From Blastocatellia bacterium (GTDB lineage: Bacteria > Acidobacteriota > Blastocatellia > HR10 > J050): 64,000 nucleotides of DNA. A program made the position numbers and the translations under genes. The notes below the pieces were generated by a model. The model was not told the DNA's origin. It made no database searches and saw only the letters and a list, made by a program, of their open reading frames with translations. Location: assembly GCA_025054955.1 (NCBI GenBank), contig JANWZE010000103.1, positions 1 to 64,000 on the forward strand, written 5' to 3'. Shown one piece after another: positions 1-64,000 of this stretch; position 1 is the stretch's first letter; every line of letters begins with the position of its first letter.

Positions 1-2840
1 TCCATCAACCGCGCCGTCGAACCATCATGCACCATCCATAAACTCACCACCAACGACGGCGCCCCCGCATACAAAAACCCTCGCATCAACCCAAACAACT
101 CATCCCCAGGAAATACCTCGTTCATCCCCGTCTCACACGCACTCAACGTCACCAACTCCGCCCGCACATCCAAATTGAAAATGTCATACAAGTTCAACCA
201 CGTGTCGCTCAACTTCAACGCCGAAAACATCGGATTGTCACGCCGAAACACACCGTGCGTGGCCAGGTGGATCCACCGCGCCCGCTCACCCTGCTGCCGC
301 ACACGCGACAACGTCGCCTCTTCCCCCATCACCACCATCGCCTCCGGCCACAACTGCTTCAGCCTCGCCACTTCCTCGGCAATCATCGGCGCCGCTTCAT
401 CCGCAACCCCGATGATCAACAGCCCATCCCCCACCAACCAACCCCCATCATCCCCATCACCATGTTGCCATCTTCCCTCCCTCATCCCTTCACGGCTCAC
501 CCCCACATCCCACTCACGCCCGCCCCGCAATCGCCCCGCCTTCTCCACACACAACTTGTAGACGCTGGCGCTGGGCACATAGGACATTTCATACCGATCC
601 ACCAGATACTGCGCCCCATCATGCAACGCATGAAACGGCACGTAATGCAATAACCCATGCGGCGCGATGATCAACCTTTTGCCATCCAGCGCCGATTCGA
701 GCGGCTGAACCAACGAGCGATAGAGGCTCTGCAAATACTGGTTAGAAAGCGCATGCAAACTGGGCGGATAAGCCTGAGGACATTGTTCACTCAAGCGAAA
801 CTGGTCCCAGTTAAACCTCAACCATTGAACCACAGACGCTGTGCCCGACGCTGTCGCCAGATCGTGAAACACGCAGGCCGACGCCGGGCTGACGACGAAC
901 GCCTGCACATGATCATTGATTACCAAATACTCGACGAACACTTCATCATCGGCGAGGTCGCGTTGTATCTGATCTATGTTGATTCGGGGAGCAGCGTGCA
1001 ATGAGGCATACTCAGCATCGGCGAGGCTCAATTGCCGCGCCAGCCGAGCCAATTGCTGCTCGCGTTGATGCACTTCGTTCTGCAACTGCGCTCCTAGCCA
1101 ACTGGGACGTTCACGCGTCCGGTTGTCAAACTGATTGACGCGGCTATAGTAGTAGTCGAGTTCCTCACGCAGCCGATTCCATTCCTGATAGAGCTGCTCG
1201 GTCGAAGGCTCATGGGTTTTGCTGGCAATGTTTCGCTCACCGCTCAGCAGCTCGACCAGCGAGCGCGATTTGGCGGCCTGCGCATAGGCAAACGCTTCAT
1301 CAATTTTTTCCGGCGTCCCTGCCCTCAAGCACAACTGAATGAGGTCTTCGTATACACGCAGCTTATCTCTGAGGAAGGTGGACTTGAACTCATCCACGCA
1401 GATGCTACTGCGCATAGCTTCCAGATACTCAATGGCCTTGACGTAATACTGCGACGCCTGTTGCGTTTGCCCGGTTTGCTCCATCAGATTGCCCAGCAGG
1501 TGCAAGCACTGAAATTGGAGCCACGGGGCTTCTGTTTCACCGATTCGGTGCAACGCCGAGCGGCACCATGCATCAGCCGTTTGCGTCTCGTTCTGCGATA
1601 GCTTCAGTCGGGCCAATTGCAGTTCAGCGGCAGCCGCTTTGACCGGCAGATGTTGTTCAATGAAAAGCTCTCGAGCCTCCAAGCAAAGTTCTATAGCGCG
1701 CTCCTGTTGGCCTCGCGCCGCGCAAACGCCACCCAGGTAAAGAGCGGTGAGCGCTGCCAATACCTGGTTCTTTTCGGCGATAAAACCCTCGCGCGCCTGC
1801 TGCAACTGTTGCTCAGCGCCGGCCAAATCCTTCAGGTGCATGTCGCACAGTCCCAGGTACATTCTCGCCTTCGCTGTCTCATACGCCATGCCCAGGCGAG
1901 TGAATTGCTCCACGGCCGTTTGCGCCGATTGATGGGCTTCCTGGTATTGGTTGAGCTGCAAGTAGACTTCGGCCACATCCAGCGTGCAGAGGGCCTCCAT
2001 CACCACGTCACCCAACTGGCGTCCACGCGCGCGAGCTCGGTCAAACAGTTTGAGGCTCTCCTGAAATTTGCCGCGCTGGAAATAGAGCCATGCCAAGCTG
2101 TACTCGACGTTATTGACCCCGACGGGCATGCTCAATTGCTCAAAGCCGCGCCGAGCTTCCTCATACAGAGCGCAAGCCCGGTCAAACTCATTCAAGGCGC
2201 TGTACTGATTGGCGGCATTAAAATTGTTGATCGCCTCTCCCTTCCGGTCCTGATGAGCTGCGAAGAGAGCGCGGGCGCGATCGTAGAACGTCAACGCCTC
2301 GTGGTAACGATCCAAGCGATGGTAGATATTACCGACGTTCGTTTCTAATTGGGCTAACAGGATCGGTTGGTCGAACGCTTGAAAAACGGCTCGCGCTTGT
2401 TCGGCTGACGTCAACGCAGCGTCATACTCGCCCAGGTACATCAACACATCGAGTTTTGCTCGCGTCACGCGTGCGGCTTCGACAACCTGACCCGATTGGG
2501 CGTAAATCATCTCCGCTTGCTCGTAAGCCCGTCGGGCTTCTGTGTAACGTCCGGCGCAATGCAATGCCTGCGCATGAGCGTGATGCGCCAAGGCAGCGCC
2601 TACCGGTTCGTGGCAAGCGGCGGCGGCAGCTTGAGTAATTTCAGCGAGCTTGATGGCACGGGGAATATCGGCGCAGACGAGCTGAGAGACGTGATCTTTG
2701 AGCCGTCGAATGACAGAGGTCGGGATTGGCCTCAGCGGATCGCCAAGGACCTGACTGACTTGATCGCCATCGGAAAGTCCAATCAACGTTTGGGCGAGTT
2801 CTTCCTCACTCCATGTTGCTGGTGAACTCGGTTCCGTCAT
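1..2840 (-). CDS. TPR-CHAT protease-like protein (C-terminus cut by window edge)
   Basis: About 946 residues are visible and the reading frame stays open from the ATG at 2840 to the window edge. The start has a GGAG-like site a few bases upstream. After about 100 residues, helical TPR-like repeats occupy roughly residues 70-500, with repeated motifs such as ARRAYEQA and YHEALTFYDRARALF. The C-terminal part is a CHAT (caspase-like) domain. It shows LATHGVF with the catalytic His at about residue 862 and LSACETG with the catalytic Cys at about residue 902, followed by GDELFGLMRGFLYAG and SLW. CHAT proteins of this kind are candidate cysteine proteases. The gene lies directly downstream of an ECF sigma factor and a zinc-finger protein gene, which suggests protease-controlled release of a sigma factor. 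That role is inference. The family call is firm; the target is unknown. Confidence 0.9.
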   Translation of the reverse strand, partial: MTEPSSPATWSEEELAQTLIGLSDGDQVSQVLGDPLRPIPTSVIRRLKDHVSQLVCADIPRAIKLAEITQAAAAACHEPVGAALAHHAHAQALHCAGRYTEARRAYEQAEMIYAQSGQVVEAARVTRAKLDVLMYLGEYDAALTSAEQARAVFQAFDQPILLAQLETNVGNIYHRLDRYHEALTFYDRARALFAAHQDRKGEAINNFNAANQYSALNEFDRACALYEEARRGFEQLSMPVGVNNVEYSLAWLYFQRGKFQESLKLFDRARARGRQLGDVVMEALCTLDVAEVYLQLNQYQEAHQSAQTAVEQFTRLGMAYETAKARMYLGLCDMHLKDLAGAEQQLQQAREGFIAEKNQVLAALTALYLGGVCAARGQQERAIELCLEARELFIEQHLPVKAAAAELQLARLKLSQNETQTADAWCRSALHRIGETEAPWLQFQCLHLLGNLMEQTGQTQQASQYYVKAIEYLEAMRSSICVDEFKSTFLRDKLRVYEDLIQLCLRAGTPEKIDEAFAYAQAAKSRSLVELLSGERNIASKTHEPSTEQLYQEWNRLREELDYYYSRVNQFDNRTRERPSWLGAQLQNEVHQREQQLARLARQLSLADAEYASLHAAPRINIDQIQRDLADDEVFVEYLVINDHVQAFVVSPASACVFHDLATASGTASVVQWLRFNWDQFRLSEQCPQAYPPSLHALSNQYLQSLYRSLVQPLESALDGKRLIIAPHGLLHYVPFHALHDGAQYLVDRYEMSYVPSASVYKLCVEKAGRLRGGREWDVGVSREGMREGRWQHGDGDDGGWLVGDGLLIIGVADEAAPMIAEEVARLKQLWPEAMVVMGEEATLSRVRQQGERARWIHLATHGVFRRDNPMFSALKLSDTWLNLYDIFNLDVRAELVTLSACETGMNEVFPGDELFGLMRGFLYAGAPSLVVSLWMVHDGSTARLM

Positions 2841-2921
2841 GACGAGCTCCTGAACTTCAAAACCACCAATGCCGAAGCTGAGCTGCTTGTCAACGCCAAC
2901 TCGATGAATCGGCCACTGCCG

Positions 2922-3566
2922 TTAGTTGACGGCGTCAGTCCGGTTCGCGCCAGTGGTCGCGCACAGCCCGACGATCTTAATGAAGGTCTCTTCCAACCTC
3001 AGGCACAGGTCGTAGGTTCCCTCACTGAGGCCGTCGAACACGAACAACCCATGATGATTGACGCTGACCGCTTGCACCAAACGGGCCTCCTGCCATAACT
3101 CGACTTGCGCTTGAGCGACTGCGCTGAAATCTCGGTGCAGCGGAATTGCCTGACCCATAATACTGATTGTTTCCGGCAGCGCAGCGGGGCGGATAATCAA
3201 ATTGATGTTGTAATCTCCTGCTTGATACACCACCTGCCGAGCGGCGTGACCGCCTTGGCGAACGCCGGCCAAAGTGGCCCCCATGAAACTATCGAATACC
3301 AAACGGACCGGGATGCCTTCCGTCAGAAATTCGTCAGCGTCAGTGATCTCTGTAAGGATGCGCTCCATCGTCTGGTCAATCAACCATGCCGGTGGCTGCT
3401 GGTACTGGGGACAGGTGGCAGCCGCTACGATGTGTTGCGCGTAGCAGAATTCGCGGCAGCACACATCACACCCAGTGTCCAAATGTTGGTGGATGCGCAG
3501 CGCTTCATCGGCTGGCACGTGCTGCATCGCTGTGGCGAAGAGTTGTTCAAATGTTGGACAGGTCAT
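2922..3566 (-). CDS. Small zinc-finger protein, probable anti-sigma factor or sigma regulator
   Basis: This 214-residue protein starts at the ATG at 3566, which has a good GAGGAG ribosome site six bases upstream; the longer in-frame start lies inside the upstream spacer. Near residues 23-40 it has HQHLDTGCDVCCREFC, a His-Cys-Cys arrangement like the zinc-binding anti-sigma domain that follows many ECF sigma genes. No membrane segment is visible. The remaining 150 residues look like a beta-rich domain (VYQAGDYNINLIIRP, GLFVFDGLSEGTYDLCLRL), similar in texture to carboxypeptidase-regulatory or Ig-like modules. It sits between the sigma gene (76 bp upstream) and the TPR-CHAT gene (81 bp downstream). 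A cytosolic sigma-binding partner, possibly cleaved by the CHAT protein, is plausible. The family assignment is tentative. Confidence 0.7.
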   Translation of the reverse strand: MTCPTFEQLFATAMQHVPADEALRIHQHLDTGCDVCCREFCYAQHIVAAATCPQYQQPPAWLIDQTMERILTEITDADEFLTEGIPVRLVFDSFMGATLAGVRQGGHAARQVVYQAGDYNINLIIRPAALPETISIMGQAIPLHRDFSAVAQAQVELWQEARLVQAVSVNHHGLFVFDGLSEGTYDLCLRLEETFIKIVGLCATTGANRTDAVN

Positions 3567-3603
3567 TGTATGCTCCTCAGAGTTTCGATGATTATCTCCA
3601 TTC

Positions 3604-3642
3604 CGGCAGAAGAAGTGTCTTGACCATTGAGAAAAATACACC
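3604..3642 (-). promoter_or_regulatory. Weaker copy of the bipartite motif, before the anti-sigma-like gene
   Basis: On the minus strand GGTGTATTTTT occurs immediately after the sigma gene stop codon. After 12 bases it is followed by GACACTTCTTCTGCC, which matches the second half of the motif found upstream of the tad trio and the secreted-protein gene at about 9 of 15 positions. The start codon at 3566 lies about 38 bases further on. It may be an internal promoter for the anti-sigma-CHAT pair. The first half is convincing; the second is weak. Confidence 0.4.
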
Positions 3643-4278
3643 TCAGCTTGGTGAAAAACCGATCTGTTCTAGGGTACGCCGCAATCGTTGCAGGCATCGG
3701 CCGCGCTTTGGGCCAACAGAGGAGACGGGCCAGTTCAATGCCCCGGCAATTGCCTCATACGACGGCGGCTCATCTTCGTAAAACAGCCGGGTCAACAAAC
3801 CACGACACGGCTCGTCCAGCATCGTCACAGCCTGATGCACCAGATGGGCCTGCTGCAACTGCTGGAGCTTCTCATCGGGCAGAGCGGCCGTATCCACCGG
3901 ATCGTTGGCGCGTTGCTCCGCTTCGTCGGGCGCCGACCAATAACGCCGGCGACGCTGCCGCAGCCGTTGGCAATGGCGTCGCGTGGTCGTTGCGATCCAC
4001 GCGACGAGCTTGGATGGATCATGCAGCCGTTGCAAGCCCTGCACCAGCGCCAGGCAAACCGATTGAAAGATGTCCGGCACGTCCTCGGGCGGCGCTTCTG
4101 CCCAGGCAATCGAATAGATCAATCCGCCGTGTCGCTCCAGCAACACGCGCCAAGCCTCTTCATCTTTGTTCAAACATAACTCGATCAATTCCGCATCCGG
4201 TAGCTTGTAGTGGAGACGTGAATCGAGCGAAACGGAAATCGGCACGGGACCGACAGCATCGTGAGTCAGCGTTGACAT
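3643..4278 (-). CDS. ECF-type RNA polymerase sigma factor
   Basis: This 211-residue protein starts at the ATG at 4278, with AAGGAG six bases upstream. The region 2 segment (LIELCLNKDEEAWRVLLERHG, then DIFQSVCLALVQGL and WIATTTRRHC) lies at about residues 30-110. The region 4 helix-turn-helix (LDEPCRGLLTRLFYEDE, then SYEAIAGALNWPVSSVGPKR) lies at about residues 150-200. The two are joined by a charged linker. There is no region 1 or 3, which is the normal layout for ECF factors. It is the first gene of a sigma/zinc-finger/TPR-CHAT group on the minus strand. The unusually early and basic RLRQRRRRYW after region 2 is typical of group members in Acidobacteria-like genomes, which is a weak taxonomic hint. 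Confidence 0.9.
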   Translation of the reverse strand: MSTLTHDAVGPVPISVSLDSRLHYKLPDAELIELCLNKDEEAWRVLLERHGGLIYSIAWAEAPPEDVPDIFQSVCLALVQGLQRLHDPSKLVAWIATTTRRHCQRLRQRRRRYWSAPDEAEQRANDPVDTAALPDEKLQQLQQAHLVHQAVTMLDEPCRGLLTRLFYEDEPPSYEAIAGALNWPVSSVGPKRGRCLQRLRRTLEQIGFSPS

Positions 4279-4470
4279 GGTTACTCCTTGATGGAATTCC
4301 GGTGGTACCATCGTGCGGAGTGACCTTCTGCCGGTGCTCCACCATTATCGCCATACGCGACCAATACCTCAATCCGTACAATTACGTATGTTGGGCGACA
4401 TCTTTACCGACCTTTGATAGCTGCTTAGGTTCAACCAGCAGTAGCGGCGCTACTGTCGGCCGTTCAACGT

Positions 4471-5709
4471 TCACTCGTATCGCAGTGGGTCCGCCAAGCG
4501 AACCGATCCCAGCAATCGTCCGGCGGCGCCGCTGGAGTTTGGCGCGGGATTCGTCGGCGCGTCGTCCATGACGCATTCGTACATGCGCTTGTGAATGAAG
4601 TAGCCCCAGATGCCGTGCCCGCTGCCGGTCGGACGAGTCACGAAAAAGGCGCCGATATTACTGATGGTCAACGATTGATTGTTGCCTGGCGGCGGCAACG
4701 TCGGATTGATGAACGCCATGGGAATGATCCGAGGACTCTTATTGATTGGATAGCGGTCGCTCCAGACGACCCATCTGCCGTTGGCATCGCGAATGAGCCG
4801 CGCATTGGGGTCTTTAGCGATCAACTCGTTAATCGCCGCCTTACTCGTGTTGGCCAATGAACGTTGATCGGGCATCGTCTGCATCGTATAGCCGACGCCC
4901 AGCCGGCCTCTCCACCCATTGACGATATTGCTGCGGTAATCACCGCCGAGGTTGATCTGATACATGGTCCCAGGGATGCCAAGCCCGACCCAATTCTCCA
5001 ACCGAACCTCCACACCGTTGACATCGCGCGGCGCCATAAAACCGGTGATGGCGCCGGGACCACAAGCTGTTTGATTGCTGATATCTTGTCCTCTGAAGCT
5101 CGGATCATACGGCGACAGGTAGTAATCGCGGCCCGTCACTTTCCGGCCATTGACAGTCCAGGTGTGCACATTCGGATTGAAGGGCCCGTGCGATTCGTTG
5201 TCACGCGTTGGATAAACGCAGACGTCTCCATGCACAAACTGATCGAGCGTGGCATACGGTCGCCATTCACCGACGCATTCTGTAACTGGCGCCACAATAC
5301 TGGCTGACCGGACGCGCACATTGACGCTCTCAATGCCGAACATCCGCGCGAAAAAGGTCGGCACCGGCCGCGTCAGGTCCACGAGCACAACATTGGGATT
5401 GGGGAAACGGATTTCATTGGCAGCGATTGTCGCCGCTTTTCCATTCACTTTATTCATCGCGGCATACTGCATGGCACGCTGCTTGGCTTGGCCATCGGCC
5501 GTATAATTGCCGGGTTGATCCATTGCGCCTTGTCCCCCGGCCAGTGCAGCGGCATCGGCAGCATTTTGTAATTGGTTGCGAACGACAAAAATATAACCGG
5601 CGTCAATGGCCAACGCCGCCGCAGCCAGCAACGGCACGAGCGCCACAGCCACCAAGGTAACTGCTGATCCACGATCTCGTCTACGTTGGGTTTGCTTTGT
5701 TATCATCAT
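4471..5709 (-). CDS. TadG-like pilus/secreted protein with N-terminal TadE/G membrane anchor
   Basis: This protein is 412 residues long from the ATG at 5709, which has GGAGG six bases upstream. The N-terminus has RDRGSAVTLVAVALVPLLAAAALAIDAGYIF, split here only to name its parts: RDRGSA is the usual TadE/TadG entry, followed by one hydrophobic helix at about residues 16-38. The next segment, RNQLQNAADAAALAGG, is the TadG N-terminal hallmark. The remaining 350 residues are a large polar domain rich in aromatic residues and glycine, which I do not recognise and expect outside the inner membrane. It is the last of three tad genes and the largest. No Tad ATPase, secretin or Flp pilin gene is in the window, so the assembly machine must be elsewhere or absent. 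Confidence 0.85.
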   Translation of the reverse strand: MMITKQTQRRRDRGSAVTLVAVALVPLLAAAALAIDAGYIFVVRNQLQNAADAAALAGGQGAMDQPGNYTADGQAKQRAMQYAAMNKVNGKAATIAANEIRFPNPNVVLVDLTRPVPTFFARMFGIESVNVRVRSASIVAPVTECVGEWRPYATLDQFVHGDVCVYPTRDNESHGPFNPNVHTWTVNGRKVTGRDYYLSPYDPSFRGQDISNQTACGPGAITGFMAPRDVNGVEVRLENWVGLGIPGTMYQINLGGDYRSNIVNGWRGRLGVGYTMQTMPDQRSLANTSKAAINELIAKDPNARLIRDANGRWVVWSDRYPINKSPRIIPMAFINPTLPPPGNNQSLTISNIGAFFVTRPTGSGHGIWGYFIHKRMYECVMDDAPTNPAPNSSGAAGRLLGSVRLADPLRYE

Positions 5710-5737
5710 TTTATCCTCCCTGTTGATCGCTTCATGC

Positions 5738-6175
5738 TTACTCACGCAGCATGCTGCTGGTTGAATTCAAACGAATGGGGCGTTCGCCGCCCATCATCTT
5801 CAACGTAAATGAATCCACCGAATACTGAATCGTCACGACCGCTGGCTCAGATGTTCTGGCTCGCGCGCCAGACACAGTCACGCGAGCCTGCGACGCGCGC
5901 AGGCCTGCCGTCTCCAAATAAGACCGGACGCGCAGATGAACCTCCGATTCGCTGGCGTCACTCCAACTGGCATAGAGCGCGCCTTCACGCGCTGCATGAG
6001 TGATCGCATGTTGCACCATTAAAATCCGTGCGAAATCAATCATCCCGATCAGGATCAAGACGAGCGCCGGCGCCAGCAAGCTCATTTCAACTATGCCCTG
6101 CCCGCGCGCGCAGCGTCGCCTGCATGAGATGACGTCAATCATCGCTGAGTTCTGCTGAGGGATATGCTGTAACAT
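5738..6175 (-). CDS. TadE-like pseudopilin (second)
   Basis: This protein is 145 residues long from the ATG at 6175, chosen because GGAGG lies five bases upstream. A longer frame starting at 6199 overlaps the upstream stop codon as ATGA but lacks such a site. The hallmark RGQGIVEMSLLAPALVLILIG, followed by DFARILMVQHAITHAAREGA, sits at about residues 25-65: a charged entry, one membrane helix with the conserved Glu, then the TadE helix. TadE-type minor pseudopilins are processed by a prepilin peptidase and help form Tad/Flp pili. It lies 20 bp after its paralogue and 28 bp before the TadG-like gene, so all three are probably one transcript. Confidence 0.85.
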   Translation of the reverse strand: MLQHIPQQNSAMIDVISCRRRCARGQGIVEMSLLAPALVLILIGMIDFARILMVQHAITHAAREGALYASWSDASESEVHLRVRSYLETAGLRASQARVTVSGARARTSEPAVVTIQYSVDSFTLKMMGGERPIRLNSTSSMLRE

Positions 6176-6195
6176 CTCTGCCTCCTCTGGTCTCT

Positions 6196-6600
6196 TCATA
6201 AGCTCATGATCGTGGTGGCCTGCAATTCATTTGGCACGACCCCTTGACCGACCAGCAACTGAAACACTTGTTGCACGGGTGAATGAAACCGATAGAGAAC
6301 GGTCACTGTCGCCTTGCCGGCCTTCTGATCCAAACTGAGCTGAACGTTGACAGGACCATCCAAGCCGGCCTGCCGGCAGTAATTGGTCACAACCGCCTGG
6401 ACCGTGCCGGAAGTTCCATTGGGCTGCGACGCGCGCCGCGCGCCCACCCGTGACGCATTGGTGATGATCTGTTGCGTGTGCATCATCAAACCGATGTGTG
6501 TTACTCCCGACAACACCAGAATCAACAACGGCGTCACGAGCGCAAATTCCAACAAGCCTTGACCTCGTTCACGTCTTCGTTGGTGTATCTTTTGATTCAT
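6196..6600 (-). CDS. TadE-like pseudopilin (first)
   Basis: This protein is 134 residues long from the ATG at 6600. AGGAGG lies eight bases upstream, while an upstream in-frame GTG would sit inside that site. The N-terminus reads RRRERGQGLLEFALVTPLLI, then LVLSGVTHIGLMMHTQQIITNASRVGARRA, which is the classic TadE segment: basic entry, conserved Glu in the membrane helix, then an Asn/Ala/Arg-rich helix. The rest is a small beta-rich domain. It is the promoter-proximal gene of the tadE-tadE-tadG trio. The bipartite motif at 6678-6715 lies about 80 bases upstream. Confidence 0.87.
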   Translation of the reverse strand: MNQKIHQRRRERGQGLLEFALVTPLLILVLSGVTHIGLMMHTQQIITNASRVGARRASQPNGTSGTVQAVVTNYCRQAGLDGPVNVQLSLDQKAGKATVTVLYRFHSPVQQVFQLLVGQGVVPNELQATTIMSL

Positions 6601-6677
6601 TGCACTCACCTCCTGATCATTGGCTCATCTTTTGTTTCCCACCACGCCCGCCCTCGTTGAAGGCATCTGTCAGTAGA

Positions 6678-6715
6678 CGGCATACAGGTGCAGGGAACTG
6701 CTGCGAAAATACACC
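6678..6715 (-). promoter_or_regulatory. Bipartite motif upstream of the tad trio
   Basis: On the minus strand GGTGTATTTTC (6715 to 6705) is followed by exactly 12 bases and then TGCACCTGTATGCCG (6692 to 6678). The same two blocks with the same spacing occur at 8483-8446. The distance from block one to the TGTA of block two, about 17 bases, fits -35/-10 spacing, and the tadE start lies about 78 bases downstream. The rest of the spacer 6601-6946 shows nothing else recognisable apart from the inverted repeat at 6895-6929. Confidence 0.6.
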
Positions 6716-6894
6716 TGCTGCCAAAAAAGAATGAGTCGGATTGAACTGCGAAGGGCGCCAAGAATTACCCAGCAGCGTCGGCGCTGCTTTGTGCTCGTGG
6801 AGCGCACCGTAGTTCGCATCTATCGGTGGGTGTTGAAAGAAAGAACGGCAGGCAACCACGCATGGCCGCCTGCCGGCAACGACGTTGAGATGTG

Positions 6895-6929
6895 AGGCAT
6901 CGGCCCCCTTCCCTTCCCAGCCGATGCCT
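6895..6929. terminator. Inverted repeat after the secreted-protein gene
   Basis: AGGCATCGGC at 6895-6904 pairs perfectly with GCCGATGCCT at 6920-6929 around a 15-base C-rich loop. It lies 17 bases beyond the stop codon of the minus-strand gene ending at 6947, as expected for a terminator. No T run follows on the minus strand, so a standard Rho-independent terminator is not proven. Confidence 0.45.
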
Positions 6930-6946
6930 GTTATGGGGAGTCAGCC

Positions 6947-8353
6947 CTACCGCGGAACGTAGACACCTCCCCTCAATACCAGACTGCCGTACTGGTCGCC
7001 GTTAATCAGCGGCTGCGAGCACGACGTATGGAAGATGACGCGCTGAAGCAATGGGCCGCCTTGCGAGGCAAAAATCTCCACTCGTGTATTTGTGCCGAGT
7101 CTGGTTTTGCCGGCATTGCGCGCGTCAATAATAAACGTCTGGCCCTCGAGCACCGTCCCTTGGAACCACACCAGTCCGTCTTTTTCATCGGTGGCGCGAA
7201 TGAACACAGACGATGTCAACCTACCGAAATCTGTGCATGAAACTTTGCTCGGGTCCTGTGAATGATCGGTCGCCGAGCAGTCTTCGGCGGTGTACTCCAA
7301 CGTCAAGGATTGAGGTTTCACACCACCCTCGCACGGGTCGGGCTCGGCGGCATCCACGCCGCAGGCTTCCAGCACAAGGCTGCCGAACTGATCGCCCGTG
7401 CGCAGTGGCTGCGAGCAGGACGTGTGGAATTTGACCGTCTGCAACAACGGTCTATTCCCCACTGTACTGTAGATGAACACATACGTATCCGACTTCAGGT
7501 GTTTTTCACGGCCGGCATCAATGACGAACGTCTCGTTCAGATTGACCGTGCCGTCAAACCACACTTTGGCCTTCGAGTCATTGGGATTGCTCTTATTGGT
7601 GGTGCGAATGCGCACCGGTGAAGCAAAATTCGGGTTACCTGTACAGGTCACTTTGCCGGGCGCTTGCGCATGATTGGACGCGCTGCAATCCTCACCGGTG
7701 TAGCGCATCGTCAGCATACGCGGTTTCTTCTTGCGGTCGGGGCAGCAATCCTGCGGCTGCTGCGGCGGGCAGCAAAATTGCAGGTCGTCAATCAACGCCA
7801 CGCCGCGAATCTCCACTTTGCTGATGACGCAGGTCTGAAACTGAATGGACAACTCGCGGAAGTTACAAAACGGTTTGTTGTCATTCGTCTTCAACCCTGA
7901 CACGATACCCAGCGAGGCGCCCGTGTTGTTGAATGCCTCCAGGTAGACCGTGTTGCAGGAGGCGTACTTGAATTTAACCGATTGCACCGGCTGCTGGAAC
8001 CAGATGGCCGCGCCGGGCGCCGTATCACTGGTAATGCCGCACCGCGGATTACCCAGTGATAAATGCCCGACCTTATTGCCCGACGGAATCGCACTGCACA
8101 CGGCATCAGCGTGCGTACGTTTATCCAGCACGTCCCAGGCCACGCCCCGCCAGGTATCAAACGTTTCAAACGTCACCCCCAGATGGGCGTAAAAATCGCC
8201 GATCAATGCCCCTGTGGCTGTATCAGCGACACCTTCAAAATCAATGGTGGTACAGCCCTGACTCTGAGCCTGAATCTTTGTCGGCGCCGGAGCAGCCCAC
8301 AATAGGCCCAGCAGCAGGAGACCGAGACCGAACACTAGGATTTTGTGTCTCAC
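6947..8353 (-). CDS. Secreted protein with two copies of a Cys-containing domain
   Basis: This 468-residue protein starts at a GTG at 8353, with GGAGGAG six bases upstream. An N-terminal signal peptide is clear (KILVFGLGLLLLGLLWA, then an Ala-rich cleavage region). Residues about 35-190 form one domain beginning CTTIDFEGVADTATGALI, like PEP-CTERM-associated or lectin-like extracellular domains. Two homologous domains follow, at about 210-330 and 350-468. Each starts LT(M/L)(R/E)YT(G/A)EDCSA, contains VSCT or VTCT, and ends FHTSCSQPL..GDQ(F/Y)GSLVL. They resemble the DUF7467-type domain known only from extracellular proteins. The function is unknown. The bipartite motif at 8446-8483 suggests co-regulation with the tad trio. 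Confidence 0.75.
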   Translation of the reverse strand: MRHKILVFGLGLLLLGLLWAAPAPTKIQAQSQGCTTIDFEGVADTATGALIGDFYAHLGVTFETFDTWRGVAWDVLDKRTHADAVCSAIPSGNKVGHLSLGNPRCGITSDTAPGAAIWFQQPVQSVKFKYASCNTVYLEAFNNTGASLGIVSGLKTNDNKPFCNFRELSIQFQTCVISKVEIRGVALIDDLQFCCPPQQPQDCCPDRKKKPRMLTMRYTGEDCSASNHAQAPGKVTCTGNPNFASPVRIRTTNKSNPNDSKAKVWFDGTVNLNETFVIDAGREKHLKSDTYVFIYSTVGNRPLLQTVKFHTSCSQPLRTGDQFGSLVLEACGVDAAEPDPCEGGVKPQSLTLEYTAEDCSATDHSQDPSKVSCTDFGRLTSSVFIRATDEKDGLVWFQGTVLEGQTFIIDARNAGKTRLGTNTRVEIFASQGGPLLQRVIFHTSCSQPLINGDQYGSLVLRGGVYVPR

Positions 8354-8445
8354 TTGTTACTCCTCCTTTCTCAGTTGATTTGTCGCAACACACCCTCCCC
8401 CTTTGTAGTCCGTCTCGAGTCTGTTGTTGGCGCGGAACTGCCGCG

Positions 8446-8483
8446 CGCCGTACAAGTGCAGCAACGTGGAAGGAAAATACACC
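8446..8483 (-). promoter_or_regulatory. Bipartite motif upstream of the secreted-protein gene
   Basis: On the minus strand GGTGTATTTTC (8483 to 8473), 12 bases, then TGCACTTGTACGGCG (8460 to 8446). This copies the arrangement at 6715-6678. The GTG start codon at 8353 lies about 93 bases downstream, with an intact ribosome site in between. Confidence 0.6.
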
Positions 8484-8984
8484 CCTGTGAAAAATCAACA
8501 GGGATAGAGAGCCAGCGCAGGATTGTTGTTTGATCCATCCTGTCGCTCCCCCTATCCAGTTTGTTGTCGTAACGATCGTCTAAGGAACCGCCCAAGAGGT
8601 TACACCCACCACGAACCATGAACCATCACGCGTTGTCGTGTCGTGTGCAGCGCCAGGGTAATTCCCGTGCTGCCGACGGACACGAACAAGTTTCCCCATC
8701 CTTGTGATTCCGTCTTCATCCGTGGTGATTTTCCAAGGAATCCCCCAAGAACGTACATTCACCACGAAGGAGGTAAACGAGGTAGCGCAAGTTGCGAACT
8801 TGCGCCGCACCTATTTTCCGAGGACCGAGCTCAATACAGGGCGTCGTTAGACGCCGCCAGAGGGTAGCCTGCGCGCCAGGAAGAATGAGCATGGATCACG
8901 GGCGGGAACGCCTGCGCTACATTCTCAAGGGAACCACCCATGTGCTTCGCGCTCGCCACGAAGCGTGAAAATGGTTATTTGCAG
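8484..8984. other. Gene-free spacer
   Basis: No coding region with a plausible ribosome site is seen on either strand. Short blocks resembling the spacer repeat family at 18254-18600 occur here, for example TTCGCGCTCGCCACGAAGCG near 8945. The spacer separates the minus-strand genes from the plus-strand polysaccharide locus. Confidence 0.5.
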
Positions 8985-9585
8985 AGGAGTCGGGCGGCCA
9001 CGGCGAGCCGCCCGTACAGGGTGGCTGTGGGCTCGCGTTTTTGCCAGGAAAGCGGGCAGGCCTGTATGGGGGCCTCGCTGTGGGCCCCCGCGTAGAATGC
9101 GTCTGAGCGGATAGGACCGAATTCTTCAACCCGCAATTGGTACTGTCCCTCTGTGTTCATCAGTGCTGTTTCCGAGGAATCGCTCAAATGTTATTTCAGA
9201 GCAATCGCCCATGTGCAAACGCACGGCACGAACGATGAAAATAGAATGCTTTCGTGAGGTTCGTGTGTTTCGTGGGCGATTTTCGGAGGAGTCGGGCGGC
9301 CACGGCGAGCCGCCCGTACAGGGTGGCTGTGAGCTCGCGTTTTTGCCAGGAAAGCGGGCAGGCCTGTATGGGGGCCTCGCTGTGGGCCCCCGCGTAGAAT
9401 GCGTGTGAGCGGATAGGACCGAATTCTTCAACCCGCAATTGGTACTGTCCATCTGTGTTCATTAGTGGTGTTTCCGAGGAATCGCTCAAATGTTTTCAGA
9501 GCAATCGCCCATGTGCAAACGCACGGCACGAACGATGAAAATAGAATGCTTTCGTGAGGTTCGTGTGTTTCGTGGGCGATTTTCG
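8985..9585. repeat. Tandem duplication of a ~300-bp unit
   Basis: The segment from 8985 to about 9285 is repeated almost base for base from 9287 to about 9585, an offset of 302. The copies differ by a few substitutions and a 3-bp deletion (TTATTTCAG against TTTCAG). Each copy ends in CGTGTGTTTCGTGGGCGATT. Open frames occur in both copies, but they have no ribosome site and repeat because the DNA repeats, so I do not call genes. Near-identity suggests recent duplication. Confidence 0.85.
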
Positions 9586-9635
9586 TAGGAGTTCTACATG
9601 CCGTCCGGACGATGCCCAGAAACGATGAAAAACGC

Positions 9636-9655
9636 CACAGGCAGGAATGCCTGTG
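9636..9655. repeat. Near-palindromic spacer element, copy 1
   Basis: CACAGGCAGGAATGCCTGTG can fold on itself. The same element in reverse complement, with four extra shared bases (GTGG/CCAC), occurs at 41677-41700. It lies just before the flippase gene and includes an ATG in frame with it, so that ATG is probably not the start. Confidence 0.7.
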
Positions 9656-9673
9656 CCACTTTTTCTGAGGAGC

Positions 9674-11110
9674 ATGATTGATCAAATCAGACTGCTTGGT
9701 CGTGGGCTTTTCATCCCGCAGCCAGACAATCGCGGTCAGGAGCGGCTCCGGCGCGCTGGCTTGACGGGGATCACGGCGATGCTCTCTCATGGCTTGGTGA
9801 TCGCCACAGGACTCATCTCAGTGCCTTTGACGATCAATTATCTTGGCCAGGAACGCTACGGTGTTTGGTTAACCATCAACAGTCTTCTGAATTGGCTTGC
9901 CGTCGCCAACTTGGGGTTTAGCGGCAATGCATTGATCAACAGTTTAGCTGAAGCCAATGGCAAAGATGATCGTGAATTGGAACGAGAATTGGTGGCAACG
10001 GCTTTCTGGAGCCTGATCGGCCTGGCAGTGTTGCTGAGCGTGGTCTTTGCGGTGATATTCCCAATGATTTCGTGGCCGGCTGTGTTCAATGTCACATCGT
10101 CGGTGTCGTTAGGTGAGTTACACTGGGCTGTGATTCTGTCGCTAGCTGGCTTCGTGTTGATGTTTCCTCTGAACATCACCGGTACGATTTACCAGGGCTA
10201 TCAAGCTGGCTACATCGGCAATGTATGGTCAATGGCCGGCAGCATTCTCTCGTTGATGGCGTTGGTTGGCGTCACGCGTTTTCAGGGTGGTCTTATCCAT
10301 CTAGTTCTTGCAATGTTTGGTGTACGGATTCTGGTTCTGCTGGTCAATCTGGGCTACCTGTTTTGTTGGCAATATCCTTGGTTGCGTCCGCTGCCGAGCG
10401 CGGCGACCCGCCGTTCGTTTCGTCGGCTGTTGTCGTTGGGGAGTAAGTATCTAGTCGCGCAGGTGGCCGGGATTGGGATGTTCCATAGCCAGCCGATGAT
10501 CATTGCGCAGGTATTAGGGCCGGTGCAGGTGGGTATTTTTAATGTTGCTCAGCGGTTGCTAACGTTGCCGTTGTTGATGATTCAACTCTTCGCGTTTCCA
10601 CTGCTGTCGGCCTACGGCGAAGCGCACGCGCGGCAGGATTGGTCTTGGATTCGTCGCACGTTTTGGCGTTCGCTGATCATTTCGACACTGGTGGGAGTAG
10701 TCCTTGCTGTTGGTCTGGCTGCGTTCGTCGTGCCGATCATTCGGGTGTGGGCTGGTCCCGCGATGGTGCCCGAGCCGGGGCTGATCACGTGGTTGACTGT
10801 CTATGTGCTGGTCGCGGTGGTAGCGACGCCGGCTTCGGTGATGTTATATGGGCTGGAACGGGTCGGTGGTCAGGCGGTAGCAGCTTTGATCAACGCGCTG
10901 GGCACAATTCTGCTAGGAATTTGGTTCACGCGGGCGTGGGGATTATCCGGCACAGCGGCTGCGATGGCGCTCTCCTTAGCTGCGGTAAATCTCACTGTAC
11001 AGTTCATCATGGTTAGATCGGCATTGCGTGCAATGGCATCTCAACAGCCTTCTGAGAGAACTGTGCAGCAATACGGGTTCAACTTCGATGTTGAAACTCG
11101 GCTGCATTGA
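9674..11110 (+). CDS. Wzx-type polysaccharide flippase
   Basis: This 478-residue polytopic protein has about 12-14 hydrophobic helices and no large soluble domain. The opening segment, GITAMLSHGLVIATGLISVP, followed by LTINYLGQERYGVWLTINSL, is typical of the MOP/polysaccharide transporter family, with the conserved LG.ERYG(V/L)W. Such proteins flip undecaprenyl-diphosphate-linked repeat units across the inner membrane. I take the ATG at 9674; the upstream in-frame ATG at 9647 lies in a dispersed palindrome. Ribosome-site spacing is poor for either. It is the first gene of the polysaccharide locus and is followed within 10 bp by a methyltransferase gene. Confidence 0.88.
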   Translation: MIDQIRLLGRGLFIPQPDNRGQERLRRAGLTGITAMLSHGLVIATGLISVPLTINYLGQERYGVWLTINSLLNWLAVANLGFSGNALINSLAEANGKDDRELERELVATAFWSLIGLAVLLSVVFAVIFPMISWPAVFNVTSSVSLGELHWAVILSLAGFVLMFPLNITGTIYQGYQAGYIGNVWSMAGSILSLMALVGVTRFQGGLIHLVLAMFGVRILVLLVNLGYLFCWQYPWLRPLPSAATRRSFRRLLSLGSKYLVAQVAGIGMFHSQPMIIAQVLGPVQVGIFNVAQRLLTLPLLMIQLFAFPLLSAYGEAHARQDWSWIRRTFWRSLIISTLVGVVLAVGLAAFVVPIIRVWAGPAMVPEPGLITWLTVYVLVAVVATPASVMLYGLERVGGQAVAALINALGTILLGIWFTRAWGLSGTAAAMALSLAAVNLTVQFIMVRSALRAMASQQPSERTVQQYGFNFDVETRLH

Positions 11111-11119
11111 CTGCTTTTG

Positions 11120-12013
11120 ATGATGATTAACGAGCTGCGTCAATCCTGGCACCTTCGCCGCTTGGCGGCGCAAAAACGGATGCAGTTATATGGATGGAAG
11201 CTTCAATATAGCCTGGCGCGAATGCGACTGAGTGAGTTTGGTCTAAGCCGCCAGAATGATAATCCCGACTCAGTCACGATGGTGCAGAATTGTTTGCCCA
11301 ATACGGGTGGTCTGCCGGTGGACCCGATGCTTGACACCCCACAGAGTATCTTGTCGTCCGTTATAAATCCTGCTTGTCGCAGTGCCAACGTTGCCGGTTT
11401 TGAAGGATTGGCGCTGGATGACGGCTTGGTGTTCACCGACGAATACAAACACTTCAGTTATTTTAGGCTGGCGAAAGCCATTGGCTGGATTGCGCGAGAT
11501 CAGTTGAGGCGCTCCCGAGGTTCACTGTTAGAACTGGGCTGTGGCGGTGGGGACCTCTTCAGGTTCCTTCGCCTCTTTGGGTTCAATCAGTATATCGGAG
11601 TGGATGGCAATCCGGTGGCGCTGCGCTACAGTCCGCACGTTCAAGGTTATGAACGCCACTTTCGTCTTTTGAATCTTCAGCAAGAAATTGATTTCAGAAT
11701 GCTGTTTGATGTGGTTTGCTCGTTTGAAGTGTTGGAACATATCCCGGAAGCGCAGCTCGATCATTTCATCAAAACGATTCGGAATCATTTGGGGTCCCAC
11801 TCGCTGTTTCTTGGCACGGCTTCATTGCAAAGTGGGTTAGATGTGCACGTGACCGTTCGCCCTCGCTCTTTTTGGTTAGAGCAGTTTCGGCGATTTGGGC
11901 TGGCGCCCCATCCCAAGCATCGAGTGTATGAACAGCTCCTTGCCACTCATCACCCGTTCAACTGGGATGCGAGCAATACCAACGTATTCGCGTTGAGCGT
12001 GGTCAATGAGTGA
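11120..12013 (+). CDS. Class I SAM-dependent methyltransferase
   Basis: This protein is about 297 residues long from the ATG at 11120; a TTG three bases earlier is in frame. Motif I is LLELGCGGGDLFRF at about residue 135, and DVVCSFEVLEHIPEAQLDHF serves as the post-II acidic and motif III region, as in Methyltransf_11/23 enzymes. The first 90 residues are basic and then unassigned. It starts 9 bp after the flippase stop codon, so co-translation is likely. A sugar O- or C-methyltransferase role in the polysaccharide is inferred from context only. Confidence 0.8.
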   Translation: MMINELRQSWHLRRLAAQKRMQLYGWKLQYSLARMRLSEFGLSRQNDNPDSVTMVQNCLPNTGGLPVDPMLDTPQSILSSVINPACRSANVAGFEGLALDDGLVFTDEYKHFSYFRLAKAIGWIARDQLRRSRGSLLELGCGGGDLFRFLRLFGFNQYIGVDGNPVALRYSPHVQGYERHFRLLNLQQEIDFRMLFDVVCSFEVLEHIPEAQLDHFIKTIRNHLGSHSLFLGTASLQSGLDVHVTVRPRSFWLEQFRRFGLAPHPKHRVYEQLLATHHPFNWDASNTNVFALSVVNE

Positions 12014-12078
12014 CATGAGCTTTTTGGTCAGTTGCTGATTCATCTTTCTCCGCGTCGGTCAAGCTCAGGCAAACACGC

Positions 12079-13206
12079 ATGAGTCGCATGAGAGCGCAGT
12101 CGTCATCAATCAGTTTTTTTCATAGTCACATTTCGCCTCGCGCGATCGAGTTGGTCACCGAGGTGCTGCATTCCGGTTGGGTCAATGAGGGCGAGATGGT
12201 CAGGAGGTTCGAAGCAAGCCTGACCGACGTGCTTGGCCTACGTCATCCGGTGACGGTCAACAGTGGGACCTCCGCCTTACATCTGGCGCTGGCGCTGTCG
12301 GGTGTACGTCCGGGCGATGAAGTGATCCTGCCGGCTCAGACGTTCGTGGCCACCGGCCTGGTTGTTCTCATGCAAGGCGCAACGCCGGTTTTTGCTGATA
12401 TTGATCCGCTGACGGGTGTCATCTCGCCTGAATCCATCGCCGAGAAGATCACGCCGCGTACACGGGCGGTGATACCGGTGCATTGGGGTGGCTACCCCTG
12501 TGACCTTGATGAGATTCATGCCATTGCTGCTGCGCACGAGTTGAGCGTCATTGAGGATGCAGCCCACGCGTTGGGCGCGACCTATAAGGGACGCCCAATC
12601 GGCGCGATTTCTCGATTCACCGCGTTTTCGTTTCAGGCCATCAAGCATCTGACGACCGGCGATGGAGGGGCGCTCTGTTGTCAGAATGAAGAGGACGCTA
12701 AGGCGGCGGTTGCACGACGTTGGTTCGGCATGGACCGAGCCGCGCGTCAACCCAGTTTGCTTGGCGCTCGCGGCATAGACATCAAGACCCTTGGTTACAA
12801 GTACCACATGAACAACGTCGCAGCGGCCATCGGACTGGGCAATCTGGAAGACTTTCCGGCCCGATTGGCGCGTCGCCGGCAGATTGCCGCCTTTTATCGC
12901 AGCGAACTTGAGCATTGCGCCGGTCTGCAGCTCCTGCAACTGAAACCGGATCGTGAGCATGCCTATTGGTTGTTCACGTTGCTAGTAGACCGACGAGAAG
13001 ATTTCGTTCGCCGCTTGGCCGAACGGGGCATTCCCACGTCCGTCGTTGACTTGCGCATTGACCAAAACAGTGTTTTTGGCGGGCCACGAGCTTTACCAGG
13101 CCAGGCAGAGTTCGATCAACGACAAATCTCTATCCCACTGCATGAGAACTTGAGCGATTCTCAAGTTGAGTGGATTGTCGAAGCGATCAAAGAAGTCGCT
13201 GGGTAG
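12079..13206 (+). CDS. DegT/DnrJ/EryC1/StrS-family sugar aminotransferase
   Basis: This 375-residue protein has the usual family length. It shows VTVNSGTSALHLAL (PLP phosphate region), AQTFVATGL, IEDAAHALGATYKG (conserved Asp for the pyridine ring) and FSFQAIKHLTTGDGGAL, in which the Lys of IKHL forms the internal aldimine. These enzymes transfer an amino group from glutamate to a keto-sugar nucleotide. The substrate cannot be told from sequence. A GNAT acetyltransferase gene follows 28 bp later, which suggests the amino sugar is then N-acylated. Confidence 0.9.
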   Translation: MSRMRAQSSSISFFHSHISPRAIELVTEVLHSGWVNEGEMVRRFEASLTDVLGLRHPVTVNSGTSALHLALALSGVRPGDEVILPAQTFVATGLVVLMQGATPVFADIDPLTGVISPESIAEKITPRTRAVIPVHWGGYPCDLDEIHAIAAAHELSVIEDAAHALGATYKGRPIGAISRFTAFSFQAIKHLTTGDGGALCCQNEEDAKAAVARRWFGMDRAARQPSLLGARGIDIKTLGYKYHMNNVAAAIGLGNLEDFPARLARRRQIAAFYRSELEHCAGLQLLQLKPDREHAYWLFTLLVDRREDFVRRLAERGIPTSVVDLRIDQNSVFGGPRALPGQAEFDQRQISIPLHENLSDSQVEWIVEAIKEVAG

Positions 13207-13234
13207 TGCCCCTGTGGTGAGACGGAGGACGGCA

Positions 13235-14239
13235 GTGGACAATAAAGCTCAGAAACCGCGCCTTCCTGTGAGGCTTCGTCTGGCTCAAAACAACGCAGAC
13301 GATAGCCGGCGATTTTGTGAGCTTTCCAATGCTCTCTATGTGCGGAAAGTTGATGAGGCGTACTACCGCTGGCAATTTTTCGACACGCCGTTTCCCAGTT
13401 TATTGATGATGGCCATGACCGAAGATGACCAACTGGCTGGATGTTACGCTTACCATCTCCGCTCACTGGCTGCAACCGGCGAGCCGTTGGCTATGGCATT
13501 GGACATCATGGTCGCCCCGCAATTTCAGAGGCAGGGTGTTTTTCGAGCGTTGGCCCATGAAGCCTTAAGCCAGATGCAACGCTACAACCCTGTGGCGGCT
13601 TACGTCATGGCCAATGAACGCGCAGATCAAGCACACGTGCATGGATTAGGATGGAGACGGGTTAATCGCTTGGCCGATTGGATATGCTCCACGGCGACTG
13701 TTGCCGACGCTGAACGGCACGGCGTCAGTGTAATCCCCATCCGTATGCTGACACCGGACGACGAGCAATTCATCAACCAGGTTGAGCAATCTCGCCGCAG
13801 CAAACAGCTCTTTGCTTTTTCGCGCAGCGCCGTATTGTTGACATGGCGTTTCCTACGGAATCCCCGATATGCTTATGAGCTGTTTCGCTGTGAGCATCGT
13901 GGCCATCTGTTTGGATTCCTCGTGCTCAAGACGTTCCGTGATCCTGTGAGTGGACAAGGCCTGGGCGATATAGTGGACCTGATATGGGCTGAGGATGATC
14001 CCGACGTCTTGTCGCAAATCCTTAAATTTGCTTTGAACTATTTCCATCGTCGCCGGCTCGATAGAGCGGTAGCGTGGTTTCAGACCAACACCGTTCTTGA
14101 TCAGGTTGGGGAAGCACTCGGATTTGCGCCGACCGATCGTTATCGCAACCTGTGTTGTTCAGTCTTGAATGAAGATTATCTTGCGTTGGAAGAAGCCAGC
14201 CGCTGGTTTCTCACGCCGGCAGATACGGACCTCTACTAG
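13235..14239 (+). CDS. GNAT-family acyltransferase
   Basis: This 334-residue protein starts at the GTG at 13235, chosen because GGAGG lies six bases upstream; a longer frame from 13166 overlaps the aminotransferase gene. The core GNAT motif is LDIMVAPQFQRQGVFRALAH at about residues 85-105, the acetyl-CoA pyrophosphate loop. The C-terminal half (about 170-330) contains a second, weaker GNAT-like region, so it may be a double-domain enzyme of the kind used to acylate amino sugars. Directly after an aminotransferase gene, N-acylation of its product is a reasonable guess. The substrate is unknown. Confidence 0.75.
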   Translation: MDNKAQKPRLPVRLRLAQNNADDSRRFCELSNALYVRKVDEAYYRWQFFDTPFPSLLMMAMTEDDQLAGCYAYHLRSLAATGEPLAMALDIMVAPQFQRQGVFRALAHEALSQMQRYNPVAAYVMANERADQAHVHGLGWRRVNRLADWICSTATVADAERHGVSVIPIRMLTPDDEQFINQVEQSRRSKQLFAFSRSAVLLTWRFLRNPRYAYELFRCEHRGHLFGFLVLKTFRDPVSGQGLGDIVDLIWAEDDPDVLSQILKFALNYFHRRRLDRAVAWFQTNTVLDQVGEALGFAPTDRYRNLCCSVLNEDYLALEEASRWFLTPADTDLY

Positions 14240-14390
14240 TGAAATGTTGTGAGACTTTGCCGGCAGGTTCATCATCGCTCATGATTCAGACCAGCGCGCG
14301 CCAAAATAATCGTCGTGGAAAGACCCGTGTTTGTTGAATACCGGCTCGTGTTTTTTCAGGATATTTTCAGCCTGAGTCTCTGACCCTGTT

Positions 14391-15698
14391 ATGTTCGAGC
14401 GAGTTCTTCTCATTGACTCCGGGATGAAGAACCTGGGCGGGCACAATTTCACCTACACCCGCGCCGTGCAAGCCGCCTTTGAGCAGCGCGGCTACATGGT
14501 GACGGTGTTCACCAATAAGCAATTGCCCGATGAAGTCGTCAACGCGACCGGGTATCGTCCGGTGTTCACTTATGGCGCGTATGATTTTCCACAAGGGCGC
14601 AGTCGTGTGGTTCGTCTGCTGCGCCTTTACCAGCAGGCGCGCGTCTATCGTCAGGAGTTAGAATCGGCGCTTGCGCCGGCGTGCGCCGATCATTACTCGC
14701 TGATCTTTTGCCACACGGTGAACGATTTTGAGTTGATTGCCTGGAGCGATTACGTCTCACGACACCCGCTGGCAGGGCATTTGATGATACTGCTACGTCA
14801 CACGCACGGCTTTCGGTCGTGTCATCCGCTGAAGCTCTCCTGGCATCCCTACTGGCGGATCAAGCCGCACTACCTGAATGCTCTGTATACTCGGCTTGGT
14901 GGCCGGTTCACGCTGTTAACCGATAGTGAGTTGTTGACCGAAGATTTTGCCAGCATGTACCGGCATCGCATCGTGACGGTGCCGATCCCCGTTTCCGAAC
15001 AATTACTGAACGCTCATGCCGAGGGCGATCGCTCGAGCGCGTCGCTGCACGTGCGTGAGAACGTGAATCGAGCCGGCGGCTTGTGTATCGGCTACATGGG
15101 CGACGCGCGTGGCGCGAAAGGTTTTCATCTGATGCCAGGGCTGGTCAGGCAAGTGTTAGCTGAAACCGACGAAGGCATCCGATTTGTGATTCAATGCCCG
15201 CCCTCCGCCAGCGGAGCCAACAACGGGCAACCGGCTGAGGAGACCGTCCAATTAGAGCAATTACAGCAGGTGGCACACGCTGCCCCAACGCGCGTCACAT
15301 TGATTGCCGAGCGATTAACCGAGCGCGATTACGCTCAATTGTTTCATCATCTGGATATCGTTGTGTTGCCCTATCTGGCCGATTATTATGCTCACGGCAC
15401 AGCCAGTATCTTTGCCGAGGCGCTGGCGTTGGCCAAGCCCGTGGTTGTTCCAGCCGGCACGTGGATGGCGCGTGAGCTGGCCAAATCCGGCGGTGGCGAA
15501 ACGTTTCAGAGCGGCAATGTAGTGGATTTAACGGCAAAAGTTTTGCAGGTCATTCGCCGATACGAGCATTACGCGACGAAGGCTCAATCCTTCAGCGCCG
15601 CTTGGCGAGCGTTTCATAATCCACACACGCTAGTTGATCTGTTGTTACAGGAGAGTCAGGCGGCGACCAACGAACGGCGGCACGGCTGTATTTCGTGA
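14391..15698 (+). CDS. Glycosyltransferase, GT4-like
   Basis: This 435-residue protein opens with FERVLLIDSGMKNLGGHNFTY, a GT-B N-terminal start with a glycine-rich donor loop. The C-terminal half has LCIGYMGDARGAKGFHLMPG and later DIVVLPYLADYYAHGTASIF with AEALALAKPVVVP, the GT4 nucleotide-sugar binding segment (E..A.G.PVV). It is probably soluble or membrane-associated on the cytoplasmic side and adds one sugar to the lipid-linked unit. Donor and linkage are not predictable. A 151-bp spacer precedes it. Confidence 0.82.
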   Translation: MFERVLLIDSGMKNLGGHNFTYTRAVQAAFEQRGYMVTVFTNKQLPDEVVNATGYRPVFTYGAYDFPQGRSRVVRLLRLYQQARVYRQELESALAPACADHYSLIFCHTVNDFELIAWSDYVSRHPLAGHLMILLRHTHGFRSCHPLKLSWHPYWRIKPHYLNALYTRLGGRFTLLTDSELLTEDFASMYRHRIVTVPIPVSEQLLNAHAEGDRSSASLHVRENVNRAGGLCIGYMGDARGAKGFHLMPGLVRQVLAETDEGIRFVIQCPPSASGANNGQPAEETVQLEQLQQVAHAAPTRVTLIAERLTERDYAQLFHHLDIVVLPYLADYYAHGTASIFAEALALAKPVVVPAGTWMARELAKSGGGETFQSGNVVDLTAKVLQVIRRYEHYATKAQSFSAAWRAFHNPHTLVDLLLQESQAATNERRHGCIS

Positions 15699-16032
15699 GC
15701 ATGAGCGTGGTGATGTTGAAGTGGCGATGAGGCTGAAGAGCATGCGTTGTGTAGCGCAGTTGTGTTTCGTGAGCGTCGCCATGCCGCTGCCGCGTAGCGG
15801 CCCATTCAGGTTAGCCGTGCACTTCAGTGGATGGGAAGGGGAGGAGCGCAACTCCACAAAGGTGTGCCGTCATGTCAGCGACGGGTGAAATGGCTGGTCA
15901 ATCATCGCTGAGGCGACAAGGAAGGCGTGAGGATACGTCATTCACAGCGCTGAACCGCTGGGCTAAGATCAGACAGCCGCTCTGCGGCAGAAGATGGACA
16001 GACACACTTCAACGAATTTGGGACAGTGAACG
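15699..16032. other. Gene-free spacer with a GC hairpin
   Basis: No supported gene is seen. GCCGCTGCCGCGTAGCGGC at 15783-15801 forms a short stem-loop about 85 bases after the glycosyltransferase stop, without a T run. The following ATTCAGGTTAGCCGTGCACT block has the look of a dispersed repeat but has no second copy in this window that I could find. Confidence 0.4.
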
Positions 16033-17025
16033 ATGACGCAGTCCGAGACATCCCTAACAAGTTCTTTTTGGCACGGCAAGCGCGTCCTGGTGACCGGCGC
16101 CAGCGGCTTTGTTGGTCGAAACCTCATGCCGTTGCTGGAGCAGACCGGTTGCCAAATCATCGCGCCGACGCATCAAGACTATGACCTGCTGGAGCAGGAT
16201 CAAGTTCGCCGACTGCTGGCCGATACGCAACCGCACATCGTGTTTCATCTGGCCGGATTGATCGGCGGCATCCTGGCCAACAAGCGATACCCTGCCGACT
16301 TCTTTTATCAAAACCTGCTGATGAGCACGATGATGTTACACGAATCATGGAAAGTCGGCGTGGAGAAATTCATCACGTTGATCGGCGGTTGCAGCTATCC
16401 GGCGCGCGCGCCCAGCCCGATTGCCGAGACCGAGCTGTGGAACGGCTATCCGCAGCCGGAGAGCGCCCCCTATTCGCTCGCTAAGAGCATGAGCGTCTTG
16501 CAGGCTCAAGCCTATCGCCAGCAGCACGGCTTTAACGCCATCGTGCTGGTTCCCGGCAATCTCTATGGACCGCACGACAATTTCGATATGGAAAGTTCTC
16601 ACGTCGTTCCGGGCTTGATCCGTCGGTTCTACGAAGCCCGCCGAAGCGGTCAGCCGGAAGTGATCGCGTGGGGCACCGGTCGGCCTGTGCGCGATTTCAT
16701 CTTTGTTGGAGATGCCTGTGAGGCCATCATGCTCGCAGCGGAAAATTACAACGATGGTGAGATCATCAACCTCTCATCCGGCGTGCCGACCACGATCCGC
16801 GAGCTGGTAGAAACGATTGCCGAGCTGATTGGCTATCGGGGTCATGTTCGCTGGGATTCGTCCAAGCCGGATGGCCAGATGGTCAAACAGTTCGACGTGA
16901 CGCGGATGCAGGAGTGGCTTGGCTATCATTGCCGAACGCCGTTGCGCGAAGGATTGAAGAAGACGATTGATTGGTTTGAAGCCAACTACGCTACTGCGCG
17001 GTTGAAAGTGAGTGTAGGCGAGTGA
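16033..17025 (+). CDS. NAD(P)-dependent sugar epimerase/reductase, GDP-L-fucose synthase-like
   Basis: This 330-residue extended SDR has GASGFVGRNL (Rossmann Gly motif) at about residue 20, VFHLAGLIGGILANKRYPAD, and YSLAK as the catalytic YxxxK at about residue 157. The sequences around GGILAN, NLYGPHDNFDMESSHVVPGL and WDSSKPDGQMVKQFDV closely follow GDP-L-fucose synthases. The usual SSCIYP segment, which holds catalytic Ser/Cys, reads GGCSYPARAPSPIAE: the Cys is kept and the first Ser is replaced by Gly. A fucose-like or related 6-deoxysugar reductase/epimerase is likely. No Gmd (GDP-mannose dehydratase) gene is in the window. Confidence 0.8.
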   Translation: MTQSETSLTSSFWHGKRVLVTGASGFVGRNLMPLLEQTGCQIIAPTHQDYDLLEQDQVRRLLADTQPHIVFHLAGLIGGILANKRYPADFFYQNLLMSTMMLHESWKVGVEKFITLIGGCSYPARAPSPIAETELWNGYPQPESAPYSLAKSMSVLQAQAYRQQHGFNAIVLVPGNLYGPHDNFDMESSHVVPGLIRRFYEARRSGQPEVIAWGTGRPVRDFIFVGDACEAIMLAAENYNDGEIINLSSGVPTTIRELVETIAELIGYRGHVRWDSSKPDGQMVKQFDVTRMQEWLGYHCRTPLREGLKKTIDWFEANYATARLKVSVGE

Positions 17026-17234
17026 CCGTGATCGGCGCGAGATGACTCGGTCTGCGGCATGCGCGGGATTGGCATTCGCATGAATCAAGGAATTGAGAGA
17101 CGAATTTTCTGTGTGCACGGTCATATCAATACCGAGAAGATCAGACGGATCATGGCTGTGCCGGAGACGTATCGAAGCGTGGCAGCGTTTTTGGCGGGCG
17201 AGCTTGACGGGTCGCGTTAACCTGAGAAGGTGGC

Positions 17235-18236
17235 ATGAGTGTGATACAGATCAGTGTGATCATTCCGACGCATAATCAGCCTGCCAAGCTGCAGGAGACG
17301 CTGGCCGGCCTCAGGCAACAGACCATGCCGCCCGCGAACTATGAGGTCATTGTTGTTGATGATGGCTCGGCGCCTCCCGTCGTCCTGCCGGAGAAGCTGG
17401 ATGGTTTGCGTTGTGTCTTGCTCCGTTTGGAAGGGGTTGAGCGCTCAGCAGCGCGCAATCGAGGCGCGATGTTAGCTCAAGGCGAGCTGCTCATTTTTCT
17501 TGATGATGATATGCGGGTTTCAAGCGATTTCCTATCGGCGCATTGGCGAGCGCACCGGCAGTGGCCTGAGGCGCTGTTAGTCGGCAGCGTGCGGTTGCCG
17601 GATGAAGCCTTGAAGCATCCGTTTGGCCGGTTTCGTCAGCGCCTAGAACGGCAAGGAGCGCCGCGCCAGCGCGGGTTGACGGCCCAGGCCAATTTTTGTA
17701 CTGCTGCCAATATGGCCATTTCGCGCTCTCGGTTTGAGGCATTGGGCGGATTCAATCCTGCGCTCCACAGTAGCGAAGACCAGGACTTTGCGCTGCGCCA
17801 TACGGCCGGTGGCGGTCAGATCGTCTATGTCCCCGAAGCCGACGCCGTTCATCGTGACGATGCGCTGGATATTCGCCGCTACTGCCGTCGCGTCGAGTGG
17901 GGCATGCAAGAGATGCTGCCCTTTTGCCACCGCTATCCGAACTGGCCGGACAATGTTCAGCGCGAGCGCGTCAATGGTCCGGTGCGCTGGGGACGCGAGC
18001 CAGTTTGGCACAGCGCGCGCAAGCTGATCAAAGCCATGCTCTCGCGCTGGCCGATGATCGAAGGTCTCTTCGCCGTGACCTGGCTCCTTGAACGGTCGCG
18101 GCCTGAAAGTCATTTTCTGGATAGGATGTACCGCGTGTTGCTTGGCGTTCACCTCTTTCGCGGGTATCGAAAGGGGCTGAAACGGTATGGCGTCGGGCCT
18201 GCCCCGCCGCCCCGGTTCGCTCAAACAGTCGAATAG
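17235..18236 (+). CDS. GT2 family glycosyltransferase
   Basis: This 333-residue GT-A fold enzyme begins ISVIIPTHNQPAKLQETL and continues EVIVVDDGSAPP. It has ERSAARNRGAMLAQGELLIFLDDDM, where the DDD metal/nucleotide-binding motif ends at about residue 92, and later GGFNPALHSSEDQDFALR, the ED acceptor motif. The ATG at 17235 has GAAGG upstream. It transfers a sugar from a nucleotide donor in the cytoplasm. The 209-bp spacer before it holds nothing recognisable. The stop codon is directly followed by the 133-bp repeat array. Confidence 0.88.
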   Translation: MSVIQISVIIPTHNQPAKLQETLAGLRQQTMPPANYEVIVVDDGSAPPVVLPEKLDGLRCVLLRLEGVERSAARNRGAMLAQGELLIFLDDDMRVSSDFLSAHWRAHRQWPEALLVGSVRLPDEALKHPFGRFRQRLERQGAPRQRGLTAQANFCTAANMAISRSRFEALGGFNPALHSSEDQDFALRHTAGGGQIVYVPEADAVHRDDALDIRRYCRRVEWGMQEMLPFCHRYPNWPDNVQRERVNGPVRWGREPVWHSARKLIKAMLSRWPMIEGLFAVTWLLERSRPESHFLDRMYRVLLGVHLFRGYRKGLKRYGVGPAPPPRFAQTVE

Positions 18237-18253
18237 AGGCAACGCGAGACCAG

Positions 18254-18600
18254 GGAATCGCCCATGAGCTCCGCGCTCGTCGCACACAATGAAGAGGACT
18301 CACACGCAGACACGGAGGGCACGGAGAGGCTCTCAGTTGGCCGGTCTTTGTGTTCTTAGTGGCTCGGTGAGGAAATGATTTTCACAGGAATCGCCCATGA
18401 GCTGCGCGCTCGTCGCACACAATGAAGAGGACTCACACGGAGACACGGAGGGCATGGAGAGGCTCTCAGTTGGCCGGTCTTTGTGTTCTTAGTGGCTCGG
18501 TGAGGAAATGACTTTCACAGGAATCGCCCATGAGCTCCACGCTCGCTACGAATGATGAAAATACTCTTTCGTGAGGTTCGTGTGTTTCGTGGGCTATGTT
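18254..18600. repeat. 133-bp direct repeats, two full copies and one diverged part
   Basis: Copies beginning GGAATCGCCCATGAGCT start at 18254, 18387 and 18520, exactly 133 bases apart. The first two are about 97% identical and include CCGGTCTTTGTGTTCTTAGT. The third departs after about 25 bases into the CGTGAGGTTCGTGTGTTTCG block also seen in the 8985-9585 duplication. The same unit lies in the opposite orientation at 39081-39234. There are no unique spacers, so this is not CRISPR. Confidence 0.85.
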
Positions 18601-18690
18601 CAAGGGAGGCCAAGCATCTCAGCGTCATTTTTGTCTTGTTGTCTTGCATAGCGCGCTCTGCACGCGAGCGACGGTTTGATAGCCAGTCCA

Positions 18691-19854
18691 ATGCAACGGG
18701 TACTCCATTTTGCTCAGGATAGCGACACCAGCGGGTTTTTCCCGCAACTGGCGCGGTGGCATGACCGCCGTCGTTATCGCATGTACTTCGGGACGCTCAA
18801 CCCGATGGCGCCTTGGTTGCGGGATGAGATGGAGTCGCAAGGCGTTCACTGCTTCAGTTGCGATGCTCGGCGCCGCGTCCAGTATCCGTTCGCTCTGCTG
18901 CGGCTGGCGCGGTTCTTGCGTCGCGAGCGGATTGATATTTTGCATACGCATCTGTTTGAGCCGTCGGTGATCGGTTTGCTGGCCGGGACGCTGGCGGGCA
19001 CGAACTTGCGCATCATGACGCGCCACTACTCGGATTACCACACGCGCATCAATAAGCGATGGCACGTGCGATTGGATCAGATGTGCACGCGGCTGAGCCA
19101 CAAGGTGATTGCCGTCTCGCAGCACACGGCGGATCACATGCTGGCTGGAGAACAAGCGCCGCCTGAAAAGCTGCATGTCGTTTTGAACGGCATTGACTTC
19201 GCTCGCGTCAGGCTTTCGGACAATTATGACCGCGACAGATGGAGGCAGGAGTTTGTCGAGGAAGGAACGCATTTGCTGTTGATCGCCGCGCGGTTGCACC
19301 CGGAGAAAGGCTACGAATACCTCTTCGAGGCAATGGCAAAGTTGAAGCATCGCTTCAACGGGAAGATCAAGCTATTGGTGGCCGGCAAAGGCGCGCTGCT
19401 GGAGCATTATCAGCGGATGGTTTGTTCGCTTCAGTGCGATGATGTAGTGACTTTTCTTGGTTTCAGAAAAGACCTACCTGATGTGATGGCGGCGGTTGAT
19501 CTGTTTGTGTTGCCGAGCGTCGCTGAGGCTTTTGGGCTGGTGTTGGCCGAGGCGCTATATCTGGGCACGCCGGTGGTGGCCACGCGCGTTGGCGGCATAC
19601 CTGAGATTGTGGACGATGGCGTAGATGGTGTGCTCGTGCCGCCGGCGGACAGTGAGGCGCTGGCCGATGCCATCGCGGAGCTGCTCAATGATCCGGCGCG
19701 TCGGCGGCAGATGGCCGGCGCTGGCCGTCACAAGGTCGTCAGCCGATTTCAATTCAACCAGATGGTGCGCGCATACGAAGCCATTTACGCACGGCTTATC
19801 ACGACAGGTCGTGACGTCGAGCTAGAACACGTCGGCGATCATCTTCATGGGTAA
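18691..19854 (+). CDS. GT4 family glycosyltransferase
   Basis: This 387-residue protein starts at the ATG at 18691. The C-terminal half has LLLIAARLHPEKGYEYLFEA, VTFLGFRKDLPDVMAAVDLF and LPSVAEAFGLVLAEALYLG followed by TPVVATRVGGIPEIV, a textbook GT4 donor site with E..G.VL.EA. The N-terminal half has DILHTHLFEPSVIG and an acceptor-binding SDYHTRINKRWHVRLDQ. It probably builds the repeat unit on its lipid carrier. The last 8 bases overlap the next gene, a sign of coupled translation. Confidence 0.88.
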   Translation: MQRVLHFAQDSDTSGFFPQLARWHDRRRYRMYFGTLNPMAPWLRDEMESQGVHCFSCDARRRVQYPFALLRLARFLRRERIDILHTHLFEPSVIGLLAGTLAGTNLRIMTRHYSDYHTRINKRWHVRLDQMCTRLSHKVIAVSQHTADHMLAGEQAPPEKLHVVLNGIDFARVRLSDNYDRDRWRQEFVEEGTHLLLIAARLHPEKGYEYLFEAMAKLKHRFNGKIKLLVAGKGALLEHYQRMVCSLQCDDVVTFLGFRKDLPDVMAAVDLFVLPSVAEAFGLVLAEALYLGTPVVATRVGGIPEIVDDGVDGVLVPPADSEALADAIAELLNDPARRRQMAGAGRHKVVSRFQFNQMVRAYEAIYARLITTGRDVELEHVGDHLHG

Positions 19855-20674
19855 CACGCCGGATTTGTGGGAGCGCGTCACTCTCATGACTTCAAGCCGG
19901 GAGCTGGCTGTGCTGGTGCTTTCGTGCGATGCATTCGCCGACGCTTGGACTCCATTCTTCAACATGTATTTCACTTATTGGCCTGATTGTCCCTACACCA
20001 TTTATCTTTGCAGCGAGACGGTGGACTACGAGCATCCGCGAGTAAAAACAATCAAGCCGGGACGTCAGCTTCAATGGTCGGCGCGTCTGCAATGGGCCTT
20101 AGCGCAGATAAGCGAGGAGTACCTGATTTTTCTGCTTGAAGATTACATTTTCTTGAAGCCTGTCAGCACTGAGCGGATCGAATATCACCTCGACGTGCTC
20201 AAAAAGACTCGTTCATGTTACCTGCGATTGTTTCCTTGTCCTGGCCCGGATGAGCCATTGGCGGGGTATCCGGGCATCGGCGTCATCAGAGCGGGCAGCC
20301 CGTATCGCAATTGTACGCAAGCCGCCATCTGGAAGAAGGATGCGCTACTGGCCATCCTTGACCCGAATGAAAGCGTTTGGGATTTTGAACTGATTGGCGT
20401 CAAGCGCGCCGAGCAATTAGACGGCATGTTCCTGTGCGTTGAAATTGATGAAAAAGGCGACCCACTGGAAGAAGGCGATTATCCGATCACTTATTTCTGC
20501 ACGGGTATCAATCGCGGCAAATGGCGACGCGAAGCCGTCAAGATCATTCGCCGGCACGGCTTCGATGTAGATTTAACAAGACGCGCGCAAGAAACGCGCC
20601 GAGAGATGTACATGCGGATGTTGTGGCGCCAATATTGCAAGCTGCGGCGAATCTCACCGATTACCTATACATGA
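19847..20674 (+). CDS. Putative glycosyltransferase-like protein, family unclear
   Basis: This 275-residue protein overlaps the preceding GT4 gene by 8 bp. It starts with ELAVLVLSCDAFADAWTPFF and has EEYLIFLLEDYIFLKPVS, which resembles the metal-binding acidic motif of GT-A enzymes (LEDY), then YPGIGVIRAGSPYRNCTQAA and a basic C-terminus (RREMYMRMLWRQYCKLRR) that could touch the membrane. I do not recognise the family with certainty; proteins of this texture are found in surface-polysaccharide loci. A sugar transferase role is inferred from context and the LED motif. Confidence 0.55.
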   Translation: MGNTPDLWERVTLMTSSRELAVLVLSCDAFADAWTPFFNMYFTYWPDCPYTIYLCSETVDYEHPRVKTIKPGRQLQWSARLQWALAQISEEYLIFLLEDYIFLKPVSTERIEYHLDVLKKTRSCYLRLFPCPGPDEPLAGYPGIGVIRAGSPYRNCTQAAIWKKDALLAILDPNESVWDFELIGVKRAEQLDGMFLCVEIDEKGDPLEEGDYPITYFCTGINRGKWRREAVKIIRRHGFDVDLTRRAQETRREMYMRMLWRQYCKLRRISPITYT

Positions 20675-20681
20675 GTGGTTT

Positions 20682-20780
20682 GTTGAAAGCGAGCGTCTGC
20701 TCAGCTTGTGTTGTTCAATTTGCCTGCGTGGCTGCCTCGTAGCCGTAGATTGAGTTGAAAGCGAGCGTCAGATCAGCTTG
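20682..20780. repeat. 27-bp direct repeat, two copies
   Basis: GTTGAAAGCGAGCGTC followed by a variable base pair and CAGCTTG occurs at 20682-20708 and again at 20754-20780, 72 bases apart, just before the FkbM gene. The copies differ at two positions. Function is unknown. Confidence 0.6.
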
Positions 20781-20800
20781 CTTTGTCCGATGGTGCAGTG

Positions 20801-21646
20801 ATGACAGCATCTCTGCGTCTGTTGCGGTTGGCCAAACCGGTCGTTGAACGGTTTCCACGTTTGGCTGCCGCGTATCGTTTGTGGCGCGACAGCCGGTTTG
20901 TGCCTGAACAGGCGCGGATGACGCCGTTAGGCTTCAAATTTAGCGGCAATCCGGCGATGGAGCAGGGCCTTCACGAGCCTGAAGAAGTGCAACTGGTCAG
21001 AGAGTACCTTGGCGAGGCTGATGTGTTTGTGAACATCGGCGCCAATATCGGCTACTACTGCTGCCTGGCTCTGAGTCTGGGCAAGCACACGATTGCGTTC
21101 GAGCCGATTGAGATGAATTTGCGGTATCTGTACGCCAACGTTCAGGCGAATGGCTGGGAGGATAATATCGAGGTGTTTCCTCTGGCGCTGAGTAATAAGA
21201 CAGGCTTGACCTACTGCTATGGGGGTGGCACTGGCGCGTCGCTCATTGCCGGGTGGGCCGGCACAACGAATCGCGTGCGGCGCGTCGTGCCGGTTTCCAC
21301 GCTCGATTGTGTGTTAGGAAATAGGCTCGCCGGACAGCGATGTTTCTTCCTGGTTGACATCGAAGGCGCAGAGAAATTCATGCTGGAAGGCGCAGTGAAT
21401 CATCTGCGGATGAAGCCACCGGCAATTTGGATGGTCGAAATCTCGATCAACGAGCATCAACCGGCGGGCTTGAGCATCAATCCGCATCTGCTGGCCACAT
21501 TCCGGATGTTTTGGCAAAACGGCTACAAGGCTCGAACGGCCACGAGAGAGTTCGTTGAAGTTCGAGAAGAAGATATTGTGGCCATCGCCGAGAGCGGACG
21601 TGATAGCTTGCACACGCATAATTTTCTTTTTCTTCCAAACCGCTAG
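20801..21646 (+). CDS. FkbM family methyltransferase
   Basis: This 281-residue protein starts at the ATG at 20801; a TTG at 20783 is also in frame. Motif I is DVFVNIGANIGYYCCLAL at about residues 72-90, followed by HTIAFEPIEMNLRYLYANV, the FkbM hallmark FEP..N...L..N. The later FFLVDIEGAEKFMLEGA is the conserved D.EG.E segment. FkbM enzymes O-methylate hydroxyls of sugars or polyketides with SAM. Here it probably caps or decorates a sugar of the polysaccharide. A second FkbM gene lies at 34535. Confidence 0.88.
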   Translation: MTASLRLLRLAKPVVERFPRLAAAYRLWRDSRFVPEQARMTPLGFKFSGNPAMEQGLHEPEEVQLVREYLGEADVFVNIGANIGYYCCLALSLGKHTIAFEPIEMNLRYLYANVQANGWEDNIEVFPLALSNKTGLTYCYGGGTGASLIAGWAGTTNRVRRVVPVSTLDCVLGNRLAGQRCFFLVDIEGAEKFMLEGAVNHLRMKPPAIWMVEISINEHQPAGLSINPHLLATFRMFWQNGYKARTATREFVEVREEDIVAIAESGRDSLHTHNFLFLPNR

Positions 21647-21655
21647 GGAGCGTGA

Positions 21656-22735
<1,080 letters not shown>

Positions 22736-22799
22736 TCTGTTTCGTTGGCCGCCGTGCGCACGAGAGCGAATACGTTGATCCGATTGAGTCAGTCAAAAG

Positions 22800-23714
22800 A
22801 TGCCCACGCCTGAGCCACAGGTTTCGGTTGTTATCCCAACTTATAATTGCGCTGCGTATCTCGGCGAGGCAGTGGAAAGCGTGTTAGCTCAGACCTACCG
22901 TGATTTCGAGGTGGTGGTCATTGATGACGGCTCGACCGATGAGACAGAAGCGATGATGCGCCGGTATGGGCCGCCGGTGCGATATTTTCGCCAACCGAAT
23001 CGGGGCGTCGCCCTGGCGCGCAATCATGGCATTGAGCAGAGTCGTGGCCGTTATGTTGCGTTCCTGGATGCCGACGATACCTGGATGCCACAGAAGCTGG
23101 AACGACAATTGGTAGCGCTGGCCGGGCAGCCGGCGTATCGAGCCTGCTATTCAGCATTCGTCACCATGACATCTGACCGGCGCCCGCTCGGCGTCAGGCG
23201 CAGTCAGCGGCGCGGTTCAGTGTGGCACGACCTGCTGCTTTACGGAAATCTGATCGGCACGCCCAGCACCGTGCTGTGTGAACGTTCATTGGCGCTGGCC
23301 GCAGGGGGCTTCGATCCGTTGCTCAGTTTAGGCGCTGATTGGGATATGTGGATTCGGCTGGGTGCGCTGACAGAGTTTCTCTATGTGGATGAGCCGCTGG
23401 TCTGGTATCGGGAGCATGGCGCGAACATGAGTCGAGACGCGGCATTGCTGGAGCGCGATAGTCTGCGTGTGCTCCAGAAGGGATTTGCCATGGCTGCGCT
23501 GCCGGAATCACTTCGGATGCAGCGCCGCGCGGCCTTTGCTCGCAATTATATGGTGCTGGCCGGAACGTATTTTCACGCGCGACGCTATGGGGATTTCTTG
23601 CGGTGTGCCGCGCGCGCGGTGGCGTTGGATGTGAAACAGGCGAGCTACTTGGCCGCGTTTCCGCTCCGATGGCTGTCTCGCCGGCGAAGTCACCTCGGCA
23701 GTGAAATCGGTTAG
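22800..23714 (+). CDS. GT2 family glycosyltransferase
   Basis: This 304-residue protein has the GT-A start VSVVIPTYNCAAYLGEAVES, FEVVVIDDGSTDETEAM, then NRGVALARNHGIEQSRGRYV and AFLDADDTWMPQKLERQL. DADD is the metal and nucleotide-sugar motif at about residue 91. SLGADWDMWIRLGALTEFLY supplies the acceptor-side ED/W region. No membrane helix is seen. It is one of several transferases expected to assemble the repeat unit. The donor is not predictable. Confidence 0.9.
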   Translation: MPTPEPQVSVVIPTYNCAAYLGEAVESVLAQTYRDFEVVVIDDGSTDETEAMMRRYGPPVRYFRQPNRGVALARNHGIEQSRGRYVAFLDADDTWMPQKLERQLVALAGQPAYRACYSAFVTMTSDRRPLGVRRSQRRGSVWHDLLLYGNLIGTPSTVLCERSLALAAGGFDPLLSLGADWDMWIRLGALTEFLYVDEPLVWYREHGANMSRDAALLERDSLRVLQKGFAMAALPESLRMQRRAAFARNYMVLAGTYFHARRYGDFLRCAARAVALDVKQASYLAAFPLRWLSRRRSHLGSEIG

Positions 23715-23752
23715 CCGACTGGCGGACAAGAGAAGTCGAATGGAGCAAGCTT

Positions 23753-25030
23753 GTGAAGAGTGTGGCTGCACCTAAGGTTCTCTACATTGTCTACTGGGGC
23801 GCTGCCGAACCGCTCGGTCAGTCGCTTGTGCTGCCGGCAGTGAGGCGATTGGCAGCGTTGGGCGCAGAGCTGACGCTGGTGACATTCGAGAAACCGGCCG
23901 ATGCCGCCAATCGTGACGAAATGACCCGCATTCGCCGGCTGCTTCAGCAAAGCGGCGTGCGCTGGGTGCCGCTCCGGTATCATAAGCGTCCGAAGTGGCC
24001 GGCCACAGCCGTTGACGTAACTCACGGATGGATGCGCGCCATTCTTGAACGGATGCGCAATCGGCCTGAGATCATTCATGCGCGCACGTTCATTGGCGGG
24101 CTGATTGGACTGGCTCTTGCGCCGGTCATCGGCGCCAAACTCGTATATCACAACGAAGGATTTTATCCCGATGAGCAGGTGGACGGCGGCGTGTGGAGAG
24201 CTAATTCCATGCCGCACCGTTTGGCAAAATTCTTGGAGCAGCGAATGTATGCCCGCGCCGATGGCATCATCGCTATGTCGCGCCGAGGCAAGCAAGTCAT
24301 TGAGTGTTTGCCCGCGGTCGCACGCAATCGCACGCCGGTGATCGTCGTGCCCAGTTGCGTAGATTTGGAACGCTTCCGATGGAATGGGTCAAGAGCGGTC
24401 GTTGCGCGCGACTCGCTCCGATTGATTTACATCGGCAGCGTTGGCGCACGCTACCTCCTGGACAAAATCGGACGCTTTGCTGCCGTCGTGTTTCGGGATG
24501 TGTTGCCGGGGCATTTACGGATTCTGACCAAGGCCGACGGGGAGCTAGTTCGTTCCATGCTTGCAGCCGGTGGTTTATCGGCTGAGCAATGGTCGGTCGG
24601 GAGCGTTCCGCATGCGGCGATGCCTGAACAACTGGCCGGGCAGCACGCCGGGCTGTTCTTTCTGGCTCAAGGGCTGAGCGAGCACGGTTGCTCGCCCACC
24701 AAGATCGGAGAATACTGGGCAATGGGGTTGCCGGTGATTACCACGCCGAATGTCAGCGACACCGATCAGATCATTGCCCATCGGCGCGTGGGTGTGATTG
24801 TGCATGAGCATACGGATGCAGCCTATCGGCGAGCTGGCCACGCGCTTCTCTCATTGTTGAATGATCCTGAGTTGCCCGAGCGTTGCCGTCAAGCGGCTGA
24901 AGCGCATTACGCGCTGGAGCCAGCGTGTCAACGCCAGATGGAGCTATATGACCACCTCCTTTCTCGATCCGCTACGAGTCATAAGCGAGAATGGCGGATT
25001 GAGAATGGCGGATTGAGGATCGAGGATTGA
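23753..25030 (+). CDS. GT4-like glycosyltransferase
   Basis: This protein of about 425 residues starts at a GTG at 23753 with GGAG seven bases upstream. The N-terminal GT-B part has KVLYIVYWGAAEPLGQSLV and IIHARTFIGGLIGLALAPVI. The C-terminal part has LRLIYIGSVGARYLLDKIG and SEHGCSPTKIGEYWAMGLPV followed by ITTPNVSDTDQII, where E...G.PV replaces the classical E(F/A)...PV loop. The final WRIENGGLRIED continues directly into a GA-rich repeat tract, so the natural C-terminus may have been extended by repeat sequence. Confidence 0.8.
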   Translation: MKSVAAPKVLYIVYWGAAEPLGQSLVLPAVRRLAALGAELTLVTFEKPADAANRDEMTRIRRLLQQSGVRWVPLRYHKRPKWPATAVDVTHGWMRAILERMRNRPEIIHARTFIGGLIGLALAPVIGAKLVYHNEGFYPDEQVDGGVWRANSMPHRLAKFLEQRMYARADGIIAMSRRGKQVIECLPAVARNRTPVIVVPSCVDLERFRWNGSRAVVARDSLRLIYIGSVGARYLLDKIGRFAAVVFRDVLPGHLRILTKADGELVRSMLAAGGLSAEQWSVGSVPHAAMPEQLAGQHAGLFFLAQGLSEHGCSPTKIGEYWAMGLPVITTPNVSDTDQIIAHRRVGVIVHEHTDAAYRRAGHALLSLLNDPELPERCRQAAEAHYALEPACQRQMELYDHLLSRSATSHKREWRIENGGLRIED

Positions 25031-25187
25031 TCGAGGATCGAGGCTTGAGAGTTGATCGAGACTTGAGAGCTGGTTGAGGCTTGATTGAAGCATGAGGGCT
25101 AATTGAGGCTTGATTGAAGCATGAGGGCTGTTTGAGGATCGCCTCACGAATCACGAATCACGGATCACGAACACGAACCGCGAACCA
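25031..25187. repeat. Low-complexity degenerate tandem repeats
   Basis: The spacer consists of units built from TTGATCGAGGATCGAGG and GGCTTGATTGAAGCATGAGG (the latter twice, about 33 bases apart), then AATCACGAATCACGGATCAC. Spacer tracts of the same style flank other genes here (31500s, 49230-49460). No promoter can be told apart. Confidence 0.7.
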
Positions 25188-25916
25188 ATGACCTCATCCG
25201 TTCATCGCGTGCTGGTCGCTATTCCGGCGTACAACGAGCAGGCCACGATTGGCGCTGTGGTGCGTCGTGTGCAAGAGGCGTTGCCGGAGTTTGATCTGCT
25301 TGTCGTGAATGATGGCTCGCAGGATCAGACTGAGGCGATCGTGCGAAGTCTTGGTGTAGACACGGCGACTCATTTGTGTAATCTCGGTTATGGCCGCGCC
25401 GTTCAAACGGCTATCAAGCATGCGCTGCGGAACGGCTATGACACGTTGATCACGCTGGATGCCGACGGGCAGCATCGGCCTGAACAGATTCGCCGCATGT
25501 TTGAGGCATTCGTCAATGACGGCTGGGATTATCTGGTCGGCTCGCGGTATGTTCAGGCGCATGATTACCGGGGCGCGCCGCTGGGACGCCGCGTGGGTAT
25601 GCAGTTGTTTTCGTGGCTCACCAAACTCTTTGTGGGACAGCGCATCTACGATACGACGTCAGGGTTGAAGATCATGCGTCGCACAGTGTTTGAGCCGCTG
25701 ACTGAGTGGCACTTTGTGGATTTTCATGCCGAAGCCATTGTCTATTTGTGGCGGCTTGGATTTCGTATTGGCGAGTATCCAATCACCGTAGATGAGCGCC
25801 AGCACGGTCAATCCATGTATTCACTGGTCAGTCATGTCGCTTATCCGTTGAAAACGTCTACGATGATCTTGTTAGGAACGATTCAAGCTGACCTGACGCG
25901 GAGGAAACAACGATGA
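25188..25916 (+). CDS. GT2 dolichol-phosphate-mannose-synthase-like glycosyltransferase
   Basis: This 242-residue protein has VLVAIPAYNEQATIGAVVRR, DLLVVNDGSQDQTEAIV, NLGYGRAVQTAIKHALRNGY and LITLDADGQHRPEQI. This set is typical of polyprenyl-phosphate glycosyltransferases (DPM1/ArnC-like), including DADGQH at about residue 90. Such enzymes load a sugar onto polyprenyl phosphate for later use outside the membrane by GT-C enzymes. There is no C-terminal membrane helix. The next gene, a small DUF2304 membrane protein, overlaps by 4 bp (ATGA), so the two proteins probably work as a complex. Confidence 0.9.
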   Translation: MTSSVHRVLVAIPAYNEQATIGAVVRRVQEALPEFDLLVVNDGSQDQTEAIVRSLGVDTATHLCNLGYGRAVQTAIKHALRNGYDTLITLDADGQHRPEQIRRMFEAFVNDGWDYLVGSRYVQAHDYRGAPLGRRVGMQLFSWLTKLFVGQRIYDTTSGLKIMRRTVFEPLTEWHFVDFHAEAIVYLWRLGFRIGEYPITVDERQHGQSMYSLVSHVAYPLKTSTMILLGTIQADLTRRKQR

Positions 25917-26272
25917 CGCTTCATGGTATTGTGATGATTAACCTGATGGCCGCTGTGCTCGTGCTGTGGGTATTAAACCTGGTGCGACGCGGACGGCTCT
26001 ATGTTGGTTACGGTGTTCTGTTCATTGTCGTGTCGGTCTCTACAGCCGTAATTGTCTCTGTGCCTGAGCTGCTCATGTTGGTGACGCGGCTGGTCGGCGC
26101 CGTCTATCCCGTCTCGGCGTTAACGCTGCTGGCATTTGGCTTCATTGCTTTCATGTTTGTTTACATTTTGACGCAACTGACGATTGTGTCGAATCGGTTG
26201 GCGACGGTGGTGCAGGAATTAGCGTTGCGGCAGGCCAACGAGCAAGCCGAGACAGTGAATCGGTCACAATAA
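25913..26272 (+). CDS. DUF2304 small membrane protein
   Basis: This 119-residue protein has three hydrophobic helices at about residues 5-24, 33-52 and 67-95, then a polar C-terminal helix (LATVVQELALRQANEQAE), the usual DUF2304 shape. It overlaps the preceding polyprenyl-phosphate glycosyltransferase gene through ATGA. DUF2304 genes very often follow such transferases and may anchor them to the membrane, which is context-based inference. Confidence 0.78.
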   Translation: MTLHGIVMINLMAAVLVLWVLNLVRRGRLYVGYGVLFIVVSVSTAVIVSVPELLMLVTRLVGAVYPVSALTLLAFGFIAFMFVYILTQLTIVSNRLATVVQELALRQANEQAETVNRSQ

Positions 26273-26375
26273 GCTGTGGAGACTGGTTCAGACGAATGAC
26301 ACCTGTACTTGAGCTGGGGTGCGTGCCGCGAGCGGATGATCCGCTCATCGCGCTTGATGGTGTGAGCTTGCTGTG

Positions 26376-28127
26376 ATGTTTGCTAGAGGGCGTGTGCCGC
26401 GAGCGGATTATCCGATCATCACGGTGCTGACACTGGTGGCGATCTACCACCTGACGTTGTTAGATCGAGGCACATGGTCATGGCCGGACGAGCACCTTTA
26501 CACCGATGCGCTGAACGCTGTCGCTCATGCTCTGAACCTGGACGTGGCCGGATTTTGCAAATCGCTGACCGGTTTCGGCGCGCGACCGGCAGAAGCGACG
26601 TTGCGGCTCGCGCCGGCGGCCATTCAAACCTTGTTCGACAAGTTATGGGGCGTCTCGCCGTTCAATCCGCAATCGTTGCGCATTGCCGCCGCGCCAAACA
26701 TCCTCGTCTCATTTTTGCTGGGGCTGGTCTTTTACAAGCTTGCGTTGTTGTTTTACGAGGGCGAGCGCTGGACGGCTACATGGGCCACGAGCGTTTATGC
26801 GTTGCTGGTCAGCAGCAATGTCTATATTCGGCACGTCGTGCCGTACGACACGGCGCTGCTATTTGGGTTGCTCGCGTTATATTGGTTGTTGAACAGCCGG
26901 ATGAGCGAAACCTCGTTGAACAAGAAGCGGTGGGTCATGGCTGGGCTTTTATCCGGCGTGAGTCTGCTCGCGTATCCGGTGGTGTTCTTGTTGTATCGTC
27001 CTGCGGGGTTGGCGGCAGCGACCTTCTGTTTGATCTGTCTGATTGGTTCGCTGCGGATGATGGCTGGTGATGGTGTTGCATCAGAGAATCGGCGATGGAT
27101 CATCACGGGTTTGCTGGCCGGTTTCGGGCTTGCTCTCTATCCGGCTTACTATGCGTTTCCGGGCGCGTTATTGGCGATCATTGTGTTGGGGAAAACGGAG
27201 CCGCCCTACATTGGGTTTTCGTGGGCGCGGCTGCGGGCGGGCGCGTTGTATGGATGGTCTGTGTTGTGCGTGGTCTTCTTTTATGAAGTGGTGGCGCGGC
27301 TGGGCGGCGAGTCGTATCTGGGATGCGCGTACCGGTTGTCCAGGACGATTACGCAGGGAAGTTTTGAGGAAGCTTATGTGTTCCTTCCGCGGTTCTTCGT
27401 TGAGGTCGAGCGAGCCATTGGCGTGCTGTTGCTGGTGCTGGCGCTCGCCTATTTTGTCACGCTGCTCTGGCGGTTGGGCAAGCGCGTACCATTGTCTTGG
27501 TCGCAGGCGGCGTTGGCGCTCTGCTGCATGGTGCTGACCGGCGTTTATCTGGTCTATGCCACGCAGTCGGTCTTTCTCCAGAAGATGGTGTTCACCGGAC
27601 GGTACATTCACTTCTACATTCCATTCGTGGTGTGGGCGGCGATTGCTGCCTTGAGACAAATTCCTATGACGCGCTGGCGACGCTTGGCGTATGCAGGTAC
27701 AGTCCTCGTCTCCGTGTATTCCTTCATCGGGTTCGTGCGGGAGTATCGCGAGCTGGCCTACCCGATCAACGTGCTCTACGATCACGGCATTCGTTGGGAA
27801 GATGTCGTGGAGGAGAACAAGGTGTATGAAACGAGCGTCATCCCCGGTTGGGCTTACACGCTGCCGGCCAAGGGATTTTGCGGTCAAGCCAATTATGTGA
27901 CAGAGAAGCATGAGAGGCGTTACTTGCTTGTGAACTTCGGTCACTTCGATATGGCAGGCGGGTTTGCGCCTTATCATCCGCCAAGCGATGCGCAATTGAT
28001 TTACAAGAAACGGCACTTTCTGGTTTTCTCGGCTTCTCGTTTTGAGGGCTACACTCTGACTCGACGCCGCGATATGAAGGAAAGGGATTATCACGTGAGG
28101 ATATACAAGCTTCCTGATGCCCCGTGA
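26376..28127 (+). CDS. Large polytopic membrane protein, GT-C/PMT-like glycosyltransferase
   Basis: This protein is about 583 residues long with about 11-12 membrane helices. Near the N-terminus, LLDRGTWSWPDEHLYTDALN carries a periplasmic acidic pair (PDE), like the catalytic D-E motif in the first loop of GT-C enzymes (PMT/ArnT/GT39). A long hydrophilic C-terminal domain starts near residue 470. GT-C enzymes use polyprenyl-phosphate sugars, and the two flanking genes encode polyprenyl-phosphate glycosyltransferase-like proteins, so it may be their partner. The start is uncertain: a near-duplicate of GTGCCGCGAGCGGAT occurs just upstream at 26323 as well as at the N-terminus. Confidence 0.7.
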   Translation: MFARGRVPRADYPIITVLTLVAIYHLTLLDRGTWSWPDEHLYTDALNAVAHALNLDVAGFCKSLTGFGARPAEATLRLAPAAIQTLFDKLWGVSPFNPQSLRIAAAPNILVSFLLGLVFYKLALLFYEGERWTATWATSVYALLVSSNVYIRHVVPYDTALLFGLLALYWLLNSRMSETSLNKKRWVMAGLLSGVSLLAYPVVFLLYRPAGLAAATFCLICLIGSLRMMAGDGVASENRRWIITGLLAGFGLALYPAYYAFPGALLAIIVLGKTEPPYIGFSWARLRAGALYGWSVLCVVFFYEVVARLGGESYLGCAYRLSRTITQGSFEEAYVFLPRFFVEVERAIGVLLLVLALAYFVTLLWRLGKRVPLSWSQAALALCCMVLTGVYLVYATQSVFLQKMVFTGRYIHFYIPFVVWAAIAALRQIPMTRWRRLAYAGTVLVSVYSFIGFVREYRELAYPINVLYDHGIRWEDVVEENKVYETSVIPGWAYTLPAKGFCGQANYVTEKHERRYLLVNFGHFDMAGGFAPYHPPSDAQLIYKKRHFLVFSASRFEGYTLTRRRDMKERDYHVRIYKLPDAP

Positions 28128-28149
28128 TAGGCTGGAGGTCAGGCACGAT

Positions 28150-29133
28150 ATGGTCTCTTCAATTTCGGTCGTCATACCGGTTTACAACAGCGAGTTGACG
28201 CTCGCGCCGCTGGTCGCCCGTTTGGAACCGGTGTTGGCCAGGGAGGCGAGGGCATTCGAAATCATTCTGGTCAATGATGGAAGCCACGATCAGAGCTGGA
28301 ATGTCATCCGCGAGTTGGCCGTGCAACATGCGTGTGTTCGTGGGATCAATCTGATGCGCAATTACGGGCAGCATAATGCGCTGCTTTGTGGCATCAGGCA
28401 AGCGAAGTACGGGGTGATCGTCACGATGGATGATGATTTGCAGCATCCGCCGGAGGAAATCCCGAAATTGTTGGAGAAGATGGCTGAAGGGTATGACGTG
28501 GTCTACGGTGTGCCTAGGAAGTTGCCTCATTCATTTGCACGCAATCTGCTTTCGAAGCTTTCCAAGCGCGTATTGTCTTGGACAATGGGCGTCAAGAGCC
28601 TGCGTGACATCAATGCCTTTCGCGCCATCCGAACGGAGTTACGTCGGGCGTTTTCCAATTACCAGAGTCCGCAATTGCTACTGGATGTGCTGCTGTCGTG
28701 GGGGACAACGCGGTTTGGCGTCGTTGTGGTTGACCATTGCCCGCGACAGCTCGGCAAATCCAACTATACGTTACGCAAGCTTGTTAATCAGTTATTGCTC
28801 ATACTGACGGGCTTTAGCACAGCGCCGTTGCGACTAGCCAGTTTAGTGGGGCTCACATTTACATGCTTTGGAGTGGGTGTCTTAATCTATGTCATCGCAC
28901 GGTATCTGCTCCAAGGCAGTATACCGGGGTTTCCTTTTCTAGCCTCGATCATTGCGATTTTCTCCGGCGCGCAATTGTTTGCTCTTGGCATTATCGGGGA
29001 GTATCTGGCTCGGATGTTCAACCGTAGCATGGAACGTCCGGCCTATGTGATAAGCGAGATGGTCGAGCCAACTGGCCAGGTGGATAGAAGTCTGGCATTC
29101 CAGCAAGCGAGGCATGCTGAAACTTCGATCTGA
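28150..29133 (+). CDS. GT2 polyprenyl-phosphate glycosyltransferase with two C-terminal helices
   Basis: This protein is about 327 residues long from the ATG at 28150, with GGAGG 11 bases upstream; a longer frame starts at 28117 and overlaps the preceding gene. ISVVIPVYNSELTLAPLVAR, EIILVNDGSHDQSWNV, LMRNYGQHNALLCGIRQA and VTMDDDLQHPPEEIPKL are typical of ArnC/GtrB-type enzymes. Two helices follow at about residues 225-290 (ASLVGLTFTCFGVGVLIYVI and FLASIIAIFSGAQLFALGII), then a GEYLARMFN end as in GtrB. It loads a sugar onto undecaprenyl phosphate. The last 20 bp overlap the next gene. Confidence 0.9.
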   Translation: MVSSISVVIPVYNSELTLAPLVARLEPVLAREARAFEIILVNDGSHDQSWNVIRELAVQHACVRGINLMRNYGQHNALLCGIRQAKYGVIVTMDDDLQHPPEEIPKLLEKMAEGYDVVYGVPRKLPHSFARNLLSKLSKRVLSWTMGVKSLRDINAFRAIRTELRRAFSNYQSPQLLLDVLLSWGTTRFGVVVVDHCPRQLGKSNYTLRKLVNQLLLILTGFSTAPLRLASLVGLTFTCFGVGVLIYVIARYLLQGSIPGFPFLASIIAIFSGAQLFALGIIGEYLARMFNRSMERPAYVISEMVEPTGQVDRSLAFQQARHAETSI

Positions 29134-29665
29134 CGTCACCGTCGTGCCTGTAAGCCTGGAGCACGCGCCGAATATGTTTCGGTGGATGTGCGATCCGGTT
29201 ATTCGGAAGAACCTTGGATTGCGGAGCGAACCGTCACTGGAGAGAACTGAGACATGGATCAAGAATGCGCTGCAAGACCCAACGGTGCATCCTTTGGCAG
29301 CTTTGCTCAATGACCAACATGTCGGCAATGTCGTTTTGGATCGCATTGATGCTTATCTGGCGAGCGCCCGGTTATCTGTTTACATCGGCGAGCCATCCGC
29401 TCGGGGCGCAGGCGTTGGCTTGACCGCCATCTATCGCGCTTTGGTAGAGGGCTTTGAGAGCCTTTGCTTACATAAGGTCTGGTTGACGGTGCATTGCCAG
29501 AACTATGCGGCCATCAATGCTTATGTGAAGCTTGGCTTCACGTTAGAAGGGATTCTGCGAGACGAATTCTGGCTCGATGGCCGGCGCGTCAATGCTTGGT
29601 ACATGGGGTTGCTCCATGACGATTTCAAACGGCTTGTCGTCGAAGTTGAGAAAGGCAATGGGTGA
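29114..29665 (+). CDS. GNAT acetyltransferase (RimJ/RimL-like), probable amino-sugar N-acetylase
   Basis: This 183-residue protein has the normal length for this family. VYIGEPSARGAGVGLTAIYR (acetyl-CoA loop), HKVWLTVHCQNYAAINAYVK and LGFTLEGILRDEFWLDGRRV are the hallmarks of the Acetyltransf_3 group, to which sugar N-acetyltransferases such as PseH belong. It is followed with no gap by a WbqC-like gene, which is in turn coupled to a WecE-type aminotransferase gene. Acetylation of the 4-amino sugar made by that enzyme is the likely job; that is inference. Confidence 0.82.
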   Translation: MLKLRSDVTVVPVSLEHAPNMFRWMCDPVIRKNLGLRSEPSLERTETWIKNALQDPTVHPLAALLNDQHVGNVVLDRIDAYLASARLSVYIGEPSARGAGVGLTAIYRALVEGFESLCLHKVWLTVHCQNYAAINAYVKLGFTLEGILRDEFWLDGRRVNAWYMGLLHDDFKRLVVEVEKGNG

Positions 29666-30364
29666 ATGAACTGCGTCATTCTGCAACCATCATATATCCC
29701 GTGGCGTGGCTATTTTCACCAGATTTACAAGGCGGACGTGTTCGTGTTTTACGACGACGTTCAGTACGATAAGCACGGCTGGCGAAATCGCAATCGCATC
29801 AAGACCTCCAGCGGCACTCGGTGGCTCACCATACCGGTCTTGAGCAAGGGCGTTATGGAACAACGCATTCCGATCAACCAGGTGCGAATTAACCCACATG
29901 AAAATTGGGGCAAGAAGCACTTCAGAAGTCTCAGACAAAACTATGGCAAGGCTCCGTACTTTGACCGCTACGCGCCGCTGCTGGAGGAATTCTACGCTCG
30001 TCCTACCGTGTGGCTCGCCGACCTCACCATTGAACTAACGATAGCCTTGGCGCGCGAGTTGGGAATTACGCGCACTCAATTTCTGCGCTCATCCAGTCTG
30101 CGTGTCTCAGGAAGCAAGACAGAACGGCTGGTCGAGATTTTGACAATGCTCGGCGCGACTCATTACATCTCAGGTCCATCGGCTAAGAATTACCTGGAGG
30201 AAGAAAAACTCGCTGCCGCTGGGATCAGTCTGGAGTACATGATTTATGATTATCCTGAATATGAGCAACTTTATCCCCCGTTCGACCCGCACGTCTCTAT
30301 CGTAGACCTTCTGTTTATGACGGGGCCGGATGCTGCAAAGTACATCTGGGACGTCGGCGCATGA
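29666..30364 (+). CDS. WbqC-like family protein
   Basis: This 232-residue protein starts at the ATG immediately after the upstream TGA. The family start VILQPSYIPWRGYFHQIYKAD, and then VFYDDVQYDKHGWRNRNRIK, is complete, as are WGKKHFRSLRQNYGKAPYFD and HYISGPSAKNYLEE. WbqC-like proteins are found with amino-sugar genes in O-antigen clusters. Their exact reaction is not established; acyl or aminoacyl transfer to the amino sugar has been suggested by context. The stop codon overlaps the start of the aminotransferase gene (ATGA), a strong sign of joint function. Confidence 0.88.
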   Translation: MNCVILQPSYIPWRGYFHQIYKADVFVFYDDVQYDKHGWRNRNRIKTSSGTRWLTIPVLSKGVMEQRIPINQVRINPHENWGKKHFRSLRQNYGKAPYFDRYAPLLEEFYARPTVWLADLTIELTIALARELGITRTQFLRSSSLRVSGSKTERLVEILTMLGATHYISGPSAKNYLEEEKLAAAGISLEYMIYDYPEYEQLYPPFDPHVSIVDLLFMTGPDAAKYIWDVGA

Positions 30365-31506
30365 GCATTGATATTCCATTCAATCGCGTCACACTCGTTG
30401 GCACCGAGTATGCTTATATCTCGGACGCCATCAGGCGGTGGCACGTCTCCGGTGATGGACACTTTACCCAGGAATGTCACCGGCTCCTGGAGCACTGGCT
30501 CGGTGTGAAAAAGGCGTTGTTGACAACTTCCTGCACACACGCACTTGAGATGGCGGCGATGTTGTTGAACATCCAGCCCGGCGATGAGGTCATCGTTCCA
30601 TCATTCACATTCGTCTCCACGGTCAATGCCTTTGTGTTGCGCGGCGCGCGGCCTGTCTTTATTGACGTGCGTCCCGATACGCTCAACCTGGACGAGACGC
30701 AGCTCGATCGTCTCATCACACGCCGCACCAAGGCTATTGTGGTCGTGCACTACGCCGGCGTCGGCTGCGAGATGGATAGGATTATGGAAGTCGCCAACCG
30801 CCACGGTGTCGCCGTCGTCGAAGATAATGCGCACGGATTATTCGGCAAGTATAAGGGCAGATACCTGGGCACGTTCGGTTGTTTGGCGACACAAAGTTTT
30901 CATGAGACGAAAAATTTCACGTGCGGCGAAGGCGGCGCGCTGCTGATCAATGACTCACAGTACATCGAACGAGCCGAGATCATTCGCGAAAAAGGCACGA
31001 ACCGTAGCCGATTCTTTCGCGGCCAAGTAGACAAATATACCTGGGTGGACATCGGATCCAGCTATCTGCCCTCAGACATTCTGGCCGCGTTCCTTTACGC
31101 CCAGTTGGAGGCGCGTGATCAGATTCAGGCCAACCGGCGACGAATCTGGGAATTTTACTACGAGCATCTTCAGGGATGGGCAAAAGATCACCGTGTACGA
31201 CTGCCTATTGTGCCAGTGCATTGTGAACAGCCCTATCACATGTTTTACTTGCTCATGCCGTCACTAGAGAAACGTCAGGCGCTGATCAACCATCTGAAAG
31301 CTCGTGGCATTCAAAGCGTGTTCCACTATCTACCGCTGCATCTATCTCAGATGGGGAGAGCGTTTGGTGGGCAACCAGGCGATTGTCCGGTGACGGAACG
31401 CGTGAGCGATTGCTTGCTCCGGCTGCCGTTCTACAATTCATTGACGGAATCGGAACAAACAAGGGTGGTGACCGCGATTAAGGAATTTGATTGGCCCTCA
31501 TACTAA
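30361..31506 (+). CDS. wecE: dTDP-4-amino-4,6-dideoxygalactose transaminase (WecE/RffA-like)
   Basis: This 381-residue PLP enzyme has the normal length. SCTHALEMAAMLLNIQPGDE, VPSFTFVSTVNAFVLRGARP, VVEDNAHGLFGKYKGRYLG (Asp for PLP) and QSFHETKNFTCGEGGALLIN (Schiff-base Lys in ETKN) are diagnostic of the WecE branch rather than of general DegT proteins. It converts dTDP-4-keto-6-deoxyglucose and glutamate to a 4-amino-4,6-dideoxyhexose. The dTDP-glucose synthase and dehydratase genes (rmlA, rmlB) are not in the window. It forms a cassette with the WbqC-like and GNAT genes. Confidence 0.88.
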   Translation: MSIDIPFNRVTLVGTEYAYISDAIRRWHVSGDGHFTQECHRLLEHWLGVKKALLTTSCTHALEMAAMLLNIQPGDEVIVPSFTFVSTVNAFVLRGARPVFIDVRPDTLNLDETQLDRLITRRTKAIVVVHYAGVGCEMDRIMEVANRHGVAVVEDNAHGLFGKYKGRYLGTFGCLATQSFHETKNFTCGEGGALLINDSQYIERAEIIREKGTNRSRFFRGQVDKYTWVDIGSSYLPSDILAAFLYAQLEARDQIQANRRRIWEFYYEHLQGWAKDHRVRLPIVPVHCEQPYHMFYLLMPSLEKRQALINHLKARGIQSVFHYLPLHLSQMGRAFGGQPGDCPVTERVSDCLLRLPFYNSLTESEQTRVVTAIKEFDWPSY

Positions 31507-31840
31507 TCATCTGGAGAAAGGCCATGTGTGAGCCAGAAACCAGGGGTCAGGAGCCAAAAGTCAGAAGCCAGGATCAGGGGCTAGAAGTCAGAGGCCAGAA
31601 GCCAGGAGTCAGGGGCGTAATACCAACCGTCTGGAGAAAGATCGTGTTTGACAAAGCGACGCGGAGCGCAGCAGGAGAACCCCTCAAGCAGCCGTCTCCG
31701 ATTTTCTGCGCGCCTGTGGGATTATGCACGCTACGCTCGTCTTTGCTGAGCCGTGCAAGCGGCGCCTGCGAAGGTAGCCAGGCGCGCCAGGTTTGGAGAG
31801 ATGAAGTTTGGGATGTGGCCGCGTAAGCGGCGCCTGCGAA
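31507..31840. other. Repeat-rich spacer, left part
   Basis: It starts with a low-complexity tract of degenerate CAGGGGTCAGGAGCC and AGTCAGAAGCCAGGA units (31540-31615). It continues with two copies of AAGCGGCGCCTGCGAAGGTA (near 31759 and 31826). No supported gene is present. Confidence 0.6.
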
Positions 31841-32030
31841 GGTAGCCAGACGTGCAACGTCTGGAACCGCAGACCGAAGAATCGTGGCGCGTTGGAGACG
31901 CGCCAGAGCCGCGCGCTTGTGGCCGGTGATCGGAGAGCATGAACGAAGCCGAGGAGAGAACGGCTGGCGCCCCGTCAGGGCGCGTGGGATTGCGGATGAC
32001 GCCCACCCAGACGTTGCACGTCTGGCTACC
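31841..32030. repeat. MITE-like hairpin element, copy 1 (190 bp)
   Basis: The first 24 bases (31841-31864, starting GGTAGCCAGACGTGC) and the last 24 (32007-32030, ending GTCTGGCTACC) are exact reverse complements, and each arm is itself a hairpin around CAGACGT/ACGTCTG. Inside lie the hairpin GGCGCGTTGGAGACGCGCC (about 31886-31904) and a second GC-rich hairpin near 31964-31984. The same plan recurs at 37889-38082. No coding frame is evident, as for a non-autonomous element. The remaining spacer to 32214 holds no gene. Confidence 0.75.
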
Positions 32031-32214
32031 CGCTGGCGGCTGCTGCCGCCCAACTCAATGTCGAGTGAAGATTGCGGATCGCTGCTCAGTCAGTTTGTGT
32101 CTTGGCATTGCTTTTCGGCTCCATGAACGTGGTCTTTCCCTTGGCAATTGGCATAAGTTGACAATTGGCTCGTAGGCTGATTATGGACATTTCAGTTCCT
32201 CGGAGGCTGCTTTA

Positions 32215-33588
32215 ATGTTCAATCAATCCATCACTGTGCGCATGGGGCTCCTGCTTCTACTGATTATCGCCGTCGAAGCCTTTGTCCTTTTGCACGTGCT
32301 GGGCCTTGGATATGTGAAGTTAGAGCACCATGATCATCAGGTCTATGAGCGACTCGCTATAAACATGATGGAACATTCGACGTTTTCGATGGACCACGCG
32401 CCGCCCTTGAGGCCAACAATCTTCCGACCACCGGGGTATCCGGCTTTTATTGCGTTGGTCTACACGCTCTTTGGCAGAAGCGTCATGGCCGTCAGGGTTG
32501 CTCAATTCGTGTTATTGTGGTTGACAGCTTGGCTTCTCTACATGCTGGGCACCCGGTTTGTAGACCGACACAGCGCAACCGTCGCGGCGCTGCTTTGCGC
32601 GACATATCCGCCCTTCGTGTTCATGGCGACGCTTTATTCCACGACGCCGCTTTTGCTCTTTCTCGTTGTTCTCATCATCCTGGCTGTCGCACTCCTGACA
32701 AGCCAGGCAAGCCCACGTCTGCTCTATTTCTTATTGGTCGGCCTTGCGATTGGAGCCTTGGCGTTAGTGCGCCCTGGCTTTGAAGTGCTGGCGGCGCCAC
32801 TTAGCGGGGTCATCCTCTTTGGAAAGGCTCAACCCACCATCAAGCGACGGATTTTTTCAGCGACGGCGCTCATTATCGGCTGCGGTCTTATGATAGGACC
32901 GTGGATCATCAGGAACAACCTGGTCTCGGAGCATCAGTCTGGACTGCGGCTGATGGTCGCTGGCTGGGGCCTTTATACATCTGCCTTACAATATAGAGGC
33001 GACATCAGCTACCGCATGCTCAAGCCAGAGTGGGACCTGTTAATCGCTGATTTTAACCGCCGCAACCAAGAAGCAGCAGAGGCGATGCCCGATCGCTTCA
33101 GCGCCGACGGCAAGCTCCAGAATCCTTATGCGCAAGCCCAACGCGAATTATGGGTCGAACGCAGCTACATCCACGACTCGCTCCAAATATTCAACACCCT
33201 GACGTGGCGCCATATCCTGCCCGATTTTGTTCACCGCGTCTTTTGGTTGTGGAGCACATCAGATGTTTCACCCTGGCAAACGGGGGCATTTCACCGGTTC
33301 GTTCAAGGCTATCACGTGGTGTTGGCCGCTCTTGTGCTGTGGGGATGCTATTTGTGCCGGTCTGTCATCTTTCAGCATACATTGCTTTGGGTGGTGGCCG
33401 TTTACCAAATGCTCCTTCACTTGGTGTTTCACGTGGAGGCGCGTTATAGCCTGGAAGCCCGATTGTTTCTGCTGATCTATGCCGGCGTTGGGTTGAGCTA
33501 TTTGATTTCGCGGCTGCGCCAAAAGAGCGTTACAGGCCAGGCGGCCTCGCTCGACAGCGCGACGCTCCCTCGTGGCGAGGTGCATTGA
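32215..33588 (+). CDS. Polytopic membrane glycosyltransferase, GT39/ArnT-like
   Basis: This 457-residue protein has about 10-12 membrane helices. The first periplasmic loop holds YVKLEHHDHQVYERLAINMM with acidic residues, then RPTIFRPPGYPAFIALVYTL. The sequence RPPGYP after the acidic loop is a recurring mark of the PMT/ArnT-like GT-C superfamily. It would move a sugar from a polyprenyl-phosphate donor to a periplasmic acceptor. A methyltransferase gene starts within its stop codon (TGATG). The donor is unknown. Confidence 0.75.
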   Translation: MFNQSITVRMGLLLLLIIAVEAFVLLHVLGLGYVKLEHHDHQVYERLAINMMEHSTFSMDHAPPLRPTIFRPPGYPAFIALVYTLFGRSVMAVRVAQFVLLWLTAWLLYMLGTRFVDRHSATVAALLCATYPPFVFMATLYSTTPLLLFLVVLIILAVALLTSQASPRLLYFLLVGLAIGALALVRPGFEVLAAPLSGVILFGKAQPTIKRRIFSATALIIGCGLMIGPWIIRNNLVSEHQSGLRLMVAGWGLYTSALQYRGDISYRMLKPEWDLLIADFNRRNQEAAEAMPDRFSADGKLQNPYAQAQRELWVERSYIHDSLQIFNTLTWRHILPDFVHRVFWLWSTSDVSPWQTGAFHRFVQGYHVVLAALVLWGCYLCRSVIFQHTLLWVVAVYQMLLHLVFHVEARYSLEARLFLLIYAGVGLSYLISRLRQKSVTGQAASLDSATLPRGEVH

Positions 33589-34538
33589 TGAAGCCCGTTT
33601 CTGCGCCGACAAGAGAAAATGTCGAGCCTGAGACCTCGGCGGCTGCCGAGCACAACATGCGCTGCCCGGCCTGCCAGGCGCATCGGAGCGTCCGCTTCGG
33701 CTGCAAAAACCAGCACGCGCTTTGGCGCTGCCTGGCTTGCGGCACGGTGTTTATCAATGCGGTGACGAATCACCGCGACTTAAGCGAACTGTATGAGCAC
33801 TACTATGACGGCGCGCGGTTTGAGATTCCGCCAGTTGTGGCACGCTCGCTGGAGCGATTGGTCATGTCGTGTGACTCATGGCGTCAGACCGGTCGTTGGC
33901 TCGATGTTGGCTACGGTGAAGGTGGGTTGTTGACCATTGCTCAGCAACATGGCTGGCAGTGTTACGGGACAGAAATCTCTCCGCCGGCGCTGGCCTATGG
34001 CCAAGAGCGTGGTTGGATCGTCGCTGCTGATGCTGAGCGCGACGCGCGCTTTCCCACCGGCGGGTTTGATGTGGTCACCATGATTGAATTGTTAGAACAC
34101 GTGCCGGCGCCAGACCGGTTCTTACAAGCTGCCGCGCGTTGGTTACGGCCGGGCGGCCTGTTATACATCACGACGCCGAACGCACGGAGTCTGAATCGTT
34201 GGGTGTTGGGTTTGGACTGGAGCGTCTTTGCTCCGCCCGAACACATCACGATCTGGACGGCGCGAGGGCTTATTGCGGCGCTGACCCGCAATGGTTTTGT
34301 GCCGTATCGCCTTCGCAGCGAAGGTCTCAATCCGGCTGAGTGGTTGGCTCGCTGGCGACGCCGAGCGGGCTCAGCCGTTGCCGTCAATCGCAATCAGGCA
34401 GCCTTTGCGTTGAACGAGGCGCTGTCCCGTAGCGCGGCGCGGCGGGCGCTCAAGTCGAGCATCAATCATTGTCTTAGTTGGATGAACATCGGAGATGCGC
34501 TCAAGGTATGGGCGCGACGTGAAAGTCCTGACCGATGA
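33588..34538 (+). CDS. SAM methyltransferase with N-terminal zinc ribbon
   Basis: This protein is about 316 residues long, with its ATG overlapping the upstream TGA. Residues about 25-55 form a CxxC...CxxC ribbon (MRCPACQAHRSVRFG and LWRCLACGTVFIN). The Methyltransf_23 core then shows RWLDVGYGEGGLLTIAQQHG (motif I), FDVVTMIELLEHVPAPDRFL and WLRPGGLLYITTPNARSLNR. The SAM loop is typical apart from Tyr after Gly in GYGEG. Zinc-ribbon methyltransferases of this type are common in surface-polysaccharide clusters. Its stop codon overlaps the next FkbM gene by 4 bp. Confidence 0.85.
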   Translation: MKPVSAPTRENVEPETSAAAEHNMRCPACQAHRSVRFGCKNQHALWRCLACGTVFINAVTNHRDLSELYEHYYDGARFEIPPVVARSLERLVMSCDSWRQTGRWLDVGYGEGGLLTIAQQHGWQCYGTEISPPALAYGQERGWIVAADAERDARFPTGGFDVVTMIELLEHVPAPDRFLQAAARWLRPGGLLYITTPNARSLNRWVLGLDWSVFAPPEHITIWTARGLIAALTRNGFVPYRLRSEGLNPAEWLARWRRRAGSAVAVNRNQAAFALNEALSRSAARRALKSSINHCLSWMNIGDALKVWARRESPDR

Positions 34539-35428
34539 AACGCGCGTTAAAAAAGCTGCGGCTGGTGCAACCGTTCAACTACGTAGCGACGTCAGCCGTT
34601 CGTGGCGTGCTGCGAGCGACGGGCTGGCACTCTGAGTTTATCATTAAGCATCTGCATCGGGCGGGAACGGTCAAATGCCGGCTTCCCAATGGTCGCATGC
34701 TCACTTTGTGGTCGCGCGCTGATGATTGGGTCTCGAATCAAGTTTACTGGCGCGGCTGGACCGGATATGAGCCGGAGACGGCGCCGCTGTTTTTCCGCGC
34801 GGCAACGCGGGCGCGCGTGACGATGGATGTCGGCGCTTACGTCGGGTTCTACACCTTGCTGGCTGCGCACGCCAATCCATGCGGGCAGGTGTACGCATTT
34901 GAGCCGTTGCCGCAGCCCTTTGAGCGGCTTTGCCGCAACGTCTCGTTAAATCGGTTGTCCAATGTACACTGCGTCAACAGCGCCGCTGGCGAAGTTGATG
35001 ACGTGGCCGAGCTGTTCTACGCGGCGACAACGATGCCGACGAACTCCAGTCTGTCAGCCCAGTTCGTGCAAGGCGCTCCGCAGGTCTGCTCGCGTCGCGT
35101 TCCCATCATTCGACTGGATAGCTTCGTTCAGACCAACGGGATTGACTGTGTTGATCTGATCAAAGTGGATACAGAAAGCAGTGAGCCAAGCGTGTTGCGC
35201 GGCGCAATCGAGGCGCTGCGGCGCCATCATCCGATGATCTTTTGCGAAGTCTTACCAGGATGCGGCACGGAAGCGCCATTGGAGCAAATCCTGCGACCAT
35301 TGGGGTATCGGTATTACCTGTTGACGCCGGACGGGCCGGTGTGGCACCAGTACATCGAAGGCCATCCGCAATGGTTGAACTATTTGTTCACGACGCTGAC
35401 GCCTGAGGCGGTGGCAGGGTTGCGATGA
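34535..35428 (+). CDS. FkbM family methyltransferase
   Basis: This 297-residue protein has TMDVGAYVGFYTLLAAHANP (motif I), then GQVYAFEPLPQPFERLCRNV, the FkbM FEP motif, and DLIKVDTESSEPSVLRGAIE in place of the usual KID.EG.E. The Glu-Ser-Ser-Glu version is a little unusual, but the acidic residues are kept. It is translationally coupled (ATGA) to the zinc-ribbon methyltransferase gene. Probable O-methylation of a sugar in the polymer. Confidence 0.85.
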   Translation: MKRALKKLRLVQPFNYVATSAVRGVLRATGWHSEFIIKHLHRAGTVKCRLPNGRMLTLWSRADDWVSNQVYWRGWTGYEPETAPLFFRAATRARVTMDVGAYVGFYTLLAAHANPCGQVYAFEPLPQPFERLCRNVSLNRLSNVHCVNSAAGEVDDVAELFYAATTMPTNSSLSAQFVQGAPQVCSRRVPIIRLDSFVQTNGIDCVDLIKVDTESSEPSVLRGAIEALRRHHPMIFCEVLPGCGTEAPLEQILRPLGYRYYLLTPDGPVWHQYIEGHPQWLNYLFTTLTPEAVAGLR

Positions 35429-35471
35429 GATTGCTCGATTGAATGGTTCACGACGATTCATTCTCGGCGTG

Positions 35472-36587
35472 ATGGTTCATAGCAGTTCAATATCAGTTTG
35501 CGCGCTCGTGCCCTATCCGTTGAACACGGTTCCGGGGCAGCGCTTTCGGATTGAGCAATGGCAGCCGTATCTGGAAAAGGAAGGCATCTTGGTAGACTTC
35601 TTTCCATTTGCCGATGCTCGATTGATGCAGTGGTTGTACCAGCCGGGTCAATGGGTGAAGAAGGCTGCAGGGCTAACGGCAGCGTTCGCTCGTCGCATCC
35701 GGCAACTGCCCGCTGCACGTCGTTATGACGTGATTTTGATTTACCGAGCAATCTGGTTGTTTGGTCCGGCTGCATTGGAACGTGTCGCGTCAGTGTTGAA
35801 CCGACCCATCATTTTTGATTTTGACGATGCAATCTACCTGCTGCACACAACAGAGGCCAACCGGTGGTTTGGCTGGCTGAAGTTTCCACGAAAAACGGAC
35901 GCCATCTGTCGGCTCAGTGATCATGTTGTCGTTGGCAACACGTTTCTGGCTGACTATGCGCGCCGGCATAATCCTTCGGTAACGGTGATTCCGAGCAGCG
36001 TGGATACCGAGCGATTTCGACCGGTTGACAGAGCCAGCACGAGCCATCATGTGGTGATTGGGTGGACGGGCAGTTCAACCTCGCAGACTTACCTGGAGCA
36101 ATTTGCTCCAGTGTTGCGCCAGTTGGTCGTGCGTCGTCAGGTTGAGATTCGGGTTCATTCGGATCGGCCGCCAGTTTTAGACGGAGTACCGGTGAGTTGG
36201 CGGCCTTGGTCACCTGAGACGGAAGCTGACGAGATCGCTCAGTTCGATATTGGCATCATGCCGATGCCCGATGAGTTGTGGGCCTATGGCAAATGCGCTA
36301 TGAAAGCGCTGCTGTATATGGCGTGCGCTGTGCCTACAATTGCTCAAGCCATTGGCGCCAATTGCGAGGTCATTCAGCATGGTGAAAACGGCTTTCTTGC
36401 CTCCACGCCGGAAGCATGGCTGGCCTACCTGGAGGCGTTGATAGACAATCCGGCGCTCAGAAAAAAATTAGGAGCATCTGGTCGCCGAACGGTTGAGCAA
36501 CGCTACTCAATGCAGCAGTGTGCGACACTCTTTGCGCGAGTGGTTAGAGAGGCAGTGAGCCGCCACTGGACCACTCATCATTCATGA
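35472..36587 (+). CDS. GT4-like glycosyltransferase
   Basis: This protein is about 371 residues long from the ATG at 35472, the first methionine before the GT-B start SVCALVPYPLNTVPGQRFRI. YDVILIYRAIWLFGPAALER and IIFDFDDAIYLLHTTEANRW belong to a recognisable subgroup of cluster-encoded glycosyltransferases (FDFDDAI). The C-terminal part has VIGWTGSSTSQTYLEQFAPV and DIGIMPMPDELWAYGKCAMK with ALLYMACAVPTIA as the donor-binding segment. A longer in-frame start at 35439 exists without a ribosome site. Confidence 0.84.
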   Translation: MVHSSSISVCALVPYPLNTVPGQRFRIEQWQPYLEKEGILVDFFPFADARLMQWLYQPGQWVKKAAGLTAAFARRIRQLPAARRYDVILIYRAIWLFGPAALERVASVLNRPIIFDFDDAIYLLHTTEANRWFGWLKFPRKTDAICRLSDHVVVGNTFLADYARRHNPSVTVIPSSVDTERFRPVDRASTSHHVVIGWTGSSTSQTYLEQFAPVLRQLVVRRQVEIRVHSDRPPVLDGVPVSWRPWSPETEADEIAQFDIGIMPMPDELWAYGKCAMKALLYMACAVPTIAQAIGANCEVIQHGENGFLASTPEAWLAYLEALIDNPALRKKLGASGRRTVEQRYSMQQCATLFARVVREAVSRHWTTHHS

Positions 36588-36617
36588 TGCCTCATCTCAA
36601 ACGACGCATACAAACGG

Positions 36618-37523
36618 ATGGACAAGCAATCTAATCCTAAGCGCATCATCCTGGCACAAGCGTCGGCGGGCTCGTCTGATATGTCAAGGAACATTGATCT
36701 TCAAACTGTTTCGGGCTTCGGCTACCAATGGTCTCGCTTCACCCATGCTGAATTGGACCCGGAGGAAAAGCAGCGGGCTTTTATGGACTACTTTCGGATA
36801 TTTCCCTGGCATCTTCTGCCAAGCGATGGCGGAGTTGGCGCAGACATCGGGTGTGGTAATGGACGCTGGTCAACGCTTGTGGCTCCTCGCGTGTCCCACC
36901 TCCACATGGTGGAAGCCAGCGCTCACGCGCTGCAAATAGCCAAGCAGAACCTGTCTCATCATCCCAATGTCAGCTTCCACTGCGCGACCATTGATGACTT
37001 ACCTTTCCCAGAGCAGTCATTGGATTTTGCCTTTGCGCTCGGCGTTTTACATCATGTGCCGGACCCGCAACGAGCGGTCGCCGCCATTGCCCGGAAACTC
37101 AAACCAGGCGCACCCTTTCTGGCTTATGTTTACTACGCCTTGGACAATCGTCCAATGTGGTTTCGCCTGCTCTGGAAGCTAAGCGACATTGCACGTCGCT
37201 GCATTTGCCGGCTTCCGAACGGCCTGCGGTATTATGTCAGTCAGCTCATCGCTGCCGTCATCTACTGGCCCTTGGCCAGAGTCGGACGAATTCTGGAAAA
37301 GGTTCAGTGCTTACCGGATGCTTGGCCGCTGGCCTATTATCGGGATAAATCTTTTTACGTGATGCGGACGGACGCCTTGGATCGCTTTGGTACCCGGCTT
37401 GAGAAACGGTTCACACGGCGCCAGATTCAGGCCATGCTGGAATCGGCTGGCTTTACCGATGTGAGCTTCTCTGAGCATCAACCTTACTGGTATGTCGTGG
37501 GGATTAGATCGAGTGTGGGTTAA
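36618..37523 (+). CDS. Class I SAM methyltransferase
   Basis: This 301-residue protein has VGADIGCGNGRWSTLVAPRV (motif I) at about residue 75, LHMVEASAHALQIAKQNLSH, LDFAFALGVLHHVPDPQRAV and KLKPGAPFLAYVYYALDNRP, all in the Methyltransf_11 order. The middle region (about 175-245) is more hydrophobic (YYVSQLIAAVIYWPLARVG) and may contact the membrane. The substrate is unknown; its position in the locus suggests a sugar or lipid-linked sugar. The 775-bp spacer that follows is repeat-filled. Confidence 0.8.
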   Translation: MDKQSNPKRIILAQASAGSSDMSRNIDLQTVSGFGYQWSRFTHAELDPEEKQRAFMDYFRIFPWHLLPSDGGVGADIGCGNGRWSTLVAPRVSHLHMVEASAHALQIAKQNLSHHPNVSFHCATIDDLPFPEQSLDFAFALGVLHHVPDPQRAVAAIARKLKPGAPFLAYVYYALDNRPMWFRLLWKLSDIARRCICRLPNGLRYYVSQLIAAVIYWPLARVGRILEKVQCLPDAWPLAYYRDKSFYVMRTDALDRFGTRLEKRFTRRQIQAMLESAGFTDVSFSEHQPYWYVVGIRSSVG

Positions 37524-37744
37524 ACATCGTGTAGACGACCTGTCGTTTTTCTCCGATTTATGGCTGTTCTCATTTGCGGCCGCGGTCAGTGCCCACGCGA
37601 AGTTAATCCACCCGTGCTCGATCCTATATATGGTAGGTGAACAACGAGAGGCCGCGGACGCGGCCAAGAGGAGCTAGTGGACCGATGCCCGCGGTCGTAA
37701 TAGGGTGGGGCAACAGCGAGAGGCCGCGGACGCGGCCAAGAGAA

Positions 37745-37810
37745 GGTAGCCAGATGTGAAACGTCTGGAACAGCCGATCAAACCAGAGTGGCGCGTTGGA
37801 GACGCGCCAA
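37745..37810. repeat. Left half of the hairpin element
   Basis: It begins GGTAGCCAGATGTGAAACGTC and includes the internal hairpin GGCGCGTTGGAGACGCGCC, but then leaves the element plan. Around it are repeated blocks with AGGCCGCGGACGCGGCC (near 37650, 37721 and, diverged, 37864). The spacer 37524-37744 has no supported gene. Confidence 0.65.
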
Positions 37811-37888
37811 AGAGAAGGTAGTGGAGTGATGTCCCCGGTCGGGATATGGTGGGGCAACAACGGGAGGCCGCGGAAGTGGCCAAGAGAA

Positions 37889-38082
37889 GGTAGCCAGACG
37901 TGAAACGTCTGGAACGGCGGTTCAAACAAGGATGGCGCGTTGGAGACGCGCCGAGACATGGGTCTTCACGGCGAGTGGTTCAACTGCATGAATGAGCCAA
38001 TGGGAGAACTTCTGGCGCCTCTCCAAGGCGCCCTGGGAATTGGGGGATGATGTTGGACCCAGACGTTTCACGTCTGGCTACC
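37889..38082. repeat. MITE-like hairpin element, copy 2 (194 bp)
   Basis: The terminal arms (37889-37912 starting GGTAGCCAGACGTGA; 38059-38082 ending GTCTGGCTACC) are inverted repeats. The interior has the GGCGCGTTGGAGACGCGCC hairpin and then GGCGCCTCTCCAAGGCGCC, in the same order and spacing as at 31841-32030. The arm sequence changed in a compensated way: TGCAACG against TGAAACG, matched by the other arm. This argues that the fold is kept. The spacer to 38299 adds more short hairpins and no gene. Confidence 0.75.
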
Positions 38083-38299
38083 CTCTGGCGGCGTCTAACG
38101 ACGCCGTTTCCCAAGATCGCTCCGCTGAAAATCGCTGGGAGCGCACGCTTCCAGCGTGCCGGAGCAGGCAAGATGCGGGCGCTCGCAAGTTTTCATCCTT
38201 CATGGCGTGCGCGGAGCATAAGGGCGATTCCCCTGAAAATAAACATTTTCATGCTTCGTGGCGTGCGCGGCGCATAAAGGCGATTCTTGAGAGGTTGTC

Positions 38300-39094
38300 A
38301 TGAGCAACATCGAATCGCAAAAACAACAAGCCATCGAGTTACACTCAGCGCAGGCTGATATGTTTGCCGCGCGATACGCTGAAGCGGCGCAGGATGTCTA
38401 CAAAGATTGTTTTTTGTATAGTCGTCATCGGCTCGACGCGCTGCTGCGGCGTTACTTGCCTGAGCGCGGCGATGGACTGCGCCTGCTCGATGTGGGCTGT
38501 GGCACAGGGCATCATCTGGCACGGCTTCGACAACGCGGATATGAGATAGCCGGCATAGATGGCTCTGAGGAAATGTTGCGATATGCCCGCATGAACAATC
38601 CGGGCGCGGATCTTCGGTTGGCTGACGTTGACCGGCTGCCATTCCCTGATGGCTGCTTTGATCTGATTCTCTGCATTGAGGTGCTTCGCTACCTACCCGA
38701 TGCCTCCGGCTGCATTGGGGAAATGGCACGAGTCTTGAAGCCGGGCGGCATCTGCTTGGTAACAGCCGCGCCGCGCTTCAGCTTGAATGCTTACTGGGTG
38801 GTCAATCGAGTTGTCCAGCTTATCCCTGTAGGGAACCTGGTGCGACTCAAACAATTCTTCACCACGTCCGTGCAGTTGCGCCGCCAATTCCTTGAGGCCG
38901 GCTTCCAAACGGTCAACGTGCATGGCGTCTATCTGGGACCGATCAATTGGGTGCAGCGATTGGCGCCGAGGTTGTTGCCGCGGCTGCTCAGGGCGTGGGA
39001 GCCACATGATGCAACGTTGGCTGATCACGCGCTGTGGCGCGAGTTCTCCAACATGTTTTTGGTACACGCAGTTCGTGGCGAGCGCGGAGCATAA
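38300..39094 (+). CDS. Class I SAM methyltransferase
   Basis: This 264-residue protein has LRLLDVGCGTGHHLARLRQR (motif I), YEIAGIDGSEEMLRYARMNN, FDLILCIEVLRYLPDASGCI and VLKPGGICLVTAAPRFSLNA, a complete Methyltransf_11 core. The C-terminal end (VRGERGA and the stop codon) lies inside the dispersed 133-bp repeat unit at 39081, so the last residues are probably not native. GAGAGG upstream of the ATG supports the start. Confidence 0.85.
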   Translation: MSNIESQKQQAIELHSAQADMFAARYAEAAQDVYKDCFLYSRHRLDALLRRYLPERGDGLRLLDVGCGTGHHLARLRQRGYEIAGIDGSEEMLRYARMNNPGADLRLADVDRLPFPDGCFDLILCIEVLRYLPDASGCIGEMARVLKPGGICLVTAAPRFSLNAYWVVNRVVQLIPVGNLVRLKQFFTTSVQLRRQFLEAGFQTVNVHGVYLGPINWVQRLAPRLLPRLLRAWEPHDATLADHALWREFSNMFLVHAVRGERGA

Positions 39095-39234
39095 GGGCGA
39101 TTCCTGTGAAAATCATTTCCTCACGGAGACACTAAGAACACAAAGACCGGCCAACTGAGCCTCTCCGTGCCCTCCGTGTCTCTGTGTGAGTCCTCTTTAT
39201 TGTGTGCGGCGAGCGCGGAGCATAAGGGCGATTC
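39081..39234. repeat. 133-bp repeat unit, inverted copy
   Basis: AGCGCGGAGCATAAGGGCGA appears at 39081 and again at 39212, 131 bases apart. The segment between is the reverse complement of the unit at 18254, including ACTAAGAACACAAAGACCGG. Diverged boxes of the same family also lie at about 38212-38290. It supplies the stop codon of the methyltransferase gene. Confidence 0.8.
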
Positions 39235-39262
39235 GTTGGAAGTCCATTTGGTGACGTGAAGC

Positions 39263-40285
39263 ATGCGAACAGGTATGGAGTCGAGTCGCATGATCACACT
39301 TGAGCGCGGCGTCTTCACCATCAGCCTTGACCTAGAACTGATCTGGGGCACGCTGGATTTGTTCGGGCCTGAACGGTTCCGTCGCGCTTGCCTCATCGAG
39401 CGAGAGATTGTCATTGACCGGTTGCTCGAGCTGTTTGCGCAGTACAAGATTGCTGCCACCTGGTGTATCGTTGGGCATCTGTTTCTGGATCGTTGCCGCG
39501 CCGACAACGGCGTCAAGCATCCGGAAATTGTTCCACCGCAGCATCGCTGGTCTCGTGATTGGTTCGCCCATGACCCGTGCAGCGACGAAGCGCGTGACCC
39601 AATTTTCTATGGCCGTCGCTTGGTGGAGAAGATTCGCGCCTGTCCGGTCGTTCAGGAGATTGGGTGTCACTCGTTTTCTCACGTCATTTTCGATGATGCC
39701 GGCTGTTCTCCGGCAACCGCCGAAAGCGAGGTGGCCGCTTGTGTGCAACTGGCCGCTCAGTTGGGCATTCAGATGCGCTCATTTGTCTTCCCGCGCGATC
39801 GGGTCGGCTATCTGGACGTGCTGGCCAAGCATGGGTTCACCTGTTATCGCGGTCCGGAACCGCACTGGTATAACAGGGAGAGGATACCGGGGCCGGTGAA
39901 ACGACTTGGTCACCTGTGGACTTTTCTGACAGCAGCGCAACCGCCGGTGGTGCTGCCTGAACGAGCCGCATCGGGGCTTTGGAATATCCCAGCCTCGATG
40001 ATGTATTTCCCGATGCACGGGCTACGACGCTACCTGCCGCTCCGATTGCGCGTTGGACGCGCCATTAAGGGACTGAATGCAGCAGCTCGGCAACGTCGTG
40101 TTTTCCACCTCTGGTTTCATCCGACGAATATGGCTGACCAGTTGGAAAAAATGTTTGAAGGGTTACGCCACATTCTCGAACACGCCGATCAGCTCAGGTC
40201 GCGCCATGAGCTAGAGGTCTTGCCCATGCGCGCGCTGGCCGAGTATTCGGCGTCCACGTCGGTCGCAACTGACGCGGCCCTGTGA
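39263..40285 (+). CDS. Polysaccharide deacetylase-family (NodB-like) protein
   Basis: This protein is about 340 residues long. FTISLDLELIWGTLD holds the Asp and second acidic position of motif 1 (here D-L-E), ATWCIVGHLFLD follows, and EIGCHSFSHVIFDD is motif 2 with the two zinc-binding His residues. RSFVFPRDRVGYLDVLAKHG and a late HLWFHPTNMADQ supply motifs 3-5. There is no signal peptide, so it acts in the cytoplasm, perhaps on nucleotide- or lipid-linked N-acetyl sugars. The DLE in place of DD is a common variant in cluster-encoded members. Confidence 0.85.
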   Translation: MRTGMESSRMITLERGVFTISLDLELIWGTLDLFGPERFRRACLIEREIVIDRLLELFAQYKIAATWCIVGHLFLDRCRADNGVKHPEIVPPQHRWSRDWFAHDPCSDEARDPIFYGRRLVEKIRACPVVQEIGCHSFSHVIFDDAGCSPATAESEVAACVQLAAQLGIQMRSFVFPRDRVGYLDVLAKHGFTCYRGPEPHWYNRERIPGPVKRLGHLWTFLTAAQPPVVLPERAASGLWNIPASMMYFPMHGLRRYLPLRLRVGRAIKGLNAAARQRRVFHLWFHPTNMADQLEKMFEGLRHILEHADQLRSRHELEVLPMRALAEYSASTSVATDAAL

Positions 40286-40295
40286 GGCAACCATC

Positions 40296-41648
40296 ATGGA
40301 AGAGACAAGTCTGTTGGGCGGTTTATTGGTCTTCCTTGGATTGCTGCTGCTGGGCAGTGTGGCATTAGCGGCTCGCCAGCTCAGCTATCAGGCATTCGAG
40401 TTTGAGCTGCGGCTGTTTTTCGTGGCCTTTGTTTTGCGCTTTGCCATGTCGCTCATGATTTATCAATTTGGCCTTGTCGAAGTCTTGAAAGATGAAGACG
40501 CCAGCGGGTGGTGGCGTGGCCATGACCTGTATCGCGCTTGGACGGCGCAAGGCCTGGGCTTGTTCGATTTGCCGGCGGCGATGGCGCAAGCATTTGATTT
40601 TGGAGTCGGGCGCAACAGAGGCTACTTTTATATGCTGGGCGGCTTCTTTTATTTGACCGGCATCGCCACCCGCATGGCGGCGGCGGCGCTCAACGGCTTC
40701 TTCGGCGCGCTCACAGTCGTGTTGGTGTATCGCATTGCGCGGTCGCTCGCATCCGACTGGGTCGCCGTGCGTGTCGGCTGGTGGAGTTGTTTCTTCCCTT
40801 CGCTGATTATCTGGTCAGCGCAGACGATCAAAGAACCGGTCATTATTTTTCTTCAGACATTGGCCCTTTATGCGTGCGTACAGTTGAAGCGAGAGCACAT
40901 TTCGCCGACATATATCGGGCTATGTATTGCGGCAGGCGTTTTACTCATTCCGTTTCGTTTTTACGCCGCTTACGTGGTGATTGTGGCCGTCCTCGTTACG
41001 CTGCTGTTGCCACGCATCAACGAGGGGAAGCTCACGATTTCAACAGGGTTAATACTGGCTGTGTTGTTGGGCGGTCTGGTCAGTGTAACCGGCATCCTCT
41101 CGTTGCAAGAAGCAGAGCTGCAACGGCGCGGCTATGACCTGCGTTATGTCGAAAAATTCCGATATCACGCCTCTGCTGGCAGACTGGGGACAGGCTCCGG
41201 TGTCAAGAGCGATTTTGATTTGGAAACGCCCACAGGGTTCGTGATGGGAGCTGCGTTTGGCGGTGTGCATCTGCTGCTTGCTCCGTTTCCGTGGCAATTC
41301 GGCGGAGGCAGTGTGCGGATGATGTTGACTGCGCCGGAGATGGTTGTGTGGTGGTGGCTATTTTTTGTCGGCGTCTTGCCAGGGCTATGGTACGTCGTGC
41401 GCCATCGGTGGCCTGAGGTCTTGCCGCTGCTGATTTTTGTGGCGGGACTGGGTCTGCTCTGTAGCATTGCCTTCGGCAACATTGGGCTGGCTTATCGGCA
41501 ACGAGCGCAACTGTTGCCGTGGCTGTTGATTTTCGCCATGGTTGGTTTAGAGCAGCGAGCGCGACGTCGGCTAGCCGCGCAGCAGCAGGCCCTCGCCGGC
41601 CGCCAGGTTTTACCCGGGACAGTTTACTCGACGCAACTGAGACGTTGA
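40296..41648 (+). CDS. Polytopic membrane protein, GT-C-like
   Basis: This 450-residue protein has about 11 membrane helices. LVEVLKDEDASGWWRGHDLY in the first outer loop carries DED, compatible with a GT-C catalytic acid. WSAQTIKEPVIIFLQTLALY and LLLAPFPWQFGGGSVRMMLT also occur in cluster-encoded membrane proteins of the GT39/GT83 type. It may be a polymerase or a glycosyltransferase using lipid-linked sugars; I cannot decide. It starts 10 bp after the deacetylase gene. Confidence 0.6.
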   Translation: MEETSLLGGLLVFLGLLLLGSVALAARQLSYQAFEFELRLFFVAFVLRFAMSLMIYQFGLVEVLKDEDASGWWRGHDLYRAWTAQGLGLFDLPAAMAQAFDFGVGRNRGYFYMLGGFFYLTGIATRMAAAALNGFFGALTVVLVYRIARSLASDWVAVRVGWWSCFFPSLIIWSAQTIKEPVIIFLQTLALYACVQLKREHISPTYIGLCIAAGVLLIPFRFYAAYVVIVAVLVTLLLPRINEGKLTISTGLILAVLLGGLVSVTGILSLQEAELQRRGYDLRYVEKFRYHASAGRLGTGSGVKSDFDLETPTGFVMGAAFGGVHLLLAPFPWQFGGGSVRMMLTAPEMVVWWWLFFVGVLPGLWYVVRHRWPEVLPLLIFVAGLGLLCSIAFGNIGLAYRQRAQLLPWLLIFAMVGLEQRARRRLAAQQQALAGRQVLPGTVYSTQLRR

Positions 41649-41676
41649 GGACCCCGACGTTTGCTCATCTGAGAAT

Positions 41677-41700
41677 GTGGCACAGGCATTCCTGCCTGTG
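41677..41700. repeat. Near-palindromic spacer element, copy 2
   Basis: GTGG followed by CACAGGCATTCCTGCCTGTG is the exact reverse complement of the element at 9636-9659, 32 kb away. Confidence 0.7.
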
Positions 41701-41753
41701 CTTCATTTTCATCGTACGAAGCGTGCCATAGCATCGGGTGAGATTCTCTAGAG

Positions 41754-42353
41754 ATGAAGGAGTGGTGGAAAACGCTCTTGTTCGGCAGCGTGGCGCTGAT
41801 TGGCATTTGGTTCGCGCTGCCGTTGATACTGACGCCGGCGGCTCGGTGGTTAATCCGCGATGATGGGCATGTGCCGGCGGATGTCATCATCGCACTGGGC
41901 GGAAGCCAGCGGTGTCAACGCGAACATCGAGCGATGGAACTGTATCAACAGGGCATTGCACGCAAGATTGTGGTCAGCGGCATTCCGATTGTGTGGGGAT
42001 TGCACACGGGTGAAGCAGCGCGGCAGTACTTGGTGCGTCACGGCGTTCCAGATGACGATATTGTGGTGTTGCCGGATGCATGGAACACACGTCGGGAGGC
42101 AATGCAGTTTGGCCAGTTGGCCGCAGAGCAGGGGTGGCGCTCGGCGATCCTGGTCACAGCCGCTTATCACTCGCGCCGCGCCGCCTATACGTTCGAGCGC
42201 GATGTGGCCGGCATCACGTTTTACGCAAGTCCACTTCCGGGGCATTTATCCGAGTGGCAGCCGGAACGATGGTGGACACGGCGCAACACTGCGTGGTTGA
42301 CGATTCGCGAATGGTTGGCCTGGGGGAACACATTGATCAGAGGATTGGAGTGA
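41754..42353 (+). CDS. DUF218 (YdcF/SanA/ElyC-like) membrane-anchored protein
   Basis: This 199-residue protein has one N-terminal membrane helix (about 8-28). The DUF218 core follows, with ADVIIALGGSQRCQREHRAM, IARKIVVSGIPIV, VVLPDAWNTRREAMQFGQLA and SAILVTAAYHSRRAAYTFER, including the conserved N-T and H-x-R-R. DUF218 proteins are inner-membrane proteins linked to envelope and lipid-carrier handling; their reaction is unsettled. The stop codon overlaps a second, diverged copy. Confidence 0.85.
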   Translation: MKEWWKTLLFGSVALIGIWFALPLILTPAARWLIRDDGHVPADVIIALGGSQRCQREHRAMELYQQGIARKIVVSGIPIVWGLHTGEAARQYLVRHGVPDDDIVVLPDAWNTRREAMQFGQLAAEQGWRSAILVTAAYHSRRAAYTFERDVAGITFYASPLPGHLSEWQPERWWTRRNTAWLTIREWLAWGNTLIRGLE

Positions 42354-42955
42354 GTGGAACGCTTCGACGGCGACGAGTCATGTGGCTCACGGCGTGGCTG
42401 GCTGTGTTGGTAGGGGCGTTGATGGCTTTACCGGTGATCCTGATTGCGCCGGCAGAAACCGTGTCGGCGGACGTGATTGTTCACCAGTATATGGATGCTG
42501 GCTCGGATGCCGATGCTTATGTGGCTCAGCTTTACCACCAATCGGTGGCCAGAAAGATCGTTTGCGTCAGCTCGCAAGTGGGCTGCGATGTCTATCCAGC
42601 CGATTACGTAGCGCGGCATCTGGTGACGCTGGGCGTGCGTGAAGAAGATGTGATAACGCTGCGCTTGTCCGGCGCAACGTGTTGGGCCGAGAGCCTTCCT
42701 GAGATCATCGAGTATCTCCGCGATCAACGCTGGAGCCGTGTTCTGCTGGTCATGGATCCGATTGGGAGCCGGTTTGACGGGTGGATCGCCCGACGACATT
42801 TCGATCGAGCTGGGTTACAGTTAGCAATAACCTATTCGCCTGGCGATCGTCAGGCAAGCGTACAAGGGTGGTGGCGCACACATGCCAAAGCTCAGCGCAT
42901 GATCGGCAACGCTGTTCGGGTGGCGCTTGATCTGGTCTATCCGCAGTGTCGCTAA
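42350..42955 (+). CDS. Diverged DUF218-like membrane protein
   Basis: This protein is about 201 residues long from a GTG at 42350 that overlaps the preceding stop codon as GTGA, with GAGG upstream. One membrane helix (VMWLTAWLAVLVGALMALPV) is followed by ADVIVHQYMDAGSDADAYVA, VARKIVCVSSQVGCDVYPAD, EDVITLRLSGATCWAESLPE and RVLLVMDPIGSRFDGWIARR. These align with the DUF218 blocks of the previous gene (ARKIVV/ARKIVC; W.E against TR.EA), but the conserved NTR is lost. A tandem duplicate that has changed specificity or lost activity. Confidence 0.7.
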   Translation: MSGTLRRRRVMWLTAWLAVLVGALMALPVILIAPAETVSADVIVHQYMDAGSDADAYVAQLYHQSVARKIVCVSSQVGCDVYPADYVARHLVTLGVREEDVITLRLSGATCWAESLPEIIEYLRDQRWSRVLLVMDPIGSRFDGWIARRHFDRAGLQLAITYSPGDRQASVQGWWRTHAKAQRMIGNAVRVALDLVYPQCR

Positions 42956-43023
42956 CTTCTCCGAAGTTTCCTGGTATGGCAACGACCAAGCCGCGCGGTT
43001 GCGTTGGCAAACGCTCGCAAGAT

Positions 43024-43047
43024 GGTAGCCAGACCTGAGATGTCTGG
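43024..43047. repeat. Single arm of the hairpin element
   Basis: GGTAGCCAGACC at the start and GTCTGG at the end reproduce the terminal arm of the 190-bp elements with a mismatched stem, alone in the spacer before the asparagine synthetase gene. Confidence 0.55.
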
Positions 43048-43070
43048 ACCGCGACATTTTTGAATACGCC

Positions 43071-44966
43071 ATGTGTGGCATTGTCGGAATCGTTTTTGAA
43101 ACAGGTGAGCCTCACGAGGGTGACATCGCGGCGATGCTGCAGGCGTTGCGGCATCGCGGTCCCGATGATCAGGGCCAGTGGGTCTCGGCTGATCGGCGCG
43201 TGCGGCTTGGTCATCAGCGACTGGCTATCATTGATCTGTCCGAGGCAGGGCGACAGCCGCTCAGTAATGAAGACGGCACGGTGTGGATCACCTACAATGG
43301 CGAGATTTATAACTTTCAATCGCTGCGGCAGGAGCTGGAAGCGCTCGGCCATCAGTTTCGTAGCCGCACGGACACAGAAGTGATCGTTCATGCCTATGAG
43401 CAATGGGGAACGGAGTGCGTCAAGCGATTGCGCGGGATGTTTGCCTTTGGCGTGTGGGACGAGAAGCGGCGTCGCTTGTTTCTGGCGCGTGACCGGGTGG
43501 GCAAGAAACCGCTCTTTTACGCGCGTGTGGGTGGACGTTTTTTGTTCGCGTCGGAACTGCAAGGGCTGCTGGCCGATCCGGCTGTGCCTCGTCAAGTAGA
43601 CCCTCAGGCGCTGGACGCATATCTGTCGCTTGGCTACGTGCCGGCGCCGCAGACGGCCTTTCGCGATATTCAGAAATTGCCGCCGGCGCATTGGCTGACG
43701 CTGGAACTGAGCTCGACCGGGCCAACGGTGCGCATCGAGCAGTACTGGCATCTGGAGTATCTTCCCAAGCTCAACCTGACAGAAGAGGAAGCCATCGAGG
43801 CGCTGCGTGAAAAACTCACTGAAGCGGTGCGGCTGCGCCTGATCAGCGATGTGCCGGTCGGGGCATTTCTTTCCGGCGGGATTGATTCGAGCATTATCGT
43901 GGGCGTGATGGCCAGCCTGCTGGATCAGCCTGTCAAGACGTTCTCGATCGGTTTTGAAGAAGCAGCCTACAACGAGCTGGATCACGCGCGTCGGATTGCC
44001 GAGCGCTGGCAGACGGATCACCATGAATTTATCGTTCAGCCCGATGCGCTGGAGATTTTGCCATTGTTGGTGCGCCACTACGGGGAACCGTTTGCCGATT
44101 CCTCGGCCATCCCGACGTTCTACGTCTGCAAGCTGACGCGTTCGTCTGTGACCGTTGCGCTCAACGGCGATGGAGGGGATGAAAATTTCGCCGGCTATGA
44201 ACGTTATTTCGCCAATCAAGCGGCGGAATGGATGCAAGCTGTGCCAGGTAGCGCCATGGTTGGGCGAGCTGTCAATAGGATTTTGCCTGCCGGATTGGCG
44301 CCGAAGCATCGCCTGCGGTATCTGAAACGATTCCTCTCAGCAGCCACGCAGCCGATGGCGCGACGCTACGGCTCGTGGGTCGGCTATTTCGATCAGCAGA
44401 TGAAAGCGCACCTGTACAGTGCCGCCTTTCAGGCCTCGCTCAACGGCCGTCATGGCGCTGATGAATGGCTCGAAGGATTGTTTGAGCAGGCCAGACATCT
44501 GACGCCGGTCGAAGCGGCCATGTCGGTAGATGTGCGCTCATATCTACCCTACGATTTGCTGGTCAAGGTGGACATCACGGCGATGGCCAACGGATTGGAG
44601 GCGCGCTCGCCGTTCCTCGATCATGAGGTGATGGAGTTGGTCGCGCGATTGCCAGCCGAATTGAAATGGCGGGGAAGAGAATCAAAATACCTACTCAAAC
44701 GCGCCTTTCGTCAGATGCTGCCGCCAGAGAATGTGAATCGTCGCAAGATGGGTTTTGGCGTGCCGGTCGGCGCCTGGTTTCGCGGCGCGTTGCGTCCCAT
44801 GTTGGAAGAGGCGTTGCTGTCGGAGCAATCGCGTCGGCGCGGCTATTTTCGTCCTGAAGCTGTGCACCGCATGGTGAGCGAGCATCTGGAGCAACGCGCC
44901 GATCATAGTTTTTTGCTATGGAACCTGTTGATGCTGGAGTTGTGGCATCGCGAGTTTATAAAGTGA
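43071..44966 (+). CDS. asnB: Asparagine synthetase (glutamine-hydrolysing)
   Basis: This 631-residue protein has the standard length. After Met comes Cys2 (MCGIVGIVF), the glutaminase nucleophile. The class II amidotransferase domain continues with LRHRGPDDQGQW, RLAIIDLSEAGRQPL and YNGEIYNF. The synthetase half has FLSGGIDSSIIVGVMAS (PP-loop, Ser at about 268), and NGDGGDENFAGYERY. It makes an amide from aspartate or a similar acid using glutamine and ATP. Within surface-polysaccharide loci such genes may amidate uronic acids rather than aspartate. It is intact, unlike the synthetase-like gene at 62278. Confidence 0.93.
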   Translation: MCGIVGIVFETGEPHEGDIAAMLQALRHRGPDDQGQWVSADRRVRLGHQRLAIIDLSEAGRQPLSNEDGTVWITYNGEIYNFQSLRQELEALGHQFRSRTDTEVIVHAYEQWGTECVKRLRGMFAFGVWDEKRRRLFLARDRVGKKPLFYARVGGRFLFASELQGLLADPAVPRQVDPQALDAYLSLGYVPAPQTAFRDIQKLPPAHWLTLELSSTGPTVRIEQYWHLEYLPKLNLTEEEAIEALREKLTEAVRLRLISDVPVGAFLSGGIDSSIIVGVMASLLDQPVKTFSIGFEEAAYNELDHARRIAERWQTDHHEFIVQPDALEILPLLVRHYGEPFADSSAIPTFYVCKLTRSSVTVALNGDGGDENFAGYERYFANQAAEWMQAVPGSAMVGRAVNRILPAGLAPKHRLRYLKRFLSAATQPMARRYGSWVGYFDQQMKAHLYSAAFQASLNGRHGADEWLEGLFEQARHLTPVEAAMSVDVRSYLPYDLLVKVDITAMANGLEARSPFLDHEVMELVARLPAELKWRGRESKYLLKRAFRQMLPPENVNRRKMGFGVPVGAWFRGALRPMLEEALLSEQSRRRGYFRPEAVHRMVSEHLEQRADHSFLLWNLLMLELWHREFIK

Positions 44967-45000
44967 CGGGAGAGCATAGACGGGAGCCGGCGGTCAGAAC

Positions 45001-46368
45001 ATGAGGAATCAACTCACCGAGAGCTGCGTGGCGCAGCGTGGGCTTCCAACAACAGGCGATCCGTTACGTGTGCGCGGCTCACACATCCGTGTGATGCGCA
45101 TTATTGACCGGTTGAACATCGGCGGTCCGGCGAAACACGTCAGTTGGTTGACCGCTGGGTTGAACAATGAACGATTTCAAAGCGTGTTGATCACCGGCAT
45201 CGTGCCCGACGGCGAAGGCGATATGAGTTATTTTGCCGATGCGCTGGGCGTCAAGCCGATTGTCATTCCCGAAATGAGTCGGGAATTGAGCTGGCGCGAC
45301 GCGCTCGTGGTGCTCAAGCTGCTGCGTCAGATGTGGAGGATTCGACCTGACATCGTCCATACGCATAAATCGAAAGCCGGCGCGACAGGTCGTTTGGCCG
45401 CTTTGCTCTATCGGTGGCTGACGCCATCGGCGCTTTGGTTGCAACCACGTCCTTGTTGGGTCGTGCATACCTATCATGGTCACACCTTCCACAGCTATTT
45501 TGGTCCGGCGCGACAATGGGTGTTTCAGATGATTGAGCGGGCGCTGGCTCGGTTCTGCACCGACCGGATCATCGTCATCAGCCAGCAGCAGCGTCGCGAA
45601 ATCCTTGAGCAATTTCGTATCGGTCAGCCTCGTCAATTTGTCGTCATTCCGTTGGGACTTGATCTTGACGAGCTGTTGCAGCCGCCTTGCGCAACAACCG
45701 ATCGGCTCCGCCAAGCGCCCGATGAGGTGTTGATCGGGATCGTTGGCCGGCTCTGCGAGGTGAAGAATCATGCGCTGTTTTTGGATGCTGCCGCTCGGTT
45801 GTTGGCCGACCAGTCGGTGGCCAATAACAACTTGCGCTTTGTGCTGGTGGGCGATGGACACTTGCGCGACCGACTCCAAGCGCATGCGCAGCGTTTGGGC
45901 ATCGCTGAGCGGGTGATGTTTGCCGGCTTTCGCCGGGACGCGCTCCGGCTCTATGCCGACTTGGACATCGTTGCGCTGACCTCGTTGAACGAAGGAACGC
46001 CCCTGACGCTAATCGAAGCGATGGCCAGTGGGTGCGCCGTGGCTGCTACCGAAGTGGGTGGGGTGATTGATCTGATGGGCGCACGCCAGACAGAGCAGGA
46101 GCGTTTCTCGGTGTGGGAGCATGGCGTCACCGCGCGCAGTCAAGATGCTGAAGGGATGGCGCGCGCGTTGCGATTTCTCATCGAGCAACCGGCGATGCGC
46201 CGGCAGATGGGCCAACGCGGCCGCGCCTACGTCATGAGCCATTTGACAAAAGAACGATTGCTAAGCGATATGCAAGCATTTTATAGCGAGCTGGTCGGGC
46301 TCTCGGCAGAAGCGTTAAGCCAAGCCAGACGGGCGGCTCGATCCACCGTTGGAGGAGAGAACGTATGA
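45001..46368 (+). CDS. GT4 family glycosyltransferase
   Basis: This 455-residue protein has VMRIIDRLNIGGPAKHVSWL as the GT-B start, DIVHTHKSKAGATGRLAALL, HTYHGHTFHSYFGPARQWVF and ERALARFCTDRIIVISQQQR. IGIVGRLCEVKNHALFLDAA, ERVMFAGFRRDALRLYADLD and TSLNEGTPLTLIEAMASGCA form the donor site (E.TP...EAMA). HTYHGHTFH is typical of transferases that start repeat units next to an initiating phosphoglycosyltransferase, which is encoded two genes downstream. The stop codon overlaps the epimerase start (ATGA). Confidence 0.88.
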   Translation: MRNQLTESCVAQRGLPTTGDPLRVRGSHIRVMRIIDRLNIGGPAKHVSWLTAGLNNERFQSVLITGIVPDGEGDMSYFADALGVKPIVIPEMSRELSWRDALVVLKLLRQMWRIRPDIVHTHKSKAGATGRLAALLYRWLTPSALWLQPRPCWVVHTYHGHTFHSYFGPARQWVFQMIERALARFCTDRIIVISQQQRREILEQFRIGQPRQFVVIPLGLDLDELLQPPCATTDRLRQAPDEVLIGIVGRLCEVKNHALFLDAAARLLADQSVANNNLRFVLVGDGHLRDRLQAHAQRLGIAERVMFAGFRRDALRLYADLDIVALTSLNEGTPLTLIEAMASGCAVAATEVGGVIDLMGARQTEQERFSVWEHGVTARSQDAEGMARALRFLIEQPAMRRQMGQRGRAYVMSHLTKERLLSDMQAFYSELVGLSAEALSQARRAARSTVGGENV

Positions 46369-47372
46369 GAGTGCTGATTACTGGTGGGGCCGGCTTCATT
46401 GGCTCACATCTTGCCGAACGATACCTGGAGCAGGGCGATGAGGTCTATATCATTGATGACCTCTCGACCGGTTCCATTGAAAATATCCGACACCTGAAGT
46501 CTCACCCGAATTTCCACTATTATATCGAATCAATCAGCCAGCAGTACCTAACCGCCGAGTTGGTTGATCTGTGTGACGTCATCTTTCATCTGGCTGCGGC
46601 CGTCGGCGTGCGGTTGATTGTGGAAAGTCCGGTCAAAACAATTGAGACCAATGTGCGTGGCACGGAGATCGTGCTGACATTAGCCGCCAAAAAACGCAAG
46701 CGCGTGCTGATTGCTTCCACGTCAGAAGTCTACGGCAAGCGCGATCACGTGCCCTTTCGTGAAGACGATGATCTGGTGATGGGGCCGACCAGCAAAAGCC
46801 GATGGAGCTATGCCTGCTCCAAGGCGATTGATGAATTTCTGGCGCTTGCCTACTGGAAAGAGAAGCGCGTGCCGACGGTGATCGCGCGGCTATTTAATAC
46901 AGTCGGGCCGCGGCAGACCGGCCGCTACGGCATGGTCATTCCCAATTTCATCGAACAAGCATTGCACGGACGCGACATCACCGTGTTTGGCGACGGTCGG
47001 CAAACGCGCTGTTTCACCCATGTGAACGACACGGTGCGCGCGTTGATGGGGTTGATCGAACATCCTGATGCTGTGGGTCAGGTTTACAACGTCGGCAGCG
47101 ACCGTGAGATTACCATCTTAGAATTGGCTGAGCGCATCAAGGCTCTGACTGGCTCCCCCTCGCGCATTGTGATGATCCCGTATGATCAAGCCTATGAGCA
47201 AGGCTTCGAGGATATGCGCCGGCGCGTGCCCGACCTGTCCAAGATACGCGCTCTGATCGGTTACACGCCGACCTTCTCTTTGGATGAGATACTCATCAGC
47301 GTCATCGAGTATCAACGAATGCGGATGGCCGAGCGCTCATACATGCACGCCGCTCCGACGGCGCACCAGTAA
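46365..47372 (+). CDS. NAD-dependent nucleotide-sugar epimerase/decarboxylase
   Basis: This 335-residue extended SDR has VLITGGAGFIGSHLAERYLE at the start, DVIFHLAAAVGVRLIVESPV, IASTSEVYGKRDHVPFREDD and WSYACSKAIDEFLALAYWKE with the catalytic YxxxK. RLFNTVGPRQTGRYGMVIPN and DDTVRALMG-like HVNDTVRALMG follow. It sits between the UDP-glucose 4-epimerase and UDP-glucuronate decarboxylase branches; VGVRLIVESP and TGRYGMV favour the UDP-glucuronate/UDP-xylose group. The substrate remains open. It is translationally coupled to the preceding glycosyltransferase gene. Confidence 0.82.
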   Translation: MRVLITGGAGFIGSHLAERYLEQGDEVYIIDDLSTGSIENIRHLKSHPNFHYYIESISQQYLTAELVDLCDVIFHLAAAVGVRLIVESPVKTIETNVRGTEIVLTLAAKKRKRVLIASTSEVYGKRDHVPFREDDDLVMGPTSKSRWSYACSKAIDEFLALAYWKEKRVPTVIARLFNTVGPRQTGRYGMVIPNFIEQALHGRDITVFGDGRQTRCFTHVNDTVRALMGLIEHPDAVGQVYNVGSDREITILELAERIKALTGSPSRIVMIPYDQAYEQGFEDMRRRVPDLSKIRALIGYTPTFSLDEILISVIEYQRMRMAERSYMHAAPTAHQ

Positions 47373-47455
47373 TGAGCGGCTTCTTGCCTCTTGAATGAGC
47401 TTTCGCCGATGGGCAATTGTTGATCGGCCATTGCACTTGAGATCGAAGGGACTCT

Positions 47456-49225
47456 ATGGATAAGCAACTGGCGGTCGCGTTTGGATGCACGTTGGTCTTG
47501 GGATGGGGCTTGACCTGGAGTGTCCGCGCGCTGGCTCGGCGGTTCAACCTGATTGCAGTTCCCCGCCCGGACCGCTGGCATACGAAACCGACGGCTTTGC
47601 TGGGCGGCGTGGCCATCTATGCAGCGTTCATCATCGGCTATCTGCTCTTTGCGCCGCCGTTGCCACAGGTCTCAGCGATTCTCCTGGGAGGGACCTGGTT
47701 ATTTGTGCTTGGCGTGATTGACGACCTGGTCGGCTTGAAGCCGTATACCAAACTCTCGGTTCAAGTCGTAGTCGCTGCCGTGGCAGTTTATCTAGGATTA
47801 CGCTTGCCCTGGTTGTGGTGGACAGGGTCTGAGGCGCTCGATGCGTTCATCACGATTTTCTGGTTGGTGGCCATCACCAATGCCGTTAATTTGATAGATA
47901 ACATGGACGGCCTGGCCGGCGGTTTGACGGTGATTGCCTGCGCCGTGTTGGTGGCCTCGTTCCTGCTGGGCGGACAAACGGCTGAAGCATATCTGCCTGC
48001 TCTGCTGGCTGGCGCCGTTCTGGGATTTCTCTTCTTCAATTTTCATCCGGCCTCGATTTTCATGGGCGATTGCGGTTCGATGTTTCTTGGCTTCGTGCTG
48101 GGCGGAACAGCGGTGTTGTCACATTATGGGCGCACGCGGAACGTCATATCTGTTTTGCTGACGCCGGTGTTAGTCGCGTTAATTCCGATTTTGGATACCA
48201 CGCTGGTGACCATCACACGCCGGCTGTCGGGGCGTCCCATTTCGCAAGGCGGGCGCGATCATGCCTCGCACCGATTGGTTGCGCTTGGCATGTCGGAGCG
48301 TCGGGCCGTGCTGACGCTTTATGCACTGGGAGCCGTTTCAGGCTTGCTGGTGGTGCTGCTTCGACTGTTGCGCTCGGAAGTTGCATTGTGGCTGATTCCG
48401 GCATTCGCCATTGCCATTCTGTTGATCGGATTCTATCTCGGACAAATACGCATCTATGAAGAAGGCGCACAGCCAACCGATCAAACCGTCATTACCAAGT
48501 TGGTCGGCTTTGCCCATAAGCGGCGCGTGTTGGAGATTCTGCTGGATGTTGCGCTGGTGACGCTCGCCTATTATGGCGCTTATCTGCTGCGATGGGAAGG
48601 AACGATCCCAGATCAGCAATGGGCAATTTTCGTCAGAACGCTGCCATTGGTCATCGGTGTGCATATTCTCTTCTTCTCCGTGTTCGGCATTTATGGTGGG
48701 CTATGGCACTTCACCGGCGTTGGTGATCTGATTCAGATCGCTAAATCGGTGGCGGTCGGATCCTCTGTCAATGCAATGGTGATCCTGGCGCTCTACCAGT
48801 TTCGTGGACCGTCACGCGCTGTGCTGATTTTAACAGGACTTGTCCTGTTACTGTTGGTGAGCGCCAGCCGGTTGTCATTCCGTTTACTGCCGCGCCTGCT
48901 AGGCGTGGAGAGCAGTAAGCTGAACGGTGGAAAACCTGTGCTCATCTACGGCGCCGGCAACAGCGGCGATCTGTTGATCCGCGAAATTCTCAACAATGAC
49001 GAATATGATTATGCGCCGGTCGGCTTCATCGAAGATGACGCGCGCAAGATCGGTCATTTTATTCACGGACTGAGGATTTTTGATAGCCGCGAGGTGCCAA
49101 AATTAGTTCAGAAGTATGACGTGCGCGAGGTCCTGGTCTCAAGCTCAAAAATCCCTGAGGCGCGCCTGGATGAGCTGCGTCGCATGGGGTTGTCGCCAAA
49201 ACGCCTGCGTATTCAGATTGAGTAG
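47456..49225 (+). CDS. Fusion: WecA/MraY-type phosphoglycosyltransferase + CapD N-terminal region
   Basis: This 589-residue protein joins two families. Residues 1-330 are a polytopic polyprenyl-phosphate sugar-1-phosphate transferase with FVLGVIDDLVGLKPYTKLSV (DD Mg site), AVNLIDNMDGLAGGLTVIAC, FFNFHPASIFMGDCGSMFLG and GGRDHASHRLVALG. Residues about 350-470 are four CapD/FlaA1-like membrane helices (FGIYGGLWHFTGVGDLIQIA). Residues about 490-589 are a Rossmann-like CoA-binding_3 domain with VLIYGAGNSGDLLIREI. The catalytic SDR half of CapD is missing; the protein stops at RLRIQIE, right where repeat DNA begins. The first half probably starts repeat-unit synthesis on undecaprenyl phosphate. Confidence 0.85.
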   Translation: MDKQLAVAFGCTLVLGWGLTWSVRALARRFNLIAVPRPDRWHTKPTALLGGVAIYAAFIIGYLLFAPPLPQVSAILLGGTWLFVLGVIDDLVGLKPYTKLSVQVVVAAVAVYLGLRLPWLWWTGSEALDAFITIFWLVAITNAVNLIDNMDGLAGGLTVIACAVLVASFLLGGQTAEAYLPALLAGAVLGFLFFNFHPASIFMGDCGSMFLGFVLGGTAVLSHYGRTRNVISVLLTPVLVALIPILDTTLVTITRRLSGRPISQGGRDHASHRLVALGMSERRAVLTLYALGAVSGLLVVLLRLLRSEVALWLIPAFAIAILLIGFYLGQIRIYEEGAQPTDQTVITKLVGFAHKRRVLEILLDVALVTLAYYGAYLLRWEGTIPDQQWAIFVRTLPLVIGVHILFFSVFGIYGGLWHFTGVGDLIQIAKSVAVGSSVNAMVILALYQFRGPSRAVLILTGLVLLLLVSASRLSFRLLPRLLGVESSKLNGGKPVLIYGAGNSGDLLIREILNNDEYDYAPVGFIEDDARKIGHFIHGLRIFDSREVPKLVQKYDVREVLVSSSKIPEARLDELRRMGLSPKRLRIQIE

Positions 49226-49228
49226 AGA

Positions 49229-49460
49229 GACCGCCGCCTGCGGGGCGGGAAATCCGAAGCCCCTGCGGGGAAATCCGAAGCACGAAATCCGAAATTCGAA
49301 ATAAATGCCAATGACCAAACCCTGAAAGATGCGAAGCACGAAGCCGCTACGGGGAGATGCGAAGCACGAAATCCGAAATTCGAAACAGATACCGGTGACC
49401 AAACTCCAAAAAATCCTGAGCACGAAGTCCGAAATCCGAAACGAGCCCGAATGACCGAAA
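49229..49460. repeat. Repeat array upstream of the four-helix-bundle gene
   Basis: Degenerate copies of GAAGCACGAAATCCGAAATT (near 49276, 49361 and, diverged, 49421) alternate with GCGGGGAAATCCGAAGC-type blocks. Similar words occur in reverse complement after the gene (49870-50160). Confidence 0.75.
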
Positions 49461-49515
49461 AACCAATTCCAAACCCTATGATCTGGAGGAGCGCACTTAC
49501 GAGTTTGCTCAAAGA

Positions 49516-49821
49516 GTGCGAGAGTTTGTCAAACGGCTTCCCAAAACATTGAGCAACATCGAGGATGTCAAACAGCTCGTTCGAGCATCTGGTTCGGTTG
49601 GGGCCAACTATATTGAAGCCAATGAGGCCTTGAGCAGGAAGGATTTTGTCATGAGGATCAAAATATGTCGGAAGGAGGCGAAAGAGAGCCACTATTGGCT
49701 ACGGCTGATCAATACCGGTGAAGATGTCGGGCTGGTGGACGAAAGAAACGGGTTGTTACAGGAGGCAAGAGAATTGACAGCTATTTTTGGCGCCATTGTG
49801 CAAAAGAGCGCGGGAGATTAA
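49516..49821 (+). CDS. Four-helix-bundle (S23 / 23S rRNA intervening-sequence) protein, start uncertain
   Basis: The first standard start is a GTG at 49516, which gives 101 residues: short for a family of about 115-130. VRASGSVGANYIEANEALSR, then KDFVMRIKICRKEAKESHYW and LRLI, is the diagnostic stretch. The usual N-terminal motif YDLEERTYEFAQRVREF reads in frame from 49477, but no ATG, GTG or TTG precedes it before a stop codon; the only nearby ATGs are out of frame. The gene may use an unusual start, have a frameshift, or be decaying. These proteins are small helical bundles of unknown role. One group is encoded in 23S rRNA insertions, and the Avd protein of diversity-generating retroelements shares the fold. 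Confidence 0.85.
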   Translation: MREFVKRLPKTLSNIEDVKQLVRASGSVGANYIEANEALSRKDFVMRIKICRKEAKESHYWLRLINTGEDVGLVDERNGLLQEARELTAIFGAIVQKSAGD

Positions 49822-49869
49822 GTTCTGAAGCCTTTCGCATTTTGAATTTTGGAATTTGAACCTGTTTCG

Positions 49870-50160
49870 GATTTCGAGCTTGGGATTTGGAGTTTCCCTC
49901 GAAGAGGGCTTGGGATTTGGAATTTCCCTCGAAGAGGGCTTGGGATTTGGAATTTCCCTCGAAGAGGGCTTTGGATTTTGAATTTGTTTCGGGTTTCGAG
50001 TTTCGGATTTGGAATTTCCCTCGAAGAGGGCTTGGGATTTGGAGTTTCCCTCGGAGAGGGCTTGGGATTTGGAATTTCCCTCGAAGGGGGCTTTGGATTT
50101 TGAATTTGTTTCGGATTTCGTGCTTGGGATTTGGAATTTCCCTCAAGGAGGGCCTTGGAT
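49870..50160. repeat. 30-bp tandem repeat array downstream of the four-helix-bundle gene
   Basis: Units of about 30 bases, TGGGATTTGGAATTTCCCTC then GAAGAGGGCT, recur in register at 49881, 49911 and 49941, and again after interruptions near 50010, 50040 and 50125. Interruptions read AATTTGTTTCGGGTTTCG. Each unit has the hairpin CCCTCGAAGAGGG. Unit content shows no unique spacers, so not CRISPR. The spacer 49822-50206 contains no gene. Confidence 0.85.
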
Positions 50161-50206
50161 TTTTTCAACTTTCTGAGAGCGCACTCGTTTGAGCGAGCAA
50201 CGACCA

Positions 50207-51688
50207 ATGAAAACCTTAAACCCCAGTTCCTCATCTCCGGCGCCCGGTACGCCGTCTGCCGCTGGCGCACCATCTTCTGCTCCCACGCTGGCGAGGCTAC
50301 TAAATCATCTGATCCTTGGCGGCCTCATCGTGGGGGTGCCGTTGTTGGCCTTGCAAACGTTCAGCGGGCCAGCGACTGTGGCGATAGCAAGCGTGATACT
50401 TTCGTTGTGGCTTCTGCACGCGGCCGTCTGTAAAAGAGCAGTGATTGTGTGGACACCCATCCATTGGACGTTGCTTGGATTGCTCGGCGTGGCGTTGGTG
50501 CAATGGTTGCCTCTGCCCGTAGAGTTGCATCCGGTTTCGTTTGGATATTCATTTGAAGGCTTACCGGTGCAGTTGGATCGCTGGACGGCGATCAGCCAGG
50601 ATCGGCACGCAACGGCTGCGGCTGCAGCTGTGTTGGCTGCATTGAGTGTTTTGTTTTTCGTCGCCACGAACCTGCTACAATCGGCTCGGCAGATTCGGCA
50701 ACTGGTGAAGGGGCTCACGATCATCGGATTTGCCATGGCGTTGGTGGCCGTGTTGGATCGTTTGTCGGACCCAAGTGATCCACTGCTGCGCGGCAGCGGC
50801 GCGTTTGGCCTGTATTATTATTCGATGGGCCGACTGGTGGGCTATATGGAGATGATCATGCCTCTGCCGTTGGCGATGATGCTCACAGCAGTGGCGCAGC
50901 GGGATGAATGGGCGTGGTATGGACTGGCAGCGATCACACTGGGCGTTGGAATTGTTTTAGCAGATGCGACCGGTGGTGTATTTGTGTTGGTTATTCAACT
51001 GGTGGCGCTCGTGCTGTTGCTCAGGAAACGGCATATTCGTTTGACCGAAGCGTCAGCCCGAAAGAGGCACGTCGTGTGGATCGGCGTCGGCGCAACGCTG
51101 ATCGTCGGGATGATAATCGGCGGTGCTGTCTGGTTTGGCACGCGGTCGGTGCCGAGAGCTATCCTGTCCGATGTGCAGATCAATTTCCCTGAGCTAGACC
51201 GGGCGCGGCAAGATGCGTCACAGGCTGATTATTTCTCTCGTTATTATGGGCGGGCAGGCATCTGGAAGGCTTCATTGCCGATGATCGCCGATTATCCCGT
51301 GATGGGCGTGGGCCTGGGCAGTTATCCCACTGCCTACACCCGCTATGATCCGGCCTCCGGCTTGTTTCTGGTTAACGCGGCTCACAACGACTATCTACAA
51401 CTCGTTTGTGAAACCGGACTGATCGGCGCACTCATCCTGATGCTATTTCTCTGGTCTTTGGTGAGGCTCTGTCAGCGGGCAATGAATGATGAGAACCCGT
51501 TTGGTTCAGCAGTCGCGGTCGGAGCGACGGTGGGATGCTTAGGGATACTAGCGCACAGTCTGGGCGATTTTCATTTGCAGGCGCCGGGCGCAGGGTTGCT
51601 GTTTTTGCTGTTGATCGCCGTGCTGATCGGCGTGTATCGGCTACAAGCTCATGGGGCGAACGCGTCCGGTGATGGGATGCCAAATTGA
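50207..51688 (+). CDS. O-antigen ligase/polymerase (Wzy_C family) membrane protein
   Basis: This protein is about 493 residues long from the ATG at 50207, with 10-12 membrane helices. A long outer loop near residues 320-390 holds YGRAGIWKASLPMIADYPVM, GVGLGSYPTAYTRYDPASG and NAAHNDYLQLVCETGLIGAL. The pattern R.GIW..S..M......G.GLG.Y and H-N-D-Y-L is the signature of Wzy_C proteins (WaaL/PglL/Wzy). It either polymerises repeat units or ligates the chain. Its position before the Wzc-like and Wza-like genes favours a polymerase. Confidence 0.88.
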   Translation: MKTLNPSSSSPAPGTPSAAGAPSSAPTLARLLNHLILGGLIVGVPLLALQTFSGPATVAIASVILSLWLLHAAVCKRAVIVWTPIHWTLLGLLGVALVQWLPLPVELHPVSFGYSFEGLPVQLDRWTAISQDRHATAAAAAVLAALSVLFFVATNLLQSARQIRQLVKGLTIIGFAMALVAVLDRLSDPSDPLLRGSGAFGLYYYSMGRLVGYMEMIMPLPLAMMLTAVAQRDEWAWYGLAAITLGVGIVLADATGGVFVLVIQLVALVLLLRKRHIRLTEASARKRHVVWIGVGATLIVGMIIGGAVWFGTRSVPRAILSDVQINFPELDRARQDASQADYFSRYYGRAGIWKASLPMIADYPVMGVGLGSYPTAYTRYDPASGLFLVNAAHNDYLQLVCETGLIGALILMLFLWSLVRLCQRAMNDENPFGSAVAVGATVGCLGILAHSLGDFHLQAPGAGLLFLLLIAVLIGVYRLQAHGANASGDGMPN

Positions 51689-51743
51689 GTTCAGCGAGCG
51701 AACAGAGAGGGGCGATGTGAAAGCTGTCGAGGTTGAACTTCCC

Positions 51744-51772
51744 TTGACTTTCCTCGCATGGTGGATTAAAAC
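51744..51772 (+). promoter_or_regulatory. Sigma-70-like promoter before the kinase gene
   Basis: TTGACT at 51744-51749, a 17-base spacer, then TAAAAC at 51767-51772. The kinase start codon lies 39 bases downstream, with GGAGG in between. It is a pattern match only. Confidence 0.4.
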
Positions 51773-51811
51773 GTAAGCGCTTTTCCTAGGGGGGCGCGTC
51801 AGGAGGATGCT

Positions 51812-54097
51812 GTGAGCGAACATTCAAATCAGGCTGGCGGACTTGCTCCAATCGGGGGAAACGAAATCGCGCGTCTGGGCAATCAGAGCAATATCCCTGC
51901 CGGTCAATTCTCGCCGTTAAGTCCATTTTCAGGTCCTGGTGAGCAACGCTTGAGGGACATTTGGTGGCGCTATTGGCGCGTGCTATGGAATCGGCGCTGG
52001 TTAATGTTGAGCGTGTTCGCTCTCGTGTTTGCCGGGTTTGCTGTTGAGGCATACCGCACGCCACCGGTTTACACGGCGACCGGAACCATTGCTGTCGAAG
52101 CAGTCCAGCAACAGGTGCTTGGCGAGTTTACCCCGACCAATCAAACGCAAGGCATTGTGCAGTTACAAATAGACATTTTGCAAAGCCGAATGCTGGCCAG
52201 CCGTGTGATTGACAAATTAAAACTTTGGGAACAACCGGAATTCGCCATTGCGCCGGGCTCGACCCACGAGGAGCGTGAACGGCAGCGGTCCTTGTTGATC
52301 AATACGTTTTTGGCTCAACTGAGTGTTGACGCCGAACAGGCGTGGAATCAGGGCGTGATTCGCTTGCATTACCGCTCGACCAATCCCCGCTTGGCCGCTC
52401 AAATCCTGAATACCCTGTTTGAGGAATTCATTGCTTATAACCGTGAATCCAATACCGAGGCGTTGGAATTTGCCCAAGAATGGCTGACAGAGCAATTGGC
52501 GCAAATCGAAAGCAAGCTGAAAAAATCCAGAGAAGAGCTGCTCAAATTCCAGCAGGGCACTGAGCTGCTCTATATGGGCAGCGACACGGAAGCCAATCCT
52601 GTGTTGGAGCAATTCAGTCAAGTCAAACAGCAACTGGCCGAAGCAGAGCTGGCCCGACTCAACGCTGAGATTCTCTACCAACGGGCGCTCAAAGAGGGCG
52701 CTGAGGCGTTGCCCTCGTCAGTTAAAGGCGATAGCCTGGCCGCCTTGGAAGACGAGCGCAAGCGAGTCGAAGCAGAACTAGCGCAACTGGGCGCCACATA
52801 CAAAGACGGCGCGCCGGCCATCCGGCGATTGAAAAGTCGCCTGGCCCTACTGAACGAGCAGATCGAAAAAAATCGCCTGCTCTCGCAAGAAGCGATCCTG
52901 GAAAATCTCAGAAACGAATTTGAAATCGCCGACCGGCGGTGGCGCGCGCTACGCGACGCGGTTGAAAAACAACGAGCCGAGATCATTGAACAAAACCGCG
53001 CTGCCCTGCAACTGAGTTTGCTCAAACGCGAAGCTGAAGTTGACGAAAAGCTCTTTCAGGTACTCTCGGAGCGGTTGCGTGGAACCGATTTGATGAAATC
53101 GCTGACACCCAATACCAACATCCGCATTGTTGATCGAGCCGAAATCCCATTGGCTCCCTCTGGGTCTAACAGCATCATGTTCCTCCGGGGTGGAATCATT
53201 GCCTTGGTACTGGCCGTTGGATTAGCCCTGTTGTTGGACTTGCTGGATGACAGCTTGAAGACCGTAGAGGATGTCGAAACAATGTTGAAGTTGCCCAGTT
53301 TGGGTTTAATTCCGTTAGCAATCAGTAGTAATGGGCGGTCCCTGCTGCCGCGTAAGTCGCCCAGTGAGGCCAGGCCATTGATCCTGAGAGCTGGCGAAGC
53401 AGAGAACCCGGCGTTTGCAGAGGCCTATCGTACATTGCGGACAGGTGTGTTGCTCTCCTCGGCGACGCACCCGCCCCGTACCATTGTCGTTACCAGTCAT
53501 GAAGCCCAAGCAGGCAAGACAACCACAGCTATCAACGTCGCCTTGGCGATGGCACAGGCGGGCAAGCGCGTGCTGCTGGTGGATGCCGATATGCGCCATC
53601 CCAGTTGCGCCAAATCGCTGGGCGTCCATGCGGCTGATGGGTTGAGTACATTGCTGGCTTCGGATGAGAAGCCGGTCACGATCTATCATGACTGTGGCGT
53701 CTCGCGCTTAGACTTGTTGCCGGCAGGACCGATACCACCAAATCCCTCCGAGCTGCTTAGTTCGGGCAAAATGCGTGTCCTGCTCGATTCATTCACGGCT
53801 AAGTACGATCAAATTATCATTGACACGCCGCCGTTGGGCCTGGTCTCCGATGCGCTGATGCTGGCCGCTATTGTTGACGGTGTGATCATTGTCACCAAGG
53901 CCGAACGGAATTCACGGCGCGGGCTGTTGCGGATCAAGGAGTCATTGTATAGCGTGAACGCGAGGATTTTAGGTGTCGTGCTCAACGCCGTGGATACTCG
54001 CCGACATCACAACGGCTACTATGGCAGCTATTATTACTACTACCACAGGCGTTCTGCTGGTGAAGAAATAACGGGCGGCGATGATCGAGCTGCTTAG
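51812..54097 (+). CDS. Wzc/GumC-type polysaccharide co-polymerase with tyrosine autokinase domain
   Basis: This 761-residue protein starts at a GTG with GGAGG five to six bases upstream. A Wzz domain with a membrane helix (about 70-90) opens the protein. A long coiled-coil periplasmic part follows (about 190-440, ending in DEKLFQVLSERLRGTDLMKS) and a second helix at about 465-485. The kinase domain has VTSHEAQAGKTTTAINVALA (Walker A), VLLVDADMRHPS (Walker A') and YDQIIIDTPPLG (Walker B). The C-terminus carries a Tyr cluster (YYGSYYYYYHRR, about 736-747), the autophosphorylation site that controls chain length and export. Its partner Wza-like gene is at 56572. Confidence 0.93.
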   Translation: MSEHSNQAGGLAPIGGNEIARLGNQSNIPAGQFSPLSPFSGPGEQRLRDIWWRYWRVLWNRRWLMLSVFALVFAGFAVEAYRTPPVYTATGTIAVEAVQQQVLGEFTPTNQTQGIVQLQIDILQSRMLASRVIDKLKLWEQPEFAIAPGSTHEERERQRSLLINTFLAQLSVDAEQAWNQGVIRLHYRSTNPRLAAQILNTLFEEFIAYNRESNTEALEFAQEWLTEQLAQIESKLKKSREELLKFQQGTELLYMGSDTEANPVLEQFSQVKQQLAEAELARLNAEILYQRALKEGAEALPSSVKGDSLAALEDERKRVEAELAQLGATYKDGAPAIRRLKSRLALLNEQIEKNRLLSQEAILENLRNEFEIADRRWRALRDAVEKQRAEIIEQNRAALQLSLLKREAEVDEKLFQVLSERLRGTDLMKSLTPNTNIRIVDRAEIPLAPSGSNSIMFLRGGIIALVLAVGLALLLDLLDDSLKTVEDVETMLKLPSLGLIPLAISSNGRSLLPRKSPSEARPLILRAGEAENPAFAEAYRTLRTGVLLSSATHPPRTIVVTSHEAQAGKTTTAINVALAMAQAGKRVLLVDADMRHPSCAKSLGVHAADGLSTLLASDEKPVTIYHDCGVSRLDLLPAGPIPPNPSELLSSGKMRVLLDSFTAKYDQIIIDTPPLGLVSDALMLAAIVDGVIIVTKAERNSRRGLLRIKESLYSVNARILGVVLNAVDTRRHHNGYYGSYYYYYHRRSAGEEITGGDDRAA

Positions 54098-54126
54098 CAT
54101 GATGCTCGATCATGCTGTCTTCGTGG

Positions 54127-54156
54127 TTGCTTAATTTGTTCATGTTGGGTTATAGT
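54127..54156 (+). promoter_or_regulatory. Possible sigma-70-like promoter
   Basis: TTGCTT at 54127-54132, 18 bases, then TATAGT at 54151-54156, in the 208-bp spacer between the kinase and FecR-like genes. A pattern match only; two GCAGTAAAGT/TTCAGTAAAG-type words follow. Confidence 0.35.
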
Positions 54157-54305
54157 GGTGGCGCAGTAAAGTAAGGTGGCAAATATTGGGCTTAGGCGAT
54201 CTTGACTGATACGCGACAACTCATCGCGATCTATCAGGATCAATATGTACATTCAGCAGTTCAGTAAAGTGTAAGGAGGGCTGCAACAGGTTTCAGGAGG
54301 ACACT

Positions 54306-55169
54306 ATGAAGAGAGAGATGAACACAACCATACTCATTTGGTTAGTGGTAGGCTCGTGTTTGATGGGGGCCGCGTGGGCTGAGTCGCCTCCCAAATTGCA
54401 GAAGCAACCGGTTGGCGCTCTTGCCGGTGAGAGCCAGTCGGTGTTGATCAATGGTGTTGCTGCTGAGCGCGGGACGACAGTCTTTAGCGGTAGCGAAATT
54501 CGCACGGGAGCAACGGCGGCGGCCGTCCATTTAACCGGCGGCGGTGGCCTTGTCTCTATCGCGCCGGAATCTCTGGTGAAGCTTGTGCGCGAAAAGGACA
54601 CGATCATTGCTGAAGTCAGTAAAGGCTCTGTGACCATGCGCAGTCCGTTAGCCAGCGTGGTAGTAGCGCCTGACCAGACAGTTCGTTCAGAGCCAAATAA
54701 CCTGTATACTGTTTCCACGTCCAGCGCCGGCTCAGTGGTAGAAAGCTTTCTCAAGGAAGTGGCCGTAAGGGCTGCCGATGGCGTTGTGAGGACCGTGGCT
54801 CCGAAGGCTCCTGTCACGGGTGGGCGGACGACTACGCCGTTGCAGGCTGGCGTTGGCGAGCCGGAACCGATCACGCCGGTTCGCGGCCCGTTTGTTGTGG
54901 CAAATTGTACGTTGACAGGCAACACGCTGATCGTATCAGGCGCGGTGGCTTGTAACGGTATCGCGGTTGCCGGTGCGTCGGTCACGGTGCAGGTAACAAC
55001 AAAAGGGTTACCTCCAGTGATTCTGCGCCAAACGGTAACCGCAGACGAGGCTGGCCGCTTTAGGACGACATTTACAAACGATGCCCTATCAAGAGGCGGC
55101 ACAGCCCGCATCTCGGCCGTCACCAATATCCCGGCTTGCGGGACGGCTGCTGGTTCGTGCCAGTTCTAG
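54306..55169 (+). CDS. Secreted FecR-domain-like protein
   Basis: This 287-residue protein has a signal peptide (TTILIWLVVGSCLMGAAWA, cut after AWA). VFSGSEIRTGATAAAVHLTG, SIAPESLVKLVREKDTIIAE and VSKGSVTMRSPLASVVVAPD follow the FecR/iron-dicitrate-sensor-like beta domain used as a periplasmic scaffold, here without its usual anti-sigma helix. The C-terminal part (about 195-287) looks like a carboxypeptidase-regulatory Ig-like domain with NCTLTGNTLIVSGAVACNG. AGGAGG lies upstream. The function is unknown. Its place between the Wzc-like and Wza-like genes suggests an accessory to export or the mature polymer. Confidence 0.7.
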   Translation: MKREMNTTILIWLVVGSCLMGAAWAESPPKLQKQPVGALAGESQSVLINGVAAERGTTVFSGSEIRTGATAAAVHLTGGGGLVSIAPESLVKLVREKDTIIAEVSKGSVTMRSPLASVVVAPDQTVRSEPNNLYTVSTSSAGSVVESFLKEVAVRAADGVVRTVAPKAPVTGGRTTTPLQAGVGEPEPITPVRGPFVVANCTLTGNTLIVSGAVACNGIAVAGASVTVQVTTKGLPPVILRQTVTADEAGRFRTTFTNDALSRGGTARISAVTNIPACGTAAGSCQF

Positions 55170-55189
55170 CGTTGAAGGAGGAGACACGT

Positions 55190-56476
55190 ATGAAGACGAG
55201 AACATTTGCCCTAGTCGTCGGTTTGTGTTTAGCGCTGTTGCCGCTGCTTGGCCAACCGGCTGATTCAGTCAATACGGTATCGGCGCAAGCCACGGTGACG
55301 GAGATCGAACCCAACAACAACAAGGCGCAAGCTCAACTCCTCCGATTGGCTGCTGGAGAAACCGTCGTTGTCGAAGGACGTGTCGGTCCTAATGATGGCG
55401 GTTCGCTCGTGAGCGAGTTGCTGCGATTAGAGACGCCGTTTGGCAATCCTCTATTCACGCCGCCAACAGAGATTCTGCCACGCGACCCGATCGAAGATTG
55501 GTTTGCCATCGACGTGCGAGGTTCGCTTGAGTATTCGGTTGAACTTCAGTGGCCTGATGGCACGGCGAACTTGAGCAATTGGACCTTGGGTGACATTGCT
55601 GCCCAGATTTATTCGGACCAACTGGTCAGCATTCACGTTGCGTCAACGCCAACGGGACGGCCGGAAATTGAGCCGAATCGAATTTACTACACCTATGATG
55701 ACCGCCGGAGCGAAGTTCAGGGAGGACGACTGACCATTCCTGCGACGTCACGCTATTACGTGACTGTCTCCAATACAGGCACGGGGAGTCAGCAACCGGT
55801 CAGTTATCGGCTGGTGCTCACCAGTCCCCGTCGTGGGACGACCCGCACGGTGTTGGATGCTGTGCGTGGGCCGACGGTCGCCAATCCGGTGGTGCCGGCT
55901 GACGTCGGCGCAAACCGCATGCGCGTTGTGCAACGACTGACGCCGACTGAATATCCGGCGCGATTGGATGAGGTCGGTCTGGTTCAGTTTGACATCGAAG
56001 GACAGCAAGTGCTCAACGAGTCATTGGACCTGATCGTCCTGGTGGACCCACAAGGGACGGGAAACCCGGCCGCCGCCAGGCCAGTCTTGACGCGTCGCGT
56101 GCGCATCCAAGCGCTCAACGCGCTCAATAGCTATTCGGTGCGAGATGCCAATATCGTGGTTCAGTCGGGCGACATCTATGCCGGATTTGAAGTTCCCGAA
56201 ACAGGCCTTGGTTTGCATCTGCCGTTTGATCTGGATAAGGCCGGCTATGGCCGCAGCTTTGTGTCCGTAGATGGCGGCCGGACCTACCGCTACATCAGTT
56301 TGATTTCGTTTGACAAGCTGATTCCGTTGGTCGGGAATGCCGTGATCGAAACCGCGTTGACGATCAATCCGCGGCCCGGCAAACACGCCGACGCGCCGGA
56401 ACCTACGCGGGTGCGAACCAATCTGCCGATCATCCCGGCGCCGGTCAAGAGCGTCTCGCTGGTGGACGTGAACTGA
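55190..56476 (+). CDS. Secreted beta-rich protein, PPC-like
   Basis: This 428-residue protein starts at the ATG at 55190, which has GGAGGAG seven bases upstream. The N-terminal signal peptide is TFALVVGLCLALLPLLG. The mature part opens VTEIEPNNNKAQAQLLRLAA, a strong PPC (bacterial pre-peptidase C-terminal) start, with a DWFAIDVRGSLEYSVELQWP region and SRYYVTVSNTGTG later, all characteristic. The last 180 residues I do not recognise. No catalytic domain is visible. It is likely a periplasmic or surface protein that accompanies polysaccharide export. Confidence 0.7.
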   Translation: MKTRTFALVVGLCLALLPLLGQPADSVNTVSAQATVTEIEPNNNKAQAQLLRLAAGETVVVEGRVGPNDGGSLVSELLRLETPFGNPLFTPPTEILPRDPIEDWFAIDVRGSLEYSVELQWPDGTANLSNWTLGDIAAQIYSDQLVSIHVASTPTGRPEIEPNRIYYTYDDRRSEVQGGRLTIPATSRYYVTVSNTGTGSQQPVSYRLVLTSPRRGTTRTVLDAVRGPTVANPVVPADVGANRMRVVQRLTPTEYPARLDEVGLVQFDIEGQQVLNESLDLIVLVDPQGTGNPAAARPVLTRRVRIQALNALNSYSVRDANIVVQSGDIYAGFEVPETGLGLHLPFDLDKAGYGRSFVSVDGGRTYRYISLISFDKLIPLVGNAVIETALTINPRPGKHADAPEPTRVRTNLPIIPAPVKSVSLVDVN

Positions 56477-56505
56477 AGCTTCTCAAGGATTCTCTCGGCT
56501 GTTGC

Positions 56506-56546
56506 TGGTCTGTCTTGCGTTGCTTTGCGCAGTGTAAGACAGACCA
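56506..56546. promoter_or_regulatory. 11-bp inverted repeat before the export gene
   Basis: TGGTCTGTCTT at 56506-56516 pairs with AAGACAGACCA at 56536-56546 without mismatch around a 19-base loop that itself contains GCGTTGCTTTGCGC. It lies 26 bases upstream of the Wza-like start codon and 30 bases after the preceding stop. No T run follows, so an operator, attenuator or RNA-processing hairpin is as likely as a terminator. Confidence 0.55.
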
Positions 56547-56571
56547 CGACCACTTTGCGAGGTGATTTATC

Positions 56572-57603
56572 ATGCGTGTGTTGAGCGTCGTCTTACTGCT
56601 TGTGTTGAACGTGCAGACGCTGAGCTTGGCTCAAGCTACGTCACAGGAAAGCGCCCAACCGGTGACGACACAGACTGCCGAGCAGCCGGTTTATGCGCCG
56701 GATGATTACATCATTCGACCGGGTGACGTGGTCAGTGTGCGGGTGTTGCGTGAACCGGATATGAGCGGCGATATGCAAGTGTCGGCCAAGGGCTACATTC
56801 GGATTCCGTTTTTGCGCGAGCCGATTCTGGCGGCTGGTCGAACGGCTTGGCAACTGGCTGATGTCATCCGTCAGCAGGTTGAGGAGATTCTCTGGGAGCC
56901 GCAGGTTGACGTACAGGTGAAGCACGGGCAGCAGGATGTCGCCTATGTATTGGGCGAAGTCAACCGAGCAGGCCCAGTGCCGGTGCGTGTTGGTACCCGG
57001 TTGCTCAATGTCTTGGTGGCTGCCGGTGGACTCTCCAAGAATGCCGGAAACGTCGCTTATATTCTTCGCGACCAAATGCGACCACCTGATGAACAGAAGA
57101 GCAACCCAGAGCAAACAGCCGAGCCTGAGGTGAGGCTGACATCAGTGCTGGAAATTGTGGATATACGCGGCCTATTGCGCGGCCATGTGGAGCTGGCTTC
57201 GCTGGAGCGATTCAATCGGCCCATTTATCCGGGCGACGTCATCAGCATTCCCGAAGCCGACCGCGTGTTTGTGGGCGGCAATGTGCATACACCGGGGGCC
57301 TTCGAGCTGCGCGGCGCCTTAACACTGACGCAGGCGCTGATGCTGGCCGGCGGCCCAAAACCCGATTCGCGGAAGAAGGAAATCCGATTAGTGCGTCCTG
57401 GACCTGACGGGGCGAGCGTTTCCGAGCAACTGGTCAACTTGGACGCTATCGAAAAGGACGCCAGCAAAGACATTCGTCTACAAGCCAATGACATTGTCTT
57501 TGTGCCTGTCTCCCGCGCCAAGACGGTTGTCTCAACCATGTTGAGCGCATTTCTTTTGCAGTCAGTTGTGGGCGTGCCGGTCTATCTGATTTTCCGCCGA
57601 TGA
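56572..57603 (+). CDS. Wza/GumB-type outer-membrane polysaccharide export protein
   Basis: This 343-residue protein has a signal peptide (LSVVLLLVLNVQTLSLAQA). The Poly_export domain reads YIIRPGDVVSVRVLREPDMS, GDMQVSAKGYIRIPFLREPI and LAAGRTAWQLADVIRQQVEE. Two SLBB domains follow: VAYVLGEVNRAGPVPVRVGT and VFVGGNVHTPGAFELRGALT, each with LNVL/LTQAL..AGG. It ends with a hydrophobic segment (AFLLQSVVGVPVYLIF). No lipobox Cys is visible, so it may be anchored by its C-terminal helix. It forms the export channel with the kinase/co-polymerase at 51812. Confidence 0.93.
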   Translation: MRVLSVVLLLVLNVQTLSLAQATSQESAQPVTTQTAEQPVYAPDDYIIRPGDVVSVRVLREPDMSGDMQVSAKGYIRIPFLREPILAAGRTAWQLADVIRQQVEEILWEPQVDVQVKHGQQDVAYVLGEVNRAGPVPVRVGTRLLNVLVAAGGLSKNAGNVAYILRDQMRPPDEQKSNPEQTAEPEVRLTSVLEIVDIRGLLRGHVELASLERFNRPIYPGDVISIPEADRVFVGGNVHTPGAFELRGALTLTQALMLAGGPKPDSRKKEIRLVRPGPDGASVSEQLVNLDAIEKDASKDIRLQANDIVFVPVSRAKTVVSTMLSAFLLQSVVGVPVYLIFRR

Positions 57604-57632
57604 GTCGGTGCGGTGGCTAACAGCCGGTTTCG

Positions 57633-58961
57633 ATGATGTGGGTCAACGTGCAATCTATTAAGCTGACGCCGCGATGGAAGCGGTGGTGCGCCGTGCTGCT
57701 GTTGAGCTGTGCGCTGGGTTACGTGCTGCTGCATGTCTCAGCCGAAGTGCGCGGCGCTCGGCTGACCTATGTCGAGGGTGATCCGGAACGGCTCAAGGCT
57801 GCATTAGCCGTTTATCCCGTTCAAGCCGATGTGCACAGGCGGCTCGGTGCTGTGTATTTGTCTGATCCGTGGCGGTTCGATCCAGCGCAAGCCGTCTCTC
57901 ACTACGAAATGGCCGTTCGCCTTGAACCATTCACGTGGAGCGCCTGGTTGAATCTGGGCTACGGCTACGAGCAGCAAGGCGATGCAGAGCGCGCTGAACG
58001 CGCCTATTTGACTGGCGTGGAGCTAGCGCCGCGCTACTTTTATCCGCGCTGGTTGTATGGGAATTTCCTGCTTCGGCACGGGGCGATAGAGCGCTCGTTC
58101 GATCAATTGCAATACGCCGCCGACATCCGTCCCTGGGCCGTCGGCAGTATATGCTCGATGATTTGGCAGATCACAGGCGGCCAACCTGACGCGGTCGTGC
58201 AGTTCAGTAGCCGGCTCAAGTCCGGTCAAGCGCGGGCATCCGTTTGCCAATACCTGCTGACGCAGCAAGCGTATCAGCCAGCCGTGGCCGTGTGGTCTGC
58301 GATTGAGGAGACAGACCCGGCGCGAATGACGGCCAGTCGCTGGTTGCTGAGCACACTTCGCGGAGCTGGCCAGTGGTCGCTGGCGCGTCAGGTCTGGGAG
58401 GAGGTTGTGCGCAAGCAGGTCGGTGGAAAAGCCGATGCTTCATCAGCGGAGTGGGCCTTGTGGGATGGCGGCTTCGAGCACGAGACCTCTCTGGGCGCAT
58501 TTGAGTGGAGCCTCACGAGCACCCAAGACGTCAGTGTGGTGCGTGATCAATCCGAGCGGTTTGAAGGAAGCCGCTCGCTGCGGCTCGAATTCCTCCGCCA
58601 TCAAAAGGTGAATTTCAATGGCGTGTCTCAAGACCTGTGGGTGAAGCCATCAACGCAGTACCGGCTCCAGTTCTACTATCGCACGGAAAAACTGCCGGAG
58701 GTGAACGGCCTGCTCATCGCGCTCAGTGATGCGCAAGAGCCGACGCGATTCAACATGGAATCAGCGCCGCTCGGTAATCCACAGCAGTGGACCAATCAAC
58801 ATATTCAGTTCACAACGCCGGCAGGGACACAGGTTCTCCGGTTACACATTCTGCGCCGACCGGTTCAGCAGCTTTATGACTTCATCAGGGGCAAGGTCTG
58901 GTTCGATGCGTTCCGTTTGGAAGAAGTGAAATACGAGAACAAGGACAAGGGAAATGACTGA
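57633..58961 (+). CDS. Membrane-anchored TPR protein with C-terminal jelly-roll domain
   Basis: This 442-residue protein has one N-terminal membrane helix (WCAVLLLSCALGYVLLHV, about 19-36). TPR repeats lie at about residues 60-240 (SHYEMAVRLEPFTWSAWLNL, GYGYEQQGDAERAERAYLTG). The C-terminal part (about 280-430) opens WDGGFEHETSLGAFEWSLT and contains EGSRSLRLEFLRHQ, a carbohydrate-binding-module-like jelly roll. Such proteins follow polysaccharide export genes in many clusters, and binding of the growing chain or of assembly partners is plausible. The start could be the first or second of two adjacent ATG codons. Confidence 0.75.
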   Translation: MMWVNVQSIKLTPRWKRWCAVLLLSCALGYVLLHVSAEVRGARLTYVEGDPERLKAALAVYPVQADVHRRLGAVYLSDPWRFDPAQAVSHYEMAVRLEPFTWSAWLNLGYGYEQQGDAERAERAYLTGVELAPRYFYPRWLYGNFLLRHGAIERSFDQLQYAADIRPWAVGSICSMIWQITGGQPDAVVQFSSRLKSGQARASVCQYLLTQQAYQPAVAVWSAIEETDPARMTASRWLLSTLRGAGQWSLARQVWEEVVRKQVGGKADASSAEWALWDGGFEHETSLGAFEWSLTSTQDVSVVRDQSERFEGSRSLRLEFLRHQKVNFNGVSQDLWVKPSTQYRLQFYYRTEKLPEVNGLLIALSDAQEPTRFNMESAPLGNPQQWTNQHIQFTTPAGTQVLRLHILRRPVQQLYDFIRGKVWFDAFRLEEVKYENKDKGND

Positions 58962-59024
58962 CGCGGAGAATGCAAGCCTGACGTCAGGCGCCGCTGCTCA
59001 GTCTCTTCGAGGAAGGTGGGCACG

Positions 59025-60146
59025 ATGTCATTGCAGCCGCATGAGCGGTTAATCCTGCTATGCGCCAGGACGCGCCTGGACGATGCGCTACGAGAGCGCA
59101 TTTGCGCCGCCGTCGAGCAGCCTCTCTGCTGGCCGACGTTTGTGGCGCAAGCTAAGGAGCAAGAGCTCACGCCGCTCATGTATCTGAATCTCAAGCGGGC
59201 AGCCGCTGCGCTTGTGCCGCCTGAGACGTTGTCTCACCTGCGAGCACTGACGCAGCGCACTCTGATTCGCAACGCCCTTTTGTCAGAAGAGCTTTTTGCG
59301 CTCATCAAGCTGTTCAAGCGCGAAGGTATTGCATTCATCCCGCTGAAAGGCATTTTGTTGGCTGAGGCTGTTTACGGGGATATGAGCTTGCGTCCGATCC
59401 GTGATCTGGACGTGATGGTGCGCTCCGAAGACCTGCCTCGCGTCACTTCGCTGTTAGCGCAGCAGGGATTCTCTTGTCGTAGCGCTGACCCAGAGAAAGA
59501 GAGCCGCTCTCCCACCAAGCATGATCTGGCTTTCACCAAATCTCGAAGCGCAGTGAAAGTCTTACTGGAGCTGCATTGGAAACTCAAAGATCGCGTTTAT
59601 CGGTTACCCGAAGAGATGATCTGGAACCATCGCGTTGCCTATGCTTGGCGCGGTGAGACGGTGATGATTCTATCGCCTGAGATGACACTGCTCCATCTGG
59701 TGCATCACCTCAATGCCAATGCTTACTCGTTGAAGGTCCTGGTGGATGTTGCTGAGACGCTGCGTGCATATCAGGAGGAGCTGGACTGGGATCAACTGGA
59801 AGCGCTGGCCGCGCGCTGCGGCATGATGAGGAATCTGGTGGTAGCCTTGGAGTGCGCCAACGCAGTGTTGGGTGCGCCCGTGCCGATAAAGGCGCGACAA
59901 ATGGCTCCAGCCCTCGTCCGAGAACGAAGATGGTTGTGCGCGTTGGTGCGAGACCCACGCTGGTATTTCAGCCGCCGCGCTCAATTGATCCAGCGTCATG
60001 GAAATGTGCGTAACTTGTTTTCTGCGTTGTTTGTTGATGGGACGCCATCACAGCTATGGCAGGCCGTTCGCAGTGTTGGCAGAGACATTTCGTTGACCGG
60101 TTTGGTTCGGTCGGGCTTGAGAATGTTGGCGCCGCCATCAACGTAA
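59025..60146 (+). CDS. Nucleotidyltransferase-family protein (NTP_transf_5)
   Basis: This 373-residue protein starts at the ATG at 59025, preceded at eight bases by GGAAGG; an in-frame GTG at 59016 overlaps that site. IAFIPLKGILLAEAVYGDMS followed by LRPIRDLDVMV is the family core, with the two catalytic aspartates in RDLDV; SPEMTLLHLVHHLNANAYSL is typical of the C-terminal half. Members of this family appear in paeninodin-type lasso peptide clusters as tailoring enzymes and also in exopolysaccharide loci. The lasso-type genes 1.3 kb downstream suggest it belongs to them, with a glycosyltransferase gene in between. Confidence 0.82.
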   Translation: MSLQPHERLILLCARTRLDDALRERICAAVEQPLCWPTFVAQAKEQELTPLMYLNLKRAAAALVPPETLSHLRALTQRTLIRNALLSEELFALIKLFKREGIAFIPLKGILLAEAVYGDMSLRPIRDLDVMVRSEDLPRVTSLLAQQGFSCRSADPEKESRSPTKHDLAFTKSRSAVKVLLELHWKLKDRVYRLPEEMIWNHRVAYAWRGETVMILSPEMTLLHLVHHLNANAYSLKVLVDVAETLRAYQEELDWDQLEALAARCGMMRNLVVALECANAVLGAPVPIKARQMAPALVRERRWLCALVRDPRWYFSRRAQLIQRHGNVRNLFSALFVDGTPSQLWQAVRSVGRDISLTGLVRSGLRMLAPPST

Positions 60147-60170
60147 GCATTGATCACGTATCGTCAGACT

Positions 60171-61355
60171 ATGTGGATAGCATCAAGACATCGGCAACCC
60201 ATCAAGCTCTGCGTGATAAGCGCGAGTCGCTACCTGGGCGGCTTTGAAAAAACGATCTATCAACTGTGTCAGCGGCTGGATGCAGAGCAATTTGATCTGT
60301 CAGTTTGTTTGCTGAACCGCGAAGGGCCGTTTGTCGAGTTGATGCGCCGGGAGTTTACTGATCGGGTTTATCTTTTTGATCTGAATTGGCCGTTGAAGCC
60401 GAGCGTGTTGCTAAGACTGATGCGGCACTTGCGGCAAACCGACCCGGACATCATTCATGCGTTTGGGTTCAAGGCCGATGCGGTGAGTCGTTGGGTGCGC
60501 GGGTCGCGGTCCAAGCCGGCGCTGATTTCCGCTGTGGCTAACCCAGCCCTGCCTCATGCGACGTGGCGGCGCTGGCTCAATCTAGCAACTGGTCAGCGCG
60601 TTGATGTCTACTGGGCAGACTGTCAAGCCCGCGCCCAGCATGGTGTTCGGCAGTTGGCCGTGCCAGCGGACAAAGTCAAAGTCATTCCGACCGGCATTGA
60701 ACACGAGTCCAATGGCGCATGCAATACTGGCGGAGCGACCGTCAGAGCCCAGTTAGGCATCGAAGCCGAGACGCCGATCATCGCCTCGGTCGGCAATCTC
60801 CGCTTCATTAAGGGGCATCATCTGGTAATCGAGATGGCGTCCGTGGTGCTTCAGAAGTTTCCTCGCGCCGTATTTCTATTCATCGGCGCTGATATGAGTC
60901 GGGGCGCGCTGCCGGCGCTAGCCGCGCAGAGTGGATGCGGCGATCATTTTCGTTTCATAGGATTTTGCCACGATCCATGGCCTTACATTCAGGCGGCTGA
61001 TGTGATCGTTTCGCCATCTTTGTCGGATGAGCTGCCGCAAGCTTTACTCGAATCTATGCTCGCCGGCAAGCCGATCGTTGCTTCCATGGTCGGCGGTATC
61101 ACTGAAGTCGTTGAGCATGGCGTGAACGGCTTGCTGGTGCCAGCCGGTGACAGTCAGTCGTTGGCGCACGCTGTGATGCAATTGCTCGAAAATCCCAAAC
61201 AGAGGCAGCGGCTTGGTCGCCAGGCCAGCCAGACGGTGCAACGTCGGTTTACTGTAGACCGAATGATTGCTGAGTTTGAAATGCTCTACGCTCATCTGGC
61301 CATGGCCGACGTTGTTCCAGCTCCAGCGGTGGTCAGTCAGGGAAGCGGCGTATGA
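60171..61355 (+). CDS. GT4 family glycosyltransferase
   Basis: This protein is about 394 residues long from the ATG at 60171; a TTG at 60150 is also in frame. IKLCVISASRYLGGFEKTIY, DPDIIHAFGFKADAVSRWVR, IASVGNLRFIKGHHLVIEMA and SPSLSDELPQALLESMLAGK followed by PIVASMVGGITEVV form a full GT4 site (E..PQ.LLE.M). It lies inside the lasso-type gene group and its stop overlaps a small open frame (ATGA). Its product could glycosylate the polysaccharide or, more speculatively, the peptide product. Confidence 0.85.
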   Translation: MWIASRHRQPIKLCVISASRYLGGFEKTIYQLCQRLDAEQFDLSVCLLNREGPFVELMRREFTDRVYLFDLNWPLKPSVLLRLMRHLRQTDPDIIHAFGFKADAVSRWVRGSRSKPALISAVANPALPHATWRRWLNLATGQRVDVYWADCQARAQHGVRQLAVPADKVKVIPTGIEHESNGACNTGGATVRAQLGIEAETPIIASVGNLRFIKGHHLVIEMASVVLQKFPRAVFLFIGADMSRGALPALAAQSGCGDHFRFIGFCHDPWPYIQAADVIVSPSLSDELPQALLESMLAGKPIVASMVGGITEVVEHGVNGLLVPAGDSQSLAHAVMQLLENPKQRQRLGRQASQTVQRRFTVDRMIAEFEMLYAHLAMADVVPAPAVVSQGSGV

Positions 61356-61450
61356 TTGAGAACGTTCGTTTGAGCGGAGGCTATGACGAAATGGATGTTG
61401 AAAATGGCCAAGGGCTGTTCTTGTCGGCCTGCCAGTGGGTCGTGTTTTAA
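61352..61450 (+). CDS. Small open frame, weak candidate for a peptide precursor
   Basis: This 32-residue frame begins at an ATG that overlaps the glycosyltransferase stop codon as ATGA, with AGGGA eight bases upstream. Residues 9-32 read GGYDEMDVENGQGLFL, then SACQWVVF. A Gly at residue 9 has an acidic residue at its 7th and 9th positions, and a Gly at residue 10 has one at its 8th, which fits the Gly-to-Asp/Glu ring rule of lasso peptides. Against this: the leader would be only 8-9 residues and lacks the Thr at -2 and the RRE-binding YxxP pattern. Another frame on the same strand overlaps it (61383-61475). It may be chance. Confidence 0.2.
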   Translation: MIENVRLSGGYDEMDVENGQGLFLSACQWVVF

Positions 61451-61482
61451 CGAGGCTATTTGGATGTGGAGGTAGATGGAAA

Positions 61483-61749
61483 ATGAAAGTGATCGTTCCA
61501 GAGGGTGTACTAGCGCGTGAGCTACAGGGTGAATCTGTCCTCTTAAATCTGAACACGGAGTCTTATTTCGGACTGGATGAGGTGGGAACCGATATGTGGC
61601 GCGCGTTGACCACGTCCGAATCGGTCGAAGCGGCATATCAGATGCTGTTGACGCAATACGACGTGGAACCAGAGCGATTACGGCAAGACCTGAATGAATT
61701 GATCGAAAAGCTGGTGGAGCAAGGGTTGATTGAAATCCGCGATGCGTAA
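61483..61749 (+). CDS. PqqD-like RRE protein (lasso B1-type)
   Basis: This 88-residue protein starts at the ATG at 61483 with GGAGG ten bases upstream; a longer frame from a GTG at 61435 has no such site. VLARELQGESVLLNLNTESY, FGLDEVGTDMWRALTTSESV and LRQDLNELIEKLVEQGLIEI give the whole PqqD/RRE winged-helix plan: an N-terminal beta hairpin with the NL.T..YF.L turn, then three helices. RRE proteins bind the leader of a RiPP precursor and present it to the processing enzymes. A B2-type protease gene and a cyclase-like gene follow directly. Confidence 0.9.
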   Translation: MKVIVPEGVLARELQGESVLLNLNTESYFGLDEVGTDMWRALTTSESVEAAYQMLLTQYDVEPERLRQDLNELIEKLVEQGLIEIRDA

Positions 61750-61783
61750 TTCTGGGCAAATTCCTAGAGGTTGTGATGCTGTG

Positions 61784-62281
61784 ATGAAGAGCTTGAACAA
61801 ATTCCTACAGTTGTCTTGGCTCGAACGTTGGTTGTTCGTGCAGGCGTTGTTGCTGCTGCCGTTGACGGTCATGGCGTTGCGCATCGTAGGTTTCGCTCGC
61901 TGGCAGGCGGTGTTAGCACGGTTCGCGCCGCTGTGTGAGCTTTTGACTCCTGATTCAGACAAATTGGATGAGCTTCCGACTAGCGATGCAGGCAGCGTGA
62001 TTCACCGGATACGGCGCACCGCCTGGATCATGCGTGCGGCGCGGCGGCGAGTGCCTTTGAATGTGACCTGTCTGCCGCAATCGCTGACGCTGTGGTGGTT
62101 GCTGCGTCGGCAGGGCATTGCCAGTGCGCTGCGCATCGGTGTGCGCAAAGAGGGCGGGTTGCTAGAAGCGCATGCCTGGGTGGAATGTGGAGGCATTATC
62201 GTTAATGGTGGAAGCGATGCGCACCGGCGGTTTGCTGCGTTCGAGTCGGCCATCGCGCCACGTGAGGTGATCTCTCTATGA
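61784..62281 (+). CDS. Lasso peptide B2-type cysteine protease
   Basis: This protein is 165 residues long from the ATG at 61784; GTG at 61781 and ATG at 61742 are alternatives, and AGAGG lies 10-13 bases upstream of the first two. A hydrophobic stretch near residues 15-35 precedes the transglutaminase-like core. NVTCLPQSLTLWWLLRRQGI holds the nucleophile Cys96, and EAHAWVECGGIIVNGG holds His130. The third member of the triad is not obvious, since the usual Asp region reads Asn. B2 proteins cut the leader off a lasso precursor bound by the RRE protein. The next gene overlaps by 4 bp (ATGA). Confidence 0.87.
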   Translation: MKSLNKFLQLSWLERWLFVQALLLLPLTVMALRIVGFARWQAVLARFAPLCELLTPDSDKLDELPTSDAGSVIHRIRRTAWIMRAARRRVPLNVTCLPQSLTLWWLLRRQGIASALRIGVRKEGGLLEAHAWVECGGIIVNGGSDAHRRFAAFESAIAPREVISL

Positions 62282-64000
62282 GCGGCATTGTTGGTATTGT
62301 CATGTTGGACGGTGCGCCGGTTGATCGTCAGTTACTGCGGCGCATGACTGAGTTCATGACGTACCGCGGGCCTGATGCGCAAGCCGTTTGGAGTGACGGG
62401 CATGTCGGTTTTGGCCATACGCTGCTGCGCACAACGTTTGAGTCGGAATACGAACAGCAACCGTGCAGTCTGGATGGCCAGGTGTGGATCACTGCCGATG
62501 CACGGGTGGATGGCCGCGCTGATCTGATTCAAGCGCTAGCAGCTCATGGTCGAGATGTTCGTCACACAGCCACCGATGTGGAATTGATCTTGCACGCCTA
62601 CCACGTGTGGGGCGAAGCGTGTGTCAACCATTTGCTCGGCGATTTCGCCTTCGCCATTTGGGACGGACACCGACGGCGATTATTCTGTGCCCGCGACCAT
62701 TTTGGCTTGAAGCCGTTTTACTATGCCCATCTGCCCAATTGCTTGGTGTTCAGCAATACCCTCAATTGTGTCAGATTGCACCCCGATGTATCAGACCGGT
62801 TGAACGATCTGGCCATTGCTGATTTTCTTATGTTTGGTGGAAATCAAGATTTGGAGACCACCTCATTTGCCGATATTCGGCGGTTGCCGCCGGCTCACGT
62901 TTTAACGTGGTCAGACGGCCAGCTTCGCCAGGTTCGCTACTGGTCATTACCGACTGACGGTTCTATCCGTTATAAGCGCGCCGATGATTATGTCGCTCAT
63001 TTTGGCGAATTGCTTCGCGCAGCGGTTGCCGATCGGTTGCGAACCACTCACGTTGGCATTTGGATGAGCGGGGGTCTTGATTCAACCTCGGTCGCGGCCA
63101 TGGCCAAGGAAATTTTATCTGAGCAGTCCGCCCCATTTGATCTGCGCGCCTATACGGTTTTCCTCGATTGGTCGCTTCCTGATGGGGACCGCGACTACGC
63201 CAGAATTATGGCTGATAGTCTCGGCATTCCGATCCACTTTGTGATATTGAACGACTACAAGCCGTATGACCGTTGGGACGACCCAGCGGTGCAGCGGCCT
63301 GAACCGAACTATAACCTGTTTGAGGCTATGTTCGTAGACGAATACAACCAGGTGGCCCCGCATGCCCGGGTCGTACTAGGAGGCGATGGTGGCGATGCGC
63401 TGCTGGCCCGGACTCGCTCGTATTTTGTTGATCTTGTCAAAAAGCTACGGTGGGGCCGGCTGCTGGCTGATGTCAGTCGTTATGTCTGGTCATACAGAAA
63501 ACTGCCGCCGCTTGGGTTCAGGTCAGCACTCAAACGATTCCTGGCAGTAGCGCCACCTCCTGATCATCCCCCGTTTCCTGAGTGGTTGAACCCATCGCTG
63601 GCCGAGCAGTTGAACCTTCGAGCGCGGTGGGAACAAGTCAATCGAGGGCCAGACGTGCGGCATCCAACGCATCCTGATGCTGCCCGTTATTTGCTCTACC
63701 CAACGTGGGTGAATGATTTTGAATCGTATGATCCCGGTGTTCACGGTTTTCCTCTGGAAACTCGGCTGCCTTATTTTGACGTTCGCTTGGTCAATTATGT
63801 TTTGGCGATTCCGCCCGTGCCGTGGTGCATTGATAAAGCGTTGCTTCGTCTCCTCGGAAAGGGACGATTACCCGAATGTGTACGCCTTCGTCCCAAGACG
63901 CCTTTGGCCAGCGACCCAACCATAGCACTACTTCAACGTGAGGATATGCAATGGCTCAATCACTTTGAGGATGTTCCTGAACTGTCGAAGTATGTGGATT
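62278..64000 (+). CDS. Asparagine-synthetase-like ATP-dependent cyclase, lasso C-type (right end cut)
   Basis: 574 complete codons are visible and the frame is open at the window edge. The glutaminase-like domain begins MSGIVGIVMLDG: Ser stands where true amidotransferases have the nucleophile Cys2. YRGPDAQAVWSD, GDFAFAIWDGHRRRLFCARD and HFGLKPFYYA keep the fold. The synthetase part keeps the ATP loop WMSGGLDSTSVAAMAKE (Ser264, Asp268) and LGGDGGDALLAR. Loss of Cys2 with an intact ATP site is the pattern of lasso cyclases such as McjC, which use ATP to join the peptide N-terminus to an Asp/Glu side chain. The gene overlaps the B2-type gene, supporting this reading over metabolic asparagine synthesis. 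Confidence 0.85.
   Translation, partial: MSGIVGIVMLDGAPVDRQLLRRMTEFMTYRGPDAQAVWSDGHVGFGHTLLRTTFESEYEQQPCSLDGQVWITADARVDGRADLIQALAAHGRDVRHTATDVELILHAYHVWGEACVNHLLGDFAFAIWDGHRRRLFCARDHFGLKPFYYAHLPNCLVFSNTLNCVRLHPDVSDRLNDLAIADFLMFGGNQDLETTSFADIRRLPPAHVLTWSDGQLRQVRYWSLPTDGSIRYKRADDYVAHFGELLRAAVADRLRTTHVGIWMSGGLDSTSVAAMAKEILSEQSAPFDLRAYTVFLDWSLPDGDRDYARIMADSLGIPIHFVILNDYKPYDRWDDPAVQRPEPNYNLFEAMFVDEYNQVAPHARVVLGGDGGDALLARTRSYFVDLVKKLRWGRLLADVSRYVWSYRKLPPLGFRSALKRFLAVAPPPDHPPFPEWLNPSLAEQLNLRARWEQVNRGPDVRHPTHPDAARYLLYPTWVNDFESYDPGVHGFPLETRLPYFDVRLVNYVLAIPPVPWCIDKALLRLLGKGRLPECVRLRPKTPLASDPTIALLQREDMQWLNHFEDVPELSKYVD

Follow-up and report, generated by a model that had tools for sequence, protein, structure and literature searches.

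A probable class II lasso peptide pathway that continues from polysaccharide export genes in a Blastocatellia bacterium

The window analysed here, a stretch of 64,000 nucleotides from a Blastocatellia bacterium, ends inside a gene cluster that very probably encodes a class II (Gly1-Asp9) lasso peptide pathway and its lasso product, judging from the enzymes and from a precursor gene just past the window edge. By its position the cluster lies inside an exopolysaccharide (EPS) operon: the EPS export genes, then N, a GT4 gene, B1, B2 and C, form a single co-directional run, which the window cuts inside C. A first-pass annotation of the window had described nucleotidyltransferase, B1, B2 and Cys2-less C genes, in company with a GT4 gene, after genes for Wzc, Wza and a TPR protein, and all of these were found in that place and orientation. 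The contig (C103) runs to 65949, which is 1949 bp beyond the window, and carries the following features.

50189-51688, + strand: Wzy_C, O-antigen ligase/polymerase-like protein of the EPS group (PF04932, 5e-18)
51812-54097, + strand: Wzc-like chain-length/tyrosine autokinase (TIGR01007 above cut-off; Wzz, AAA_31)
54306-55169, + strand: protein between Wzc and Wza (no Pfam or NCBIfam match)
55136-56476, + strand: second protein between Wzc and Wza (no Pfam or NCBIfam match)
56572-57603, + strand: Wza-like polysaccharide export protein (PF02563, SLBB above cut-off)
57633-58961, + strand: TPR protein (TPR families)
59016-60146, + strand: N, nucleotidyltransferase family, candidate phosphate-glycosylating enzyme (PF14907, 4.7e-55)
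60150-61355, + strand: GT4 glycosyltransferase, between N and B1 (PF00534, 1e-35)
61435-61749, + strand: B1, discrete RRE, PqqD-like (PF05402 above cut-off)
61730-62281, + strand: B2, leader peptidase, Transglut_core3 (NF033537, 88.9 bits against a cut-off of 33)
62278-64191 (62278-64000 within the window), + strand: C, lasso macrolactam cyclase, Cys2-less (best family NF033535)
64148-64294, past the window end, still on C103: A, lasso precursor of 48 aa (leader MMQAQEKLTKKSYGSPKLLTYGTFGQLTK, core GTPAGANKDGGMMPNNKTD)
64437-65501, beyond the window: K, HprK-like kinase (TIGR04352, 2.6e-9, and PF07475, 7.6e-5, both under cut-off)
from ~65538, truncated at 65949 where the contig stops: PRMT-like methyltransferase (PF06325, 2.3e-9)

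The first-pass annotation had seen no ordinary precursor, which is correct inside the window but not for the contig, where a canonical precursor, A, overlaps the end of C; it was missed because the window ends at 64000. The ORF covers the last 44 bp of C and is preceded by a GGGAGG Shine-Dalgarno sequence, and the peptide has the make-up of a lasso precursor, with the YxxPxL recognition motif (YGSPKLLTYG), Thr at -2 (LTK ahead of the cleavage site), Gly1 and Asp9 (GTPAGANKD). A cyclase search over 84,980 species genomes yielded 80 loci from other genomes, and a strict leader pattern was matched 76 times in the 1.5 kb that follow C on its 3′ side, these matches falling in 67 of the 80 loci, against just 13 matches outside this flank in 1.3 Mb; those 13 also resemble lasso precursors, from second clusters or other gene orders. 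Six additional loci carry a precursor in another position (second cluster or other gene order). The presence of a precursor behind C in 67 of the 80 relatives indicates a lasso peptide cluster rather than a borrowed EPS enzyme set, and the pattern that would have spoken against it, an enzyme set recurring across genomes and never with a precursor, was not what we found. The enzyme set B1-B2-C-A-K is kept across Acidobacteriota, Cyanobacteriota, Gammaproteobacteria, Rokubacteria, Chloroflexota and others, often accompanied by a methyltransferase, an ABC exporter and N. The lasso reading proposed from the window is thus supported by both the precursor and the HPr-kinase-like gene K just beyond 64000. 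We also observed several loci (L047, L062, L083 and L097) with two or three different tandem precursors per cyclase, and archaeal loci (L089, L091 and L106; Methanobacteriaceae) in which lasso-type precursors accompany B1-B2-C-K but are encoded on the other strand.

The core enzymes B1, B2 and the Cys2-less C together make up the set of a class II split-B lasso cluster. For B1, whose true start may lie further downstream, near 61486, the Pfam PqqD cut-off was exceeded, the best NCBIfam model was lasso_PqqD_Bac (3.5e-15, under cut-off), and the lasso RRE TbiB1, solved in complex with its leader (5v1u), was matched at 7e-9. B2, the sole PF13471 gene in the genome, may truly start at 61784, and its catalytic Cys and His (C114 and H148) are invariant among homologues. 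PDB sequence searches with B2 and K returned nothing useful. The best model for C was the lasso isopeptide cyclase NF033535 (1e-109, 367.6 bits; the strict cut-off of 525 is not reached), ahead of the asparagine synthase model at 226.5 bits; its N-terminus reads MSGIV, with Ser2 and no Cys2, and the PP-loop SGGLDS is kept.

From Wza onward the intergenic gaps are 29, 54, 3 and 79 bp, followed by overlaps, and gaps this short mean that the TPR gene and N are spaced like members of one operon. The lasso genes are probably co-transcribed with the EPS polymerisation and export operon, as this spacing suggests. In a scan of the sequence, promoter-like sites were not in excess and terminator-like sites were at about chance level, so that the scan neither shows nor breaks an operon. 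Window positions 49781-50192 are an intergenic region in which the overlapping frames translate into recurring SLRGKFQIPSP-like units, a pattern that probably reflects a short tandem repeat.

The attachment to EPS genes described from the window is genuine, and other genomes show it more often than chance predicts. A Wza gene stands beside the lasso set in 8 of 36 loci, compared with 0.41 expected from the Wza density of the same genomes, and collapsing these neighbours to three lineages gives a Poisson tail of 0.009. In a second sample, not picked by cyclase similarity and comprising 396 genomes of the phylum with 80 strong B2 places, seven of these places had Wzc no more than ~10 kb away (0.54 expected); Wza taken by itself showed no enrichment in this sample (2 found, ~1 expected at the other sample's density), and most B2 places had no EPS export genes within 10 kb. 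The lasso-EPS association is therefore above chance but a minority arrangement. One layout among the EPS-adjoined loci is B1-B2-C-A-K followed on the same strand by TPR-ligase-Wza-Wzc (L047, L049, L039, L054, L071 and L079), and L043 has the same order as L047 and L049, cut after the ligase; TPR homologues adjoin the lasso set in all seven, with K-to-TPR spacings of 90 bp in L047 and 47 bp in L049. The window has the reverse order, with the EPS genes first, L069 has Wzc-ligase adjoining K and B1, and L075 and L076 represent a Gammaproteobacterial form. Mapped onto the cyclase tree, the EPS label was scattered, with 14 changes and clustering no greater than that of shuffled labels; this scatter speaks against a single origin of the link, though contig ends hide some neighbours. 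Hot-spot gene exchange could be the source of the association. Elsewhere in the genome of the window (G000, contig C25:18387-42462), a second locus pairs two genes of asparagine-synthase-like type with one for Wza.

Of the genes expected beyond 64000, the precursor and the HPr-kinase-like gene were present, but a lasso ABC exporter was not found: there is no PF00664 gene on C103 or on contig C114, where the assembly break at the junction could hide one, and in L062, a relative of the same class, an exporter was likewise not seen within the cluster. When C114 is reversed, it opens with 126 bp that match the end of K exactly, followed by a full methyltransferase whose DNA is 94% identical to the end of C103 (C103:65360-65949 against C114:58800-59309, reversed). 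C114 may be the true continuation of C103, a strain variant or a tandem K-methyltransferase copy, and the assembly was broken there by either a tandem copy of this kind or strain variation. Downstream of the methyltransferase on C114 lies a PhyH-type dioxygenase (L193:6899-7717), possibly an extra tailoring enzyme. Since no exporter was found on C103, on C114 or in L062, export by another route, possibly along with the polysaccharide, is conceivable.

It is rather likely that this is an ordinary lasso cluster whose product is secreted free, as an antimicrobial, a signal or otherwise, and that the EPS genes adjoin it because polysaccharide islands collect mobile cassettes, with no functional link. 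On the lasso product this account and our preferred one are at one; they part only over coupling, so that confidence in the two overlaps. It fits the absence of EPS export genes near most related lasso loci, the scatter of the EPS label on the cyclase tree, as repeated local swaps predict, and the occurrence in many relatives of their own ABC exporter. It accommodates less readily the number of Wza and Wzc neighbours, which exceeds what the gene density of these genomes would predict, the short gaps (47-90 bp) that separate the lasso set from the TPR gene on the same strand, in the window as in L047 and L049, the persistence of the association through different gene orders, and the lack of a dedicated exporter on C103 and C114. 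That the product is functionally coupled to the polysaccharide is a possibility that we hold only tentatively and think rather unlikely.

Accounts without a peptide product fare far worse. That the cluster is decayed, or that the small ORF is a chance frame, might be argued from a single short ORF in one genome, lying over the last 44 bp of C with the contig ending soon after, but the concentration of leader matches just 3′ of C, the frequency of the same overlap among relatives and the intact motifs of all the enzymes make this very improbable. The first-pass annotation had put forward, as an alternative, that B1, B2 and C now serve to make amide bonds on a substrate linked to the polysaccharide, for which the EPS neighbours and the occurrence of asparagine-synthase-like amidotransferases in EPS loci could be cited (C scores 197 bits with the XrtA/EPS amidotransferase model TIGR03108), but this can be practically dismissed, as precursors accompany the set here and in most relatives, C falls far below the TIGR03108 cut-off of 816.9 and fits the lasso cyclase better, and B1 and B2 would lack a role if no leader peptide were made.

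Within the preferred reading, a lasso pathway, the genes around the core enzymes point to tailoring. In K, the residues H160, GKS, D198/D199 and K245 are conserved among 74 homologues, and the HprK-type His-Lys-Asp-Asp set is complete (H160, K181/K245, D198, D199; motif from PMC9266682). In N, K111-G112, R126, D130 and D132 are invariant in 32 homologues and a DxD is present; several of the EPS-linked relatives lack N. There is a precedent in pseudomycoidin, in which PsmK phosphorylates and PsmN adds a sugar onto the phosphate (PMC9266682, PMC8498205), and by this analogy we slightly favour tailoring of the lasso product by K and N. Full-length homologues of the methyltransferase carry PRMT_C. 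The C-terminal 85 residues of the methyltransferase (L027:14069-14323, L193:7931-8185) are conserved and helical; a fused RRE was considered for this domain and is not claimed, as profile comparison was negative and the AF2 model all-helical, with PqqD and TbiB1 among insignificant Foldseek matches (E ~3-5).

A further clue lies at the C-terminus of the core. Among 47 cores from the cyclase clade to which the window belongs, its own core included, 38 have [KR][TS] with no more than five residues after it, compared with 7.5 on average and 16 at maximum for shuffled tails; shared descent raises a count of this kind, but the cores are otherwise highly diverse. In the sister clade the signature was found in 2 of 29 cores and a terminal Ser in 13 of 29. 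The window core ends in NNKTD, without the C-terminal Ser that is the target of paeninodin-type kinases (PMC9266682, PMC8498205), and LppK, a kinase related to them, does not take Thr at the target position (PMC13381572); for these reasons the Lys-Thr pair, and the [KR][TS] signature generally, is a hypothetical candidate site for K. The literature search, which was not exhaustive, met no description of this signature, and it is apparently undescribed.

The closest known systems are paeninodin and pseudomycoidin, phosphorylated and phosphoglycosylated class II peptides of Bacillota, which share with the present cluster the split B1/B2, the Cys2-less C, the HprK-like kinase, the nucleotidyltransferase, a YxxP/WxxP leader and Thr at -2 (PMC9266682, PMC8498205, PMC13381572). 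They differ in that the core here ends in NKTD and not in Ser, the leader has YxxP and not WxxP, a GT4 and a PRMT-like methyltransferase are added, no ABC exporter was found and the run continues from EPS genes. The label "paeninodin-type" given to the window is therefore approximate: the kinase agrees with it, but because the C-terminal Ser is absent we do not class the cluster as such, although the pathway works like that of paeninodin and pseudomycoidin. Lasso and LPP clusters with a paeninodin-like enzyme set have been reported inside capsular polysaccharide loci of Bacilli (PMC13381572), so that a lasso cluster in a polysaccharide locus is not new in kind; those clusters belong to Bacillota and have a SipW-like peptidase and a second RRE (PMC13381572), whereas the present ones belong to Acidobacteriota and other Gram-negatives and lie beside Wza/Wzc, with no SipW-like gene seen. 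Our literature search on lasso peptides with O-antigen ligase, polysaccharide export or a C-terminal threonine gave nothing relevant, the Bacilli report having surfaced separately. In an Acidobacteriia soil cluster, BGC 44.1, the order is D1-D2-B1-B2-C-A and no product was detected (PMC9064862). This order is that of relatives L043, L045, L047 and L079; the window, in contrast, has no D1-D2 pair beside B1, and an EPS neighbourhood is not discussed in PMC9064862. The XrtA/exosortase EPS systems (TIGR03108, TIGR04352) likewise have asparagine-synthase-like and HprK-like genes near EPS genes, but C and K are far under the cut-offs of these models, and the present locus also has B2 and a lasso precursor.

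The sequence, together with the known functions of the families, supports a pathway in which B1 binds the leader through YxxPxL, B2 cleaves after LTK, and C activates Asp9 and closes the nine-residue ring with Gly1. Thr18, within the K/R-T/S signature, might then be phosphorylated by K, and N, perhaps with the GT4 enzyme, could put a sugar on the phosphate as in pseudomycoidin, while the methyltransferase would contribute one further mark. The most speculative step concerns the fate of the product, which may leave with, or remain in, the envelope polysaccharide, given the failure to find a lasso ABC exporter and the position of the genes after Wza and Wzc. We regard as a long shot the general form of this proposal, a polysaccharide-anchored lasso peptide in Acidobacteriota and some other Gram-negatives, whose Lys/Arg-Thr tag would be turned into a phospho-sugar handle by K, and by N where present, for export or joining by Wza/Wzc/Wzy_C.

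Lasso peptides are normally viewed as free secreted molecules. A conserved tag, a tailoring kinase and sugar-type enzymes, found recurrently in polysaccharide operons and in the present case with no exporter of their own in sight, suggest another location or route for the product, and such routing may help to explain why cloned acidobacterial lasso clusters have yielded no detectable product in extracts (PMC9064862).
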